From assembly GCF_025950085.1 (NCBI RefSeq), contig NZ_JAPDDS010000002.1, forward strand, positions 62,001 to 126,000: a stretch of 64,000 nt of DNA, read 5' to 3'. This stretch comes from Luteolibacter flavescens. Its GTDB lineage: Bacteria; Verrucomicrobiota; Verrucomicrobiia; Verrucomicrobiales; Akkermansiaceae. The notes below the pieces were generated by a model. The model ran no database searches. It saw only the letters and a program-made list of their open reading frames with translations, and was not told the origin of the DNA. Numbering within the stretch: position 1 is the first letter of the stretch; each line of letters starts with the position of its first letter. Position numbers and translations under genes: made by a program. Positions 1 to 64,000 of this stretch are shown here, piece by piece.

Positions 1-3000
1 GTATTGGCGGAGTAGGTCATCGAGTTGCTCGCGTTGGCGAACGTGCTCGCGAAGAGCTCGCGGACCCCCACTTCCACATCCTTCATGGCGGTCGCCTTGT
101 TCAGGATGCTGTTCCCGCTGCCGGAGGGCGAAGACGCGAGGAAGGCATTGTAGAGGGTACCCGATTTGAGGGTCCCGTCTGCATTGAAGGCCGCGAATTC
201 CGCGGTCGGGCCGGGGACGGTGCTGCTGTTGATCTGCCGGATCGGCACATACATGTAGAGCGCGAGGTCCGGGCCATTGTAGCCTGCCGGATACAGCCTG
301 CCCGGGCCGACGGTGCCGTCATAGGGCTTGCCGAAGATCGTGATGAGCTGGTTGCGGTAGGAGAGGTCCTCCTGGAAGGTCGAGTTGCGGAACTCTTCCT
401 CGCTGTTGCCGATCTGGCGCAGCATCTGGGTGCTGGTATTCGCCTGATCCCAGACCTCGGTGGCATTCTCCATCATGCTGGAGGCGCGCTCGAAGATCTG
501 GTCGAAGTGCGAGCGGCGGTCGCCACCCGAGGCGTTCTCGATGAAGGCGGGCTCGATGTCGAACATCTGCGCTCCCTTGGCGAGGCCCAGCGGATTGTAG
601 CCGCGGTCGGCCTGGTCCATCGTGGACTGGATCGAGTTCAGGTTGGCCGAGATGACCGCGATGTCGCCATTGGACTGGCGGTCCACCTTGCGGATGCCAT
701 CGAGGGTCGTGTTCGGATGTTGCGAAGGCAGCAGCGCGTTTGCGGTGACCCAGTCGAAGTAGGCACCTTGGCCCGCACGGCGCGACCACTCGTCCACGCC
801 CCAGGCGCGGTCGGCATTGGTATCGGTATAGCCCTGCCACTGCGACTCGGGGTCGGCCACGTAGCGGTTGCGGTAGGTGAGATTCACGATCTCCGCGGCG
901 GCCTTCGCCTTCGCGGCGGCGGTGGTGGCGAACTTGCGCTCGTCGAGGAAGTCCACGCTCAGGACCACGTCCTGCAGGTTGTAGGACTCCGCGCGTGACA
1001 CCCAGTTGAATGCCGGGTGACGCAGCAGGTCGTAGGTCGAGCGCAATGCCGTGAGGTAGTGGCCCCACGCATCGCCGTGGCCCTGCGGGAACATCATCAT
1101 GGCGTCGTCTTCATTGATGAAGCCGTCGGCATTGATGTCGCTGATATTGTAGCTCGTCGCGTAAGCCGCTTCGCCCTCGCCCTTGGTGAAGTTCCAGAAG
1201 AGGCGATTATAGACCGGGCGGGCGAAGTAGTCATCCACACCGCGGAGCAGCGCGAGCTCCTCCTCGATCTGCGAGGACATCTGGTTCTGGAAGGTGAACA
1301 CCGACGTCGCGAGGCTGCCGTAGTCCGCGCTGTCGCTGCCGTGGCCGATGGTCGGGTCGCCGGCATCCACGTAGGCCTCGTTGCCGAGCAGCGTGTAGAA
1401 GTCGGAGATACGGGTGGCGGCAAGCTGCAGCGCGTTCGAGATCGCCGGCGTGGAGACCGGAGTCGAGAGATCGATGCTCAGGTTTCGTCCACGATTGAGG
1501 AGCGTCTGGTAGAGCTCGATCAGGCCGACATTCTCGATGACGTTCTTCGCGGGATTGAGCGCGACCGGGCCTTCGTAGCGGGCGCCGAACTGAGCCACCA
1601 TCGAGGCGAGCGTCGACGGAGCGTCGCCCTCGAAGTCGCGGATGCGGGCTTCGTAAGGATTCACCGCATCCAGCACGCGCTTGATCCAGCCCTGCGCGAG
1701 CTGCGCACGGAAGTCAGGGAAGCCGTCCAGGTCCGCATCCACGAAGGGCTGCGAGTTTCCTGCACCGGCCCAGGTGAAATTGACGCCCTGGCGACCGCCC
1801 GGCTGGGTCAGCTTCCAGTTGGTGCCGCTGACGTTGTCGTTCTTGTGGCGATAGCGTGCGAACCAGAAGGTATCGGCGAGCAGGGCCTCCGGAGCATTCG
1901 GATTTCCCTTCAGCGTGATCTGGTAGCGGGCCTTGCCAGCCTGTCCGCTGGGGTCCGGGAAGAGCTTCCATGGATTCGGCTGACCGGCCGGGATGAGGTC
2001 CGGCGGCGGCACGTTCAGGCTGCCATCGTCCGGGCGATACCACCACTCGAAGACCAGATCGTCGGCATTCGCACCGAAGTCACCGGTGGAGCGCAGGTTA
2101 ATGTTCTCGTCGAAGACATTGTCGGAGAGGACCGTCTGGACGGAGCCACGGTAGCGGTGCCTGCGGTCCACCTTGACGACGTGCGGCGTGATCGGCGATC
2201 CGCCGAGCGTCGGGTCGTTGTTCTCCACCACCGTGACCCAGCTCTCGTCCGGGAAGGGCGAGCCGCTGAGCAGCGTGCCGGTCGGATTGAGGAAATCACC
2301 GTTCGGCACCAGCGCGAGGCCCGGGCCGTAGGCGCGCATCGGCGTCGGAGTGGTGGTGGTCGGGTAGAGCACGTTGCCCAGCTCGTCCTTCAGGATCTTC
2401 CCGTCCGGACCGTAGCGGGGCAGTTTCATCAGGCCCGTGAGGTATTCGCCGGGGTTGCCGGGCAGGCCTTCGGGATTCCGCGAGGCATTGTAGAGGGCAT
2501 TGACGGCACTCGCCCACGAGGTGCGGGCGGAGGAGCTGACCTCCACCAGGGCGAGGATCGCGTCGCGCTCCTCCGTGGTCAGGATGTTCGGCTCGAGCGA
2601 ATAGACTGCCGGTGGCGAGGCGGTCAGCGTCGCATTACCAATGTCCTTGTCATTGAGCAGGCCGCTGAACTCCAGCACGCCCGGCACCTGGCTGGTGACG
2701 CCATTGACGGTGACGGGACGGGTGGAAAGCGGGTCGTAGCGCAGGCGCTTCTGCAGCGACGCGGGCAGGTCATTGAAGACATACTTACCCTGCTTCACCG
2801 TCGTGCGGCCGCTGGCGGGCTGCAGCTCGGAAGGGAAGCTGCCCACGGCGAGAGGAGCGAACCGCTTGTCGAGCGCCTGCACCACGCGGGCGGTCCAGCG
2901 GCTCTTCAACTGTGCGGGGATGGCATCCGGATTCAGCGAGTCGAAGACCACCTCGGCGGAAGCGAAGGCAGTGAGCTGGGGAAGGCCGGGCGTCTGGACG

Positions 3001-6000
3001 GTGGTCGAGACACCGTTGTTCACCACCACGCGCGTCGGATTGTCGGCGCGGTATTCGCCGCCGGAGAAGGTCAGCGTTTCACCGGCCTTCAGCACGGCAG
3101 GATTGTCCGGCCACTCGGACTTGTAGATGACGCGGGTGGGCAGATGCTGCTGGAGATTGCTCGCCACCGCGCTGGTCTTCACCGCGGAGGGGAGGAATGC
3201 GACGGAGTCGCCCACGCCCGGGACCTTCGGATTACGGGAAGCATCGTAGGCAGCGGTGTAGGTGGCGCCATTCTTGTCCACCTTCACGGGTGGGACCTGC
3301 ACCGTGGGCGGCCACCAGAAGTCGGGAGCGAGGGGATAGTAGAAGGAGACATTGAACCACGCCCTGTCGCCACCGGAGATCGACCAATAGGAGCCGCGCC
3401 AGTCTTCCCAATAGGTCTCTTGGGAAAGGATGTTGTTGCCAAAGGTCTCGGGAGCCGGGCTGGCACCGATGGCGACGCCGAGCGGGTAGAACGGGATGAC
3501 CGGCTCGCCTGCCTTCATCGAGACAAAGGGCTGGCTGCGCAGGCTGGTCGTGCTGGCCGTGAAGTTGTTGGCGAAGCGATACGCCGGGTTCTCACCGTTG
3601 GCGCTCTCCTTCTTCACCGCATACGCCTTCATCTTCACCTCGTCCGCGGCCACGTCGAAGAACTGGGCCAACACGTAGGGGTGCGAGGTGTAGCGCGCAT
3701 CCCCGTTGGTGACGGAGGGATTCGAATAATTCAGGTCGCCGGTACGCAGCGCGTAGATCGCGGGCGGGCGAGGCGAGACATCGAGGAAGCGCAGCGAAGG
3801 CGCGACCAGCGCGTGCTCTTCATTCGGGTTGTATCCCGGTGCGTTGAAGTCCGGCTGGTTGTAGATCTGCACGGCCTGGATCCGGGATGGATCGTAGGAC
3901 GTGGCCGCAGGAGTGGTGCCGATCGCCGGGGCGACGATCTGGTCCTGGTTGATGCCGTTCTTGCCATCGCTGCCGAGCTGGCTGGCGACGACGATCTGCG
4001 GCAGCGTATTCGCGGACGGCCACACGGGCTTGTAGATCCGCGAGACGTAGGGCCAGAGGATGGTATCATTGGTACGAGGGTCGTCGTACCAGACCACGAT
4101 CGGCAGTTCACGATCCGGCACGCCGGGGTGCTCGTTCACCGGGATGACCGGGCCGGGCAAGGCCGCCTTGTTCAGCACCTTCAGCGAGGAGGCATCGGCG
4201 CGCAGCAGGGCCATGTCATAGACATCTTTGGACGCGATGCCGTCCATCTTCCCGCCGTTGTAGATGAAAGGATTGTAGCGGGCCCGTCCGGAGAGATCCA
4301 GGACGTAGCCGGTGCCGAGATTCGCGCGGTCCACTGTTGGATCGAGGATCTTCTCACCGACGGTGACCTGCTTCGGCACGGGAGCCAGATCGACATCCCA
4401 GGGACGCGTATCGACCACGCGGACCTGGAGGAACTCACGGGGCTGGCCGCGGCCACCGCTCTGGAGCTGGGAGAACAGCAGCACCGAAATGCCGGGACGT
4501 TCGGTGATGAACTTCTTGTTCGCATCCACGGACGCACCGGCGGTGGAGTACTTGATCGACTTGAAGCTGAAGCTGTCCGTGGGGTCCGGATCGAGCGCGA
4601 CGGCGGGTGCCCCCTGAATGTGCGGGTAGTGACCGCGGATCTTGCGCGCGGAATCATTGGGAAGGGTCGCGACCACGCGGACTTCCACCGGATTGCTGGT
4701 CGGGCTATTGCCCGGACGCCATGGCACCGTGAAGCGGCCCGGGATGGTGGGGAAAAGCCGGGCACTCACCGGGTCCCACTCCGCCATCATCTCCGCACCC
4801 GGGGCAGCACCTCCGGGCGCGATTGCGATCGCCTCCGGAACCGCATTGATGATCGGGTTCGGCGCCTGCGTGAACATCGAGGCGTAGGCGGGGTAGTCCT
4901 CGAAGCAATGCTTGCCGATGATCACGTTCACCACGATGGCACCGGCTCCGTAGCGCCACATCATGCGGACGGGGCGCTGGAGATTCATGATCTCGTAGCC
5001 GAGCGAGGCTGCCGGGCCATTGCTCAGCCAGGTTGCCACCGGGCCACCATTGACCACCGCCGGGCTGCCGGTGGTGGGCAGGCTGCTGGACGGGTCGATC
5101 TCGCCCATGGCAGCGAAGTAGTAGCCGTCACCATTCACCCAGCCCGTCGCGGAAAGGCCGTTCTCGATCGGCTCCTTCTTCGCGGTGACCACCTTCACCC
5201 GCGTGCCGGGGTCGAACCACGAGACGCCGTCCTGCACGGTGCGGTCCACGTCGCCGCCGGGAGTGACTTCATAGACTTTCGCGAGGCCCACGCGGTTCGG
5301 GTCATCGGCATTGAGACGCACCCCGTACTGGATCTGCCAGACGTAGGTGATGCCCGCCGGGCCATACATCAGGAAATTCGGCTTCACCTGCTGGCGCGGC
5401 TCGACGGTCGGGAAATTGAACAACTTCACGTACGTCACATTGCGCCACAGCCCCTTCGCAACCGGAGCGGTGGTGAAGGGGACGTTCAGCGTGAAAGTGT
5501 TTCCGGCGACGGACTTGACCGTGAAGGTTCCGTTGTAGGCCGCTTCACTGCTGCCGGTGATCTCAATCGAGTCTCCCACCCGGACCGTGTGGGCCTGGGA
5601 ATTGGTCACCATCGTGTCGGTGCCATTCGCAGCATAGCTGATAACGGTGCCGACCCCCTGGGCGCGGATGTCCACCAGGTCCGGCGCGAGGCGGACGCTG
5701 TTCTGGGTGCTGCTGACAAGATTGTTCGGCGGGCCGTAGGCACGGTAGCCCTTCACCACGTGGCGGATGTCGAGGCCCGGGTGGCTGAAATTATCGAGCA
5801 CGAAGCCATCGATCTGCACGACCGGCTGGCTGCCCTTCAGCACCCACTGGCGGCTGGCCGGCGGGCTCGGATTACCCGAGGCATCCGATGCGAGGGGACC
5901 CGCCCACGGCGTGCCGGCGATGACCTCCTGGCTCTGGGTCTTGCTGAAGTCGTGGCGGACGGTCAGCGCATAGTAGTGCTGCCACTTCACCTGCACGTCG

Positions 6001-6851
6001 GTATCGCGCGAGATCTCGAAGTCGTAGTTCGTCGGGTCCGCGGTCTGTGCGATGTTGTTCACCGACATGCCGATCGCCACGAAGCGCTCCTCGGCCTGGT
6101 TCTTAACCGTCTCCGGGTCGGTGATGTACTGCGCGTGGATGTTCTTGAAGACTTCCGGCTGCGCGACGATCTGGATGCGGTCGCCATGAGCCACCTCGAT
6201 CCGGTTGTACTCGTTCTCGTTGGAGGCGATGACGATGCCGTCCCGCTTCACGACCACACCGCGGACTGGCGGACCGCCGCCTTCTTCCTCCGTGCTGATC
6301 ACTCGCAGGATGCGGCTGGGTCCACGGAAGGCGTAGGCATTCTGGTCATCCGGCAGCGGATTCGGGAAGCTCGGGAGCGTGCGCGAGGCCTTGGCCGCGC
6401 CAGACCATACCGTGGCGACCGAGTTCGGCGTGTTGCCACCCAGATTGAAGAAGACGTTCTTGTAGTTCTGGACGTCATTGTGCCCGTCGGTGTCCACGTC
6501 CACCTGGAAGCTGAAGGTCTCGCCCGGTCCGAAGTTCGTGAGATCAAACGCGACCTTGTCGCTCCGGTTCCCGCTCGTCGGCTCGGTGCGATTCGCCGTG
6601 CCACCTGGAGGAGGCGTTACGTTCTGCTGGTAGCCGTCGAAGTTCTTCGCGGTATTGCCGATGGTGAACTCGAAGCGGGTGATGTCCAGGTTCGGCGAGT
6701 TGTTCGTCACCGAGATCGTCGGCTCGTTCGTGTTGCCCTCGATCTTCACGGTGAAGAGAAGATCGGAGACGTCCGCCCGCGCGGTGGACGCGGCGGCGAG
6801 GCCCAGCAAGAGGCCGGCAAACAGCGTGCGGAATTTCGGAAGCGGGATCAT
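1..6851 (-). CDS. Giant secreted protein of unknown function (3' end beyond window)
   Basis: The frame is open from an ATG at 6851 to the window edge, giving at least 2,283 codons with no stop. It starts with a clear Sec signal peptide (MIPLPKFRTLFAGLLLGLAA, cleavage near ARA-DV), so the product is exported. The body is rich in Pro, Asn, Gly and aromatics, as in beta-rich extracellular modules. One FCCH-like repeat (HTVRVGDSIEITGSS, then YNG and NTFTLNVPF) lies near residues 410-470. An EF-hand/dockerin-like loop (DINADGFINEDDAMMM) lies near residue 1,900. No catalytic domain is recognised. It is the third gene of a same-strand trio, 35 bp after its neighbour, which carries the same repeat. 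The function is unknown; a structural or adhesion role at the surface is only inference. Confidence 0.85.
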   Translation of the reverse strand, partial: MIPLPKFRTLFAGLLLGLAAASTARADVSDLLFTVKIEGNTNEPTISVTNNSPNLDITRFEFTIGNTAKNFDGYQQNVTPPPGGTANRTEPTSGNRSDKVAFDLTNFGPGETFSFQVDVDTDGHNDVQNYKNVFFNLGGNTPNSVATVWSGAAKASRTLPSFPNPLPDDQNAYAFRGPSRILRVISTEEEGGGPPVRGVVVKRDGIVIASNENEYNRIEVAHGDRIQIVAQPEVFKNIHAQYITDPETVKNQAEERFVAIGMSVNNIAQTADPTNYDFEISRDTDVQVKWQHYYALTVRHDFSKTQSQEVIAGTPWAGPLASDASGNPSPPASRQWVLKGSQPVVQIDGFVLDNFSHPGLDIRHVVKGYRAYGPPNNLVSSTQNSVRLAPDLVDIRAQGVGTVISYAANGTDTMVTNSQAHTVRVGDSIEITGSSEAAYNGTFTVKSVAGNTFTLNVPFTTAPVAKGLWRNVTYVKLFNFPTVEPRQQVKPNFLMYGPAGITYVWQIQYGVRLNADDPNRVGLAKVYEVTPGGDVDRTVQDGVSWFDPGTRVKVVTAKKEPIENGLSATGWVNGDGYYFAAMGEIDPSSSLPTTGSPAVVNGGPVATWLSNGPAASLGYEIMNLQRPVRMMWRYGAGAIVVNVIIGKHCFEDYPAYASMFTQAPNPIINAVPEAIAIAPGGAAPGAEMMAEWDPVSARLFPTIPGRFTVPWRPGNSPTSNPVEVRVVATLPNDSARKIRGHYPHIQGAPAVALDPDPTDSFSFKSIKYSTAGASVDANKKFITERPGISVLLFSQLQSGGRGQPREFLQVRVVDTRPWDVDLAPVPKQVTVGEKILDPTVDRANLGTGYVLDLSGRARYNPFIYNGGKMDGIASKDVYDMALLRADASSLKVLNKAALPGPVIPVNEHPGVPDRELPIVVWYDDPRTNDTILWPYVSRIYKPVWPSANTLPQIVVASQLGSDGKNGINQDQIVAPAIGTTPAATSYDPSRIQAVQIYNQPDFNAPGYNPNEEHALVAPSLRFLDVSPRPPAIYALRTGDLNYSNPSVTNGDARYTSHPYVLAQFFDVAADEVKMKAYAVKKESANGENPAYRFANNFTASTTSLRSQPFVSMKAGEPVIPFYPLGVAIGASPAPETFGNNILSQETYWEDWRGSYWSISGGDRAWFNVSFYYPLAPDFWWPPTVQVPPVKVDKNGATYTAAYDASRNPKVPGVGDSVAFLPSAVKTSAVASNLQQHLPTRVIYKSEWPDNPAVLKAGETLTFSGGEYRADNPTRVVVNNGVSTTVQTPGLPQLTAFASAEVVFDSLNPDAIPAQLKSRWTARVVQALDKRFAPLAVGSFPSELQPASGRTTVKQGKYVFNDLPASLQKRLRYDPLSTRPVTVNGVTSQVPGVLEFSGLLNDKDIGNATLTASPPAVYSLEPNILTTEERDAILALVEVSSSARTSWASAVNALYNASRNPEGLPGNPGEYLTGLMKLPRYGPDGKILKDELGNVLYPTTTTPTPMRAYGPGLALVPNGDFLNPTGTLLSGSPFPDESWVTVVENNDPTLGGSPITPHVVKVDRRHRYRGSVQTVLSDNVFDENINLRSTGDFGANADDLVFEWWYRPDDGSLNVPPPDLIPAGQPNPWKLFPDPSGQAGKARYQITLKGNPNAPEALLADTFWFARYRHKNDNVSGTNWKLTQPGGRQGVNFTWAGAGNSQPFVDADLDGFPDFRAQLAQGWIKRVLDAVNPYEARIRDFEGDAPSTLASMVAQFGARYEGPVALNPAKNVIENVGLIELYQTLLNRGRNLSIDLSTPVSTPAISNALQLAATRISDFYTLLGNEAYVDAGDPTIGHGSDSADYGSLATSVFTFQNQMSSQIEEELALLRGVDDYFARPVYNRLFWNFTKGEGEAAYATSYNISDINADGFINEDDAMMMFPQGHGDAWGHYLTALRSTYDLLRHPAFNWVSRAESYNLQDVVLSVDFLDERKFATTAAAKAKAAAEIVNLTYRNRYVADPESQWQGYTDTNADRAWGVDEWSRRAGQGAYFDWVTANALLPSQHPNTTLDGIRKVDRQSNGDIAVISANLNSIQSTMDQADRGYNPLGLAKGAQMFDIEPAFIENASGGDRRSHFDQIFERASSMMENATEVWDQANTSTQMLRQIGNSEEEFRNSTFQEDLSYRNQLITIFGKPYDGTVGPGRLYPAGYNGPDLALYMYVPIRQINSSTVPGPTAEFAAFNADGTLKSGTLYNAFLASSPSGSGNSILNKATAMKDVEVGVRELFASTFANASNSMTYSAN

Positions 6852-6886
6852 GGGAAGGTGAGAGCGAAAGCGTGAGGGGGAGGAAC

Positions 6887-9457
6887 TCAGCGACCGTTGA
6901 GGGTATCGATCAGGCTGATGCGATGGAGCTGGAAGGTACCGGCCACCTTGAGGCCGATGTTCTTGGAAGGACCGAGCGGCTTGTGCAGACCGAAGATCTC
7001 CTCGGCATAGGTGCCGGAAATGCGATCCACGCCGTAGCCGGTGCGCGAGAGCATCTCACCGTCGGTCGCCTGGAAGCTGAGATTCACCAGGCGGCGGATG
7101 TCGATGCCGCTCGTGTGGTCCGGGTGGCGGCGGTGGCGGAAGGGATTGGTGGGATGATTCGCCGGGAGGACGATCTCCGTGGCGATCGAGTCGCCGAAAT
7201 CACCGGTCATCGGCAGCTCGGTCAGCAGGGAGCGCGCGGCTGTCGAGAGCACGGAGGAGAGCGCATTGATCGCGGCCTCCGTCGCCTTGTCCTTGATCGA
7301 GGCGGTCGTGGCCAGCAGGTCGGCCTTTTCCTTCAGCGCCGCGGTGGCCGCAGCTTCAGCGGCGATGGCCACGCTCCCGGAGAAGGTCGAGGAGCGGACA
7401 AAGTCGCTGTAGTCCGTGGATGGCGTGGCGGTCGCGCGAGGATAGCGCGCCACCGAGTCGGACAGCGCCGCGCGGCCCGCGGCCTCGGCCGCCGCGCCGA
7501 TCTCGATGGCCAGCGGTGATGCAGAAAGCGCGGCCTCGGCGATGATGCTCGAAAGCACGACCTCCAGCGCATCCGGTGCCCGCGTTTCAGGGAAGTCCGA
7601 TAGCTTGGTATTGGCAGCCTGGGTGCGTGCGGCGGCCACCTTTGCCACCTGGTCGAGCGCGGCGCGGATCGCGGCGGTCCTGCGCCACTGCCCGCCCGGG
7701 GCAGGTGCCCAGGTGCCCTTCACCCCGGGATCGCCCGTGGTGCTGTCCCACGGGATGCCGATGGAGAAGGTGCCGGAGTCGATAACCTCGACCACTTGCT
7801 CGCCATTGTAATCCTCCTTCGCGGAGCCCGAGATCACGATGCGGTCGCCGGTCGAGAGACCGTGGTTCGCGAAAGTGATACGCGTCGGCACGGAGGCCGG
7901 AGGGGCGATGCCGTCGATGGCCTTCGGCAGGTCCCAGCTTCCCTTGACCGCCGGATTTCCGCCAAAGACGACCGGGATGGTGAATGAATCGGCATCGATG
8001 CGGGTGATGACCTTCGACCCGTTGTAGGACGCCTGGCCGGAGCCTTGGATGTCGATGGCTTGGCCGTTGTTCAGGCCATGGTTCGGGCTGACGACCTTGA
8101 GCAGGGTGCCGCCCGGCGCGCTTTCGAAATTCGTGATGCTGCCCGACTTCACCGACCACAGACCGCGGTCCACCGGATCGGACGAGAACACCACCGGGAT
8201 GGTGAAGGTATTCGCATCCACCACGGTGATGAGATGGCTGCCATTGTAGCCGGCGAGCGAGCCACGCACCGTGATGCGGGTGCCGTCGGCGAGGCCGTGG
8301 GCGGGCGAGGTCACACGGACCGGAGCGATCTGGTCGGATGCCGCGAAGCCACCGATGGCACCGCCCGTCACAAAAGGCGTGGCGAGGCGGATCTTGTTGT
8401 CATCGATGCGGGTGACCTTGTGCAGGCCATTGTAGGAAGACAGCCCTGCCCCCTGGATCGCGATCTCATCCCCAGTGACCAGACCGTGCGCGGGCGAGAC
8501 GGCAGCCACCGCTGCTCCGCCATTGGCAGTTTCAAATCCGGTGATCGGAGCGAAGGGGATGCTCTCCGCAGTGCTCGCGGCCTTCGCGGCGGCATCGGTG
8601 ATGGCATCTCCGATCAGCTCGCTGGCGAGGAAACGCTCGTAGCCCTGGCTCGTCTCGATGAAGGAGGCGGCGGCATTCAGGGCCGCTTGCTCGCGCTGCT
8701 GCTGCGTGGCCGTGGAAGGCAGGGCGGCAAGCGTGGCCTGGATCGCGTCGAGGACCTCGGTCCCGCGCGTGTCCTGATAGAAAGAGCCGCTCTTGAGTGC
8801 GTCTGCCGCGGTGCGCGCAGCAGAGGTGGATCCACCATTCGCGATCGCGCGGACCTTCGTCGCATCGAGATGATTCCTGAGAAAGGTGGTGAAAGCCTGG
8901 GCCGCGTCCGCTTGGGCGATCACGGGGGTGGCGGCATTCTGGGCAGCGGTCTTGATGGTGGCCTTCGTCGCGCCCGACTGGGTCGCGGCGGTGGCAGCGG
9001 CGGAGGCGGCACGCTCGATGACGGCATTCACGGCCGCGGTCGCCTTCGCATCGCCGAAGTCGAAGACCGCGCTGGAGATGCGGGTGGCCGCCTGTGGAGG
9101 GAAGGAGCCGTAGAGCCGCTCATCCGTCACCAGCGCCATATCGCTCTCCGTCTTTTGCAGGTCGGCCTTGCGGGCGAGGATGGCCACCTGCTTCAGCAGG
9201 CTGGCACGTCCCATCGCATCGACGTGGACGATCACGCGGAAATTCGCAGCGTCGAAGGTCGGCGTCGGCGTGGCCGGGTCGGGTGCGCGCGGGATATTCT
9301 GCGCGTCGAGCGGCACGGTCACCTCGTTGACCTTGCCGAGCGCCACTTCCCCCACCCAGAGGCCGCGGTACGGGCTGGATTCGGCGGAGGAATTCACCGC
9401 GGCTGCGGTCCAAAAGGCACACGCCAGCAACGAGGAGAGAGAAAAAGACAGCTTCAT
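6887..9457 (-). CDS. Secreted repeat protein with Ala-rich helices and four FCCH-like repeats
   Basis: 856 aa with an N-terminal signal peptide (MKLSFSLSSLLACAFWTAAA). The mature protein opens with PYRGLWVGEVALGKVNEVTV, then an Ala-rich, probably helical stretch (about 130-300). Four repeats follow (about 305-590) of the form HGL..GD.I.I.G...YNG...V..ID..TF.IPV..., ending in KGxW; they resemble the E1_FCCH-type fold seen in prokaryotic surface and phage proteins. A second Ala-rich segment leads to a C-terminal block with PFRHRRHPDHTSGIDI and GTYAEEIFGLHKPLG. The N- and C-terminal blocks may form one domain split by the insert. It lies 35 bp upstream of the giant gene and 30 bp downstream of the 347-aa gene, so co-transcription is likely. 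No enzymatic motif was recognised. Confidence 0.85.
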   Translation of the reverse strand: MKLSFSLSSLLACAFWTAAAVNSSAESSPYRGLWVGEVALGKVNEVTVPLDAQNIPRAPDPATPTPTFDAANFRVIVHVDAMGRASLLKQVAILARKADLQKTESDMALVTDERLYGSFPPQAATRISSAVFDFGDAKATAAVNAVIERAASAAATAATQSGATKATIKTAAQNAATPVIAQADAAQAFTTFLRNHLDATKVRAIANGGSTSAARTAADALKSGSFYQDTRGTEVLDAIQATLAALPSTATQQQREQAALNAAASFIETSQGYERFLASELIGDAITDAAAKAASTAESIPFAPITGFETANGGAAVAAVSPAHGLVTGDEIAIQGAGLSSYNGLHKVTRIDDNKIRLATPFVTGGAIGGFAASDQIAPVRVTSPAHGLADGTRITVRGSLAGYNGSHLITVVDANTFTIPVVFSSDPVDRGLWSVKSGSITNFESAPGGTLLKVVSPNHGLNNGQAIDIQGSGQASYNGSKVITRIDADSFTIPVVFGGNPAVKGSWDLPKAIDGIAPPASVPTRITFANHGLSTGDRIVISGSAKEDYNGEQVVEVIDSGTFSIGIPWDSTTGDPGVKGTWAPAPGGQWRRTAAIRAALDQVAKVAAARTQAANTKLSDFPETRAPDALEVVLSSIIAEAALSASPLAIEIGAAAEAAGRAALSDSVARYPRATATPSTDYSDFVRSSTFSGSVAIAAEAAATAALKEKADLLATTASIKDKATEAAINALSSVLSTAARSLLTELPMTGDFGDSIATEIVLPANHPTNPFRHRRHPDHTSGIDIRRLVNLSFQATDGEMLSRTGYGVDRISGTYAEEIFGLHKPLGPSKNIGLKVAGTFQLHRISLIDTLNGR

Positions 9458-9487
9458 GTCGCGAAGGAGGAGAGGGAAGAGATCAGA

Positions 9488-10531
9488 TCACTTGCCGAGA
9501 TCGTCGCGGCGGCCCGACACCGGCACCCAGGTCTCCGTCCCGAGGTCGGTGGTGATTTTCAGGAGCGAACCCTGCAGCGGGCGGAGCAACTCGCCGCTGC
9601 GGCACTCGAAGGGGACGGCAAAGGCACCGGAGATCTCCAGTGCCGGCAGGGGCTGCTGCCATCCAGATGCCGGGAAATTCACGGGCACCGATTTCACCGG
9701 AGCCGCGGGATCCCCGAAGGTCTTGATCAGGATCGAAAGCGGCAGCGGCGAAGCGTCGCCCGCCACGTGATGGATGGTCGGCGTAAGGGGATGGGGAGCC
9801 TCATTCCGGAGCGTGAGCTCGGCGACACCCCGTCCGAGGGCGATTCTACCGCCGGAGGCCTCCGCACGCAGCGGGCCCTGATAAGTCGAGGGGCCCTTGC
9901 AGTAGATCCAGAATGCCTCGCCCGAGCGCATCGCCTCAGCGGTCGGCTGGAGCACCTGCTTCCACCGGCCGCTGACGAGCCGGTAGATGGCTTGGTTCTT
10001 GTGAGCCTTCGAACCCGCGAAGAATTGCGCGAAGGTCGGGCCTCCGACCGCGGCCACCGGGAAGCCGGTGAAATTGAAAGTGTCCGGCTGCCATGTCACG
10101 GCGTCTCCCGTCACCCGGCCCTTCGCGCTCCATTTGCAGTCGGACTTCGCGTGGATGAGATAGGCGCGGTTTCCGTTGATCTCGTCGAGCGACTTCAGGA
10201 AGGCCTCCGGCAGCTCCGATGCATACCATACGCCCCAGCCCTGTGCGCTGGTCAGGCTAACCGCGGGATCGGAGACAAACTGCTGGTTGCCCGGGTTTTT
10301 AAAGAGAGTCGCGACCTTATCCACCGGCAGTCCCGAGAATACCGTCGCCGGTGCGCCATCCGCCGGATCGACCTCCAGATAAACCGCATTCCACCCCTTG
10401 TGCAGGGAGATTTCCTGTGTTCTCTGATGACCGGGAAACTCGTCCTGGGCATGAAGGGACGCGCTTCCCGCGACAAAAATCGACGACAGGACGAAGTAAC
10501 GGGCGTACGCCCGAAGCTTGGCTCGGATCAT
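9488..10531 (-). CDS. Exported protein of unknown function, first gene of the giant-protein trio
   Basis: 347 aa. The N-terminus (MIRAKLRAYARYFVLSSIFVAGSASLHAQ) is basic, then hydrophobic, and ends in an AQ cleavage site, so it is a signal peptide. The mature part begins with EISLHKGWNAVYLEVDP, and the pattern GWN.VYLEV recurs in secreted verrucomicrobial proteins. The rest is beta-rich with several Trp-containing segments (GWGVWYASELPEAF, SGRWKQVLQP, GEAFWIYCKG) and no recognised active site. The gene begins the run that continues into the 856-aa repeat protein and the giant protein. Its start is the first ATG after an AT-rich leader. It may be an accessory of the other two, which is inference from context only. 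Confidence 0.8.
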   Translation of the reverse strand: MIRAKLRAYARYFVLSSIFVAGSASLHAQDEFPGHQRTQEISLHKGWNAVYLEVDPADGAPATVFSGLPVDKVATLFKNPGNQQFVSDPAVSLTSAQGWGVWYASELPEAFLKSLDEINGNRAYLIHAKSDCKWSAKGRVTGDAVTWQPDTFNFTGFPVAAVGGPTFAQFFAGSKAHKNQAIYRLVSGRWKQVLQPTAEAMRSGEAFWIYCKGPSTYQGPLRAEASGGRIALGRGVAELTLRNEAPHPLTPTIHHVAGDASPLPLSILIKTFGDPAAPVKSVPVNFPASGWQQPLPALEISGAFAVPFECRSGELLRPLQGSLLKITTDLGTETWVPVSGRRDDLGK

Positions 10532-10816
10532 GGAGGAGGAGGAAATGAGGAGGAAAAACCACCAAACCCGGCGTGGAAGATATGGGTTCCGCCAGAGCTC
10601 TGCGCATATTTACTAAGGAATCTCGCTCACAATCAAGGATTCTTGATCATTAAGCTGATTTTCCCCCTTCTCGTCCGAAATTTCCTCCCTTGTTTATCCC
10701 CGGGACAGTGGCCGTTATTTGCCCCTGTTATCCGGCTTCTATTCGATAATTCCCGGTGTGAATTCGGGCTGACTTGGCGCTTCTCACCCGGAGGCGCACT
10801 CCCCTAGGCTGGGGCC
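10532..10816. promoter_or_regulatory. Divergent intergenic region with a short inverted repeat
   Basis: This 285-bp gap separates the leftward secreted-protein trio from the rightward cytochrome gene. It is visibly AT-richer than its flanks. It contains the inverted repeat ATCAAG-GATT-CTTGAT at 10632-10647, which could be a regulator site or a small hairpin. It must hold promoters for both directions, but I cannot assign -35/-10 boxes with confidence. Confidence 0.4.
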
Positions 10817-11173
10817 ATGCGTATCCATCTCGGCACTTGGGCCCTCGTCGCGATCCTGACCGGCTGCGGCGGCACCGGCATCCCCACGGACGGCAATATC
10901 CAGTCCGAAGACCCGGCCGAAGGAGGCATCTCCGAGGTGCCGAATCCCTCCCCCGCCATGGCGGCGAAGAGCGGCACCCCGCTGGAGCGCCTGCAGCACG
11001 GCCACGTGACCTACATGCTGAAGTGCGGCGAATGCCACAACTACATGATGCCAAAGGATCTGGATATCGACGAGTGGGAAGACACCATGCCGAAGATGAT
11101 CCGCCACGCCGGCCTCGCATCGGAAGACGAGAAGGCCGTGCTCTCCTATGTGATCGCGGTGAAGGCGATGTGA
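10817..11173 (+). CDS. Small c-type cytochrome lipoprotein
   Basis: 118 aa. The N-terminus MRIHLGTWALVAILTGCGG has a lipobox (LTGC), so the protein is probably a lipid-anchored envelope protein. A single haem-c attachment motif CGECH lies near residue 73, in YMLKCGECHNYMMPKDLDID. The downstream Met residues (MMPK, TMPKM) could supply the sixth haem ligand. The C-terminal half is helical, as in small monohaem cytochromes. It probably acts as an electron-transfer protein in the periplasm. No oxidase or reductase lies beside it, so its partner is unknown. The ATG at 10817 is chosen because the lipobox follows at the expected distance. Confidence 0.8.
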   Translation: MRIHLGTWALVAILTGCGGTGIPTDGNIQSEDPAEGGISEVPNPSPAMAAKSGTPLERLQHGHVTYMLKCGECHNYMMPKDLDIDEWEDTMPKMIRHAGLASEDEKAVLSYVIAVKAM

Positions 11174-11305
11174 GCGGCACCTCCGTCCGGGAAGGAAACT
11201 CGCGGTCCGTGACACGGCCGGAGTTTTACCGCGCGGATTTTTGTGCTGAGTGTGTCTGGTTCCGCCGTTCCCAGACGTCTGGAATGTGAAAACGCACTTC
11301 CAGCC

Positions 11306-11755
11306 ATGTCCGACACGACTCCTCCCGCCATCGTTTCCGCCCGCCTGCTGCCCTTCCCGCGCAGTGAGGTCTTCGCGGCTTTCCGCGATCCCGCCCGGCT
11401 CGCCGAGTGGTGGGGACCTGCCGGATTCACGAATACAGTCCACGAATTCGACCTGCGTCCGGGTGGCCGCTTCCACATCACCCTGCACGGGCCGGACGGC
11501 TCGAACTACGAGAACGAGAAGGAATTCATCGAGGTGGTGGAACCGGAGCGCGTCTCCTTCCGCCACTACCAGCCGATGCATCACTTCACGATGACGCTCA
11601 CTTGGGACGAGGAGGCCGATGGCACCCGCCTGACTTGGGTCATGGCCTTCGAGCCTGCGGAGGCGGGGGAAAAGATCCGCGAATTCATCCTCAAGGCGAA
11701 CGAGGAAAACTTCGACCGTCTGGAAAACCACCTGAACCTGAAAACCACGCCATGA
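11306..11755 (+). CDS. SRPBCC-domain protein (AHSA1-like)
   Basis: 149 aa, close to the usual single-domain size for START/Bet v1-like proteins. Typical features are an N-terminal strand with RLLPFPRSEVFAAFRDP, the motif LAEWWGP (the family's RVWRAWTDPERLAEWWGP-like segment), a central DLRPGGRFHITLHGPDG and a C-terminal long helix starting GEKIREFILKANEENFDRLE. Members bind small hydrophobic ligands in a cavity; no substrate can be assigned. The stop overlaps the next gene's start by four bases (ATGA), indicating translational coupling with the DoxX-like membrane protein. Confidence 0.85.
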   Translation: MSDTTPPAIVSARLLPFPRSEVFAAFRDPARLAEWWGPAGFTNTVHEFDLRPGGRFHITLHGPDGSNYENEKEFIEVVEPERVSFRHYQPMHHFTMTLTWDEEADGTRLTWVMAFEPAEAGEKIREFILKANEENFDRLENHLNLKTTP

Positions 11756-12138
11756 AATACCTGCCCTGTATCGCCGGAGGCCTGCTCGGGGCCTTGTTCC
11801 TGATGGCTGCCTCGATGTTCTTTTTCAACCTGGGACCTGCCCAGCCGCCTCCGCCCGAGGGATCTTACGTCGCCCTTTTCATGGGAGGATTCGTTCCTTC
11901 GGGCTACCTGGCCTTTGTCAAATCTCTCCAGATCGTCGGTGGCATCCTCGTCGCCATTCCAAAGACACGGAACTTTGGTCTGCTCGTGCTCGGCCCCATC
12001 ATCGTGAACATCATCGCCTACCACGCCTTCATCATGCAGGGCGCGGGCCTCACGTCCCCGATGCTCATCGCCATCTGCCTGCTCGCCCTCTACCTGCTCT
12101 GGGACGCCCGGAAGAAATTCGCCGGGCTCGCCAATTGA
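11752..12138 (+). CDS. DoxX-like small integral membrane protein
   Basis: 128 aa with four predicted membrane segments: YLPCIAGGLLGALFLMAAS, FVKSLQIVGGILVAIP, LLVLGPIIVNIIAYHAFIM and MLIAICLLALYLLWD. The size and four-helix arrangement match the DoxX/DUF417-type membrane family. Those proteins are often encoded beside SRPBCC or VOC genes and have poorly defined roles. The start is the ATG that overlaps the preceding stop. The VOC-family gene follows 27 bp later, so these three probably form a small operon. Confidence 0.75.
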   Translation: MKYLPCIAGGLLGALFLMAASMFFFNLGPAQPPPPEGSYVALFMGGFVPSGYLAFVKSLQIVGGILVAIPKTRNFGLLVLGPIIVNIIAYHAFIMQGAGLTSPMLIAICLLALYLLWDARKKFAGLAN

Positions 12139-12165
12139 TCCGCCATCCCCTTTCCGACTCATCCC

Positions 12166-12582
12166 ATGATCATCCAGCCCTATCTTTTCTTCGACGGTCG
12201 CTGCGAGGAAGCCCTCGCCTTCTACCAAAAGCATCTCGGTGCCGAGGTGATTTCGTCGATGCGCTTCAAGGACAGCCCCGTGCCGCCGAATTGCGGGCCG
12301 GGCGGAGGCACGCCGGATCCCGAGAAGATCATGCACGCCTCCTTCAAGCTGGGGGAAAGCATCATCATGGTGTCGGACGGGAACTGCGAGGGTAAGACGA
12401 AGTTCGACGGCTTCTCCCTCTCCATCACCGTGAAGGATAAGTCCGAGGCGGAGCGGATCTTCGCCGTGATGAGCGAAGGCGGACAGGTTTGCGCGCCGAT
12501 GACGGAGACCTTCTTCTCGCCCGCCTTCGGCATGCTCATCGATCCCTTCGGCGTGTCATGGATGGTGCTGGTAGGACAGTGA
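12166..12582 (+). CDS. VOC superfamily protein, PhnB/glyoxalase-like
   Basis: 138 aa. It begins IIQPYLFFDGRCEEALAFYQKHLGAEV, the standard beta-alpha-beta opening of PhnB-like VOC proteins, and ends AFGMLIDPFGVSWMVLV, the standard closing motif (G.l.DpfG..W). The middle segment KIMHASFKLGESIIMVSDG is also typical. This subfamily is usually annotated as glyoxalase or 3-demethylubiquinone methyltransferase-like, but the actual substrate is rarely known. It is probably co-expressed with the SRPBCC and DoxX-like genes upstream. Confidence 0.85.
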   Translation: MIIQPYLFFDGRCEEALAFYQKHLGAEVISSMRFKDSPVPPNCGPGGGTPDPEKIMHASFKLGESIIMVSDGNCEGKTKFDGFSLSITVKDKSEAERIFAVMSEGGQVCAPMTETFFSPAFGMLIDPFGVSWMVLVGQ

Positions 12583-12630
12583 CGCGGAGCAATCCGGCAT
12601 GACGTATGCTCATGGAGGGGGAACCCATCC

Positions 12631-13062
12631 ATGCAGCTCGTCACACGCATGCTCGCCCCCGCCTCTTCCCGCCCGCCGGAGGAGCAGGTGGTACTGGCCG
12701 CGGAGCGCAGGCAATTCCTGAAACGCCGCTGGCGCGGAACAGCGGAGGATGGCACCGAGTTCGGCTTCGACCTGGAAAGCCGGCTCACCGACGGCGGCGT
12801 GATCCACCATCACGAGGGCAAGGACTATGTCGTCCGGCAGCTTCACGAGGTGGTCTATGACATCCCTTTCGAAAGTCCCGCCCACGCCGCGCTGGTCGCG
12901 TGGAAGACCGGAAACCTGCACCTGCCCGCGCAGATCCTGCCCGACCGCATCCGCGTGCTGCATGACGAAGCGATGGCCCAGTTGTTAGATCGGGAAGGCT
13001 GGGCCTTCACCGAGCCAGCCGTGCTCTTCCAACCCCTGAAAGCCATGGCCCATGCCGTCTGA
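12631..13062 (+). CDS. ureE: Urease accessory protein UreE
   Basis: 143 aa nickel metallochaperone for urease maturation. The N-terminal half is the beta-rich peptide-binding domain (AAERRQFLKRRWRGTAEDGTEFGFDL). The C-terminal half carries the metal-binding fold signature GNLHLPAQILPDRIRVLHDE, matching the family's GNRH.P.QI and HDH region. Two departures from well-studied enterobacterial UreE are visible. The HDH pair reads HDE, and there is no His-rich C-terminal tail, so nickel storage capacity is probably low. The gene leads the ureE-F-G-D set and its 3' end overlaps the likely ureF start by 11 bp. Confidence 0.85.
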   Translation: MQLVTRMLAPASSRPPEEQVVLAAERRQFLKRRWRGTAEDGTEFGFDLESRLTDGGVIHHHEGKDYVVRQLHEVVYDIPFESPAHAALVAWKTGNLHLPAQILPDRIRVLHDEAMAQLLDREGWAFTEPAVLFQPLKAMAHAV

Positions 13063-13846
13063 GCCATCATCATCAGGTGGCGGGACGGCTGCGCCGTTCC
13101 GTTGTGAAGGGCCCGCCCATTCCCCCGCGCCTCAATCCACGGACCCGCACTTCCCAGCCGGAACAACGCAGTCGTCCCGCCACGAGGGAGATGCGCTGCT
13201 ATGGCTGATGCAGGCCAATGACTCCCAGTATCCCTCGGGCGCGTATGCCCACTCCTACGGCCTGGAGGAGCTGGTGGAGTGCGGTGTGGTGAAGGACGCC
13301 GCGGGACTGGAGAGATTCCTGGAAACGCAGGTGCTGCCCGCCCTGCTCACCTTCGACCTCCCTTTCTTCGTCAGTGCCCACGAGGCGGCGATGAAGGAAG
13401 ATGCCGCGCGGCTGTTAGAGCTGGATGCCGAGCTGGATGCGTGGCGCTTGCCCGCGGAGACGCGCGATGCCTCGCGCCGCATCGGCTCGCGGCGGCTGGA
13501 GCTGCTGCGCCAGCTCTCGCCCTCCGCGCTGGTGGAGAGCCATCACGCGGCGTGTCCCTTCAGCCACCATCTCGTGGTGACGGCCATCGAGCTGTCCTCG
13601 CTGCCGGTCGCGCTGGCCGCGCGTGCCTTCGCCTTCCAGACGGTGACCGGTTTCGCGACGGCATCGATGAAGCTCCTGCGCATCGGCCAGACCGCGTGCC
13701 AGGGCATCGTGCGCCGCACGCTCGATCACCTCGGTGCCGGGCTCGACCGCTCGCTCTCCCGACCGGCCGACGGCTGGTTCAATCCCTTGTTAGAAATCGC
13801 CTCGCTCCGCCATGCCCGTGCCGACGCCCGACTCTTCATTTCCTGA
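13052..13846 (+). CDS. ureF: Urease accessory protein UreF
   Basis: 264 aa as annotated. The conserved UreF core starts at about residue 47 with [20 protein letters not shown], followed by the usual GLEELVE..GVV segment. UreF joins UreD and UreG in the complex that delivers nickel to apo-urease and acts as a GTPase regulator of UreG. The first ATG overlaps ureE and adds about 46 poorly conserved residues compared with typical UreF. Part of that extension is encoded by a palindromic intergenic-type repeat (13081-13108). The true start could lie downstream, but no convincing alternative with a ribosome-binding site is visible. The end overlaps ureG by 35 bp. Confidence 0.9.
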
Positions 13847-14477
13847 CGCCAGCTCCACCCCGGCCTCCGCTTCCAAGCGCCCCTTCCGCCTCGGCGTGGG
13901 CGGGCCCGTGGGCTCCGGCAAGACGATGTGTGTGCTGCGCCTGTCGCAGTGGCTGAAGGACGAGCTCTCGCTGGCCGTCATCACGAATGACATCTACACG
14001 CGCGAGGACGCGGAATTCCTCCTGCGCGCCGGTGTGCTGCCCGCGGACCGCGTGCGCGGCGTGGAGACCGGCGGCTGCCCGCACACCGCGATCCGCGATG
14101 ACATCAGCATGAACATGGCCGCCGTGGTGGACCTCGAGCGGGCGCATCCGGACCTGAAGCTCATCCTCATCGAGAGTGGCGGCGACAATCTCTCCGCCAC
14201 CTTTTCCCCGGAGCTGGTGGACGCCTACATCTACGTCATCGACGTGGCCGAGGGCGACAAGATCCCGCGCAAGGGAGGCCCGGCCATCCGCACCAGCGAC
14301 CTGCTGCTCATCAACAAGACCGAACTGGCCCCCTACGTTGGCGCGGACCTCGACGTGATGGCGCACGACGCCGCCAAGCAACGCGGCACCCGGCCCTTCC
14401 TCTTCGCGGACCTGAAATCGGAAAAGGGCAAGGACGACCTGCTGGCCTGGCTGAAGCATGAGTATCTCTTCGTCTGA
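13812..14477 (+). CDS. ureG: Urease accessory GTPase UreG
   Basis: 221 aa SIMIBI-class GTPase that powers nickel insertion into urease. The P-loop is [11 protein letters not shown]. The nickel-binding CPH motif is present in [15 protein letters not shown]. Further conserved segments are [35 protein letters not shown] and [14 protein letters not shown], the last with the NKxD-type guanine-recognition equivalent. The N-terminus has about 18 extra residues before [10 protein letters not shown], so a slightly later start is possible. It overlaps ureF upstream (35 bp) and ureD downstream (20 bp), which indicates a tightly coupled operon. Confidence 0.95.
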
Positions 14478-15312
14478 CGGTAGCGGCATCACGGGCCGCA
14501 GCATCCGCGGCCACCTGGACCTCCGCAGCGATGTGCGGGGCGATGGCACGCCGTATCTCTCGCGGCAGTCCTTTCGTGCGCCGATCCATCTGAGCAAGGC
14601 TCACGTCGAGTCCGGCTCCTTGCTCGTGCAACTCGTCAATCCTACGGCGGGCTTCTTCGATGGCGATCGCCTCGACCTCGACGTCACCGCGGGGAAGGAC
14701 AGCCGGGTGGTGCTCAGCACGCCGGGTGCCTCGCGCGTCCACCGTGCCCGCAGCGAGACGCCTGCCATCTGCCACCAGCGGCTCACCGTGGAGAGCGATG
14801 CCTTCCTCGAGTGGATCCCGGAGCCTTTCATCCCGCAGGCCGGGGCACGCTACCACCAGCGCACGGAGATCCGCCTCGCGGAGGATGCCGGGCTGCTCTT
14901 CTTCGAGTGGATCGCTCCGGGCCGCGTAGCGCGTGGCGAGGTCTTCGCTTACGAAAGCCTGCGCTGGGAGCTGGATCTCATCGCGGCGGACAAGCTCGTC
15001 GCCCGCGAGCGCTACGAGCTCACCCCGCATGACCACAGCCTCGCCGCCTTGCGAGAGCGCTTCCCCGCCGCGCACTATGTCACCGCCTACGTCGCCGGCA
15101 TGGATAAGGAATCATGGCCTGCGGAAGATTTGGATAAGTTCAATGACGAGCGGACCTATTTCGGACACGGACCGCTGACAGGAAACATTCACATCATCCG
15201 CTCATTGTGTGCCGATAGCTTGGCGGCACGTGCATTGATCAGTGGATTGCGTACTCTGATTTATCAATCGGCGGGCAAATCCTTACCAAATTTAGGTAGA
15301 TTCATCGCCTGA
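14458..15312 (+). CDS. ureD: Urease accessory protein UreD (UreH)
   Basis: 284 aa scaffold of the urease activation complex. Family features are [19 protein letters not shown] near residue 60 (the NPpGGl..GD equivalent), [35 protein letters not shown] and [15 protein letters not shown]. It overlaps ureG, completing the order E-F-G-D. No urease structural genes precede or follow it, so the enzyme these proteins mature must be encoded elsewhere. Downstream DNA (15313-15506) is AT-richer and separates it from an outer-membrane protein gene. Confidence 0.93.
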
Positions 15313-15506
15313 TTCAAATTTTAACGCGATCTTTCCTGCGTATTGACGCCTCTTTTCTGAAAACCATGAGGGCAACTCATGCGCCTATCAGTTAGATCGG
15401 ATTCGGTTTCTTGTCATGTACATCCCACAGTTGGCACGGGTGGCCATGCGAATGCTCATGCGGTTATGCGGGGAAGTATCCCCGTACAAAACCATACCGA
15501 ACATCC

Positions 15507-16349
15507 ATGATGAAACCAGTGAAGTCCTCCGCATTCACCTGCGCCCTGATCGCCTCCCTCCTCGGCACCGCCGCCTCCATGGCGGGTGATGCCCAGACCA
15601 CCACCACGACGATCACCACGCCGGCTCCGGAATCGAAGTTCTCGGGTACGCTCAATCTCGACCTCAACTCGCACTTCATCTCCTACGGCAATGACGTGTG
15701 GGCCGATGGCAACAGCTGGGACGGAGGCACCTTCAATCCATCACTGGAACTCACCTGGGCGCTCCCGGGCAACTTCTCCGCCATCCTCGGCACCTGGTGG
15801 GACGTGAATGGCAAGCCCGCCGGCACCGACCCCGTGGGCGGCAATCTCCAGGAAGTCGATGTCTGGGGCGGCCTCGGCTACAAGATCGGCGACCTCTCCA
15901 TCACCGCCCTCTACCAGGCATGGCTCTACGGTGAGGAGACCGAGGAAATCATCGACCTCAAGTTCGCCTACGATTGCTTCCTCAGCCCGTCCATCCTCAT
16001 CCACAACCGCATCGACGCGGGATTCGCCGGTGTCCTCGGTGGCAATGAAGGCACCATCGTCGTGGCGGGCATCTCCCACTCGATCGAAGCCGGTCCGGTC
16101 ACCTTCTCCTTCCCGCTGAATGTCGCCTACTTCTTCGAAGACGACTTCCACCCGGCAAGCACGGACGATGGACTCGGCTACGGCTCCTTCGGCGTGACCG
16201 CCACCTACGCCCTCGACTTCCTCGGTGAAGACTACGGCAAGTGGAACCTCCACGGCGGAGTCACCTACTACGTCACCGATGACGATGTCATCGGCAATCC
16301 GGACGATGAGTTCCTCACCGGCACCATCGGCATCGGCTGCGCTTTCTGA
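15507..16349 (+). CDS. Outer-membrane beta-barrel protein, possible porin of the urea block
   Basis: 280 aa. The signal peptide [20 protein letters not shown] ends near SMAGDA, followed by a Thr-rich linker. The mature protein is a series of alternating amphipathic strands: [68 protein letters not shown] and [15 protein letters not shown]. It ends in GTIGIGCAF, with the C-terminal Phe typical of outer-membrane barrels. It lies between ureD and urtA on the same strand, so a role in urea or amide entry is an attractive inference but is not shown by the sequence. Start: two ATGs are adjacent (15507 and 15510). Confidence 0.75.
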
Positions 16350-16385
16350 GCCCCTCCCCCTTCCTTGGTATCATAATCGGTTGCA

Positions 16386-16434
16386 GCGGGAAGGTCCGTT
16401 CCCGGTTCCATCCAGGAACGGGCCTTTCCCCCGC
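16386..16434 (+). terminator. Long hairpin between the barrel gene and urtA
   Basis: A 5' arm at 16386-16402 (GCGGGAAGGTCCGTTCC) pairs with 16415-16434 across a 12-base loop. The 3' arm is not followed by a T run, so it is a poor intrinsic terminator on this strand. It may instead be an mRNA-stabilising or attenuating structure that sets the ratio of barrel protein to UrtA. Confidence 0.5.
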
Positions 16435-16467
16435 TTGCGGCCAAACCCAAACCATCTGCTAACAAAA

Positions 16468-17727
16468 ATGACCCGCTCCCTTTTCCAACGCCTGCTCGCC
16501 AGTGCAGCGCTCTCGGCCGTCCTCTCGGCCGCCCCCACCCACGCCCAGGAGACCGTGAAGGTCGGCGTGCTCCACTCCCTCAGCGGCACCATGGCCATCA
16601 GCGAGACCTCGCTGCGCGACGTGCTGCTCTTCGCCTTCGACGAGATCAATGCGAACGGCGGCGTGCTCGGCAAGAAGATCGAACCCGTCGTCGTGGACGG
16701 CGCGTCGAACTGGCCGCTCTTCGCCGAAAAGGCGAAGCAACTCCTCGACGTGGACAAGGTCGCCGTGACCTTCGGCTGCTGGACCTCCGTGAGCCGCAAG
16801 TCCGTGCTCCCCGTCTTCGAGGAAAAGAAGGGCCTGCTCTTCTACCCCGTGCAGTACGAGGGCGAGGAGATGTCCAAGAACATCTTCTACACCGCCGAGG
16901 CCGTGAACCAGCAGGCCACCCCGGCCGTGGACTACATGCTCGCGGAGGGTAAGAAGAAATTCTACCTCATCGGCTCCGACTACGTCTATCCGCAGACCAC
17001 GAACCTGGTGCTGCTGGAGTATCTCCTCAGCAAGGGCGTCCCGCTCGAGAACATCGGCGGCGGCTTCCGCAAGGAAGGCGACGAGATCGTCTCCGCGGGC
17101 AAGTACACCCCCTTCGGCCACACCGACTACCAGCAGATCATCGCCGAGATCAAACAGTTCGCCGCCGGTGGCAATGCCTGCGTGATCAACACGCTGAACG
17201 GCGACACCAACGTGCCCTTCTTCAAAGAATACGCCGCCGCCGGTCTCACTGCCGAGACCTGCCCGGTGGTCAGCTTCTCGATCTCGGAAGACGAGTTCCG
17301 CGGCCTGCCCGCGAAGCAACTCGTCGGCCAGCTCGGCTGCTGGACCTACTTCCAGTCGATCCGCACCCCTGCGAACAAGAAGTTCACCGACGGCTTCAAG
17401 GCCTGGCTGAAGACGACCAAGACCCCCGGCATCGTGAAGGAAGGCCGCGTGACCTGCTCGCCCATGGTCCTGAGCTATGACGGCGTCTATCTCTGGAAGG
17501 CCGCGGTCGAGAAGGCCGGCTCCTTCGACGTGGACAAGGTGAACGCCGCGCTCGAAGCCGGCATCTCCTTCGAGGGTCCGGGCGGCAAGGTCACCACCCA
17601 GAAGAACCGCCACCTCACCAAGAACGTCTACATCGGCGAGACGCGCGCCGACGGCCAGTTCAAGATCCTGAAGGAATACAAGGGCGTCGTCGGCGAGCCC
17701 TTCCTGAAAGGCACCTACAAGAAGTAA
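16468..17727 (+). CDS. urtA: Urea ABC transporter substrate-binding protein UrtA
   Basis: 419 aa periplasmic binding protein with signal peptide [20 protein letters not shown], cleaved after THAQ. The mature start [20 protein letters not shown] is the diagnostic UrtA opening. [39 protein letters not shown] and [11 protein letters not shown] are nearly invariant in urea-binding members. It would capture urea for the UrtBCDE permease and ATPases. Those genes are absent, and a strong terminator follows at once, so urtA appears separate from the rest of its transporter. Its position after ureEFGD ties the block to urea use. Confidence 0.93.
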
Positions 17728-17783
17728 TCAAGCAAAGCCTCCCCCCCGGGCAACTTTCCTCCCCCCACGACAGTCGCCGCCAG

Positions 17784-17820
17784 CCCCGTCCCGCCCACCC
17801 GCGGGACGGGGTTTCTGCTT
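17784..17820 (+). terminator. Rho-independent terminator after urtA
   Basis: An 11-bp perfect GC-rich stem, CCCCGTCCCGC (17784-17794) pairing with GCGGGACGGGG (17801-17811), has a 6-base loop and is followed by TTTCTGCTTT. It lies 57 bp after the urtA stop and closes the urea block. Confidence 0.85.
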
Positions 17821-17950
17821 TCTCCGGAAGGCGGTTCCGCGGCGACGGATGCGTTGCCAAAATAACAATCGCAACTCCGGTGCGTTCGGGTATTAGCTAT
17901 GTTTCCCATCTGTTCCGTTAGATGGGGTTCCACCGCTTTCCCTATCCGAA

Positions 17951-18946
17951 ATGAAAATCCGGACCTACCTCCGGCGACCGCTTCTGGCCGCCATCTTCGC
18001 CGCGCTGCCCGGCCTCGCGATTGCGCAGGATCCCGCGCCACCGACCGGCCCCGCCGCCGGGGAGCAGTCTCCCGACGATGCTGATGTCGAGTCGCTCGGC
18101 AAGGCCGCCGAGCGCTTCGTCGCTGCCTTCAATGCGAAGGACGCCGCCACCATCGCCGGGCTCTTCCTGCCGGAGGGCGAGATGATCGCCCGCGATGGCG
18201 AGACCTACCGCGGCCGCGAGGCCATCGAGGCACGCTACCGGGAGATTTTTGAAAAGGACGACGATGTCCCGCAGGTAGCGCTGGAAGCCTCGGCGGTGCA
18301 TCTCATCGCGCCCGGCGTGGCCATCGAGGAGGGCACGGTCCACTTCACCACGTCCGAGAGCGAGCCGGTGAAGTCGATCCGCTACTCCGCCACCCAGGTG
18401 AAGCAGGCGGATGGCACCTGGCTCATCGCCAGCACCCGCGATCACCTGGAAGTCACGCCTCCGTCCGAGCGCCTGAAGCCCCTCGGCGGCCTGGTCGGCG
18501 AGTGGACCTATGAGAGCGGCGAGGGCGTCCGCACCGACCTCGCGATGGATCTGGATGCGAGCGGGAATTTCCTCCTCGGTGAAGCGGTGGCATCCGATGC
18601 CGACGGCGGCGTCCAGAATACGACCATCCGCATCGGCTGGAATCCCGCGACCTCGTCGGTCTTCTGGTGGACCTTCGACAGCGACGGGGGAAATGCCAGC
18701 GGCCAGTGGACCCGCAGCGGCGAGGGCTGGCTGATCCGCACCAGCGGCGTGACCGCGGATGCCGAGACCAGCGCCGCCACCCAGCGGCTATCCTTCGACG
18801 GGGAGGACACCCTCGTGTGGACCTCCACCGACCGCGTGCTGGATGGCGAGACGCAGCCGGACGTCGAGATCCGCTTCGTTCGCCGCGCACCCGACCCGGA
18901 TGCCGGTCCGGTGGCCGATACCCCGGAAGCGCCCGAGGGCGAGTGA
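17951..18946 (+). CDS. Secreted SnoaL-like/DUF4440 protein with C-terminal lipocalin-like domain
   Basis: 331 aa. The signal peptide MKIRTYLRRPLLAAIFAALP is cleaved after AIAQ. Residues about 38-160 form an NTF2-like domain of the SgcJ/EcaC (DUF4440) type: LGKAAERFVAAFNAKDAATI, LFLPEGEMIARDGETYRGRE and KQADGTWLIASTRDH. Residues about 175-310 look like a second beta-barrel domain (LGGLVGEWTYESGEG, ending VEIRFVRR). The role is unknown; secreted members of this layout are common in planctomycetes and verrucomicrobia. Its 5' leader contains a hairpin at 17905-17926 (CCCATCT/AGATGGG). It is 22 bp upstream of the next gene and probably co-transcribed. Confidence 0.78.
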   Translation: MKIRTYLRRPLLAAIFAALPGLAIAQDPAPPTGPAAGEQSPDDADVESLGKAAERFVAAFNAKDAATIAGLFLPEGEMIARDGETYRGREAIEARYREIFEKDDDVPQVALEASAVHLIAPGVAIEEGTVHFTTSESEPVKSIRYSATQVKQADGTWLIASTRDHLEVTPPSERLKPLGGLVGEWTYESGEGVRTDLAMDLDASGNFLLGEAVASDADGGVQNTTIRIGWNPATSSVFWWTFDSDGGNASGQWTRSGEGWLIRTSGVTADAETSAATQRLSFDGEDTLVWTSTDRVLDGETQPDVEIRFVRRAPDPDAGPVADTPEAPEGE

Positions 18947-18968
18947 ACCCCTATCATCCTTTCCCATC

Positions 18969-20885
18969 ATGAAACTCCTCACCCCATGGATGGTCTTCGC
19001 CACCATCTGCTCCCTCATCCTCACCGACGCGGATGCCCGCGGCGATGGTGCCCAAGGAGCCAATGCCCGGGGCAAGAATGCCGCCGGGGTCTCCCGCGGG
19101 CCCGGTGGTAATGCCCGCCCGGCCCCGCGCAGCCCGATGACCGGCTCGCGCCTGAACCGCCCTCAAGCCCGGCCCGCCGTACGTCCCCAACCTGCCGTCC
19201 GGCCCACTCCGAAGCCACAGGTGCGTCCCGGCGGCGGGGGTGCGGTCCCGCAGCGACCCGTCGTGCGCCCGGCACCGATTCCACAGGTCCGCCCTGGTGC
19301 AGGTGGCGCCCAGCGGCCCGCGGTCCGGCCCGGCGGCAATATCAAGCCGATGCCCGTGCCCGCCCGCCCGGGGACCAAGCCCGGCAACGTGACCTACCCG
19401 CGCCCCGGCCAGCGGCCCGGCGGTGGAGGCAATATCATTCGTCCTCCCGGCGGAGGGAAGCCGGTCATCCGTCCCGGTGGCGGCAATGGCCTGATCAACA
19501 AGCGCCCGGTGGTGATCAATCGCCCCAATTTCAACCCCCGCCCGGCAAACCGCCCCGGCTGGGGGAACAACTGGGGCAACTGGGGAAAATGGAACAACAA
19601 CCGGCCCGGCCGCCCCGGCTACCGGCCGAACGTGAACATCACGAACAACGTCAACATCCAGATCAACAACAACTTCCGCCGCTACAACAACTGGGGCTAC
19701 CGGCCTGCCTACTGGGGCAGCCGCCCGTGGTGGAATGCGAACCATTACCACGGCTGGCACCATGGCTCCTGGAACTACGGCTGGAATCGCCGCTGGTATG
19801 GCCACTACCACTGGAACCGCCCGCGCCCCCTGCCGGGCTACGTGATCTATGACGATCGCGGCAGCTTCTCCGATGGCGTCGCCTGGGGACTCGCCGCGTG
19901 GGGGCTGGGGAACCTGATCTACAACCTCGGCTACCAGACCTACACAAATCCCTACCCCGCGCCGCCCGTCCAGAGCAGCACCGGCGTCACCGTCATCAAC
20001 TACCGCGAGCCGATCACCGTCTCCGCCGGAAAGCTGCCACCGGGTGACGAAACCGCGGACGATAGCGCCGAGGAAAAGGCCAGCGCCGCCCTTGAGGCGT
20101 CCCGCGCCGCCTTCAAGCGCGCGGACTACCTCGCCGCGCTGAAAGCCGCAGACGAATCCATCGCCTGGGTGCCGGGCGACACCGCCGTCCACGAGTACCG
20201 CGCGCTGATCCTCTTCGCCCTCGGCAAATACGGCGAGGCCGCCGGCGTGCTGAATCCCGTGCTCGCCTCCGGCCCCGGCTGGGACTGGACGACCATGACC
20301 GGCCTTTACGGTTCGCAGACCGTCTATACCGAGCAGCTCCGCCGGCTCGAGGACTACACGCGCGCCGCGCCGACGAATGCCGCCGCCCGCTTCCTGCTCG
20401 GCTACCACTACCTCGTCTGCGCCCATCTCGATCAGGCCTACGAGCAATTCGACCAGGTGACGAAGCTCCAGCCCGCGGACACCATCGCCGCCCAGCTCCG
20501 TGATCTCTGCGCCTCCTCCATCTCCCCGGACACGGGCGATGACACCACCGCCGATCCCCCCGTGGAATCGGAGGCACCCGCCGGCCCGGTGCTCGCCGCC
20601 GATCAACTCGTCGGCACCTGGGTCAGCGACCGCGGCGCACAGGGTGGCAAGGTCACGCTGAAGCTCGGCGAGGACGGGACATTCTCCTGGTCCTTCGCCA
20701 AGGACGGCGAGAACACCGACCTCGCGGGCACCTTCAGCATCGACGAGCGCGGCCTGCTGGTCTTGGAAAGCGACGACTCCCAGATGGTCGGCGAGGTGAA
20801 GCTGCCCGCGGACAAGAAGCTGAACTTCGTCCTCTCCGGGGGACCGCAGGGCGATCCGGGGCTCGATTTTGACAAGGCGCTGTGA
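18969..20885 (+). CDS. Secreted Pro/Gly/Asn-rich protein with TPR-like C-terminal region
   Basis: 638 aa. The signal peptide (MKLLTPWMVFATICSLILTD) is followed by about 180 low-complexity residues rich in RP, PGG and VRP repeats. Next comes an Asn/Trp/Tyr/His-rich stretch (NNWGNWGKWNNNRPGR, NHYHGWHHGSWNYGW). After a short hydrophobic GVAWGLAAWGLGNLIYNLGY there is a helical TPR-like region (about 420-520: SRAAFKRADYLAALKAADES, LLGYHYLVCAHLDQAYEQF). The end is a small beta domain (LVGTWVSDRGAQGGKVTLKL). The layout suggests a cell-envelope protein with a wall- or matrix-spanning segment, which is inference. It may be expressed with the upstream NTF2-like gene. Confidence 0.75.
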   Translation: MKLLTPWMVFATICSLILTDADARGDGAQGANARGKNAAGVSRGPGGNARPAPRSPMTGSRLNRPQARPAVRPQPAVRPTPKPQVRPGGGGAVPQRPVVRPAPIPQVRPGAGGAQRPAVRPGGNIKPMPVPARPGTKPGNVTYPRPGQRPGGGGNIIRPPGGGKPVIRPGGGNGLINKRPVVINRPNFNPRPANRPGWGNNWGNWGKWNNNRPGRPGYRPNVNITNNVNIQINNNFRRYNNWGYRPAYWGSRPWWNANHYHGWHHGSWNYGWNRRWYGHYHWNRPRPLPGYVIYDDRGSFSDGVAWGLAAWGLGNLIYNLGYQTYTNPYPAPPVQSSTGVTVINYREPITVSAGKLPPGDETADDSAEEKASAALEASRAAFKRADYLAALKAADESIAWVPGDTAVHEYRALILFALGKYGEAAGVLNPVLASGPGWDWTTMTGLYGSQTVYTEQLRRLEDYTRAAPTNAAARFLLGYHYLVCAHLDQAYEQFDQVTKLQPADTIAAQLRDLCASSISPDTGDDTTADPPVESEAPAGPVLAADQLVGTWVSDRGAQGGKVTLKLGEDGTFSWSFAKDGENTDLAGTFSIDERGLLVLESDDSQMVGEVKLPADKKLNFVLSGGPQGDPGLDFDKAL

Positions 20886-20964
20886 TACCTTCAGCCCGGT
20901 CCAGTGCCGCTCCAAGCGACGCCGGGCCGGGATTTTCCGAGGAATCACAATTTTCCTACCAAAA

Positions 20965-20994
20965 TTGTCTTGCCACGAGGGTCCGCCCGATTAT
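20965..20994 (+). promoter_or_regulatory. Probable sigma-70 promoter of tRNA-Glu
   Basis: TTGTCT (20965-20970) and GATTAT (20989-20994) are spaced by 18 bp in an AT-rich pocket, 33 bp before the tRNA. The match to the -35/-10 consensus is moderate. Confidence 0.4.
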
Positions 20995-21027
20995 TTTTCC
21001 GCCCGCCGCACGCGGCGCCAATAACAA

Positions 21028-21102
21028 GACCCGTTCGTCTAACGGTTAGGACTCTAGATTTTCATTCTAGCAATAGGGGTTCGATTCCCCTACGGGTTGC
21101 CA
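21028..21102 (+). tRNA. tRNA-Glu, anticodon UUC
   Basis: The sequence folds as a complete 75-base cloverleaf. The acceptor stem pairs GACCCGT (21028-21034) with ACGGGTT (21092-21098). The anticodon stem CTAGA/TCTAG encloses the loop TTTTCAT, giving anticodon TTC. The T arm contains GGTTCGATTCC, and the CCA end is genomically encoded at 21100-21102. It is a single gene with its own promoter-like element and a terminator immediately downstream. Confidence 0.95.
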
Positions 21103-21110
21103 CTTTCGAA

Positions 21111-21143
21111 AACGCCACTTTCTCCGGAAAGTGGCGTTTTTCT
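21111..21143 (+). terminator. Rho-independent terminator of tRNA-Glu
   Basis: A perfect 12-bp stem, AACGCCACTTTC (21111-21122) with GAAAGTGGCGTT (21127-21138), has the tetraloop TCCG and is followed by TTTTCTTT. It may also stop leftward transcription, because the complementary strand shows the same hairpin. Confidence 0.9.
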
Positions 21144-21178
21144 TTGGTCTGCGGGAGGACGATCCCGGAAGCGTCCGC

Positions 21179-22909
21179 TCACTCCTTCCACGCCGCGCCG
21201 CTGTCGAGGTAGTCCGCGACCTCCCCGCGATCCCCCGCAGGCAAGGAGGAAATCCAGGCACGCGCGGCTGCCGGCTCATACTCGGCCCAGCGCCCGGCCA
21301 GATTCTTCGCCGCCCACAGGCGGGCGGTGCCCTCGGGCAGGCTCGCCACCCAGCGGCCCGCCGCCCGCGGATCACGCAGTCCCCACCCGCTGGCGAACTG
21401 GGAGATACCCTTCTCCACGTCTTCCGCCGTCATCCCCTCTCCCGACGACGGGTCAACGAGCAGATGCCCGTAAGCCGCTGCGGCTAGCTCATGCGGGATT
21501 TCATCGGACGCTTGCCCGATCAGATTCGCTGCGATCTTGCCCTTCTCCCCGGCCGGAAGCCCCTGAAACGCCGCAGCCGCCTCCATCGCCTCGCTGGCAT
21601 CCCACGTTGTGGCGATATTCCCGTCAGCATGACGCGTGTCATCGGTGAAGCTGGCGATCCACTCGGGAATGGAATTCACTTGGGCGGGCTGTGGATCGAC
21701 CGTGCGAATCGCGACCCCAAAAGTAGTGTCGAGCCGTTCATTCGCGAGCGCTATATCCTCAGGGTCCGTTAGGCAGGCCAACAGGTCGTCGGCATCTTTC
21801 TGATCCTGAAAGTTGCGACGGTTGAAACAAGCTTCCACCAGATATCTGCGCTCGTCCGCTGACAAGGAATTCGTCTCCAAAAGCCGAAGCGCCTCTCCAG
21901 GTGTTTGCGTCGCCCAGGCATTAAGCGACAGCGATCGGACAAGCCTCACATCCTCCTCATTTAATCCTACCGCACTCAGATCAGCCGCCAACCAGCGTGC
22001 GGGATCGTTTGTGGAGAAGCCCATGATCCTTCCCCGGATCGCTGCCTCCAGCCACCCCGGTGGTAGCGATTCCGCGATATCTAGCAGCCCGTCGATGCCA
22101 CTGCTGAAATCGCTTATGGCACGACTGAAGCGATCCCTTCCATCGGGCTCGTTCACGAGAGCTAGCACGGTCGTGGCGAAGTCCTTTTCAAGAGCGATCG
22201 TGTCAAAACAGGCCCTCGCCTCCATCTTGAGATCATCCGGCCATCCATTCATCCGGGCGGAAACGATTTCCGGATTTGATTCCGCCATCCGAAGAAGAAG
22301 CCTCGAAAAGAAAGGCTGCTCGAAAGCCCCGGCATCTCTCCAAAGCTCCGAAAGTTTGTCGGCCAGTACTTCCGGAATTTCTTCCAAGAACACATCCAAG
22401 TACCAGATCATGGGAAGGTAATCGCCCTTTTGACGATGGGATAGAATAACCTTGAATGCCGCCTCCGGATCTCCCTCGGCCCAACGCTGGATCATTGTGT
22501 CCAGTGCGGCATCCTCCGACCGGATGAGATAGTCGATCAGCCCGGCGGGATCATTCTCCAACCAGCGATCCCGGACGATCCGCTCGAAAACCAGCGACTC
22601 CATCGAGTCCCGCATGCCGAACCACCCGGCGGCAAGCCATTGCTCCAATTGATCCACGGGGATGGCTGCGGCCAACGCGAGCGTCGCGCGCATCCGCTCG
22701 TCAGCCGTGCGGGCCGCCCGGACAGGTGCGAGGAGCTTCTGAACCGATGCCGGAAGCCCTGATTTCATCTCCTGACGTGCGGTCTTCGTGGACAAGGCTG
22801 GCGGATCAGACGTGACAGCGGCTTCCCGATCGCCACTTGCCAGCCAGCCCGTGAGAACCCCTGCCGCCAAGGCGAGCAGGCCGAGGGATGATGTTCGGGA
22901 GGCTTTCAT
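21179..22909 (-). CDS. Membrane-anchored helical repeat protein with DP motifs (second of a pair)
   Basis: 576 aa. The N-terminus TSSLGLLALAAGVLTGWLAS is a single hydrophobic anchor or signal segment. The rest is almost entirely helical and contains recurring motifs of the type W...DP..A: RWLENDPAGLIDYLI, RWAEGDPEAAFKVIL, GLRDPRAAGRWVASLP and WAEYEPAAARAWISSLPAGD. These recur at irregular intervals, like a degenerate TPR/HEAT-type solenoid. No catalytic motif was recognised. The start codon overlaps the stop of the upstream paralogue by four bases, so both are translated from one mRNA. The family is recognisable by pattern in verrucomicrobia, but its function is unknown to me. Confidence 0.75.
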   Translation of the reverse strand: MKASRTSSLGLLALAAGVLTGWLASGDREAAVTSDPPALSTKTARQEMKSGLPASVQKLLAPVRAARTADERMRATLALAAAIPVDQLEQWLAAGWFGMRDSMESLVFERIVRDRWLENDPAGLIDYLIRSEDAALDTMIQRWAEGDPEAAFKVILSHRQKGDYLPMIWYLDVFLEEIPEVLADKLSELWRDAGAFEQPFFSRLLLRMAESNPEIVSARMNGWPDDLKMEARACFDTIALEKDFATTVLALVNEPDGRDRFSRAISDFSSGIDGLLDIAESLPPGWLEAAIRGRIMGFSTNDPARWLAADLSAVGLNEEDVRLVRSLSLNAWATQTPGEALRLLETNSLSADERRYLVEACFNRRNFQDQKDADDLLACLTDPEDIALANERLDTTFGVAIRTVDPQPAQVNSIPEWIASFTDDTRHADGNIATTWDASEAMEAAAAFQGLPAGEKGKIAANLIGQASDEIPHELAAAAYGHLLVDPSSGEGMTAEDVEKGISQFASGWGLRDPRAAGRWVASLPEGTARLWAAKNLAGRWAEYEPAAARAWISSLPAGDRGEVADYLDSGAAWKE

Positions 22910-24441
22910 CGCCAGATCATGAAATGATCGAATTTGTCCAGTTCAGACTCCGATAGCTCCGCACCATCGATCCATGCATCGGCAGCAGCAGGTTCAGCAT
23001 TTTTCCAATCGATCAAGATCTCCACCCGGAGGCTCGTCCGCGAATCCTCGTCCTCGATCTGCCCTGCCGACTGCAGCGCGTCGGCATACCTGGAGGCGCT
23101 GGAAAGTCGTCTGGCGACTGCGGTCTTGCCGCGATCGCGAAGCGGTCCGGGTGGCTGCTCTGAGAGCCAGCCGGAGAAATCCTCCAGATTTTCAGAGGCC
23201 CACTTGCCCCCCACACGCGCCATGACCTCCACGCCATGGCGGCTGGCGACGTCCATGGTGGCCCGAGGATCGGCAGCGACCAATCCTTCAATAAAGTCGC
23301 CCACCCCGGCGATTGCATCCACGGTTTCGGTGTCCGTGCCACCATCTGAATAGCGGATTTGTGAGATCCGATTCAGCGCGTCCGGGAGCGTCTGGAAAAC
23401 TTCATCGAAGCGTGCCAAGGCCTGCCGCGGATCTCCGGCAATCATTTCATGGCCTAGCAGCGCAAGTCGCTCGGCCTTGATCCGTGGTGAGTCCGTTGAC
23501 CTGGCCATCTCCAGCGCGGCAGCGGGATCACTCTTCGAGAGATGGGCGAAGGCCGCGCGCTCCAACTGCCACTTCAGCATCCCCGAACGGCTCCTCGCAG
23601 CCAATTCGGCAAGCAGCTCGGGATGCGCCTCCTCAAGGGTCTCGATGAACTCTTCCTCGAAGTCTCCCCCGGTCCGGTCCGGATGCTCCTCCAGCCACGC
23701 CAGTGCTGAGTGAGGATCTTCCCGGGTCCATCTCTCAATGACCTCGGTCTCCCCGGACCCGCCACGTTTCCGCAGGAACAGCAAGGCCCCGGCGGGATCG
23801 GTGGCGGCCAGGTCCATCGCGATCTGCTCGAAATCCATGTGGTAATCGCCATGCTCCGGATGCGCCTCAATCGCCCACTTCACCCGCTGCGGGTGAAAGC
23901 GAGCGAGCGACTGCATGACATCATCAAAGAATTCGCCGGGCACCTCGCGGACAGCCGTTTCGGGGTCATTCATTGCCCATGCCCACCAACAAGCCGATAG
24001 CTTGGTGTCATCGGACTTCGCCGCGTCGAGAGCACCTTGGGGATTCAGCTTCGTCCAACGGGCAAATAGCAGCTTCAGCACCTCATCGTCCGCTTCACTC
24101 CGTTCATCGTAGCCCTGGAGAAATGCCTGCATCTGGCGTTCATCCGCATCCAGCAGCCAGAGCGCGAGGTGCCGGTAGAGCGAGGCGTCATCCAGCGCCA
24201 GCAGGCTCTCCACGGTATCGGTGGACTTCAGCTTTGGCAGGGCAGCTCCCGCACCGGACTCCATCCCGCCAAGGTCATGCCTCGACTGCACGGAGGCTTC
24301 CCCGGCCGGAGTCTCCTGCTCCCCGCCAAGATGCCGCGACCCGAAGCCGATGGCGAAGCCCGCGGTCAATGCCAACGGCACGAGAAGATATGCCTTTCGG
24401 ATCACTTGCCGTGACTTATCCGGCAGGCTGCGCGCGGACAA
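22906..24441 (-). CDS. Membrane-anchored helical repeat protein with DP motifs (first of a pair)
   Basis: 511 aa. A hydrophobic segment (KAYLLVPLALTAGFAIGFGS) near the N-terminus anchors the protein. The body repeats the same type of motif as its downstream neighbour: RWTKLNPQGALDAAK, WAMNDPETAVREV, LAATDPAGALLFL, RWTREDPHSALAWLEEH, LSKSDPAAALEMA, IAGDPRQALARF and WKNAEPAAADAWIDG. At least seven units are visible. The two proteins are probably tandem paralogues or two subunits of an extracytoplasmic assembly. The longest start is used; an internal start close to the hydrophobic segment is possible. Upstream lies a divergent promoter region shared with the MgtC-like gene. Confidence 0.75.
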   Translation of the reverse strand: MSARSLPDKSRQVIRKAYLLVPLALTAGFAIGFGSRHLGGEQETPAGEASVQSRHDLGGMESGAGAALPKLKSTDTVESLLALDDASLYRHLALWLLDADERQMQAFLQGYDERSEADDEVLKLLFARWTKLNPQGALDAAKSDDTKLSACWWAWAMNDPETAVREVPGEFFDDVMQSLARFHPQRVKWAIEAHPEHGDYHMDFEQIAMDLAATDPAGALLFLRKRGGSGETEVIERWTREDPHSALAWLEEHPDRTGGDFEEEFIETLEEAHPELLAELAARSRSGMLKWQLERAAFAHLSKSDPAAALEMARSTDSPRIKAERLALLGHEMIAGDPRQALARFDEVFQTLPDALNRISQIRYSDGGTDTETVDAIAGVGDFIEGLVAADPRATMDVASRHGVEVMARVGGKWASENLEDFSGWLSEQPPGPLRDRGKTAVARRLSSASRYADALQSAGQIEDEDSRTSLRVEILIDWKNAEPAAADAWIDGAELSESELDKFDHFMIWR

Positions 24442-24511
24442 GCCAAAGCGAGGACCATCGTTCCTTGCGCCACGGCGGGGGTGGACCTAACATGGCAGAC
24501 CCGATCCACCC

Positions 24512-25774
24512 ATGCCCGATCCCGAAACCATCCCCGGCACCCTGGAGCTGCTGAAGTCGCTCGGCACCGCGCTGGGGCTGGGCCTGCTCGTGGGCCTGCA
24601 GCGCGAGTGGACGCGCGACCGCATCGCGGGCATCCGCACCTTCGCGCTCGTCAGTCTCTTCGGCGCGCTGAGCGGGCTGATCTCACTGACCTTCGGCGGC
24701 TGGGTCTTCGCCGCCTCCCTGCTCGCGTGCGTGGCAGTCCTTATCGTGGGGAATGTCACCGCGATGCGCGAGGGCAAGGCGGATGCCGGGCTCACCACGG
24801 AGATCGCCGTGCTGGTGATGTTCGTCACCGGTGCGGCGACCATGACCGGCTACCTCGTCGAGGCGGTGGTCTGCGCGGGCACGGTGATGGTGCTGCTGCA
24901 AAGCAAGGCACCGCTGCACGGCATGGTGCGGAAGATCGGCGAGGACGACCTGCGCGAGATCGCCCGGCTGGTGCTCGCCGGACTCGTGATCCTGCCGCTG
25001 CTGCCGAACAAGGAGATGGGCTACCTCGGCGTGCTGAATCCCTTCAAGATCTGGCTGATGGTCGTGCTCATCATCGGCATGAGCCTCGCCGCCTATCTCA
25101 TCGGGAAATTCATGAGCGGGGCGAAGGGCGCGGCTGTCGCAGGCATTCTCGGCGGACTCATCTCCAGCACCGCCACTACCGCGAGCGTGTCACGTCGTAG
25201 CCGCGATGCAGGAGCAGGCAGCGTGATGATGGCGGCCATCATCATGACCGCGTCATCCGTCGTCTTCGTCCGCGTGATCGCCGAGGTCGTGGTGGTCGCC
25301 CCGAGCCAATACAAGGCACTGCTTCCACCTCTGCTCGCCATGATGGGATGGACGGCCATCGTCGCCGTGGTCACGCATCGGCTTGCGTCAAAGGAAGGTG
25401 CCCCACCGAAAGAGGAAAGCGCTCCCTCCGAACTGAAGGGAGCGATCGTCTTCGGCCTGCTCTACGTGCTCGTGCTCTACGGCGTGGCACTGGCGAAACA
25501 GCACTTCGGCAATGCCGGCCTCTACGTGGTGGCTGCCGTCTCCGGCCTCACCGACATGGACGCAATCACGCTTTCAACGGCAGGCATGGTGAACTCCGGC
25601 CACGTCGATCCGAAGACCGGCTGGCGCGTCATCCTTCTCGGAGGCCTCGCCAACCTCATTTTCAAGGCGGGGATGGCGGTGAGCCTCGGCGGGAAAGGAT
25701 TCCGCGTGCCGGTGATCTCCGGATTCGCCGCCTCCTTTGCAGGAGGCCTGGCGATCTTCTTTCTCTGGCCGTGA
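24512..25774 (+). CDS. MgtC/SapB-family membrane protein with DUF4010 domain
   Basis: 420 aa polytopic inner-membrane protein with about a dozen hydrophobic segments. The N-terminal part (LGTALGLGLLVGLQREWTRD, then GIRTFALVSLFGALSGLIS) is the MgtC/SapB signature with its conserved GLQRE..R. The C-terminal part from about residue 190 matches DUF4010: GILGGLISSTATTASVSRRS, VSGLTDMDAITLSTAGMV and ILLGGLANLIFKAGMAVSLG. The fusion is common in bacteria. MgtC proteins affect magnesium homeostasis or ATP synthase, but no substrate is established for this fusion. It is monocistronic and divergent from the DP-repeat pair. Confidence 0.9.
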   Translation: MPDPETIPGTLELLKSLGTALGLGLLVGLQREWTRDRIAGIRTFALVSLFGALSGLISLTFGGWVFAASLLACVAVLIVGNVTAMREGKADAGLTTEIAVLVMFVTGAATMTGYLVEAVVCAGTVMVLLQSKAPLHGMVRKIGEDDLREIARLVLAGLVILPLLPNKEMGYLGVLNPFKIWLMVVLIIGMSLAAYLIGKFMSGAKGAAVAGILGGLISSTATTASVSRRSRDAGAGSVMMAAIIMTASSVVFVRVIAEVVVVAPSQYKALLPPLLAMMGWTAIVAVVTHRLASKEGAPPKEESAPSELKGAIVFGLLYVLVLYGVALAKQHFGNAGLYVVAAVSGLTDMDAITLSTAGMVNSGHVDPKTGWRVILLGGLANLIFKAGMAVSLGGKGFRVPVISGFAASFAGGLAIFFLWP

Positions 25775-25786
25775 ACGTGGCCCGCG

Positions 25787-25936
25787 TCAGCTCGCCGTGT
25801 CTTCGTGCGGGTGCTTCATTTCATGAAGCTCGTGAAGGCGCTGCTGCTGGCGCTGGACATGTTCGGCCTTGAGCTTCTTTTGCAACTGCTGCTGCTCGTG
25901 AAGCTTCCGTAGTGCTTTTGGATTCTTGTCGCCCAT
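25787..25936 (-). CDS. Small charged coiled-coil-like protein
   Basis: 49 aa, starting MGDKNPKALRKLHEQQQLQK. It is rich in Lys, Gln, Glu and His, with a heptad-like spacing of Leu and probably one long helix. The MGDKNPK opening resembles small basic proteins found in many bacteria, but I assign no function. It lies convergent to the MgtC-like gene, with stop codons 12 bp apart. The ATG is preceded by no strong ribosome-binding site, so expression is plausible but not certain. Confidence 0.5.
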   Translation of the reverse strand: MGDKNPKALRKLHEQQQLQKKLKAEHVQRQQQRLHELHEMKHPHEDTAS

Positions 25937-26005
25937 GGTTTTGGAAATGGGGGTTCAAGGATACCATGAACCCTTTTCCATGATCCGCAAGCGACGGGGA
26001 ATCCG

Positions 26006-26320
26006 CTAGCCCTTTGCCTTTGCGAGTGCCCGCACGTACTTGCCGGGGTTCTTGTTGAACTTCTTCAAGCACGGCTTGCAGCAAAACTCGAAGGTCTGCC
26101 CTTCGTACACGGTCGAGACTCGCTCGTCCATGTCATCGAGGCCGTCGTCCGTGACCAGACAGGTCTTCAGCGGATAGGGCTTCGGCTTCGCGGCCACCTT
26201 CTTCTTCGCCACCTTGGCAGTGGAGGAAGCGGGTGCCGCATCGGTGGTGGCGGCAGGCACCGGCGCGGCGCAGGACGCCAGGCCGAGTGCCAGCACGGTG
26301 AGGATCAGGGTCGCCTTCAT
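26006..26320 (-). CDS. YHS-like metal-binding lipoprotein (second copy)
   Basis: 104 aa from the ATG at 26320; a GTG at 26326 that overlaps the upstream stop is also possible. The N-terminus MKATLILTVLALGLASCAA has a lipobox (LASC). After an Ala/Lys-rich linker comes a YHS-like domain: CLVTDDGLDDMDERVSTVYE, then FEFCCKPCLKKFNKNPGKY. The CCKPC motif and the Cys in the upstream TCLVT segment are likely metal ligands. The domain resembles YHS/TRASH-type copper or heavy-metal sensors and carriers. It follows a paralogue and the multicopper oxidase on the same strand, so a periplasmic copper-handling role is the best inference. Confidence 0.78.
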   Translation of the reverse strand: MKATLILTVLALGLASCAAPVPAATTDAAPASSTAKVAKKKVAAKPKPYPLKTCLVTDDGLDDMDERVSTVYEGQTFEFCCKPCLKKFNKNPGKYVRALAKAKG

Positions 26321-26322
26321 CT

Positions 26323-26568
26323 TCACGGGATCTTCGCGAGGTTGGCATCGAGGTTCTTCTCGAACTTCGCGATGCAGGGCTTGCAGCAGAACTTCACTTC
26401 CTGGTCGCCATAGACCTTCGTCACCGGCGTGCCCATCGAGCCGAGCTTGTTATCCGTGAGCGCGCACATGTCGCTGGTGTAGCGCTTCACGTTTGCGGAG
26501 GAGGTGCCGCCGGTGCCTGCACAGGAAGCGAGGAGGGCGGTGGTGATCAGGGTCAGTATCGTTTTCAT
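26323..26568 (-). CDS. YHS-like metal-binding lipoprotein (first copy)
   Basis: 81 aa. MKTILTLITTALLASCAGT shows a signal peptide with lipobox (LASC). The mature protein has YTSDMCALTDNKLGSMGTPV followed by VKFCCKPCIAKFEKNL, the same CxxT...CCKPC..KF arrangement as its downstream paralogue. The two genes are translationally coupled: the stop overlaps a possible GTG start, and the next ATG is 3 bp away. Together with the oxidase upstream they form a metal-handling set. The short linker here, compared with the longer Lys/Ala linker of the other copy, is the main difference. Confidence 0.78.
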   Translation of the reverse strand: MKTILTLITTALLASCAGTGGTSSANVKRYTSDMCALTDNKLGSMGTPVTKVYGDQEVKFCCKPCIAKFEKNLDANLAKIP

Positions 26569-26655
26569 GTTCGTATCGTATGTTATCGTGTTTGTCGGAA
26601 AGTGGCGGGTTGGGAAAAAGTAGCGGGGTGTTGGTAGCCGTGGCGTTGATCGTAG

Positions 26656-26700
26656 CTGGGGCATCCTGCCCCAGTCCGTTACAGGGGCGTCCCGCCCCTG
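26656..26700. repeat. Double-hairpin palindromic repeat (REP-like)
   Basis: Two 7-bp stems follow each other: CTGGGGC/GCCCCAG around ATCCT (26656-26674) and CAGGGGC/GCCCCTG around GTCCC (26682-26700), separated by TCCGTTA. A second copy lies at 34661-34705 with base changes on both sides of each stem. This copy sits between the oxidase gene and the YHS lipoproteins and could weaken readthrough to them. Confidence 0.8.
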
Positions 26701-26713
26701 CTCTTGCTGGCTC

Positions 26714-28849
26714 TCAGAACCGGAAGCGGATGCCGCCGCCGAAGCCGTGGTCGGAGTGGTACTGGGTGGTCAGCGAGAATTGCTTGTTCAGCAGCCAATC
26801 GGCACCGGCGCTCCACTCCCACTCGCTGCCGGTGTCGTAGTCGATCTCCGCGAAGACCCCGAGGCGGTCCGTCACCTGGATCGACTTGCCGAGGCCGACG
26901 CGCACGTCGCCCTCGCTGTCGAGCTGCGCGAAGCTGTCCACGAGGTAGGGCAGCCGGTAGTTCACCCCGGCGAATGCGCGGTTCTCCTCGTCGTCCTTGT
27001 CCGTGAAGCGTCCGCCGAGCACGGTGGAGAAGTTCGGATTGAAGTAGCGGCTCCACGCGACATCGACCTCGTATTCATCCTCGTCATCGCCGTAGCCGAT
27101 GAACCAGTCCGCGTAGAAATCGTTCCTCGCATTCCGCAGCGTCAGCCGCCCGTCGCTGAGGTGGCTCTGCACGCTGCCATCGAGGAAGAAGTAGAGCGGA
27201 TCGTGATCGTGATCCCCGCCATGCGGCACGTGGCCGAGCTGGCGCGGGTCCACGGTGCCGGTCTTCGCATCCGGATCTCCCGGCAGGCAGCAGATGTCAT
27301 TGCAGACGATATTGCTGCCTTCCTTCAGCTTGCCCGGCGGCTGCCACGAGGGATCCTGGTAGGAGAAGATCCGCGTCATGCCCGCGTGCATGTGGTAGAG
27401 CAGGTGGCAGTGGAAGAGCCAGTCGCCGGCGTCATTCGCCTCGAACTCGATCGTGCGGCGGGCCATGGGCGGCAGGTCGATGGTGTGCTTCAGCGGCGAG
27501 TATTTCCCCTGCCCCATGAGCACGCGGAAGAAGTGCCCGTGCAGGTGCAGCGGATGATGCATCATCGTGTCATTGATCAGCTCCAGCCGCAGCACCTCGC
27601 CCTTCTTGATCGGGATGATGCCGTCCTCGGCGAAGGTCTTGCCATTGAAGGACCAGACGTAGCGCTCCATGTCCCCGGTCGCGCGCATCGTCAGCGTGCG
27701 GCGAGGCAGGCCCGCGGGCAGCTCGGTGGAGTGCGGCGAGCGCAGGCGGGCATAGGGAGGAAGCGGGCGCTCGGGTTCGCTCGCCAGCGCCTCGGCCTCG
27801 CTCACCGGCTTCGCATCCATCTCGTCCATGGCCGCCATGAGGTGGGAGTCCATGCTGTAGTTGTCCGGCTTCGGGACATCCGGCGCGGGATGTTCCTCCC
27901 CGCTGCCGATCCACACCGAGGCATGGCCGGAGCCATCCTGCGAGGTCGCGCGGACCTCCCACTTCCCGCTCGCGGGCACGGTGACAAGCACGTCGTACGT
28001 CTCCGCCATGCCGGTGAGCAGCCGCTTCACGCGGATGGGCTGCACCGCCGGGCCATCCGCCGCGACGATCTTCAGCGGGCCGGTGGCGGACTGCAGGTAG
28101 AAGTAGGTGGATGCCGCCGCATTGATGAAACGCAGCCGCAGCGTCTCGCCCGGCTGGCCCGGCAGCTCGATCGACTCGTGGCCGTTCGCAAGGAAGGCAT
28201 CGTAGCCCACGTCGGAAATATCCATCGCAGGCATGCGGCCCTTTTCGCGCTCGAAGAAATCCTTCAGCGCACCGGCCTTCGCCGCGCCGGTCAGGCTCTG
28301 GGTGGTGCCCTTCTTGAAGGCATACCACTCGCTGCCGCGGGCCAGCGTCCGCATCACCTCGTCGGCGTGCTCGCGCGTCCAGTCGGACAGCACCACCACG
28401 TGGTCGCGGTCGGCCTTCACCGGCTCGCCATTCTTTGGCAAGATGACGATGGAGCCTAAGACGCCCATCTGCTCCTGGAGCCCCGTGTGGCTGTGATACC
28501 AGTAGGTGCCGGCGTGGGTGATGGGGAACTCGAAGGTGTGCGTGGTGCCGGGCAGGATCGAGGGCGTGGTCACGCCGGGCACGCCGTCCTGCGCATTTGG
28601 CAAAAGCAGGCCGTGCCAATGGATCGAGGTGTCCTCGTCCTTGAGCTGGTTGTGGACGCGGATGCGCGCGGTATCGCCCACGCGGAAGCGGATGGTGGGG
28701 CCGGGGACGCCGCCATTGATGGTGATGGCCCGGGCTTCGCGGTGGCCGGGCGGGGACCACTTTTGTTCGGAGATATGGAGGTCGTACTCGACCACGCGCG
28801 ACTGCGCGACTGTGAGGGATAGCAGTAGGAATAGGATGATCGTTTTCAT
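26714..28849 (-). CDS. Multicopper oxidase fused to a CopB-like outer-membrane barrel
   Basis: 711 aa with signal peptide MKTIILFLLLSLTVAQS. Residues about 20-510 are a CopA/PcoA-type oxidase. All four copper motifs are intact: SIHWHG, YWYHSHTGLQ, HPLHLHGHFF and HCHLLYHMHAGM. They supply the T1, T2 and T3 sites used to oxidise Cu(I). A linker (about 515-550) contains CNDICC and HGGDHDHDP. Residues about 555-711 are amphipathic strands (FYADWFIGYGDDEDEYEVDV, FAEIDYDTGSEWEWSAGADW) ending in GGGIRFRF, as in the CopB barrel. CopA and CopB are normally separate proteins. The barrel part is shorter than a whole CopB. A start 93 bp further upstream is open but would precede the signal peptide. Confidence 0.88.
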   Translation of the reverse strand: MKTIILFLLLSLTVAQSRVVEYDLHISEQKWSPPGHREARAITINGGVPGPTIRFRVGDTARIRVHNQLKDEDTSIHWHGLLLPNAQDGVPGVTTPSILPGTTHTFEFPITHAGTYWYHSHTGLQEQMGVLGSIVILPKNGEPVKADRDHVVVLSDWTREHADEVMRTLARGSEWYAFKKGTTQSLTGAAKAGALKDFFEREKGRMPAMDISDVGYDAFLANGHESIELPGQPGETLRLRFINAAASTYFYLQSATGPLKIVAADGPAVQPIRVKRLLTGMAETYDVLVTVPASGKWEVRATSQDGSGHASVWIGSGEEHPAPDVPKPDNYSMDSHLMAAMDEMDAKPVSEAEALASEPERPLPPYARLRSPHSTELPAGLPRRTLTMRATGDMERYVWSFNGKTFAEDGIIPIKKGEVLRLELINDTMMHHPLHLHGHFFRVLMGQGKYSPLKHTIDLPPMARRTIEFEANDAGDWLFHCHLLYHMHAGMTRIFSYQDPSWQPPGKLKEGSNIVCNDICCLPGDPDAKTGTVDPRQLGHVPHGGDHDHDPLYFFLDGSVQSHLSDGRLTLRNARNDFYADWFIGYGDDEDEYEVDVAWSRYFNPNFSTVLGGRFTDKDDEENRAFAGVNYRLPYLVDSFAQLDSEGDVRVGLGKSIQVTDRLGVFAEIDYDTGSEWEWSAGADWLLNKQFSLTTQYHSDHGFGGGIRFRF

Positions 28850-28949
28850 GACGTGATGATGGGAGTTCGGGTGCGGACACGAGGGTGCCGGGCAAACACA
28901 CGGAACATCGCCGCGGCAAAAGGGCCGCGGACGGGGCATCACATCATCA

Positions 28950-29333
28950 TCAGATCAGGAACCTCTGGAACATCACGAGCCGCAGGCGCGGCGGCCCCGT
29001 ATCGTGATGGAAGTCCGGCTGCGGAAGCTCGCTCACCGGCACCGGCGGCACCGGGATCTCGGCGAGGGACATCAGCACCGGCGGCAGCTCGATCGCGGTG
29101 AAGACCGGCAGCACCGGCGGATCTTCCACCTGCTTCGGGCTCTTCATCGCGCAGATGCACGGGCCGTCCTGATGCGGGTGCTTCTTCCCGTCGCTGTCCT
29201 TTTTCTTCGACCCGCCACCGCAGCAGTGGCTCGTCTTCGCCGTCTCATGCACCGGGTCCAGAGCACAGCAGCAGGCCGGGTTCGCGATGACGATCGCGAA
29301 CAAGACTGCCAGGATGCTGCGGAGCAGTTTCAT
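28950..29333 (-). CDS. Cys/His-rich secreted peptide heading the copper operon
   Basis: 127 aa. The signal peptide MKLLRSILAVLFAIVIANPA is followed directly by CCCALDPVHETAKTSHCCGG, then KKHPHQDGPCICAMKSPKQV. Seven Cys and several His cluster in the first half, as expected for a metal-binding or metal-sequestering peptide. The second half is Pro-rich (LPPVLMSLAEIPVPPVPVSE) with a C-terminal HHDTGPPRLRLVMFQ. It lies 100 bp upstream of the oxidase-barrel gene on the same strand. I recognise no family. By position it could be a periplasmic copper carrier or a short regulatory peptide. Confidence 0.7.
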   Translation of the reverse strand: MKLLRSILAVLFAIVIANPACCCALDPVHETAKTSHCCGGGSKKKDSDGKKHPHQDGPCICAMKSPKQVEDPPVLPVFTAIELPPVLMSLAEIPVPPVPVSELPQPDFHHDTGPPRLRLVMFQRFLI

Positions 29334-29458
29334 GATACGGGGTATCCGTGGGACGCTTTGTATTAAGGACTATTCCTTCACTGGTTCAAGAGCTAAGCCG
29401 GACTGACATGGAGGCAATCTTGCTCCAGCCAGCCATTCCTGATAAGTCTGTATCCCGG

Positions 29459-30169
29459 ATGAAAGCCCTCCTTCTTTTTCTGGCGCTCTGCCTGCCTGCG
29501 GTTCCCGCGAAAGCGGATCCCTTCGAAGGCTTGGAAACGACCGACCTGTGCATCGCCGTCGTCCAGCGGATCGAATCCGGAGGGCTTACGGAAAAGCAAG
29601 CGACGGAGATCCTCCAAAAGACCATCGACCGGGCGAAGAAAGAAGTCGAAGCCTACAAGCCGCCGGACGCCAAGGTGGTGGAGCGGTTGCTGGCTGCGGA
29701 AGACCTGAGCGCTTCGATGACCCTCATCTATTCCGACGGCTGCACCCATGGGGAAGCAGAGGAAATCCGGTTCACCCGCAAGGATGATCTCCTCACCGTG
29801 GAAGCCGGAGAGACCCGGCGGCTTGGCTTCTCTTTTTCCAGCGTGGCTGAGAACGACAAGGCACTGCGCGAACGCTTTCAAAATTGGCAGGAGCTGGTTC
29901 GTCAAGTGGTGGCAGCCGGGCCCGACTCCAAATGGTTGGCCGAAACCACCCCCGAAGAGCTGCTCAAACGTGGTCGGCAATTTGAAAACCTGATCGGTGG
30001 AGCAGGTTTTCAAAAGGTCGCGATCACTCTCAAGAGCGGGAAAGACCAGCTCGTGATCAAGCAGGAGAACGGGAACCATTTTCATCAGGCAATGAAGTGG
30101 CACTCGGAGCTCGTCAAAGCGCTCCCTGATTCAAAAGCCAAGCCAATACTAAAACCTGCGGCACGGTGA
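29459..30169 (+). CDS. Exported protein of unknown function
   Basis: 236 aa. The ATG at 29459 gives a good signal peptide (MKALLLFLALCLPAVPAKAD), which is preferred over more upstream starts in the same frame. The mature protein is mainly helical and highly charged (TEKQATEILQKTIDRAKKEV, then a beta segment ASMTLIYSDGCTHGEAEEIR and TLKSGKDQLVIKQENG). Two Cys residues are present, but no metal motif is recognised. It stands alone on the plus strand between two leftward metal-related operons and overlaps the end of the permease gene by 56 bp, convergent. Confidence 0.65.
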   Translation: MKALLLFLALCLPAVPAKADPFEGLETTDLCIAVVQRIESGGLTEKQATEILQKTIDRAKKEVEAYKPPDAKVVERLLAAEDLSASMTLIYSDGCTHGEAEEIRFTRKDDLLTVEAGETRRLGFSFSSVAENDKALRERFQNWQELVRQVVAAGPDSKWLAETTPEELLKRGRQFENLIGGAGFQKVAITLKSGKDQLVIKQENGNHFHQAMKWHSELVKALPDSKAKPILKPAAR

Positions 30170-31352
30170 GCAGGGGCAGGACGAAGGCGGCCTTCCACGA
30201 CTTGGTCGTCTCGCGCAGCACCATGATCTCCGTATAGTCGGTGGCGGCACCAGCCATCAGGAAGGTGAAGGCATTCCCCGGGGCGGCGGCACGCGTGAGC
30301 AGGTCGGCGGCGACCGGGCTGGAGCCTTCCGAGCAGACCTCGATGGCCGTGGTGGCGATGAGCGTGAGCGCGAGGCCGAGCAAGGAGGGGCCGAAGTATT
30401 GCGAGAAGATCTCGGTCGGCACGAAGGCCCGGATCGCCGCGGCGAGGACCACGCCGAAGAAAATCCAGCGCAGGATCATCCGCGACTCGCGCAGGCCATC
30501 GATGGCGATCGCCTTGAGGTTCGTGCGGGTCGGCTTGATCTGCGTGAATGCCTCGCGGAATGCCGGACGGAAGCGGAAGTCTTCCGGAAGGTCGCGGTGG
30601 TTCGGATTCGCGGGCAAGACCCCGCGCTTTACCAGCCGGTCGGCGAGCCAGCCGGTGGCAACACCGATGACCATGGAGAGCGCGATGAAAAGCAGCATCC
30701 ACTTCCACCCGACAAGCGCGGCGAGGATGAGCGTGAGCGACAGCGAATTCCACGGGCTGGCCACGAGGAAGGCGAGCGTCTGCCCGAGCGAGGCACCTTT
30801 CTTGTAAAGCTGCGCGCCCACCATGAGGATGCCGTGATTGCACAGGTCCAGCAGCGTCCCGGCGAGCACGGCGCGGAGGATGCCGCCGAAGCTCCCGGCG
30901 CGACCAAGCAGACCGGAGATCAGCTCCTGCGGCATGCGGCCGATCACGCCGACCGCGACGATGCCCGCGAGCAGACCCCACCAGGCCTTTGACATGAACT
31001 CCCAACTGCCGTGGGCAAAGGTGTGCCACCAGGCGGGGCCGCCCCCGATGAAGTGCCCCGCGATGCCCGCGGTGACGAGCACGAGCGAGCCCCACAAGAT
31101 CCAGTCGGTCTTGCGGGTCGGCGCGCAGCATGAGGAGACCTGCTCCTCTTCACCTCCCCCGCCGCAGCAGGAGGGCTTGGCCTGGCTTTCCTCCACCTGA
31201 GGTACGCAGCATGACGGGACGGGCGACTTCCGCTCCATCGACCCGAGCCCAAGCCCGGGCAGGCGGCGGATGGCCGGAACTCCCGAAGCGGCAGCAGCAG
31301 CCGAGGCATCGGGTTCCTTCTCCGGCGAGTCGGGATGACAGCAGGATTTCAT
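30114..31352 (-). CDS. DUF318-type permease with Cys-Cys metal-binding N-terminal tail
   Basis: 412 aa. Residues 1-85 are soluble and carry four Cys-Cys pairs: KSCCHPD, PSCCVPQ, PSCCGGGG and SSCCAPT. From residue about 88 there are eight or more membrane segments (WILWGSLVLVTAGIAGHFIG, WGLLAGIVAVGVIGRMPQ, MILRWIFFGVVLAAAIRAF). SEGSSPVAADLLTRAAAPGN and GAATDYTEIMVLRETTK are conserved signatures of the YraQ/DUF318 permeases, which are linked to arsenic, copper or other soft-metal export. It lies 10 bp after csoR and is presumably derepressed with it. Whether copper or another metal is moved cannot be told from the sequence. Confidence 0.85.
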   Translation of the reverse strand: MKSCCHPDSPEKEPDASAAAAASGVPAIRRLPGLGLGSMERKSPVPSCCVPQVEESQAKPSCCGGGGEEEQVSSCCAPTRKTDWILWGSLVLVTAGIAGHFIGGGPAWWHTFAHGSWEFMSKAWWGLLAGIVAVGVIGRMPQELISGLLGRAGSFGGILRAVLAGTLLDLCNHGILMVGAQLYKKGASLGQTLAFLVASPWNSLSLTLILAALVGWKWMLLFIALSMVIGVATGWLADRLVKRGVLPANPNHRDLPEDFRFRPAFREAFTQIKPTRTNLKAIAIDGLRESRMILRWIFFGVVLAAAIRAFVPTEIFSQYFGPSLLGLALTLIATTAIEVCSEGSSPVAADLLTRAAAPGNAFTFLMAGAATDYTEIMVLRETTKSWKAAFVLPLLTVPQVLVLAWLLNQGAL

Positions 31353-31362
31353 GGCGGTCGGG

Positions 31363-31650
31363 TCAGGCGAGGCGGCGCTTGTAGAGCGCGACGAGTTCTT
31401 CCAAGCGGCGGTCGAGCTGCTTCGGGTCCGAGGCTGCCTCGGTCACGCAATGCGTCACGTGATCCTCCAGCAGCTTCGCCTCCAGCGCCCGTAGCGCCGC
31501 GTGGACTGCCGAGATGGTGTGAAGGATTTCCGGGCAATCGCGGTTCTCCTCGATCATCCGGCCTATCCCCTGCACCTGCCCGGCAATGCGGTTCACCCGC
31601 CCGAGCAGGGGCTTCGTCTGGCAGCAGTCGCGGTCCATGCAGATACCCAT
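31363..31650 (-). CDS. csoR: CsoR-type copper-sensing transcriptional repressor
   Basis: 95 aa all-helical repressor of the CsoR/RcnR (DUF156) family. The core LLGRVNRIAGQVQGIGRMIE is diagnostic. The metal ligands expected for Cu(I) sensing are present as Cys in NRDCPEIL and His-x3-Cys in DHVTHCV. An extra Cys cluster at the N-terminus (GICMDRDCC) is unusual. Two starts are possible: ATG at 31650, which lies inside the operator, and ATG at 31638, which leaves the operator just upstream. The second is more consistent with autorepression. It shares an operon with the Cys-rich permease. Confidence 0.9.
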   Translation of the reverse strand: MGICMDRDCCQTKPLLGRVNRIAGQVQGIGRMIEENRDCPEILHTISAVHAALRALEAKLLEDHVTHCVTEAASDPKQLDRRLEELVALYKRRLA

Positions 31651-31664
31651 AGGGGGTATGGGTA
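31643..31664 (-). promoter_or_regulatory. CsoR-type operator overlapping csoR start
   Basis: ATACCCATAGGGGGTAT (31643-31659) has the G/C-tract dyad typical of CsoR operators, and an extended palindrome TACCCATA/TATGGGTA spans 31644 to 31664 with a 5-base centre. It covers the first possible csoR start codon, so CsoR bound here would block its own operon. Confidence 0.75.
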
Positions 31665-31698
31665 AAACTGCAAATGGATTTTTTCCGACCGACTCCCC

Positions 31699-33342
31699 TC
31701 AATGACTCACGAGCACCGAATAGCGGTAGGTCACGGTCTTCTGCTCGCCCGGTGCCAGCTTCAGCGTCCACAGCAGCTCGCGGCGCGGATTCACGCTGGT
31801 GACGCCTTCCGTGCGCAGGCGGGCGACGGGCTTGTCCTGTGCCTCGATCATCTCGCCGGAGAACTCCGCCCGGATATCGAGCGTCACTTCCTTCCCGCGG
31901 AAATTGTGCAGCTCCAGCGTGCCCCTCACCGTGGTCCGCCGATAGTTGTTGCCGCCCACCCATACGAGCTCGCGCTGGCCTTCCTCCTCGACTTCCGAGG
32001 AGCGCGTCTGGAGGCTGAGTGCCTTTGTCATCCGGAGGCAGGTCGATTGCCCCGGGTTCACCCACTGGCTGAGTCCCTGGCTGCGGAAGCGGCCGCCCTC
32101 CGTGATGACGACCGGCGCGGTGGTCAGCGGGAAATCGAAGGGATTGACGAACTTCAGCGCGTCCCATGCCTCATTCTCATCCCGCTGCATGCCCGACGAG
32201 AGATAGCGGCCATAGGCATCGCGAGGGTCCTTCACCACCCACTCGACCACTCGCTCGCAAGTCGTCTCCGCGGCCGGGAGCTCCATGGAAAGCGAGTCGC
32301 CCGGTGCCAGGCTGCGCTTGCCGATGGACTCGTAGTTCAGGTCATCTCCGGCACCGCCTTCCTGGAAGTCCGGCAGTGCATTCGCGGGAGCAGCGGACAC
32401 CGAGTTATACATCACCATCTGCTGCGTGGCGGCACCGCGTGCGCCGGAGACGCGGCTGGTATCCTGCCCGAGCTGCTGGAAGAAAGCCGTGAGCGTGGCG
32501 CCGCCCCACAGCGCGGAATCGACATGCGCGAACTCGATGTTCGGAAACCCGGAGATGAGCTGCACCTCGGTATCGCGGAGGCCGATGAGTTCATTGCGGA
32601 CCACGGTGCTGCGGCGGATCGAGAGCTTGCCGCCCTCGCCCATGTCCATGCGATAGGAAGGTGCCCACGCCAGCCCCCGGGCGAGATACGTGATGCGTAC
32701 CCGGCCACCGTCGCGCGGGGGCTGGCTGACATCGAAAACCATCACCGGCTTCTCCGACTCCCGCTTGGCCACGACTGCCGGGCCATCGACGGAGATGGAG
32801 GCGATCGAGTAGAGTTCGATGAACTGCCGGCCGCTCGCACTTTCCAGAACAAGGAAGTTCCCCGTGCTGGCCGGGGTCTCGGTGCGCGGCGGGGAGATTC
32901 CGCGCCACGAACTCGATGCGTCGAAAAAGCCGCTGTCCCACGACTTCGTCACGGGCTGCTCCGGCAGCGCCCACACCTTGCCCGACACGACCGGCGCTTC
33001 ACCCCCCTCGCTGCCTTTCTTCAGGCGCAGCGTCACCGATTGCCCCGCCAGGTCGCGCTGCAGGATGCCGGTGGGCACCGCGACCGCTTCATCAACCATC
33101 CGTGTAGTTGCCCGCACGCTCACCACGCCATCGCTTTCGATCCAGAAGCCGCCGTGGATGCTGCGCGGCAGCTCGTCCCACACATAGCTGCCAGCCTCCT
33201 TTGCCTCGAAGGACGCACGCACGACCGCCACGCCGTTCTTGAACAAGCCGACCGACTCGACCTGTGGCACCGCCGGGATTTCCCCGGAGGCATGAAAGGA
33301 GACCGCGAACAGGAAGCCGGTGGCGAGAACGAGTTTCATCAT
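31699..33342 (-). CDS. Secreted DUF4139-domain protein
   Basis: 547 aa from the first of two adjacent ATGs; a GGAGG lies directly before the first, which favours the second (33339) by spacing. The signal peptide is KLVLATGFLFAVSFHASGE. The DUF4139 region is recognised by YLARGLAWAPSYRMDMGEGG, RRSTVVRNELIGLRDTEVQL and ISGFPNIEF near the middle, and by RRELLWTLKLAPGEQKTVTY and the closing YRYSVLVSH at the end. Members occur from bacteria to fungi and are of unknown function. The bacterial exported forms are beta-sandwich-rich. It is monocistronic with respect to csoR and divergent from prfB. Confidence 0.82.
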   Translation of the reverse strand: MMKLVLATGFLFAVSFHASGEIPAVPQVESVGLFKNGVAVVRASFEAKEAGSYVWDELPRSIHGGFWIESDGVVSVRATTRMVDEAVAVPTGILQRDLAGQSVTLRLKKGSEGGEAPVVSGKVWALPEQPVTKSWDSGFFDASSSWRGISPPRTETPASTGNFLVLESASGRQFIELYSIASISVDGPAVVAKRESEKPVMVFDVSQPPRDGGRVRITYLARGLAWAPSYRMDMGEGGKLSIRRSTVVRNELIGLRDTEVQLISGFPNIEFAHVDSALWGGATLTAFFQQLGQDTSRVSGARGAATQQMVMYNSVSAAPANALPDFQEGGAGDDLNYESIGKRSLAPGDSLSMELPAAETTCERVVEWVVKDPRDAYGRYLSSGMQRDENEAWDALKFVNPFDFPLTTAPVVITEGGRFRSQGLSQWVNPGQSTCLRMTKALSLQTRSSEVEEEGQRELVWVGGNNYRRTTVRGTLELHNFRGKEVTLDIRAEFSGEMIEAQDKPVARLRTEGVTSVNPRRELLWTLKLAPGEQKTVTYRYSVLVSH

Positions 33343-33471
33343 CCTCCCGGCATAGCGGAAGCGGGGCATCCTGTCCGTAAACGCTCGGTAAAAGCGCAGG
33401 CTACGCACCCCGCTGCCCGCCACAACACTCCTTGACTCCCCACCCCCGTGCCCGCACCTTCCGCCCACCTT

Positions 33472-34612
33472 ATGGCTGAACCTCAAACCGCCGACCTCTC
33501 GGCGCTGGATACGGACGCTCTGAAGAGCCGTCTGACCCAGCTCGGGAGGTATCTTTGACGTCCCTACCTTGCAGCGCGAAATCGCCTCGCTGGAGGCCGC
33601 GATGGGTGACCCCGATTTCTGGAACAATCAGGAGAAGGCCCGCGCCACCAACACGCGGATCGCCGGACTGAAGAAGAAGATGGGAGCCTTCGAAAAGCTG
33701 AGCGGCCGCTACGACGACCTGCTCGCAGGCATCGAGCTCGCGAAGGAATTCGACGATCACGATGCCGCCGTGGAGGCCGTCAATGGCGCTGCGGAACTCG
33801 ACAAGGACATCGCGTCCTTCGAACTGCTGACACTCCTCGACCGGCCGAACGATTCCGCCTCCTGCTATCTCATCGTCCAGGCGGGCGCGGGCGGCACCGA
33901 GGCCTGCGACTGGGCACAGATGCTCTTCCGCATGTACACCCGCTGGGCGGAGCGCAAGGGCTTCACCTGCGAGACGATCTACTGGGAAGACGGCGACGAG
34001 GCCGGCCTGCGCGGCGCGACCATGAAGGTCACCGGCGAGTATGCCTACGGCTACCTGAAGAACGAGCGCGGCGTGCACCGTCTGGTCCGCATCTCGCCCT
34101 TCGACTCCGCTGCCAAGCGTCACACCTCCTTCGCCTCCGTCGATGCGACGCCGGAGATCAACGACGAGATCAAGATCGACATCAACGAGAAGGACATCGA
34201 GATCACCACCATGCGGTCCGGCGGCAAGGGCGGCCAGAACGTGAACAAGGTGGAGACGGGCGTGCTGCTGCGCCACCTTCCCACCGGCATCCTGATCCGC
34301 TCCACGAATGCCCGCTCGCAGGGCGCCAACAAGGAACTCGCCTACGAGATCCTGAAGGCAAAGCTCTTCCAGCTCGAGGAAGACAAGCGCAAGGCCGAGG
34401 CCGAGCGCGCCTACGGCGAAAAGGGCGACATCGGCTGGGGCAACCAGATCCGCTCCTATGTCTTCCAGCCCTACCAGAAGGTGCTCGACCTGCGCACCGG
34501 CGAGGAAACGGGCAACATCCAGCACGTGATGGACGGCGACATCGACGCCTTCATCGAGGCCAAGCTCCGCGGCAAGGTCCGCGTGAAGGGCGGCAGCAAC
34601 GACGACGACTAA
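33472..34612 (+). CDS. prfB: Peptide chain release factor 2, with programmed +1 frameshift
   Basis: Release factor for UGA and UAA stops. The first 28 codons begin at ATG 33472 and end at an in-frame TGA (33556-33558). A +1 shift at CTT-T joins them to the 351-codon main frame starting GAC at 33557, giving 379 aa. The main part carries the catalytic GGQ loop ([17 protein letters not shown]) and the stop-recognising tripeptide SPF in [16 protein letters not shown]. The gene is standalone and convergent with the SGNH hydrolase. The frameshift is the usual autoregulatory device: low RF2 favours shifting at the early UGA. Confidence 0.95.
33544..33559 (+). promoter_or_regulatory. Programmed +1 frameshift site of prfB
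   Basis: GGGAGGTATCTTTGAC contains a Shine-Dalgarno-like GGGAGG three bases before the slippery CTT codon, followed by the TGA stop and C. This matches the classical RF2 element. Translation of UGAC is inefficient when RF2 is scarce, and the ribosome slips by one base. Confidence 0.95.
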
Positions 34613-34616
34613 CCGC

Positions 34617-34747
34617 GGCCGCGGCATCCTGCCGCCAGCCTCCCCCCCCGGGCAACGTAGCTGGAGCGTCCCGCTCCAGTCCGTTGCCGAGGCGTCCCGC
34701 CTCGGTACGAAATCCAGAGCTGTAGCCGGTCCGCACAACGGACCGGC
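34617..34747. repeat. Cluster of four palindromic repeats between prfB and SGNH gene
   Basis: Four hairpins are packed in 130 bp between convergent genes: GCGGC/GCCGC around ATCCT (34621-34635), CTGGAGC/GCTCCAG around GTCCC (34661-34679), CCGAGGC/GCCTCGG around GTCCC (34687-34705) and GCCGGTCCG/CGGACCGGC around CACAA (34725-34747). The middle two, with their TCCGTTG spacer, are homologous to the repeat at 26656. They may act as bidirectional transcription stops. Confidence 0.8.
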
Positions 34748-34755
34748 CCACCTCC

Positions 34756-35415
34756 TCAATGCTTTGGCAGCAGCGGCAGCAGCAGCTCCCGCCACACCGC
34801 ATAGCCCGCATCGCTCATGTGCAGGCCGTCTTCCACGAAAAGCTCCGGGATCGTCTTGCCGTCCTTGTCCAGGAAGCGGTCCCAGGATCCGGCGACGTAG
34901 GTGATGCGCTTGTCCGCCTCGGCCGTCTTCTTGAAGCGCGCATTCATGTCCGCTTCCTTGTCGCGGATCGATACGCGCGAGGGGCTGGGCCGCACGCCCA
35001 TGATGATCAGCTTAGCCTCCGGGACCTTTTCGAACAAACGGCGGCGGAACTCCGTGAAATCCTCCTCCACCTGCTCGGGCGATTTCTTGTCCCACAGGTC
35101 ATTTCCCCCGCAGTAGAAGACGACCAGCGAGGGCTCGTAGCGCAGCACGCAGCGGTCGAGGTAGTGATTCACCTCGGAGATGTGCGCGCCGCCGAAGCCG
35201 CGGTTCAACGCCTTCAGGCCGGGGAAGACCTTGCCCAAGTCCATGAGCCGGATGCTGGAACTGCCGGTGAAAACGATGCCGCCTTTCTCAAACGGAGCCT
35301 TCTCGTCCGCCGCATCAAAGGCCGCGATCTCCTTGGCAAAGCGGTCCGGATTCGGATCGGGCGTGGCGAAAGCGATCAGCGGAAGGAACAGCAGCAGGTG
35401 GAGCAAGCGCTTCAT
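34756..35415 (-). CDS. Secreted SGNH/GDSL-family hydrolase
   Basis: 219 aa with signal peptide MKRLLHLLLFLPLIAFATP. SGNH blocks are visible. Block I is GGIVFTGSSSIRLMD with the nucleophile Ser in place of GDS. Block II is GFGGAHISE. Block III is YCGGNDLWD with the oxyanion Asn. Block V is FVEDGLHMSDAGY with the Asp-x-x-His pair. Such enzymes remove acyl or acetyl groups from sugars or lipids; the substrate is unknown. The gene is convergent with prfB and is followed by the palindromic cluster. Upstream lies the 142-bp composite repeat. Confidence 0.85.
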   Translation of the reverse strand: MKRLLHLLLFLPLIAFATPDPNPDRFAKEIAAFDAADEKAPFEKGGIVFTGSSSIRLMDLGKVFPGLKALNRGFGGAHISEVNHYLDRCVLRYEPSLVVFYCGGNDLWDKKSPEQVEEDFTEFRRRLFEKVPEAKLIIMGVRPSPSRVSIRDKEADMNARFKKTAEADKRITYVAGSWDRFLDKDGKTIPELFVEDGLHMSDAGYAVWRELLLPLLPKH

Positions 35416-35491
35416 GCCTCCCCGTTACCGCAATTGCCCCTGCGTTTCATCAACCGAAACGGACATTCGTGCGATGCCGCCACCCGTACAC

Positions 35492-35633
35492 GAAAAGGGG
35501 CCGCGCACTCACGCAGCCCCAATGAATTTCGTCATGAAATTTTCATTCCCTGAGGGCCGGAGCCCCTTCGGATGAGTAGAAGCTGCCAGAAAACGCCGGG
35601 CCTGTCATGTCCCCAAGATTTGGGACACGCTCA
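35492..35633. repeat. 142-bp composite palindromic repeat, copy 1
   Basis: The unit runs from GAAAAGGGGCCGCGCACTCA to a GACAC-x-x-TCA end. It contains three inverted repeats: a GGGGC(C/T)GCG stem around CACTCA, the AATTTC..GAAATT core near ATGAAATTT, and TGTCCCCAAGATTTGGGACA near the end. The second copy lies 40 bp downstream, with the same 142-bp length. In this copy the first stem carries a mismatch (ACGCAGCCCC), and the segment 35571-35606 differs most. Confidence 0.85.
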
Positions 35634-35673
35634 TGGCCCGCTCTGGCCACCCGATCCGGGCATCCGGGCAAAA

Positions 35674-35815
35674 GAAAAGGGGCCGCGCACTCACGCGGCC
35701 CCAATAAATTTCGTCATGAAATTTTTCATCCCCGGAGGCCGGAGCCCCTTCGGATGTGAAGACCCTGCCTGAAATCGACCGGTTTGTCATGTCCCCAAGA
35801 TTTGGGACACGATCA
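35674..35815. repeat. 142-bp composite palindromic repeat, copy 2
   Basis: Same length and order as copy 1 (35492-35633), here with a perfect first stem (GGGGCCGCG/CGCGGCCCC). Its last three bases (TCA, 35813-35815) are the stop codon of the response regulator gene read on the minus strand, so the repeat reaches the end of that coding sequence. The 35754-35788 part differs from copy 1. Confidence 0.85.
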
Positions 35816-36481
35816 GGACAGGTCGAGCAGGCCGCGACGGATCGCCTCGCTGACCGCGGCGGGCAGGTTCCGCACGTGGAGCTTGTCGAAGCAGCGCTTG
35901 ATGTACTCCGTCACCGAATGCTGGCTAAGACCGAGCTGGTCAGCGACTTCCTGCCGGGTCAGGCCCTTCGCGGAAAGCTGGAGCACCTCGGCCTCGCGGG
36001 CGGAAAGCGTCTCACCGCCCTGGATCGGACTGAGCTGGCGGAAGGTCTGGAGGATCATGCCGGCGATCTTCGGGTCCAGCGGCGTCCCACCGGCCAGCAC
36101 CTCCTCGAGGGTGGCGATGAGCCGCGTGGCGCTGCCCGCTTTCACCAGATAGCCATGCGCGCCGGCCTCCAGCGCGGCGAAGACCTTTGCCTTGTCCGTG
36201 AAGGCGGTGAGCACCAGCACCTGCACTCGCGGCAGCAGCTCGCGGACCTTCTTGATGCCGTCCACCCCGCTCATACCCGGCAGGCCGAGGTCCGACAGCA
36301 CCAGATCCGCATCGAGACCGCCACGGATCGCCTCGATGGCGTCCTCCATCGTGGAAAACTCGCCGACGCAGTCGTAGCCGCGCTCGGTGAGCACCATCGA
36401 CACCGACTCGCGGAAGTCGGCGTGGTCCTCGATGAGGATCAGTCGGATCGGCTTGGATTCGTCGGATTTGCTGGCAGCCAC
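35813..36481 (-). CDS. NarL/FixJ-type response regulator
   Basis: 222 aa. The receiver domain (about 12-130) has the acidic pair in ILIEDHADFRES, the phosphoacceptor Asp in DLVLSDLGLPGMSG, Thr in VLVLTAFTDKAKV and Lys in HGYLVKAGSA. The C-terminal LuxR/GerE helix-turn-helix (about 155-220) reads LSAREAEVLQLSAKGLTRQE followed by VADQLGLSQHSVTEYIKRCF. It lies 21 bp downstream of its cognate sensor kinase gene and would be phosphorylated by it. Targets are unknown; the large beta-galactosidase gene upstream is one candidate by proximity only. Confidence 0.93.
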   Translation of the reverse strand: MAASKSDESKPIRLILIEDHADFRESVSMVLTERGYDCVGEFSTMEDAIEAIRGGLDADLVLSDLGLPGMSGVDGIKKVRELLPRVQVLVLTAFTDKAKVFAALEAGAHGYLVKAGSATRLIATLEEVLAGGTPLDPKIAGMILQTFRQLSPIQGGETLSAREAEVLQLSAKGLTRQEVADQLGLSQHSVTEYIKRCFDKLHVRNLPAAVSEAIRRGLLDLS

Positions 36482-36502
36482 GGGAGCATTGAACGCTCGG
36501 GA

Positions 36503-38566
36503 TCAGGCGGAGGCAATGCCGGGCTTCCCCCCGGCAGGCTGCTTTTTCTTCCGCTTCGCGTGCAACGGGATGCCGAGCTCCAGGCGCGTGCCCTCTCCCG
36601 GCTGGCTCTCCACCTTGAACTCCGCACCCAGCGCCTCCACCCGCTGCCGCAGCGCCCGCAGCGTGGACGGCCGCGCCAGCTTCTCCGGCGGGATGCCGCT
36701 GCCATCGTCCGCCACGGTCAGGTGAAAGCGCGCATCATCGCACTCCACACGGATCGTCGCCCGCTTGGCACCCGAGTGCCGCAGGAGATTGTGCAGCGCC
36801 TCGCGGAAGAAGAGGAACAGGTGGCGGTTCGCCTCGTCCGTCATCTCGCACTGCCAAGCCGCCTCGTTCGCGGTGAATTCCCACTCCAGCGGCTCCAGCA
36901 TGATCGAGCTGGTCTCGCGCAAATGCTCCACCGTCCCGATGCGGTGGTCGCCCTGCGGCCGCAACAGCCAAACGATATCCCGCACCGCGCTGACCGTCTC
37001 CGCGGCGATCCGCTGGATACGCTTCAGCTCCCTCGTCGGCCCCGTCGCCCCGGCATGCCCCTCGGCGAGGTCCGCCAGCATCTGGATACTCCCGAGATTG
37101 CTGCCCACCTCGTCATGCAGGTCCCCGGCGATGCGCTCGCGGACGCGGGAGAGCTCCCTCTTTTCCCTCATGCGATAGCGGATCGGCAGATAGACGAGGA
37201 CGAAGGCCCCCGCCAGACCGAGCAGGGAGACGCCCGCCAAGCCCGCGCGCCGCCACTTCGCGACGATCATCTCCGACTCGCGCTGGAGCTGATACAGGCG
37301 CATCTCCAGGCCCAGCCGCTTGTCGAGTGCCAGCAGCCATTCGCGCTGGGAGACGAGTTTGCCATCCGGGCCGTAGCCGTCGCTGAGGCTGGAGGCGATC
37401 CAATACTGCACCCCCGAGCCGACCACCGCGCCCATCCCTCCGGAGGACCGCACCGCGGCTCCGAGAGCGACATTCTTCTCGCCATCCAGCACCTCGACCT
37501 CGCTGAGGGCGACGAAGGCCGGGAAATTCTCATACGCCTTCCAGAGTTCGGTCGCCTCGATCTTCACGCTGCGGCCTCGCGTGCGCTCCAGCGGCACGAA
37601 GACCGGATTGTGGCCCGGATTCGTCATTTCCACTTCCTTTTTGACCGGAGAGCCGCCCGGCTGCGGGATGGAGACCGTGAACTTCCGCGGGAAGCCGAAG
37701 CCACTCGGTAGATCCGAGGTGGGCCGCTTCGCCGGGAACAGGCGGATGGCATCGAAGTCCCGCTCCTCTCCCAGATCCAGCTCCACCCACACGGCATCGC
37801 TTGCCTTCGGCTTCCCCTCGGACATCCAGCCGACATTCATGTGCGGCTCGCCCGGGGCCTCCGGCAGCCCGAGCGGCGTCAGACCGTCCACGACGAAGGC
37901 ATTTGCCCACTGCCAGGGTGCCGCAGGTGCCGAGCCCCCCGCAGCGGTCACCGTGGACTGGTAGGCGACATTCTGCTGGCCGGAAAAGGCGAAGATCTCG
38001 GCCCAAGCGTGGACGTAGCTGTCGGAGACATCCGGGTCCAATCTCAAGCGGCTCGCCGAGATCCGCACACCCGCCGCCTCGACGGGCGGGTCCACGGGGT
38101 AAACGAAAGGTTGCCCTGCCCGCACGGGATTTGCCCACAGGCCATCCTCCCTCACCACGGACCGGATGACCGCGCCTGACGCATCCAGCAGCTCCACGGA
38201 AAATCCATCCGGCAGACCGAACTGCGACTCTAGACCCTCCACCCCGTATCGTCGCGCTGGAACGAGCGCCACCAGGTCCACCGGCTTTGCCTCCGGGAAA
38301 TCCAGCACCAGCGAGAAGCCTCCCGCGGCAGCAGGCTCCGCCGCCGGGTGCAGGCTCGCGAAGCCTCCTGTGCCCCCTTGGTCCGCCACCGGCACGGCGG
38401 GCAGCCGCGGCAGTTCCTCGCGGATCTCACCCGCTTCCTTCCCGATCGCTGCCCATCGCGGCGAAAACCGCCGGGCAAGCTGATGCTCCCAGCTCGCCTC
38501 GACCCCCATCGCCGCAGGAGCGGCCAGAAGCAACAGCAACCCAGAGCAAGCGCGGAACAGATTCAT
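36503..38566 (-). CDS. Sensor histidine kinase with extracytoplasmic discoidin-like region
   Basis: 687 aa. A signal peptide (LFRACSGLLLLLAAPAAMGV) is followed by a long periplasmic region with discoidin-like/galactose-binding segments (LDLGEERDFDAIRLFPAKRP, RTRGRSVKIEATELWKAYEN, VALSEVEVLDGEKNVA). One membrane segment follows (LLGLAGAFVLVYLPIRYR, near residue 450). The HisKA_3 box has the phosphorylated His in RERIAGDLHDEVGSNLGSIQ, and the ATPase domain has ADDGSGIPPEKL and ends GEGTRLELGIPL. It is a NarL-system kinase. The periplasmic region suggests recognition of carbohydrate. It is operonic with the response regulator. Confidence 0.9.
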   Translation of the reverse strand: MNLFRACSGLLLLLAAPAAMGVEASWEHQLARRFSPRWAAIGKEAGEIREELPRLPAVPVADQGGTGGFASLHPAAEPAAAGGFSLVLDFPEAKPVDLVALVPARRYGVEGLESQFGLPDGFSVELLDASGAVIRSVVREDGLWANPVRAGQPFVYPVDPPVEAAGVRISASRLRLDPDVSDSYVHAWAEIFAFSGQQNVAYQSTVTAAGGSAPAAPWQWANAFVVDGLTPLGLPEAPGEPHMNVGWMSEGKPKASDAVWVELDLGEERDFDAIRLFPAKRPTSDLPSGFGFPRKFTVSIPQPGGSPVKKEVEMTNPGHNPVFVPLERTRGRSVKIEATELWKAYENFPAFVALSEVEVLDGEKNVALGAAVRSSGGMGAVVGSGVQYWIASSLSDGYGPDGKLVSQREWLLALDKRLGLEMRLYQLQRESEMIVAKWRRAGLAGVSLLGLAGAFVLVYLPIRYRMREKRELSRVRERIAGDLHDEVGSNLGSIQMLADLAEGHAGATGPTRELKRIQRIAAETVSAVRDIVWLLRPQGDHRIGTVEHLRETSSIMLEPLEWEFTANEAAWQCEMTDEANRHLFLFFREALHNLLRHSGAKRATIRVECDDARFHLTVADDGSGIPPEKLARPSTLRALRQRVEALGAEFKVESQPGEGTRLELGIPLHAKRKKKQPAGGKPGIASA

Positions 38567-38638
38567 GAGATGGCGGAAGCTAGGTGATCCAGACGGCTCA
38601 CACCAGCTTTCGCCTCGCGGTCCTCGACCCGGACATGA

Positions 38639-42865
<4,227 letters not shown>

Positions 42866-42893
42866 GAGCCGAGCTGAATTAACAGCTCGGCTC
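42866..42893 (-). terminator. Rho-independent terminator of the PEP-CTERM gene
   Basis: A perfect 11-bp stem, GAGCCGAGCTG (42866-42876) with CAGCTCGGCTC (42883-42893), has a 6-base AT loop. Read leftward it is followed by TTTTATTTTT, so it serves the leftward gene that ends at 42919. Confidence 0.9.
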
Positions 42894-42918
42894 TAAAATT
42901 GGAAACAAGAAGTCTATA

Positions 42919-43542
42919 TTAGCGGCGACGGCGAACCAAGCCGAAGACTCCGAGAGCACCAAGCAGAGCGATCGAAGGCTCAGGAACGGCGGTGATCATT
43001 TCGACACCGGAAACGAAGGCTGCATTCGCCAGGTTGTCCGGTTGTGTTGTCACTTGTCGGACAGTTCCGAAAACGACGTTTGCAGCGGAAAGAGCATCGA
43101 GAGTCTGCGCGCTGTTACCGAAGCCGTCAGGACCGGTGAATGCAACGTTAGCGGCGACGACCGCAAAGTGCGTTGCCAAGCTGAAATCAGCATTGTTTGC
43201 GATCACAACGTAAGCCTGCGATCCCGCGAAACCAGCAGGCAGGGTTCCGTTGAAAGTCTGTCCCGTGAACAAACCGCTGCGGGTTCCACCATTGATCGGA
43301 GAAGTGTCGATACCGACAAATGCCGACTTGATGATTTCTGCAGTAGCGGTGCTCCAGTTGATCGTCGTGTTGAAGTAACCTGCATTCGCGTGGAAGCTGT
43401 TTACTGCCACAGCAGCACCTTCTGAGTTGACGATCGGCAAGCCAACGGAGACGCCTGAGAAGTTCCGGAGGTTCAGTGTGGAAGCCGCGAAGGAACTCGA
43501 AATCAAGCCTACGGAGGCAAACAATAGCGCATTAATTTTCAT
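42919..43542 (-). CDS. PEP-CTERM sorting-domain protein
   Basis: 207 aa. The signal peptide MKINALLFASVGLISSSFAA is followed by a beta-rich body (TLNLRNFSGVSVGLPIVNSE, AGYFNTTINWSTATAEIIKS). The C-terminus has the tripartite sorting signal: Pro-Glu-Pro in TAVPEPSIALL, a hydrophobic helix (GALGVFGLV) and the basic tail RRRR. Such proteins are processed by exosortase and transferred to the cell envelope or extracellular polysaccharide. No exosortase gene lies in this window. Base composition is lower in GC than neighbouring enzymes. It probably has its own promoter in the 43543-43567 gap or shares that of the gene behind it. Confidence 0.9.
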   Translation of the reverse strand: MKINALLFASVGLISSSFAASTLNLRNFSGVSVGLPIVNSEGAAVAVNSFHANAGYFNTTINWSTATAEIIKSAFVGIDTSPINGGTRSGLFTGQTFNGTLPAGFAGSQAYVVIANNADFSLATHFAVVAANVAFTGPDGFGNSAQTLDALSAANVVFGTVRQVTTQPDNLANAAFVSGVEMITAVPEPSIALLGALGVFGLVRRRR

Positions 43543-43567
43543 GCTTTTTTAGGGGAATTTATTATTA

Positions 43568-44536
43568 TTACAAATCGCCGTAGAAGCTCGGCGCCGAAAG
43601 CTTCAGAGAAAGCGGGGTGTTTTCATTGGAGAAAATCACGCCACTGTCCAGACTGATGGAAGCACCATTCACTGCGACTCCATTGACATCCGCCCAGCTC
43701 GTTTCCAAGTCGTCGTAGTAGTATTGATTGTATCCGCCGGTACCATTCGCGACGAAGAAAACGTCAGCTCCAGCGATACTTCCGAAACCACGATCCAATT
43801 GGGGAATCGCAGCATCGAAGGTCGAACTAAGAGTCGCACCAGCAGGATAGACGGAGCTGATGTAGTTGAAACCGCTGCTTGTCACAGTTGCGGTCGGGGT
43901 AAGCTTGACTTCTCCCGACACCACCAGATTGACTGGAGCGGTTGCAGAAACGATCAAGCTATCGGTGTAGATGATCGGCACAGAAGCGCCATTCACTGCA
44001 GCACCATTGACGTCTGCCCAGCTACCTTCGAGATCGTCGTAGTAGTATTGGTTGAAGCCGCCGCTGCCATTCGACACGAAGATGACATCAGCACCGCTGA
44101 TACCGCCGAAACCACCGGTAAGTCCGGCAGAATTGGTAGCTCCGAAGATGCTGGTCAACGTCGCAGCTTCACGGATGGAGTAAGAAGCACCATTGGCGAC
44201 GCCTGCAGCGAGAAGGTTGTCGGTGGTATTGATCGTGCTGCCAGAAACGGCGCTACCCAGGACGTCGGTGAGGATACCGGAACCGTTGTTGATCTCGATG
44301 ATGTAGGTCTTCGTGGCCGTCAGCGCGAAAGTGGCACCTGTGTCGGTGACAGAGTTCGCTGTGATGGTTTCGAAGGTGCCAGCATGCACCACCGGCTGCT
44401 GGAGACGAAGGCCGGTGTAATTGAAGCCAGGAGCAAGCGAGAGAGTCTCGTAACCCACCGGGGTGGTTTCGGCAGCATTCACTGCCCCGACAGCGAGAAG
44501 CGCTCCGAGAAGCGCGAAGGGAATGATTGGTTTCAT
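43568..44536 (-). CDS. TIGR02597-type secreted protein
   Basis: 322 aa. The start is the ATG at 44536, which gives the signal peptide MKPIIPFALLGALLAVGAVN. The mature part begins ETTPVGYETLSLAPGFNYTG, and two copies of the sequence SGADVIFVSNGSGGFNQYYY / AGADVFFVANGTGGYNQYYY form an internal repeat. Each is followed by DDLE.SWADVNG.AVNGAS. These features fit the TIGR02597 family, which is known mainly from verrucomicrobia. Function is unknown. It is 25 bp upstream of the PEP-CTERM gene, so the two are probably one transcript. The base composition is lower in GC than typical genes here. Confidence 0.85.
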   Translation of the reverse strand: MKPIIPFALLGALLAVGAVNAAETTPVGYETLSLAPGFNYTGLRLQQPVVHAGTFETITANSVTDTGATFALTATKTYIIEINNGSGILTDVLGSAVSGSTINTTDNLLAAGVANGASYSIREAATLTSIFGATNSAGLTGGFGGISGADVIFVSNGSGGFNQYYYDDLEGSWADVNGAAVNGASVPIIYTDSLIVSATAPVNLVVSGEVKLTPTATVTSSGFNYISSVYPAGATLSSTFDAAIPQLDRGFGSIAGADVFFVANGTGGYNQYYYDDLETSWADVNGVAVNGASISLDSGVIFSNENTPLSLKLSAPSFYGDL

Positions 44537-44641
44537 GACGAGTCTGGGTTTAGGTCTGATTTTCGGTTCCGTCGAGGAAAAAAGCGGTGGACAGCCGTGA
44601 CGCATTCGTCATCGGGCACGGTTATCCGGCTGATTTATCCT

Positions 44642-44888
44642 CATCAGTGACATTCATCGTCGTTTACTCGGGCAAGGCAAGAAAGTTTTGAGATGCTACT
44701 TTGATTATTTAAAATCAGCATGTTGCGAAGCCCCCTAATACTGCCTGGCTAATGCGAAAATCGGGATTGGCCCGGTAAATGCGCGGAAGGGCCATCTGTC
44801 ACCAAGGAGAAGCTCCAGATTTTTTCCAATTCCGTCACCAGATCGACCGATTATCGTGGTTTCCGTATCAATAAGTGCGGTACGAAAA
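44642..44888. other. Intergenic stretch without identified genes
   Basis: About 250 bp behind the TIGR02597 promoter region. It is AT-rich around 44690-44760. No coding frame with family support, no tRNA and no clear repeat was found. It presumably carries the promoter of the TIGR02597/PEP-CTERM transcript. Confidence 0.4.
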
Positions 44889-44922
44889 ATCGCGTTGTCC
44901 CGCTTTTGAGGGACAACGCGAT
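44889..44922 (-). terminator. Rho-independent terminator after pfkB
   Basis: A 13-bp perfect stem, ATCGCGTTGTCCC (44889-44901) with GGGACAACGCGAT (44910-44922), has an 8-base loop. Leftward it continues as TTTTCG. It closes the accB-accC-thiE-pfkB run. Confidence 0.9.
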
Positions 44923-44983
44923 CTGAGAATCTGCCAAGGGGGAATTTCGGCGCAGGAGTCCGTGAAGACCGCCGCGAACGTCC

Positions 44984-45946
44984 TCACCAAGTGGTGACGG
45001 CGCGGAAGCGGTCCATGCGGGCTTGGAGACCTGCGGCGTCGAGTGCTTCGAGGCCGCGGGTCGAGAAGGACTCGCAGGTGAAGGAGGCGACCACGGAGCC
45101 GTAGACGACCGCCTGGCGCAGGGTATCGAAGTCTGGCTTGGTGGAGCCCTTGGCCGCCAGATAGCCGGCGAGGCCGCCGAGGAAGCAGTCGCCGGCCCCG
45201 GTCGGGTCGGTGAGTTCCTCGATCGGGTAGGCGTGGCTGCGGAAGAATTGTTCCTGGCCGCCCTCGTTCGAGAAGAGCATCGCGCCGTATTCACCGAGCT
45301 TGATGACGACGTGGCGCGGGCCCTTGGCAAGGAGCTGGCGACCGGCCTGGAGGAGATTCGACGTGCGGGTGAACTCGCGGGCCTCGCTGTCATTGATGAC
45401 GAAGAGGTCGAGCTGCTTCAGGACATCGTGGAGGCGGTCGTTTGCGATCTCGATCCACAGGTCCATGGTGTCGGCGATGACGAAGCGGTCGGCCGCTTGG
45501 CACTGCGAGAGCATCTGGAGCTGATTGTCCGGCGACATGTTTGCCAGCACGACGAAGGCGGACGAGGCGGCACTGGCAGGGACCTTCACTTCCCAGCTCT
45601 CCAGCACGTTGAGGCCGACGCGGTGGGTCGTGCGCTCGTTCATGTTGTTGAAATACTCGCCGGACCAGGTGAAGGAGTCGCCTTCCGAGCGCTCGACGCC
45701 ATCGAGGGAAATGCCGCGGCCCTCCAGCATCGCGAGGTGCGGGGCGGGGAAATCCTTGCCGACGATGCCGACGAGATTGACCGGCACGCCGGAGAAGGAG
45801 GCGGCCAAGGCAGCGTAGGCGGCGGAGCCACCGAGGAGATTGGTTTCGTCGGCGAAGGGCGTCTTGACGTTGTCGATGGCGATGGTGCCGCCGACCACGA
45901 TTGAGGATTGCGGATTGCGGACTTCGGATTGATTCTCGGCGGACAT
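44984..45946 (-). CDS. PfkB-family carbohydrate/nucleoside kinase
   Basis: 320 aa ribokinase-fold enzyme. The N-terminal signature is LLGGSAAYAALAASFSGVPV and LVGIVGKDFPAPHLAMLEGR. The C-terminal catalytic signature is ELTDPTGAGDCFLGGLAGYL, with the base Asp. Substrate could be ribose, adenosine or a similar sugar; the sequence does not tell. The first 16 residues (MSAENQSEVRNPQSSI) are not conserved and are encoded by the left inverted repeat of an inserted element. A GTG at 45898, exactly at the repeat edge, would start at VVGGTIAIDNV and may be the ancestral start. Confidence 0.9.
   Translation of the reverse strand: MSAENQSEVRNPQSSIVVGGTIAIDNVKTPFADETNLLGGSAAYAALAASFSGVPVNLVGIVGKDFPAPHLAMLEGRGISLDGVERSEGDSFTWSGEYFNNMNERTTHRVGLNVLESWEVKVPASAASSAFVVLANMSPDNQLQMLSQCQAADRFVIADTMDLWIEIANDRLHDVLKQLDLFVINDSEAREFTRTSNLLQAGRQLLAKGPRHVVIKLGEYGAMLFSNEGGQEQFFRSHAYPIEELTDPTGAGDCFLGGLAGYLAAKGSTKPDFDTLRQAVVYGSVVASFTCESFSTRGLEALDAAGLQARMDRFRAVTTW
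45899..45932 (+). repeat. 34-bp inverted repeat flanking the four-helix-bundle gene (left end)
   Basis: The core GGATTGCGGATTGCGGA has an 8-bp internal period and is followed by CTTCGGATTGA. It is the inverted counterpart of 46330-46363, with 30 of 34 positions matching. It overlaps the first codons of the PfkB kinase. Confidence 0.9.
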
Positions 45947-45957
45947 GATGGGTGGGG

Positions 45958-46314
45958 TCAGGCGCGTTTGCGTTTGGCGGTGGTAATGGAAGAGATCACC
46001 ATGGCGACGATCTCGTTCGCCTCGGCGATCAAGGGTTCCAAACGCTTGGCAGGCAAGAGTTTCGCGCGGACGATCACCTCAAGCCAGTAAGCAGACTCAT
46101 CCGCCTCTTCTTCGACAATGGCCATCTTGTGGATGAAGTCAGCGCTGCTCTTCGCACGACATGCGGCGCGGTAATTGGCTCCGACGGACGTGCCGGAGCG
46201 ACAAAGCTGTCCGGCGACGGTCTTCCCCTTGGTGGACTTGGGGAGGGCATCGACCACATCGATGACCCTGAGGCCGAACAACATCGTGCGTTCTTTGAAC
46301 TCCGCGGCATTCAT
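45958..46314 (-). CDS. Four-helix-bundle (S23/IVS-type) protein
   Basis: 118 aa from the ATG at 46314; a GTG three bases upstream is possible. It is all helical, with EFKERTMLFGLRVIDVVDAL, AGQLCRSGTSVGANYRAACR, SSADFIHKMAIVEEEADESA and AYWLEVIVRAKLLPAKRLEP. The motif R...SVGANYRAA is the diagnostic signature of the TIGR02436 four-helix bundle family. That family includes proteins encoded by the intervening sequences of 23S rRNA genes and the Avd protein of diversity-generating retroelements. Here it sits between two 34-bp inverted repeats, 11 bp before pfkB and 15 bp after thiE. Its role is unknown; nucleic-acid binding is known for relatives. Confidence 0.9.
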   Translation of the reverse strand: MNAAEFKERTMLFGLRVIDVVDALPKSTKGKTVAGQLCRSGTSVGANYRAACRAKSSADFIHKMAIVEEEADESAYWLEVIVRAKLLPAKRLEPLIAEANEIVAMVISSITTAKRKRA

Positions 46315-46329
46315 CACGCCGCCATCTTC

Positions 46330-46363
46330 TCAATCCACAGTCCGCAATCCGCAATCCGCGATC
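46330..46363 (-). repeat. 34-bp inverted repeat flanking the four-helix-bundle gene (right end)
   Basis: On the minus strand it reads GATCGCGGATTGCGGATTGC and then GGACTGTGGATTGA. It differs from the left end (45899-45932) at four positions. It encodes the last ten residues of ThiE (IADCGLRTVD) and its stop codon. Confidence 0.9.
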
Positions 46364-46977
46364 GCCCGCTTCACCATGGCGGTCGCCCCTACGACATCCT
46401 CAGCCGTGAGCAGATCTGAAACGATCACCACGTTCCTCGCGCCGGCCTCGAGGACTTGCGGGAGGTTGTCGCGCTTGATGCCGCCGATGCAGAAGACGGG
46501 GATCTGCGAGCCGACTTCGGCCTGGACGGCAGCGACATTTTCGATGCCGATGCCTGGACGGCCGAGCTTGGTGGGTGTCGGGAAAAGCGGGCCGAAGCCG
46601 ATGTAGTCAAAGCCTTCGGCCAAGGCGGCGCGGGCTTGATCCGGCGAATGCGTCGAGCGGCCGACGAGCATGTCCGGCCCGACGATCTCCTGGACGGCGG
46701 CGAGTGTGCCGTCGTCCTGGCCGATGTGGATGCCATCCGCGCCGACAGCAGCGGCGATGGCCGGGTAGTCATTCACGATGAAGGGCACGCCGGCCTCGCG
46801 GCAGAGCGGCAGGAGCAGGCGGGCAAGGCGCTCGATCTCCCCGGGCTCGTGGCCCTTTGCCCGGAGCTGGAGCAAGTCGGCACCCCCGGCAAGAAGGTCC
46901 CCGGTGACGGTCTCCGCATTCTCCGCGGAGACGTAGCCGAGATCGAGGATGGCGTAGAGCTGGCCGGAGAGCTTCAT
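46330..46977 (-). CDS. thiE: Thiamine-phosphate synthase ThiE
   Basis: 215 aa. It joins HMP-pyrophosphate and thiazole phosphate to give thiamine monophosphate. Motifs are LLQLRAKGHEPGEIERLAR, FIVNDYPAIAAAVGADGIHI, the HIGQDD segment, STHSPDQARAALAEGFDYIG, FGPLFPTPTK and VFCIGGIKRDNLPQVLEAGA. The C-terminal IADCGLRTVD is encoded by the right inverted repeat of the adjacent element and is unlike normal ThiE tails. The gene lies between accC and the four-helix-bundle gene on the same strand. Confidence 0.92.
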   Translation of the reverse strand: MKLSGQLYAILDLGYVSAENAETVTGDLLAGGADLLQLRAKGHEPGEIERLARLLLPLCREAGVPFIVNDYPAIAAAVGADGIHIGQDDGTLAAVQEIVGPDMLVGRSTHSPDQARAALAEGFDYIGFGPLFPTPTKLGRPGIGIENVAAVQAEVGSQIPVFCIGGIKRDNLPQVLEAGARNVVIVSDLLTAEDVVGATAMVKRAIADCGLRTVD

Positions 46978-47047
46978 GGGATGACGACGGAGCGCCCATC
47001 ACCGGACCGGCGCAGCCGTTCCGTTGCACAGGATCCGCTGCATGGGT

Positions 47048-48400
<1,353 letters not shown>

Positions 48401-48420
48401 GGATGAGTGGGTAGATGCTG

Positions 48421-48508
48421 GATGGGAGATGGTGGATGGTAGATCCCTAGGACGAGCCCGGTGACAAAGGCGGCACCGGCTTCTATCTGCCATCCGCCAT
48501 CTACCATC
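48421..48508. repeat. Inverted 24-bp repeat between accB and accC
   Basis: GATGGGAGATGGTGGATGGT plus AGAT (48421-48444) is inverted at 48485-48508, with 21 of 24 positions matching. The arms have an 8-bp-like internal period of GATGG and GGATG, reminiscent of the GGATTGC repeats around the four-helix-bundle gene. The 40-bp loop also contains the small hairpin AGCCCGGTG/CACCGGCT. It could affect relative expression of the two subunits. Confidence 0.75.
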
Positions 48509-48517
48509 GCGGAGCCG

Positions 48518-48991
48518 TCACTTGATGCGGAAGAGGGCGTCGCCGAATTGCACCGGCGTGGCGTCGTCCACGAGGATCGCGGTGATCGTGCCCGACTTCT
48601 CGGCCTTGATCTCGTTCATCACCTTCATCGCCTCGATGATGCAGAGCGTCTGGCCCTCGCTGATCACGTCGCCGACATTCGTGAAATTCGGAGAATCCGG
48701 GCCGGGCTTGCGGTAAAAGGTGCCGACCATCGGCGAGGTGATCGCCTCGCCATCGGCGGAGGGAGCAGCAGCCGGCGTGGCAGCGGCAGGGCCAGCCACG
48801 GGAGCTGCGGCGACCGGTGCGGGCGCGTAGGCCGGGGCCGCGGCAGGCAGGCTGCCGAGGAGGCCGCGCAGCGACTCAAGGTCCTGACCCTTGCGGAGCT
48901 TCAGGTGGAAGCCCTCCTTCGACATGTCGAAGAGGGTGAGCCCGTGCTCGTTCATGAGCTCGACGATCTTGCGGATTTCCTTGAGGTCCAC
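48518..48991 (-). CDS. accB: Biotin carboxyl carrier protein of acetyl-CoA carboxylase
   Basis: 157 aa from a GTG start at 48991, which aligns VDLKEIRKIVELMNEHGLTL with the usual AccB N-terminus. No ATG lies near it. A middle Ala/Pro linker (AAAPAYAPAPVAAAPVAGPA) joins the N-terminal helix to the biotinyl domain. That domain has the biotinylated Lys in IEAMKVMNEIKA and ends PVQFGDALFRIK. It carries carboxyl-biotin between AccC and the carboxyltransferase. It leads the accB-accC-thiE run. Confidence 0.95.
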   Translation of the reverse strand: MDLKEIRKIVELMNEHGLTLFDMSKEGFHLKLRKGQDLESLRGLLGSLPAAAPAYAPAPVAAAPVAGPAAATPAAAPSADGEAITSPMVGTFYRKPGPDSPNFTNVGDVISEGQTLCIIEAMKVMNEIKAEKSGTITAILVDDATPVQFGDALFRIK

Positions 48992-49181
48992 GGCGGTGAG
49001 AAAGCGGTTAGGTGGTGGAGAGCCGGGGCGGCATGGGTGCCAGCGCCACGGTTGCGGAGGGTAGGGAATGGCAGGAAAGAGCGTCAAGCGGGAACCCGGA
49101 GCGGAGAAGCGCGAAGTAAGAAGTTCCAAGCACCAAGAAAGCCTTGAAAACGTGCGAGGGACGGGCTGGAAACACTGCGCG

Positions 49182-49808
49182 ATGGAAGCACAGCGCCCTG
49201 CCCGCATCCCCGAGCCCCAGGAATTCGTGCCCGCCGACTACTTCCGGCGGCTGGAGAAACACGAGCTCGTCCGCGAGGGACGGCCGCTGGAGATCGACCT
49301 CGGCTGCGGCGACGGGAAGTTCCTGCTGGAAATGGCGGCGCAGTATCCGGAGCGCGACTTCATCGGCGTGGAGCGCCTGCTCGGCCGGGTGAGAAAGGTC
49401 TGCAAGCGCATCGGCAAGCAGCGGCTGGAGAATGCCCGTGTGCTGCGGCTGGAGAGCCGCTACACGGCGGAGTGGCTGCTGCCGCGCGAGTCGGTCTCCC
49501 GGCTGCACCTGCTGTGTCCGGACCCGTGGCCGAAGCTGCGCCACCACCGGCGGCGGCTGATTCAGGAGGATTTCCTGCAGGCCATCTGGGACCTGCTGGA
49601 GCCCGGCGGCGAGTTCCTCTTCAAGACGGACCACCCGGAGTACTTCGAGTGGGCGGAGGAGAAGGTGGTGGCCTTCGGAAAGTTCGAGCGGCTGGACTGG
49701 CCGGAGGATGCCTTCTTCTACCCGAAGACGGACTTCCAGCTCCTCTGGGAGAGCGAGGGCAAGACCCTGCAGGGCCTGCGGCTGAGGAAATCCGCCTCAC
49801 CTGCGTAG
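49182..49808 (+). CDS. trmB: tRNA (guanine-N7)-methyltransferase TrmB
   Basis: 208 aa from ATG 49182. It methylates G46 of tRNAs. SAM binding motif: EIDLGCGDGKFLLEMAAQYP. The conserved catalytic block reads CPDPWPKLRHHRRRLIQEDF. Further motifs are EPGGEFLFKTDHPEYFEWAE and PKTDFQLLWESEGKTLQGLR. An upstream in-frame ATG at 49068 would add 38 non-conserved residues and is less likely. Its last 12 bp overlap the end of the convergent comEC gene. Confidence 0.94.
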   Translation: MEAQRPARIPEPQEFVPADYFRRLEKHELVREGRPLEIDLGCGDGKFLLEMAAQYPERDFIGVERLLGRVRKVCKRIGKQRLENARVLRLESRYTAEWLLPRESVSRLHLLCPDPWPKLRHHRRRLIQEDFLQAIWDLLEPGGEFLFKTDHPEYFEWAEEKVVAFGKFERLDWPEDAFFYPKTDFQLLWESEGKTLQGLRLRKSASPA

Positions 49809-52046
49809 CCTCAGCTCCGCGCCATCGAGGAAGCCGCGGATGACCAGCGAGCCGTCTTCCTCCGCGACCAGTGTCACTGCTCCGGTGTGTCCCTGATGGA
49901 AGACGCGGATCCCGCGGCTCTCGCAGGCGGCCATCCAGTCCTCCGGCACGCGCTGCGCCTCGGGGAAATCGGCGTGACCGGCGACGATCGCGCGCGGCTG
50001 CACCGCCGCGAGGAAGTCGTCCCCGAGCGAGTCATCCTGCGAATGCCGGCCCGCCACGATGACGTCCGCCTGGAGATCCCCGCCCGCCCGCAGCATTGCC
50101 CGCTCGGTGGCAAGCCCCGCATCGCTGGTGAATAGCACGCGCCAGCCCCGCCAGTGCAGCCGCGTGACCATGACCCGCTCGTCGGCCAGCACGTTCTGGT
50201 TGTGAGCGTCCGGCCGGTGAATCACCTCGAACCACGCGTCCGATGAAACGGGGTAGTGCACCTGCGGCAGCCCGACGGTGGTGACGACCCCGCGGTCCTG
50301 GGAAAGCGCCTCGATTTCCCGGAAGACGGGGCTTCGCGCACGCTCGACGGGCATCAGCACCTGGCGGATGGGCAGCGCGTCAAAGGCCTCCGCGGTGCCG
50401 CCGAGGTGCCCGGCATCCGGGTGACTCAGCACCACGCTCTGCGGGCGCAGGGCCATATAGCGCAGCGATGGCAGGACGGTGCGGCGAAAGCCTGCCCGAT
50501 GCGCGGTGTCGAAGAGCACGGACGTCCCGCCATCATGCAGGCAGGCTGAGCCGCCACCATGGCCGGTATCGTAGATCACGAGGAAGTTTTCCCCCGGTCG
50601 CCCGCGCGCGATCGTCGTGCTGCCCGCGGGGATGGCGGCGAAGGCGGTGGCCATTTTCGTGCAGACGGTGGCGACGCGGCCATTGATGCGGTTCACCTGC
50701 TCGCGGACGGCGGGAAAGGGGGCGAGCGCGGTGGCGGCGAGCGCCAGCGCCATCAGCACGAAGACCGGTATCCCGATCAGCGGGCTGGCCAGGATGGAGA
50801 CCCAGGAGGCAAAACCGAAGTGCCAGAAGGTGAGTGGCAGCGAGCCGAAGCTGGCCGCAGAGGACGCGCCCATGGCCGAGGCGGACTTCTGCCGGATGCG
50901 CAGCCACACCGTTCGCCAGAAGCCATAGAGCTGCCTCGGCAAGTAGGGCTCCCGCGTTTCCATCCACTCGAAGTGCTTCCGCAGCAGCCCGGCGGCGATG
51001 CCGATGGCAGCCACCACGCCGAAGGAAAGCTGCACGCCCACTTGGAAGATCAGGTGTCCGTCACCGATCAATGCCGCGACGAGTGCCAGCCCCAGAGCAT
51101 TCAGCAAATCTGGCCGCAGCCTCAGCAGGAAGGCCCCGAGCACGACTCCCGCCATGACCAGCGAGCGCACGGAGGGAGGCTTCGCGCCGGTGATCCAGAC
51201 GTAGCCAATCATCGCCAGGATAATCACGAAGATCGCCGGGCGTCGGGACACCCGGCACATTTTCAGCACCCACCAGACGATCACCCCGACCATCGCCACG
51301 TGCATGCCGCTCACCGAGAAGACATGGAGCGTGCCGCTCGCCCGGTAGGCCTCGATCAGCACGTCCTCGTCCTGCGGCATCTCGCCCAGCACCATCGCGC
51401 GGATCACCGCGGCATCCTGCCCCAGCGGATCGAGCCCCGCCGTGACCGCGTCGCGGAACCACGCCTGCGCCCGCGCGGCGGCCTGCTCCTGCCATGATGG
51501 CGGCTCCAGCGTCCGCGCCAGCCCGTTGGCCTCGAACCTGCCCCACGCTCCCTGACGGAAGAGCCAGCCCGCCATGTCGAATTCCCCGGGATTCCTCCGC
51601 ACGGGGAATGGCAGGAAACGTCCCCGCGCCCCGATCAGCGCCCCCTTTCCCGGTGCCGGGCCAAATCCCAGCCACCACACCTTCCCCGCAGGGCCCCCGC
51701 TTTCGATCTCCACCAAGGCGGACCACCCTCCGCCCGTCCCCTTCGGCTGGGTCGCCACCCTGGCCGTGACATTTGCCAGCACCCCGTCGGCGGCCTGCAC
51801 CATCCGCTGCGCCTCGCGCTGCGGGATCACCCGGCTGGCGTGAAGTCCACCAGCCAGCGCCGCGCAGGCGACTGCCGTGAACAAGACATCCGTCCGCCGG
51901 ACATGGAGGAGGATGGCCAGGATGACCACCCCCATCCCCGCTCCCACCACCACGTGACCATCGGCCACCGCCACGGCTGCGACCGCGAGCAATGCGGTCC
52001 ACAGCAGCGGGTGGCGCTCCACCGGGTGGCGGAGCGTCACGGACAT
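49797..52046 (-). CDS. comEC: ComEC/Rec2-family DNA internalisation protein
   Basis: 749 aa. Order: an N-terminal membrane region with OB-like DUF4131 part (KVWWLGFGPAPGKGALIGAR), the central ComEC competence domain (GTLHVFSVSGMHVAMVGVIV, then the helices LLRLRPDLLNALGLALVAAL), and a C-terminal metallo-beta-lactamase-type domain (VIYDTGHGGGSACLHDGGTS, VLSHPDAGHLGGTAEAFD). ComEC forms the inner-membrane channel for transforming DNA. No other competence gene is present here. It starts 4 bp after the stop of the TPR-like gene, so the two share a transcript. Confidence 0.9.
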   Translation of the reverse strand: MSVTLRHPVERHPLLWTALLAVAAVAVADGHVVVGAGMGVVILAILLHVRRTDVLFTAVACAALAGGLHASRVIPQREAQRMVQAADGVLANVTARVATQPKGTGGGWSALVEIESGGPAGKVWWLGFGPAPGKGALIGARGRFLPFPVRRNPGEFDMAGWLFRQGAWGRFEANGLARTLEPPSWQEQAAARAQAWFRDAVTAGLDPLGQDAAVIRAMVLGEMPQDEDVLIEAYRASGTLHVFSVSGMHVAMVGVIVWWVLKMCRVSRRPAIFVIILAMIGYVWITGAKPPSVRSLVMAGVVLGAFLLRLRPDLLNALGLALVAALIGDGHLIFQVGVQLSFGVVAAIGIAAGLLRKHFEWMETREPYLPRQLYGFWRTVWLRIRQKSASAMGASSAASFGSLPLTFWHFGFASWVSILASPLIGIPVFVLMALALAATALAPFPAVREQVNRINGRVATVCTKMATAFAAIPAGSTTIARGRPGENFLVIYDTGHGGGSACLHDGGTSVLFDTAHRAGFRRTVLPSLRYMALRPQSVVLSHPDAGHLGGTAEAFDALPIRQVLMPVERARSPVFREIEALSQDRGVVTTVGLPQVHYPVSSDAWFEVIHRPDAHNQNVLADERVMVTRLHWRGWRVLFTSDAGLATERAMLRAGGDLQADVIVAGRHSQDDSLGDDFLAAVQPRAIVAGHADFPEAQRVPEDWMAACESRGIRVFHQGHTGAVTLVAEEDGSLVIRGFLDGAELRLRR

Positions 52047-52050
52047 GGCA

Positions 52051-52734
52051 TCAGACGAGGCCCCACTCGTGGAGCTTGTGGCGGGCGTTGGCCGAGTGAC
52101 GCGTCTCGGGGAATTGCTCCATCACCTGCTGCATGGTGGTGGCCGCCGAGCCGCGGTCTCCGAGCTTGGTATCGTAAACTTCCGCAAGGCGGAACATGAG
52201 GTAGGCGGCGTCGTTTTCCTGCCACTCCTGGTCCTCGATGGCGTGGCGCAGGGTCTGGACCGCGGCGTGCGGGTCCTCGAGCTGCTCGAGCTGGATCTTG
52301 GAAATTTCCACCCATGGCAGGCGGTTGAGCGGCTCTGCGGCGGCGGCCTGGCGGAAGCACTCGATGGCTCCCTCCCAGTCGCCCTGGGCCACCTTCGAGC
52401 GGGCGTCGTGCATCGGATCCGCCTCGACTTCCTCGCCGCTGTCGTAAACGGCGTGGGTGACGCGGTGCGCCAGCATCGGCAGCACGTGCCCGACCACCAC
52501 GATGCCGATCAGGCCGGTGCTCATGAAGGCGAGCAGGACTCCCATCATGGTGCGGTCGTTCTCCGCGGAACGGACCTCGCCCTTCAGCTTGTTGGCCTGA
52601 TCCGGGTCCTCGCCGCTGTTATGGACTTCCTCCCACTTCTTCTGGGTCTCCTCGATCCTCGATCCGGCGGCGGCAAACTTGCCCCAGGCGAAAACGACTC
52701 CGATAATCAGGACGACATACAAACCCCACTTCAT
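52051..52734 (-). CDS. Membrane protein with TPR-like domain, upstream of comEC
   Basis: 227 aa from the ATG at 52734. Two membrane segments are present (MKWGLYVVLIIGVVFAWGKF and AFMSTGLIGIVVVGHVLPML) with a charged coiled-coil-like stretch between them. The C-terminal half (about 115-225) is a helical TPR-like repeat: ARSKVAQGDWEGAIECFRQA, MFRLAEVYDTKLGDRGSAAT and QQVMEQFPETRHSANARHKL. The family is not recognised. It directly precedes comEC (4 bp gap), which suggests an envelope-associated role. Confidence 0.75.
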   Translation of the reverse strand: MKWGLYVVLIIGVVFAWGKFAAAGSRIEETQKKWEEVHNSGEDPDQANKLKGEVRSAENDRTMMGVLLAFMSTGLIGIVVVGHVLPMLAHRVTHAVYDSGEEVEADPMHDARSKVAQGDWEGAIECFRQAAAAEPLNRLPWVEISKIQLEQLEDPHAAVQTLRHAIEDQEWQENDAAYLMFRLAEVYDTKLGDRGSAATTMQQVMEQFPETRHSANARHKLHEWGLV

Positions 52735-52800
52735 ATGTCGGCAGACTAAGAAAGGGCCCTCACCCGCCGGGAAGCACAAAAATGCGCGACTTTCAGAGGA

Positions 52801-53163
52801 TCAGAGGCGGCGCGCGGCCCGGCCCTCGTCGATGAGCTTCCAGAAGTGCTTCGACTTCGCCAGCTCCTCGTCTTCCAGAAGCGGGATCTTCGAGCGGAAG
52901 GCGAAGTCGGACAGGGTGCCCTTGTGCAGCACACGGTGGACAATCACCTGGCCGTCCCGCACCTCGAAGTAGAAGCGCCAGTCCTTTGCGCGGAAGCGAT
53001 AGAGCGTCTTGCCGTCCCGCTCGATCTTGCCGAAGCGGTCGCCGTCCAGATTCTCCAGATCCTTTTCGGTCACCTTGAACTCGTCGAGCAGGTCGAGCTG
53101 CTCGAGCGTGTCGAGACGGGAAATCTCGGCCGCGCTGATCTCATTGAAGACAATCTGGAACAC
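52801..53163 (-). CDS. RelE/ParE-like toxin-fold protein, orphan
   Basis: 120 aa. After a helical start (EISRLDTLEQLDLLDEFKVT) comes a RelE-like core: GKIERDGKTLYRFRAKDWRF, YFEVRDGQVIVHRVLHKGTL. The order (LYRFR...WR..F......V.V..V.HKG) resembles the RelE/ParE superfamily, and Arg and His residues stand in the expected strands. No antitoxin is seen beside it, so it may be a housekeeping RelE homologue of the kind common in verrucomicrobia. The call is moderate. It is separated from the TPR gene by 66 bp and divergent from the amidase. Confidence 0.6.
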   Translation of the reverse strand: MFQIVFNEISAAEISRLDTLEQLDLLDEFKVTEKDLENLDGDRFGKIERDGKTLYRFRAKDWRFYFEVRDGQVIVHRVLHKGTLSDFAFRSKIPLLEDEELAKSKHFWKLIDEGRAARRL

Positions 53164-53248
53164 CGCAGGAAGCTGGAATCCCGTCGTGTAATTTCAAACC
53201 CGAATTTCGACCGCGCCTTTTTCATCGCGTCCTACCGGATGTGCGCCG

Positions 53249-53992
53249 ATGCTGCGCGGCGTGAAATCCGGTCTCGCCGCCCTCTTCGCCTGCTTGCTCG
53301 CCGCGTCCTGCGCGGGCCCCTCCACCAGTGGCTCGAACAATGGCCGCCCCGACGAATGGGGCCACCGCCCCGGGCCGCAGGGCTTTGACACCGTGATCAT
53401 CGACGCCGGCCACGGCGGGAAGGACCCCGGGGCGATCTCCCGGACCACCGGCCAGCGGGAAAAGGACCTGGCGCTGGATACCGCCCAGCGGCTGAAGCGC
53501 CACCTCGGCGGGCGGGTGAAGGTGCGAATGATGCGCGACGACGACCGCTTCATCGAGCTGGACGACCGCGCCTCGCGTGCCAGCGGGAAGGGCAATACCA
53601 TCCTCCTCAGCCTCCACTACAACTCCAGCGGCGCCGGCGTCCGTGGCCCGGAGACCTACTACTGGCGCGTGGACAGCCACGGGCTGGCCACCCGCATCCA
53701 GCGCGCCATGGCCTCCGTCTCGCCCGCCGAGTCCGGCAACCGCGGCATGGTCCGCCGCCGCCTGCGCCTGACGCGGAATCCGGACATCCCGTGCGTGCTC
53801 GCCGAGATCGGCTACCTGAGCAATCCCGCCGAGGCCCGCCTGTGCGCCGACCCGGCCTACCGGGAAAAGATGGCCGCCGCGCTGGCCCGCGCCATCCTCG
53901 ACCAGCAGTCGAAAGGCGACGCCGGCACCGGTGCCCTGCCCCGCCCGATCTACGCACCGCCGAGCCGCCCGACCGACCCGGCGGGATCCTGA
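53249..53992 (+). CDS. N-acetylmuramoyl-L-alanine amidase lipoprotein
   Basis: 247 aa. A lipobox (LLAASC) in LAALFACLLAASCAGPSTSG makes it a lipoprotein. The Amidase_3 domain starts at about residue 46. Zinc ligands are His in VIIDAGHGGKDPGA, Glu in GQREKDLALDTAQRL and His in ILLSLHYNSSGAGV; the catalytic Glu is in PCVLAEIGYLSNPAEAR. It cleaves the bond between MurNAc and L-Ala in peptidoglycan, used in cell separation and turnover. The short Pro-rich tail has no extra domain. It ends 87 bp before the sulfatase gene on the same strand. Confidence 0.93.
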   Translation: MLRGVKSGLAALFACLLAASCAGPSTSGSNNGRPDEWGHRPGPQGFDTVIIDAGHGGKDPGAISRTTGQREKDLALDTAQRLKRHLGGRVKVRMMRDDDRFIELDDRASRASGKGNTILLSLHYNSSGAGVRGPETYYWRVDSHGLATRIQRAMASVSPAESGNRGMVRRRLRLTRNPDIPCVLAEIGYLSNPAEARLCADPAYREKMAAALARAILDQQSKGDAGTGALPRPIYAPPSRPTDPAGS

Positions 53993-54078
53993 TCCCGGGT
54001 GCAGCAGCTTCGCAAAATCAGGGAAACGCCTCGCGAATCGGGAAAGACACCCGCACCCGCCTCTCCCACGCTGGCCCC

Positions 54079-55524
54079 ATGCGCCCCGGTCTTCTCATCG
54101 CTGCCGCCTTCGCCTGCACCCTGCCGGCGTCCGCCCTCAATGTGGTCTTCATCATCGCCGACGACCTCGGCTACGGGGAGCTCGGCAGCTTCGGCCAGGA
54201 GAAGATCCACACGCCAAACCTCGACCGGCTGGCGAAGGAAGGCACCAGGCTGACCCGCCACTACAGCGGTGCCCCGGTGTGCGCCCCGGCCCGCTGCACG
54301 CTGATGACGGGCAAGCACCTCGGCCACGCCGAGATCCGCGGCAACCGGCCGGCGAAGGTTTCCTTCCCCGAGTTCAGCGAGGGCCAGCACCCGATCTCGG
54401 CGGATGCGGTCACGATCGCGTCCGTCTTCCGGAAAGCGGGCTACGCCACCGGGGCGATCGGGAAGTGGGGGCTCGGGCCCGCGGGCTCGACCGGCGACCC
54501 GAACAAGCACGGCTTCGACCTTTTCTACGGCTACAATTGCCAGTCCATCGCGCACTCCTACTACCCGCGCTTCCTGTGGCGGAATGACAAGCAGGAGGAG
54601 ATCAATCCCACCCCCATCCCCGGCCACGCGAAGCAGCCCGAGGGTGACGTGACCGCGGGCAAATGGATCGGCCAGGCCTACGCGCCGGACCTGATGGTGA
54701 AGGAGACGCGGGAATTCATCGCCTCGCACAAGGCGAAGCCCTTCTTCCTCTACCTCGCCTTCATCGAGCCGCACGTGGCGATGCATCCGCCGCAGGACCG
54801 GCTGGATGAATATCCCGCGGAATGGGACCGCGAACCCTATCGCAGCGAAAAGGGCTACCTCCCCCACCCTCGCCCCCGCGCGGCCTATGCCACGATGATC
54901 AGCGACCTGGACCGCCACGTCGGCGCGGTACGCGAGGCGCTGGAGCAGGCGGGCGTGCTGGATGAGACGCTAATCGTCTTCACCTCCGACAATGGCGCGA
55001 CCCACGACGCGGGCGGTGCGGACACGGAATTCTTCCGGAGCGTCGGCGGACTGCGCGGGAGGAAAGGCTCGCTCTACGAGGGCGGGCTGCGCGTGCCGAC
55101 CATCGTGCGCCTGCCCGGGAAGGTGAAGGCGGACGCGGAAGACCTCACGCCCGGGTATTTCCCCGACTGGTTCCCCACGCTGTGCAGCGCCGCGGGACTG
55201 AAGGCGCCCGGCGATCTCGACGGCATCGACCTTTGGCCCACCCTCACGGGCGATGCCCCGGTCAAGCGGACCAAGCCGATGCTGTGGGTCTTCCCCGAAT
55301 ACGGCGGCCAGGTCGCCGTGCGCCTCGGCGACCACAAGGTGATCCGCCGCGACCTCCACACGAAGAAGCCCGGCCCGTGGCAGGTCTTCGACCTCGCGGC
55401 AGATCCCGCGGAGTCCAAGGACATTGCAGCCAGCCAACCCGGACTGATCAAGGAAGCCATCGACGTGCTGAAGCGCGAGACCTCGCCGAACGGGATCTTC
55501 CCGGTGAAGGTGCCGGTGGACTGA
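54079..55524 (+). CDS. Secreted type I sulfatase
   Basis: 481 aa from ATG 54079, which gives the signal peptide MRPGLLIAAAFACTLPASAL. The sulfatase fold begins NVVFIIADDLGYGELGSFGQ with the metal-binding Asp pair. The formylglycine motif is CAPAR in SGAPVCAPARCTLMTGKH. Further family motifs are GKWGLGPAGSTGDPNKHGFD, FLYLAFIEPHVAMHPPQDR and IVFTSDNGATHDAGGAD. It desulfates a carbohydrate, probably outside the cytoplasm. Maturation needs an FGly-generating enzyme (or anSME), not in this window. The neighbours are an amidase and an SGNH hydrolase. Confidence 0.93.
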   Translation: MRPGLLIAAAFACTLPASALNVVFIIADDLGYGELGSFGQEKIHTPNLDRLAKEGTRLTRHYSGAPVCAPARCTLMTGKHLGHAEIRGNRPAKVSFPEFSEGQHPISADAVTIASVFRKAGYATGAIGKWGLGPAGSTGDPNKHGFDLFYGYNCQSIAHSYYPRFLWRNDKQEEINPTPIPGHAKQPEGDVTAGKWIGQAYAPDLMVKETREFIASHKAKPFFLYLAFIEPHVAMHPPQDRLDEYPAEWDREPYRSEKGYLPHPRPRAAYATMISDLDRHVGAVREALEQAGVLDETLIVFTSDNGATHDAGGADTEFFRSVGGLRGRKGSLYEGGLRVPTIVRLPGKVKADAEDLTPGYFPDWFPTLCSAAGLKAPGDLDGIDLWPTLTGDAPVKRTKPMLWVFPEYGGQVAVRLGDHKVIRRDLHTKKPGPWQVFDLAADPAESKDIAASQPGLIKEAIDVLKRETSPNGIFPVKVPVD

Positions 55525-55663
55525 GCGGTCGCTCTAGGCCGATTTCCCGGGACAGTCCGCCCGGCGGCGAAATCGTCACGTAGCGGGAAGTGTTTCCACC
55601 GGACGAGCGCGAAGGCTTTCCGGGAATGACGCACGCCCGCGCCTAACAGAATTCGCCCTTTCC

Positions 55664-56764
55664 ATGCACGATCGCCGCCACTTCATCACCCTGCTCGGAG
55701 CCACCCTCGCCCCGCTGTCGCTGCGCGGCGCGGAAAAGGACGCCGCGGCGAAGCTCCGCTGGACCGATGCCACCGCGATGCACTTGGAAGGCCGCGGGTG
55801 GGAGGGCCAGGAGCGGCTGCGTCACTACGACCGGCTCCCGGCAAAGGCCGAGAAGACGGTGCGCAAGGTCGTGTGGGACCTCAGCCGCCACAGCACCGGC
55901 ATGGCGGTGCGCTTCCGGACGGATGCCCGGGAGATCCACGTGCGCTACAGCCTGATGAGCAGCCGCCTCGCGATGCCGCACATGCCCGCGACCAGTGTCA
56001 GCGGCATCGATCTCTACGCCCGCGATGCGAAAGGAACCTGGCGCTGGGTGGCGGTGACGAAGCCCGCCGCGCAGACGGTGAATGCCCGCCTGATCGAGGG
56101 GATGGAACCGGGCGAACGCGAATACATGGCCTACCTGCCGCTCTACAATGGCGTGGAGAAGCTGGAGATCGGCGTGCCTTCCGCCGCGCGCTTCACGGCG
56201 CTGCCCGCACGGGAAAAGCCCGTCGTCTTCTACGGCACCTCCATCACCCACGGCGCGTCCGCCTCGCGACCCGGCATGACCCACGTGGCCATCCTCGGCC
56301 GCCGTCTGGACCGGCCGGTGATGAATCTCGGCTTCTCCGGAAATGGACGCATGGAAATGGAGATAGCGGACCTGATGACCGAGCTGGATCCCGCCGTCTT
56401 CGTCATCGATTGCCTGCCGAATATCGCCCGGGCCCGCGAAGTGACGGAGCGCACGGAACCGCTGGTGCGCCGCCTGCGCGCAGCCCGCCCGGACACGCCG
56501 ATCATCCTCATCGAGGACCGCAGCTACGCGCACTCGTGGGTCCACGAGCGCTCGCGCCGCCGCAGCGAGCTGACCCGCGCAGCCCTGCGAGCCACCTACG
56601 ACAAGCTCGTCGCCAGCGGAGTGAAGCACCTGCACTACCTGGAAGGCGGCAACCTCCTCGGCAGCGATGGCGACGCCACGACAGACGGCTCGCATCCGAA
56701 TGACCTCGGCTTCACGAGACAGGCGGACGCGATCGAGCCCGTCTTGCGCAAGGCGCTCTCCTGA
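55664..56764 (+). CDS. Exported SGNH hydrolase, two-domain type
   Basis: 366 aa. The N-terminus MHDRRHFITLLGATLAPLSL has a twin-Arg motif like a Tat signal. Residues about 35-175 form a beta-rich N-terminal domain (KVVWDLSRHSTGMAVRFRTD). The SGNH catalytic part starts with KPVVFYGTSITHGASASRPG (block I with Ser), then NLGFSGNGRMEMEIADLMTE and DPAVFVIDCLPN, and ends with DGSHPNDLGFTRQADAI (Asp-His block). The two-domain arrangement is found in planctomycetes and verrucomicrobia. It may deacetylate polysaccharide. It overlaps no gene and lies 9 bp before the EEP nuclease gene, so they may be one operon. Confidence 0.88.
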   Translation: MHDRRHFITLLGATLAPLSLRGAEKDAAAKLRWTDATAMHLEGRGWEGQERLRHYDRLPAKAEKTVRKVVWDLSRHSTGMAVRFRTDAREIHVRYSLMSSRLAMPHMPATSVSGIDLYARDAKGTWRWVAVTKPAAQTVNARLIEGMEPGEREYMAYLPLYNGVEKLEIGVPSAARFTALPAREKPVVFYGTSITHGASASRPGMTHVAILGRRLDRPVMNLGFSGNGRMEMEIADLMTELDPAVFVIDCLPNIARAREVTERTEPLVRRLRAARPDTPIILIEDRSYAHSWVHERSRRRSELTRAALRATYDKLVASGVKHLHYLEGGNLLGSDGDATTDGSHPNDLGFTRQADAIEPVLRKALS

Positions 56765-56773
56765 AATCCGGCC

Positions 56774-57643
56774 ATGAAATCACGACACACGCTCCAGCGG
56801 GCATCCGCGGCATTCGTGCGACTGCTCATCGGCTGCCTGCTGCTCTCACCACTCGCCGCGAAGGAATTCAAGGTGATCTCGTGGAATGTCCTCTACGGCT
56901 TCAATCGCGGGAAGAAGATCGAGGCGGGCTCCGAGTGGATCCGCAAGCAGCAGCCGGACGTGGTCGCGCTGCAGGAGCTGAATGGCTTCACCGAGAAGTC
57001 GCTGGCAAAGGCCGCGGCAAGCTGGGGCCACCCGCACAGCGCGATCCTGAAGAAGGACGGCTTCCCCGTCGGCATCACGTCGAAGACGCCCATCGAAGTC
57101 GTCGCGAAGCTCCGCAAGGGCCTCTGGCACGGCTGCCTGCATGCGCGCACGGCGGACACGGATTTCATGGTCATCCACCTGTGCCCGGGCGTGCGGGAGA
57201 CGCGCGAGAAGGAGATGAAGCTGCTCGCCCCGCGGGTCTCGAAGTTGCTCGGGGAAAAGCGCCGCCTCTTCTTGCTCGGGGACTTCAATGACAAGTCGCC
57301 CGCCGACATCGCCTTCACGAATTCGAACAAGGCCATCGTGGAGCGCGCGAAACCGGGCAACCTGCTGGACGGGAAATTCGACGCCGGCGTCGTGGGCGGC
57401 TTCCTCGATGCCGGGCTGGTCGACTCCGCCAAGCCGCTGCCGTCGAACTTCTCCACGCCCACACGGATGAAGCCCTTCGCCGACGATCCCTCGGAGCAGT
57501 ACCGCTACCTCCAGCGCATCGATCTGGTGCTGACCGACGCGGTCACGGCGGCGGAAGTCAGGACCGTGCACACCAGCCAGGATGCCGTGCTGGACACCGT
57601 GTCCGACCACTATCCGGTGATCCATTCCAGCGAGAGAAAGTGA
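56774..57643 (+). CDS. Exported endonuclease/exonuclease/phosphatase-family protein
   Basis: 289 aa with signal sequence SAAFVRLLIGCLLLSPLAAK. EEP-fold motifs are FKVISWNVLYGFNRGKKIEA (the Asn/metal region), PDVVALQELNGFTEKSLAKA (metal Glu), ADTDFMVIHLCPGVRETREK (the His), FLLGDFNDKSPADIAF (Asp-x-Asn) and the ending VSDHYPVIHSS (Asp-His). Relatives hydrolyse phosphodiesters in DNA, RNA or sphingomyelin-type and inositol phosphates. Substrate is not known. The gene follows the SGNH hydrolase by 9 bp. Confidence 0.9.
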   Translation: MKSRHTLQRASAAFVRLLIGCLLLSPLAAKEFKVISWNVLYGFNRGKKIEAGSEWIRKQQPDVVALQELNGFTEKSLAKAAASWGHPHSAILKKDGFPVGITSKTPIEVVAKLRKGLWHGCLHARTADTDFMVIHLCPGVRETREKEMKLLAPRVSKLLGEKRRLFLLGDFNDKSPADIAFTNSNKAIVERAKPGNLLDGKFDAGVVGGFLDAGLVDSAKPLPSNFSTPTRMKPFADDPSEQYRYLQRIDLVLTDAVTAAEVRTVHTSQDAVLDTVSDHYPVIHSSERK

Positions 57644-57785
57644 GCATTTCCGGGGCAAAATGAGCGAAACGGAGGCCGGGACTGCACGCATTTGACATCG
57701 CGGCGCATCCCGCCGCGAGGAATCGGTCAATTTTCCGGGCGTTCTTGCCGCCATCCGCTCGATCCCCCAAGCTGACCGACGGCAC

Positions 57786-59156
57786 ATGACACTCTCCGCT
57801 CTCGACCTTTTCACCATCGGCGTTGGCCCGTCGTCATCCCACACCGTGGGACCGATGCGTGCGGCCTGCCGTTTCGTCGGGCAGCTACAGGCGGAGGGCT
57901 TCGCCCCGCGGGTCGCACGGCTGCGCTGCGATCTCTACGGCTCGCTGGCCGCGACGGGGAAAGGCCACGGTACGGACACGGCGATCCTGATGGGCTTCCT
58001 CGGCGAGGAGCCGGAAACCGTGGTGATCGACTCGATGCCCGCGAAGCTCGCCGCGATCCGCGCGGGCAAGCTGCTCACGCCGTGGGGCGTGGAGCTGGCC
58101 TTCGACGAAAAGCGCGACCTGGACTTCAAGCGGCTGAAGCCGCTGCCGCTGCATCCGAATGGCATGCACTTCACCGCGCTGGATGCGGACGGTGCGCCCG
58201 TGGCGGACGAGGTGGTCTATTCGCTCGGCGGTGGCTTCATCGCCACGGAGACGGAGATGAAGATGCCGCCCGCCGCGGAGATCCCGCAGCCCTACCCCTT
58301 TACGAATGCGGCCGAGCTGATGACCCACTGCGAGCAGCCCGGCATGACCATCGCCTCGCTGCTGCTGGCGAATGAAGCTGCCCTGCGCCCCGAGGAGGAG
58401 ACCCGCTCTCGCCTCGATGACATCTGGCGCGCCATGCAGGACTGCGTGAAGCGCGGCTGCTCGCTGGACGGCACGCTGCCCGGCGGCCTGAAGGTGAAGC
58501 GCCGCGCGAAGGCGATCTACGAGAACCTTCGTAGCAACTCGGAGGCCTCGCTGACCGACCCGCTGACCATCCTCGACTGGGTGAATCTCTACGCGCTCGC
58601 CGTGAACGAGGAGAATGCCGCAGGCGGCCGCGTGGTCACCGCGCCGACGAACGGTGCCGCGGGCATCATCCCCGCGGTGCTGCACTACGCGGTGCGCTTC
58701 CGCCACTCGCCCCACCGCGACGGCGTGCACCGTTTCCTGCTGACCGCCGCGGCGATCGGCATGCTTTACAAGCGGAATGCCTCGATCTCCGGCGCGGAAG
58801 CCGGTTGCCAAGGCGAGGTCGGCGTGGCCTGCTCAATGGCGGCGGCGGGCCTCGTGGAATATCTCGGCGGCACGCCGAAGCAGGTGGAAAACGCCGCGGA
58901 AATCGGCATGGAGCACAATCTCGGCCTGACCTGCGATCCCGTGGGCGGCCTCGTGCAGATCCCCTGCATCGAGCGCAATGCGATGGCGTCCGTGAAGGCG
59001 ATCAATGCCGCGCGCCTCGCGATGGCGGGCGATGGCTCGCACTTCGTCTCGCTCGACAAGGTCATCAAGACCATGCGCGACACCGGCCGCGACATGAAGA
59101 GCAAGTACAAGGAAACCTCCCGCGGCGGCCTCGCGGTGAACGTGGTGGAATGTTAA
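57786..59156 (+). CDS. sdaA: L-serine ammonia-lyase (L-serine dehydratase)
   Basis: 456 aa, single-chain type. It converts L-serine to pyruvate and ammonia. The N-terminal beta domain has [20 protein letters not shown] and [12 protein letters not shown]. The C-terminal alpha domain holds the [4Fe-4S] cysteines in [34 protein letters not shown] and [20 protein letters not shown]. It is monocistronic. The leader carries a GC-rich hairpin near 57697-57711 of the palindromic type found elsewhere in the window. Confidence 0.96.
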
Positions 59157-59213
59157 CTTGATCGCCCTGCGATCTCGACAGGCAACTCCCGATGCCCGAG
59201 CCTCGACAGAGGC

Positions 59214-59714
59214 ATGATCGCACGATTCGACACATGGGAGCGGGCGTCCTTCTTCGCGCTGGAGATGCAGGCGGAGGGCAGGCATGCCGTCATCCTCGAC
59301 CAGGCCATGGGGCTGATGTGGGGGCCGCTGGCAGTCGGCGGCGTGCGGGTCGCGGTGTCGGACATCGTCCTGAATGACGATGGGGAATGGCCGGAGATCG
59401 AGGCCGGAAACAGCGAGGCCGCGAATCTCGCGCGCGGGCTCATCACGGCACTCGCCCTCATGGGTCCGCTGCTCCTGCTCGTGAAATTCGCGATGGAGAA
59501 CGAACGCCCCACCCGTTCACGGTCGGGCGAAATGGACTTGCAGTCATTGCTCACAGCCATGGCCGGGTGCGGCGTGATCATCGTGTTGCTCAGTCCGCTG
59601 ATGCCCGCATTCACCCGCTTCCTCCGCGACGACTCCCGGGAAGCGAGCTGGTGGACACGCGCAATCGTGGCAGCCCACGTGATCTTGATGGAATTCTGTA
59701 TGACCCGATCTTAA
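59214..59714 (+). CDS. Small membrane protein of unknown function
   Basis: 166 aa. The first 85 residues are soluble and beta/alpha mixed (MIARFDTWERASFFALEMQA, GRHAVILDQAMGLMWGPLAV). They resemble the short putative-prokaryotic signal transducing (DUF2007-like) domain, but the match is weak. Two membrane segments follow (LITALALMGPLLLLVKFAME and SLLTAMAGCGVIIVLLSPLM). A short C-terminal segment includes a possible third hydrophobic part (AIVAAHVILMEFC). No family is firmly recognised. It overlaps the convergent glycosylase gene by 4 bp. Confidence 0.6.
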   Translation: MIARFDTWERASFFALEMQAEGRHAVILDQAMGLMWGPLAVGGVRVAVSDIVLNDDGEWPEIEAGNSEAANLARGLITALALMGPLLLLVKFAMENERPTRSRSGEMDLQSLLTAMAGCGVIIVLLSPLMPAFTRFLRDDSREASWWTRAIVAAHVILMEFCMTRS

Positions 59715-60490
59715 CAGTCCCACACGCCCTGCGCCACGAGCTGCTTCGTCGCGGCCTCCGCCCAGCCACGGTTCGCGGCCGGGGATGCGGGTGACGGATG
59801 GAGCACCCGGCCAAGGATGGCCTGCGATCCGGTACGCGCCGCGGCAGCCTTCAGGCGCTCTTCCGCATAAGCGCCCACGCCGATCAAGTACTGCGGATCC
59901 AGTACTTCCAGCGAGGCGGCCAGGTGGTCGAGGCAGGCGCTTTCCACGGCCTCCATCTCGGAGGCCGGGAGCTTGTCCGGCGTGAGGTTCGCACCCGTGG
60001 CGCTCATCCACACGAGCGGGCAGTAGTTCAGGACGAAGTGGTCCTTGAAAAACTCCTCCGCGCTGCCGAAGCGCTCCGCAAAGAGCCCCCACAGACGGCG
60101 GCCGCTCACCTCGGACTTCGGACAGGCGAAGCCCTGCACCGGCCGCTTCGGGTGCTCCGGCACCGGCTTGCCCACCTCCGCCGAGATGCCCATCCAATCC
60201 CGCACCGCCGGGATCTCGCCGAATGGCACGCCGGTCTGAGCCATCCCGTAGGGCCCGGGATTCATCCCGAGGAAGACGACGCGCTTCTTCCCGCTGCCGA
60301 AGCGCTGCAGGTAGAGCTCGTGCGGCTCCCGCGCGTAGTCGAGCGGCAGATAGACGTGGCTGGCCGTGGAGAAGGTCAGCGGGCGCAGGCGGTCGGCCAG
60401 CGTGCGGGAAGCGGCGATCAGGGCGTCGGACACGTGGCGACTCAAGCGGGCCGGCAAGACCAGATCAATCCCCGCGGCGCGCCGTCTCAC
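59711..60490 (-). CDS. SMUG1-like uracil-DNA glycosylase
   Basis: 259 aa from a GTG at 60490; a GTG at 60433 (VSDALIAASRTLA) is an alternative giving 240 aa. The first motif is VVFLGMNPGPYGMAQTGVPF, with the Asn of the water-activating loop, and the second is LHPSPASPAANRGW (His-Pro-Ser-Pro of the DNA-binding loop). This pattern is SMUG1-type rather than UDG family 1. It removes uracil and some oxidised pyrimidines from DNA. It lies one base after the stop of the esterase gene, so they share a transcript. Confidence 0.9.
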   Translation of the reverse strand: MRRRAAGIDLVLPARLSRHVSDALIAASRTLADRLRPLTFSTASHVYLPLDYAREPHELYLQRFGSGKKRVVFLGMNPGPYGMAQTGVPFGEIPAVRDWMGISAEVGKPVPEHPKRPVQGFACPKSEVSGRRLWGLFAERFGSAEEFFKDHFVLNYCPLVWMSATGANLTPDKLPASEMEAVESACLDHLAASLEVLDPQYLIGVGAYAEERLKAAAARTGSQAILGRVLHPSPASPAANRGWAEAATKQLVAQGVWDC

Positions 60491-60491
60491 C

Positions 60492-61349
60492 TCACTGCGG
60501 CGCGAGCAGCCCGCGGGATGCTAGCCACTTCAGCGAACCGGTCTGCCACGCGTCCCACATCGGGCCGCTGTAGCCATTCAGGCCGTGGCCGCCGGAGGGC
60601 AGCTCGAGGTATTCGCAGGGGACGTGCTTCTTCTTCAGCGCCTCGTGGAATGCCTGGCTGTGGGAAACCGGCACGATCTCGTCATCCAGTGCATGGGTGA
60701 TGTAGGTCGGCGAGGTCTTCGCGGTGACCTGGGTTTCCAGTGAATAGAGTTTGATGGCCTCCTCCGTCGGCGACTCGCCCAGCAATGCCTTGAACGATCC
60801 GCCATGGGTCTTTTCCCCCATCGTGATGACCGGATAGACCAGCACCGCGAAGTCCGGGCGGCTGCCCTGTTGCTCGACGGGGTCCTCCGATTTCCGGTCC
60901 CCGTCATCGAAATGCGTGGCGGCGGTCGCCGCGAGGTGCCCGCCCGCGGAGAAGCCGATGATGCCCACCTTCTTCGGATCGCAGTCCCACTCCTTCGCAT
61001 GTGCCCGCACGGTGCGGATGGCGCGCTGGGCATCCAGCAGCGGCACCTTTGACCTGCCTGCCGGGAGGCGGTACTCCAGCACCACGCCGGTGATGCCGTA
61101 GCGGGTCAGCCAGCGGGCGATGCCGTGGCCTTCCGGTCCGGTGACCAGGGTGCCGTAGCCGCCGCCCGGGCAGATCACCATGGAGGTGCCATTCGGCTTT
61201 TCCGGGCGGTGCACGGTCAGCTTCGCCTCCGCCTTCTCGGATGTCCCGTCTCCGATAGGAGCCTCCGCCGGCCACAACGGGATGGGCTGCGGCTCGGCAG
61301 CCGCCGCGATGGAAACGAGGGCGATGAGTGAGAAAAGAAAAGAGCGCAT
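60492..61349 (-). CDS. Secreted alpha/beta-hydrolase, acetyl-xylan esterase-like
   Basis: 285 aa. Signal peptide: MRSFLFSLIALVSIAAAAEP. The oxyanion region is MVICPGGGYGTLVTGPEGHG. The nucleophile elbow is VGIIGFSAGGHLAATAATHF, the acid Asp lies in ITHALDDEIVPVSHSQAF, and the His in LPSGGHGLNGY. This arrangement is the BD-FAE/acetyl-xylan esterase type, which acts on acylated carbohydrates. Together with the sulfatase and other hydrolases it points to polysaccharide use. It precedes the SMUG1-like gene on the same strand. Confidence 0.88.
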   Translation of the reverse strand: MRSFLFSLIALVSIAAAAEPQPIPLWPAEAPIGDGTSEKAEAKLTVHRPEKPNGTSMVICPGGGYGTLVTGPEGHGIARWLTRYGITGVVLEYRLPAGRSKVPLLDAQRAIRTVRAHAKEWDCDPKKVGIIGFSAGGHLAATAATHFDDGDRKSEDPVEQQGSRPDFAVLVYPVITMGEKTHGGSFKALLGESPTEEAIKLYSLETQVTAKTSPTYITHALDDEIVPVSHSQAFHEALKKKHVPCEYLELPSGGHGLNGYSGPMWDAWQTGSLKWLASRGLLAPQ

Positions 61350-61522
61350 GCGGGTGATCCAACAGGACGTATGCCGCGATGCGATCCTTTCCCCGCCGCG
61401 TCATTCCTCCCCGATTGGCGGGGAACTGCCGCCTTGATCTCCGCTGGTCCGCTGGTCACGGGACTGCTGGAAGATTTTCCGTGCCACCACCCTGAGGCCA
61501 TTCTATTTAATCCTCATTAAAT

Positions 61523-64000
61523 ATGTCCGCGCAAGAGGAGCAGGCTTGGTACTACGGGTCGAAAGACGGTGAACGCCGGGGACCGGTGACGATCGGGGAG
61601 CTGAGCGAGCTGGCCAGCCGCGGAGAAGTGGGGCCGAAGACCCTAGTCTGGAGCTACGGCTACGCGGATTGGTTCCCCGCCGAGCAGATCGCCAACCAGC
61701 TCATGTCCGCGCGTCCCGCCGGACCGGTGCCAGTCGCCCCACCGCCGGTGCCTGCGGAGAAGCCGGTCGAAGCGAAGGAAGCCGCACCCGTTCCCACGGT
61801 CGAGCCGGCCCCGAAGAAAGTTGAGCCGACACTTGGTGAGTATCCCATTCTTCCGCAGGACCTTGCACCCGATAAGCCCGCCGAGCCTGCCGGACCCGCC
61901 ATCGAGCTGAAGCCCCGGAAAGGCTCCTTCGTTTTCCCGCGGGTCGTGGGTTGGACGATCTTCTTCGCGGCAATCGCGGCAGGGACGCTGTCGGTCCTCA
62001 TCGGCACGGAGAATCCGACCTGGCCTGCGGGCGCGGTCCTCGCAGGGGGCTTCCTGCTCGGCCTCGTCTCCAGCCTCGCGGCCTACCGGAAGGAGCGCTA
62101 CCAGATCCTCGATTCGCGGGTGCTCTGCCACCGCGGCGGCCTGGTGAGCGACCAGACGACCGAGCTGGAGATCCGCAACATCACCCACGTGAAGCTGAAG
62201 CTGCCGTGGCTGCGCTACAAACTCTATGGCGTGGGAAATGTGATCGTGGAGACCGCGGGCAATGCCCAGCCGGTGGTGATGCGCGCCATCCGCGAGCCGG
62301 AGAAGGTCTATGCCGACCTGCAGGAGCGGATGAAAAAGAACGGCTACGATCTCACCCGCGGGCAGCTCTTCCACGAGGAGAGCCCGGCGCTGATCGGCAT
62401 CATCGGTGAATGCATCGGCCTCATCGGCGGCACCATCGGGCTCTGCCTTTTCCTGCTGCCAAATCTCATGGGCCTCGGACTGGCGATCGGGGAGTCGAAT
62501 CTCCAGACGGCGCTGCCGGTGGCGGGGGGAGTCGTCGCCGTCATCCTGATCGCCGCGATCATCGTGCGCTTCCTCGACCTGAAGCGGCGGACGTATCGCG
62601 TGTACAATGACGTGGTGGTCTATGAGGAAGGCTTCCTCACGCGCGAGAACGCAATCATCCCGTACGAAAACATCGCCGACTCGAATACGAAGAGCTCCTT
62701 CTACGACCGCATCTTCGGCCTCTACGACGTGCAGGTGAGCTGCCAAGGCAGCGGGGCCGACATCAAGTTCCGTCGGCTGGCGAATGGCATCGCCCTCTCC
62801 GCGGCCATCGACCAGCTCGTGGTGCTGGCGCGCCAAAAGGTGAAGCCTTCCGCAGCGAAGTCCTCCACCGCCGCTCACGACCGCCCGCGCCGCGTGGAGC
62901 CCGAGCTGGTGCCACTGGGCGAGGCGATGGTGGCCGAGCTGCGCATGCACTCCGGGCGGACGCTGGTGCCGCTGATGCTGCTCTTCCCGCTCCTCCCCAT
63001 CTGGCTGGCAGCCTTCATCCAGGCCATCATCAGAATCGGCTCCACGCGATACTCCGTGCGGCCAGGATCGGTGCGGCACTCCTACCGCTTCCTCACGCTG
63101 CACGACCGCGAATTCGCCCACGACAAGATCACCGGCCTGGTGGTGAAGCGGAACCTGTGGGACCGCATGTTCGGCACGCTGACGCTGAAATTCTGGTCCA
63201 TCGGCTCCGGCCAGCCAATCGAGTTCGCGCACATCAGCGCCAGCCAGCTCGATTTCACCGCGCTGATGCGGCAGGTGGGGATCCCGTCATCCACGGACAC
63301 GCCTTATCAGGCGGAGACTTCTTTCGGCCTCTTCACGTGGCTGCGCGCACAGCTCAAGTTCCTGCCGTTCACGCTGCTTTTCATCGGCGGACTGGTCTAT
63401 GCGGCGATGATGATCGATCCGCAGTTCAATCAAGCCAACGGGCTGCCGCCGGAGATCGACCTGCGGCTCTGGCTCCTCTACGCGACCGGCCTTCCGGTGG
63501 CGATCGCGCTCATCGCCGTGATCCGCTCGGCGATCTACCACTCGAACCAACGCCTCAGCTTCCACGCCCACTACGTGGAGGCCGAGCAGGGCATCATCGC
63601 GAAGCGCTACTACTACGCCCGCTATGGGAATATCAAGCGGGTGAAGGTGACGCGCTACCCCGGCGGCGCGACGGGAGATCTACAGATCTTCGTGGCGGGG
63701 GAGGAAGCGATCCAGCAGGCCGCCCAGAAGAACCAGGGACAAAAGGGCCTCATGAAGCAGTGCTCTTTCACCTCCGGCTTCCTGTCCAAAGCCGACAAGC
63801 AGGGCCTGCTGCTGGATGACATCCTCTGCGGCCGCGTGGACCCGCGGCCGGAAGCCCTCCCGGCCAAGGTGCTGCCGACACTGCTCGAAGCCCGGCGCTC
63901 GGCGGGGAATGCGATCTTCTCGCTGATCTTCCTCAGCATCCTGCTGGTACCGCTGGTGGTGCTGCTCCCCATCACCCTGCCGCTGACCGTGATGCGCGTG
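61523..64000 (+). CDS. GYF-domain and bPH2-domain membrane protein (3' end beyond window)
   Basis: Open from ATG 61523 to the window edge, 826 codons. It begins MSAQEEQAWYYGSKDGERRG, followed by PVTIGELSELASRGEVGPKT: a GYF_2 (DUF4339) domain with its WYY...GP and LVWSYGYADW features. After a Pro-rich linker there are repeated units of paired membrane helices and a PH-like (bPH2/DUF304) domain: FPRVVGWTIFFAAIAAGTLS, ERYQILDSRVLCHRGGLVSD, RTYRVYNDVVVYEEGFLTRE and LSFHAHYVEAEQGIIAKRYY. At least three bPH2 units are visible. Function is unknown; bPH2 proteins such as YdbS/YdbT act at membranes. No ribosome-binding site is obvious. Confidence 0.82.
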   Translation, partial: MSAQEEQAWYYGSKDGERRGPVTIGELSELASRGEVGPKTLVWSYGYADWFPAEQIANQLMSARPAGPVPVAPPPVPAEKPVEAKEAAPVPTVEPAPKKVEPTLGEYPILPQDLAPDKPAEPAGPAIELKPRKGSFVFPRVVGWTIFFAAIAAGTLSVLIGTENPTWPAGAVLAGGFLLGLVSSLAAYRKERYQILDSRVLCHRGGLVSDQTTELEIRNITHVKLKLPWLRYKLYGVGNVIVETAGNAQPVVMRAIREPEKVYADLQERMKKNGYDLTRGQLFHEESPALIGIIGECIGLIGGTIGLCLFLLPNLMGLGLAIGESNLQTALPVAGGVVAVILIAAIIVRFLDLKRRTYRVYNDVVVYEEGFLTRENAIIPYENIADSNTKSSFYDRIFGLYDVQVSCQGSGADIKFRRLANGIALSAAIDQLVVLARQKVKPSAAKSSTAAHDRPRRVEPELVPLGEAMVAELRMHSGRTLVPLMLLFPLLPIWLAAFIQAIIRIGSTRYSVRPGSVRHSYRFLTLHDREFAHDKITGLVVKRNLWDRMFGTLTLKFWSIGSGQPIEFAHISASQLDFTALMRQVGIPSSTDTPYQAETSFGLFTWLRAQLKFLPFTLLFIGGLVYAAMMIDPQFNQANGLPPEIDLRLWLLYATGLPVAIALIAVIRSAIYHSNQRLSFHAHYVEAEQGIIAKRYYYARYGNIKRVKVTRYPGGATGDLQIFVAGEEAIQQAAQKNQGQKGLMKQCSFTSGFLSKADKQGLLLDDILCGRVDPRPEALPAKVLPTLLEARRSAGNAIFSLIFLSILLVPLVVLLPITLPLTVMRV

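Follow-up and report, generated by a model that had tools for sequence, protein, structure and literature searches.

According to the available part of PMC4990558, the intervening sequence (IVS) in the 23S rRNA of Coxiella burnetii comprises 428 nt and carries an S23 ORF, described as decaying, together with a 28-bp terminal stem that is cut by RNase III and has tandem heptamers at one end. In RAYT/REPIN systems, as described in the accessible sections of PMC2817692, a tyrosine transposase gene is flanked by two inverted REPs, the repeat type tracks the phylogeny of the protein, and gene-free copies of the repeats occur elsewhere, often as inverted pairs. Heptamer arrays are known from Xanthomonas (GGGAATC) and Nostoc (GGGGAYT); based on excerpts of PMC4692102, they lie next to ORF ends, some of them overlapping stop codons, inverted pairs number 70 and 75 in two genomes of Xanthomonas and are few in Nostoc, and the Xanthomonas arrays are not linked to mobile elements and lie in regions of increased stability.

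Here, we present a computational analysis of a locus in Luteolibacter flavescens in which an S23/IVP-type gene lies between two inverted heptamer arrays; "the window" refers to the whole stretch of 64,000 nt that was analyzed. We assign a probability of roughly 0.55 to the reading that this unit is a member of a widespread two-part system, consisting of a conserved S23/IVP four-helix gene and inverted, clade-typical heptamer arrays, in which the protein recognizes the heptamers and maintains or spreads them. By analogy, it may best be read as a gene-repeat system that resembles RAYT/REPIN but has no known transposase, and the 23S rRNA IVSs may be one case of it. Heptamers in Nostoc were reportedly described by Elhai et al. 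in 2008, and bAvd of diversity-generating retroelements is a four-helix protein whose fold we take to be related to that of the window protein; no pair of template and variable repeats was noticed at the window unit.

The window unit has a total size of 467 nt and is placed between the co-directional genes thiE and pfkB (Table 1). Its arms are the longest inverted repeat between 45700 and 46600 (35 nt, 89% complementary, 397 nt apart; 30/34 matches in a 34-nt version), while the next independent pair has 20 nt at 75%, and pairs I2-I5 are register shifts of the main pair. The first-pass annotation, made from the sequence alone, had described 34-bp inverted repeats with 30/34 matches around an IVS-type gene, and these are indeed the strongest pair in the region. 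It had also given the repeat GGATTGC a period of 8 bp; however, the repeat unit counts 7 letters and recurs every 7 bp. In the 64-kb window, lag 7 at 20/28 picks out three stretches, i.e., both arms and 48410-48444, while among the other lags from 4 to 14, lag 9 gives two stretches, lag 12 gives one, and the remainder none. The third lag-7 stretch belongs to a single GGATGGT-type array (48406-48446) just upstream of a biotin carboxylase gene, with no four-helix gene among the neighboring genes listed.

Table 1. Coordinates of the four-helix unit and its neighbor genes in the window
Feature	Positions	Strand	Remarks
Left inverted arm	45898..45932	.	Five GGATTGC-type heptamers; inside PfkB frame, codons about 5-16
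Right inverted arm	46330..46364	.	GGATTGC-type heptamers; codes last ten ThiE residues and stop codon
Four-helix bundle gene (TIGR02436 / PF05635 23S_rRNA_IVP)	45958..46317	-	Start GTG at 46317 or ATG at 46314
Spacer, left arm to four-helix gene	45933..45957	-	Contains PfkB ATG (45946-45944)
thiE, thiamine phosphate synthase	46330..46977	-	TIGR00693, E 3.6e-55; 3' end is the right arm
pfkB-family carbohydrate kinase	44984..45946	-	PF00294, E 6e-29; 5' coding end passes through left arm

The ORF between the arms matches TIGR02436 (E 1.6e-24) and Pfam 23S_rRNA_IVP (PF05635; E 4.7e-17), and the closest solved structure by sequence is 2rld (E 3.1e-19). Both neighbor genes are open, and the PfkB frame continues across the left arm (about NQSEVRNPQSSI) to VVGG. 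Here the sequence and the ORFs agree with the first-pass annotation, which had assigned the end of ThiE to the right repeat and the PfkB residues ahead of VVGG to the left repeat, with a GTG at its edge (45898-45896, minus strand) and both genes open. Profile searches of the window unit returned only the TIGR02436-type and PF05635 matches and no transposase, and the Y1 tyrosine transposase profile (PF01797) had no match between the arms. Based on RNA fold prediction, the coding-strand RNA of the unit folds far better than shuffled sequences (z -6.27), with the arms paired.

As in the 23S rRNA IVSs, an S23/IVP-family ORF lies within terminal inverted repeats that form a stem, and the sizes are similar (428 nt for the Coxiella IVS as given in the available text and 467 nt here). 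However, the window unit lies between protein genes rather than in rRNA, its arms supply coding ends of its neighbors, and four-helix units at large use many heptamer words and encode proteins under purifying selection (see below), whereas the Coxiella ORF is described in that text as decaying. Strict membership among the rRNA IVSs is ruled out for the window unit because it is not in rRNA; Rfam gave no match in 44900-47100, and likewise none in 20 other loci. The differences from RAYT/REPIN systems, as far as the latter are covered by the accessible sections, are that the protein is a four-helix bundle rather than a tyrosine transposase, that the repeats are heptamer arrays rather than short palindromes, and that the system extends over several phyla. 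The likeness is that the gene lies between inverted cognate repeats, that the repeat word follows the protein, and that gene-free copies of one word, AGTAGGC, are often paired. The Xanthomonas and Nostoc arrays resemble the four-helix arms in being heptamer arrays at ORF ends and in forming inverted pairs; they differ in that they are described as sequence repeats without a protein partner, and no S23 or four-helix term occurs in the excerpts of PMC4692102. Among the matches listed in the open-licence literature, none links four-helix/S23 genes to heptamer arrays outside rRNA.

The unit is present or absent at one and the same gene junction, with both neighbor genes open. When the thiE-pfkB junction is aligned, five genomes of the same genus that share the order thiE->pfkB show a short gap without the four-helix gene (G007, G009, G012, G003, and G015); their PfkB proteins are 95% (G007), 89% (G009), and 81-82% (G012, G003, and G015) identical to that of the window. 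ThiE of G009 ends in ...ALAGC before the stop codon (GCGGGTTGCTGA) compared with ...AIADCGLRTVD in the window (GCGGATTGCGGA...), arguing that the array begins at a sequence that was already heptamer-like. PfkB of G009 starts with MSSPLPIVVGG compared with MSAEN-[array]-IVVGG in the window, which places the PfkB ATG of the window in the spacer that separates the left arm from the four-helix gene. Since this ATG falls within the arms, and since PfkB of the relatives begins at a comparable ATG, the data do not establish that a single 465-bp block was simply inserted. Thus, of the first-pass claim that a unit of about 465 bp had inserted between the genes, the absence of the unit from five relatives stands, while loss in the relatives would explain the pattern as well as insertion here. 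We also saw no target-site duplication when the junctions of the window unit were compared with the relatives, as had been noted before.

The lack of a transposase and of a visible target duplication sets the window unit apart from classical insertion sequences and MITEs, and, together with the PfkB ATG inside the arms, leads us to reject one 465-bp block moved by a standard transposon as a full account. In a broader form of this idea, a standard transposon or MITE would be moved by a transposase acting in trans, with the four-helix gene as a passenger. Inverted terminal arms and presence/absence at a junction would be expected from such an element; however, we consider it very improbable because there is no transposase in the unit and no target duplication at its junctions, and because loci differ in their arm sequences in parallel with their four-helix proteins.

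In the second gene order (pfkB-> <-thiE), the gap contains a four-helix gene in G013 and lacks it in G016, G002, G001, and G017. In G014, the four-helix gene lies between pfkB and a bioD-like gene and has GGATTGC arms. The four-helix proteins of the window, G013, and G014 are 62-69% identical, a divergence about that of the PfkB proteins, supporting that an old unit with repeated loss fits as well as repeated gain. The pfkB gene of G013 (L107:1035-2111) contains an in-frame insert of two inverted GGATYGC arrays, i.e., a hairpin, and its 358-residue frame stays open. Other words are also found in this gap: in G004 (L136:2466-2620), about 17 copies of GGTCAGT fill the pfkB/thiE gap without a four-helix gene, and the thiE-pfkB gap of G007 has a weak array (15/21 at lag 7). 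These gaps, the heptamer-like ThiE end of G009, and the gene-free arrays that are common in some genomes such as G013 are what one would expect if heptamer microsatellites, generated by slippage at gene ends, existed beforehand and served as targets, with four-helix cassettes of unknown mobility recombining into or between them. We regard this explanation as improbable on the evidence of the arms and their words given below.

Beyond this locus, the four-helix gene usually lies between two heptamer arrays in inverted orientation. When the repeat was sought beside TIGR02436 genes of the own genome and of relatives, inverted repeats with a score of at least 14 were found to flank 54/71 loci, compared with 2/124 sham pairs of identical geometry within the same loci; at a score of at least 16, the counts are 45/71 and 0/124. 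The 71 loci are strong TIGR02436 matches, not a random sample (5 from the own genome, 26 untruncated best-per-genome matches, and 40 next-ranked among the matches listed). In the analysis as a whole, loci L075, L085, and L118-L121 were selected by their arms and L107 by its array. Lag 7 at 20/28 occurs in 33/71 loci and 0/124 sham pairs, while lags 4-6 and 8-11 at this threshold occur in 0 to 2 of the 71 loci, with lag 9 in 3/124 sham pairs. In a gene-centered control with 24 pfkB genes, a single score from their flanks exceeded 11 (14.5, L146). In the genomes of L118-L120, for which there is no sham set, 14/15 scored loci reach 16; of the 23 rows, 5 are truncated and L205, L212, and L213 were excluded, and the 15 include L204, L208, and L194, which are the same places as L118, L119, and L120.

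In Pseudomonadota, 13/21 four-helix units score at least 14, compared with 0/84 sham pairs, and the remaining 8/21 score below 14 (flank width 250 rather than the 200 used elsewhere; 2 truncated rows and fragments dropped). All 14 plasmid loci fetched, drawn from up to 39 plasmid records, score at least 16, compared with 1/56 sham pairs, although the lowest scores (16-17) are near the single high sham score of 16.5. They cover five phyla, i.e., Cyanobacteriota (two loci each in Planktothrix and Nostoc and one each in Calothrix, Anabaena, Gloeocapsa, Pseudanabaena, and Geminocystis), Chloroflexota (two in Chlorohelix), Bacteroidota (Bernardetia), Spirochaetota (Treponema), and Gemmatimonadota (Gemmatirosa). 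Twelve of the 14 have lag 7 at 20/28, and Gemmatirosa has period 8. When the window protein alone was used to query the phylum (387 genomes), 129 genomes gave matches; among the best 30 loci, 28 are untruncated, and 26 of these 28, which count the window unit and G014, have arms. When all units are pooled, arms scoring at least 14 are present in 104/128 (without the duplicates L204 and L208 and without partial genes); adding back six of these partial genes (L214, L230, L231, and L236 below 14; L210 and L211 above 14) gives 106/134, and removing the six arm- or array-selected units leaves 98/122 units and 44/54 sites with arms. Thus, there is a protein-gene counterpart of the rRNA IVSs as the first-pass annotation had envisaged, and it occurs far more widely than this annotation had supposed (54/71, 13/21, 26/28, and 14/14). 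The sham controls rule out a chance repeat; chance and assembly artifacts together have a negligible probability, since sham pairs seldom score so high (2/124, 0/84, and 1/56) and many independent assemblies show this architecture.

The arms of L232, L234, and L337 have an 8-bp period instead of a 7-bp period (AGTAGGGC; GGAGGGCA). By annotation, plasmid four-helix genes lie inside single gene clusters (L327, L328, L329, L332, L333, L335, L336, and L339), some of them with genes for a DISARM-type helicase, MmeI, DUF1156/Swt1, or an N-6 methylase as neighbors; the others in this group lie between CRISPR genes (csx2/cas1 and cas6/cas4) or between ribonucleotide reductase genes. With an L120-type protein as the sole query, no four-helix relative was matched in phage records.

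The array word tends to track the protein clade at unrelated sites and in different phyla. In the arms of 18/26 window-clade units (the window and G014 excluded), GATT recurs at multiples of 7, compared with 0/89 others, a set without L007, without six units that were selected by their arms or array, and without six basal relatives of the window clade (L161, L168, L170, L178, L182, and L229). Consistently, protein identity correlates with arm composition (Mantel r 0.42, with 0/5000 permutations as high) in a sample of 46 sites with one representative per site and any flank homology collapsed, and this correlation is unchanged after removing flank composition. Five units, four of which had been found by their arms, form a GGATTGC clade (support 97/93) that extends over the genus of the window, another family of its order, and Gemmatimonadota; related proteins with the same word thus occur at unrelated sites in different phyla. 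One exception is L120/L194, with GGATTGC arms and yet a protein only 22% identical to that of the window. Another is Planktothrix, and weakly Bernardetia, in which the direction of the GATT word is reversed. Microsatellites that were mere targets would account neither for a word that follows the protein clade nor for the inverted orientation of the arms on either side of the gene and their likeness to each other unit by unit.

In one bacterial group, gene-free arrays and hairpins of one word are found only in genomes with the matching gene. In a scan of 80 of 100 Pseudomonadota genomes, including all 18 that bear the gene, AGTAGGCAGTAGGCAGTAGG (at most 2 mismatches) is present in four (G100, G131, G135, and G151), and these are the genomes whose readable four-helix unit has AGTAGGC arms (Fisher 6e-7; three are close relatives). 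In G131, the unit (L239) has one clear AGTAGGC arm and a score of 12, and in the truncated units L226 and L235 the arms are not readable. None of the 76 genomes without AGTAGGC-armed four-helix genes contains AGTAGGC arrays, which also argues against microsatellites as pre-existing targets. Among the matches listed, a genome has 5 to 12 AGTAGGC sites, counting those at the gene. In G131, G135, and G151, each of the 7 gene-free AGTAGGC sites fetched consists of an inverted pair, two of these sites being orthologous to each other, and at 5/7 a mechanically called ORF ends 1-11 nt into the array, although this placement is noisy in GC-rich DNA; in G100, the three gene-free sites that were fetched each hold a single array.

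For GGATTGC, the association is not significant: among 77 relatives of the window, arrays are present in 8/16 genomes with and 14/61 without a window-clade gene (p 0.059). In the own genome, GGATTGC arrays were found at the thiE-pfkB unit only, at the search stringency used. The first-pass annotation had counted repeats unlinked to the gene family as evidence against its reading. Heptamer arrays without a four-helix gene do exist, i.e., 16/17 array sites fetched from G013 have no such gene within about 1.5 kb, and in L121:1-527 long inverted GGATTGC-type arrays surround a non-coding CAGTCCA-type tandem repeat without a recognizable four-helix gene; elsewhere, however, the link to the gene family is strong.

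Many units are inherited vertically at fixed sites with collinear flanks, and both arms of a locus change together. In 104/118 orthologous pairs, the arms within a locus are more alike than compared with the arms of the orthologue (mean score 21.4 versus 13.0); the 118 are those of 141 pairs in which both arms score at least 12, the pairs are not independent, and the arms were picked by maximizing the within-locus score. At one locus, four genomes have GGTGATC arms (L006, L183, L186, and L190), while a fifth has AGTTTTC arms (L180); L169 has AGTTTTC arms as in L180 and one flank in common. Such concerted change argues that pairing is maintained, through either gene conversion or selection that favors the stem. 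The four-helix protein is under purifying selection, with dN/dS of 0 to 0.09 in nine pairs (12 pairs in total, of which one is not computable and two are saturated; five of the nine have dS above 1), supporting that the protein is used. Although the first-pass annotation had suggested that the unit may be mobile, we saw no movement: in addition to the vertical inheritance of many units, the one dispersed AGTAGGC hairpin for which an empty site was sought is common to three relatives. The lack of a link to mobile elements and the increased stability described for the Xanthomonas arrays in the excerpts of PMC4692102 speak against the two-part system.

The strong RNA stem, the concerted arms, and vertical inheritance would also fit a cis-acting RNA device that is not mobile. 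In such a device, RNase III or the four-helix protein itself would use the stem around the four-helix message to isolate or autoregulate this message, dispersed hairpins would be targets of its regulon, and selection for pairing would keep the arms alike. The position of arrays at gene ends, here and in the excerpts of PMC4692102, and the cutting of the Coxiella IVS stem by RNase III reported in the available part of PMC4990558 point in the same direction. However, a stem needs no 7-bp periodicity, and this explanation sits poorly with presence/absence at thiE-pfkB among close relatives, with the in-frame hairpin within pfkB of G013, and with the same word next to related proteins at unrelated sites in different phyla. 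We therefore consider the cis-acting device a possible but unlikely explanation.

In the two-part system that we favor, the four-helix protein would recognize its own heptamers, probably as a paired stem in RNA or extruded DNA, and would maintain or spread them, much like a RAYT with its REPs, so that arrays standing alone would represent non-autonomous copies. In the joint thiE-pfkB message, the arms of the window are predicted to pair into a long stem, which would be a likely RNase III target as in the 23S rRNA IVSs. By analogy to the cutting of the Coxiella IVS described in the available part of PMC4990558, the strength of the predicted stem makes cutting of the thiE-pfkB message at the arms plausible.

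More generally, we tentatively propose, at slightly less than even odds, that S23/IVP four-helix proteins are keepers of heptamer arrays across bacteria and a transposase-free counterpart of RAYT/REPIN, with each clade recognizing and spreading its own 7-bp word, and with the 23S rRNA IVSs and the Xanthomonas and Nostoc arrays as special cases. If this is true, it would give a role to the common "four helix bundle protein" family of unknown function and explain heptamer arrays that have so far been reported without explanation. Moreover, the origin of the 23S rRNA IVSs would become testable, with the heptamer being predictable from the protein.
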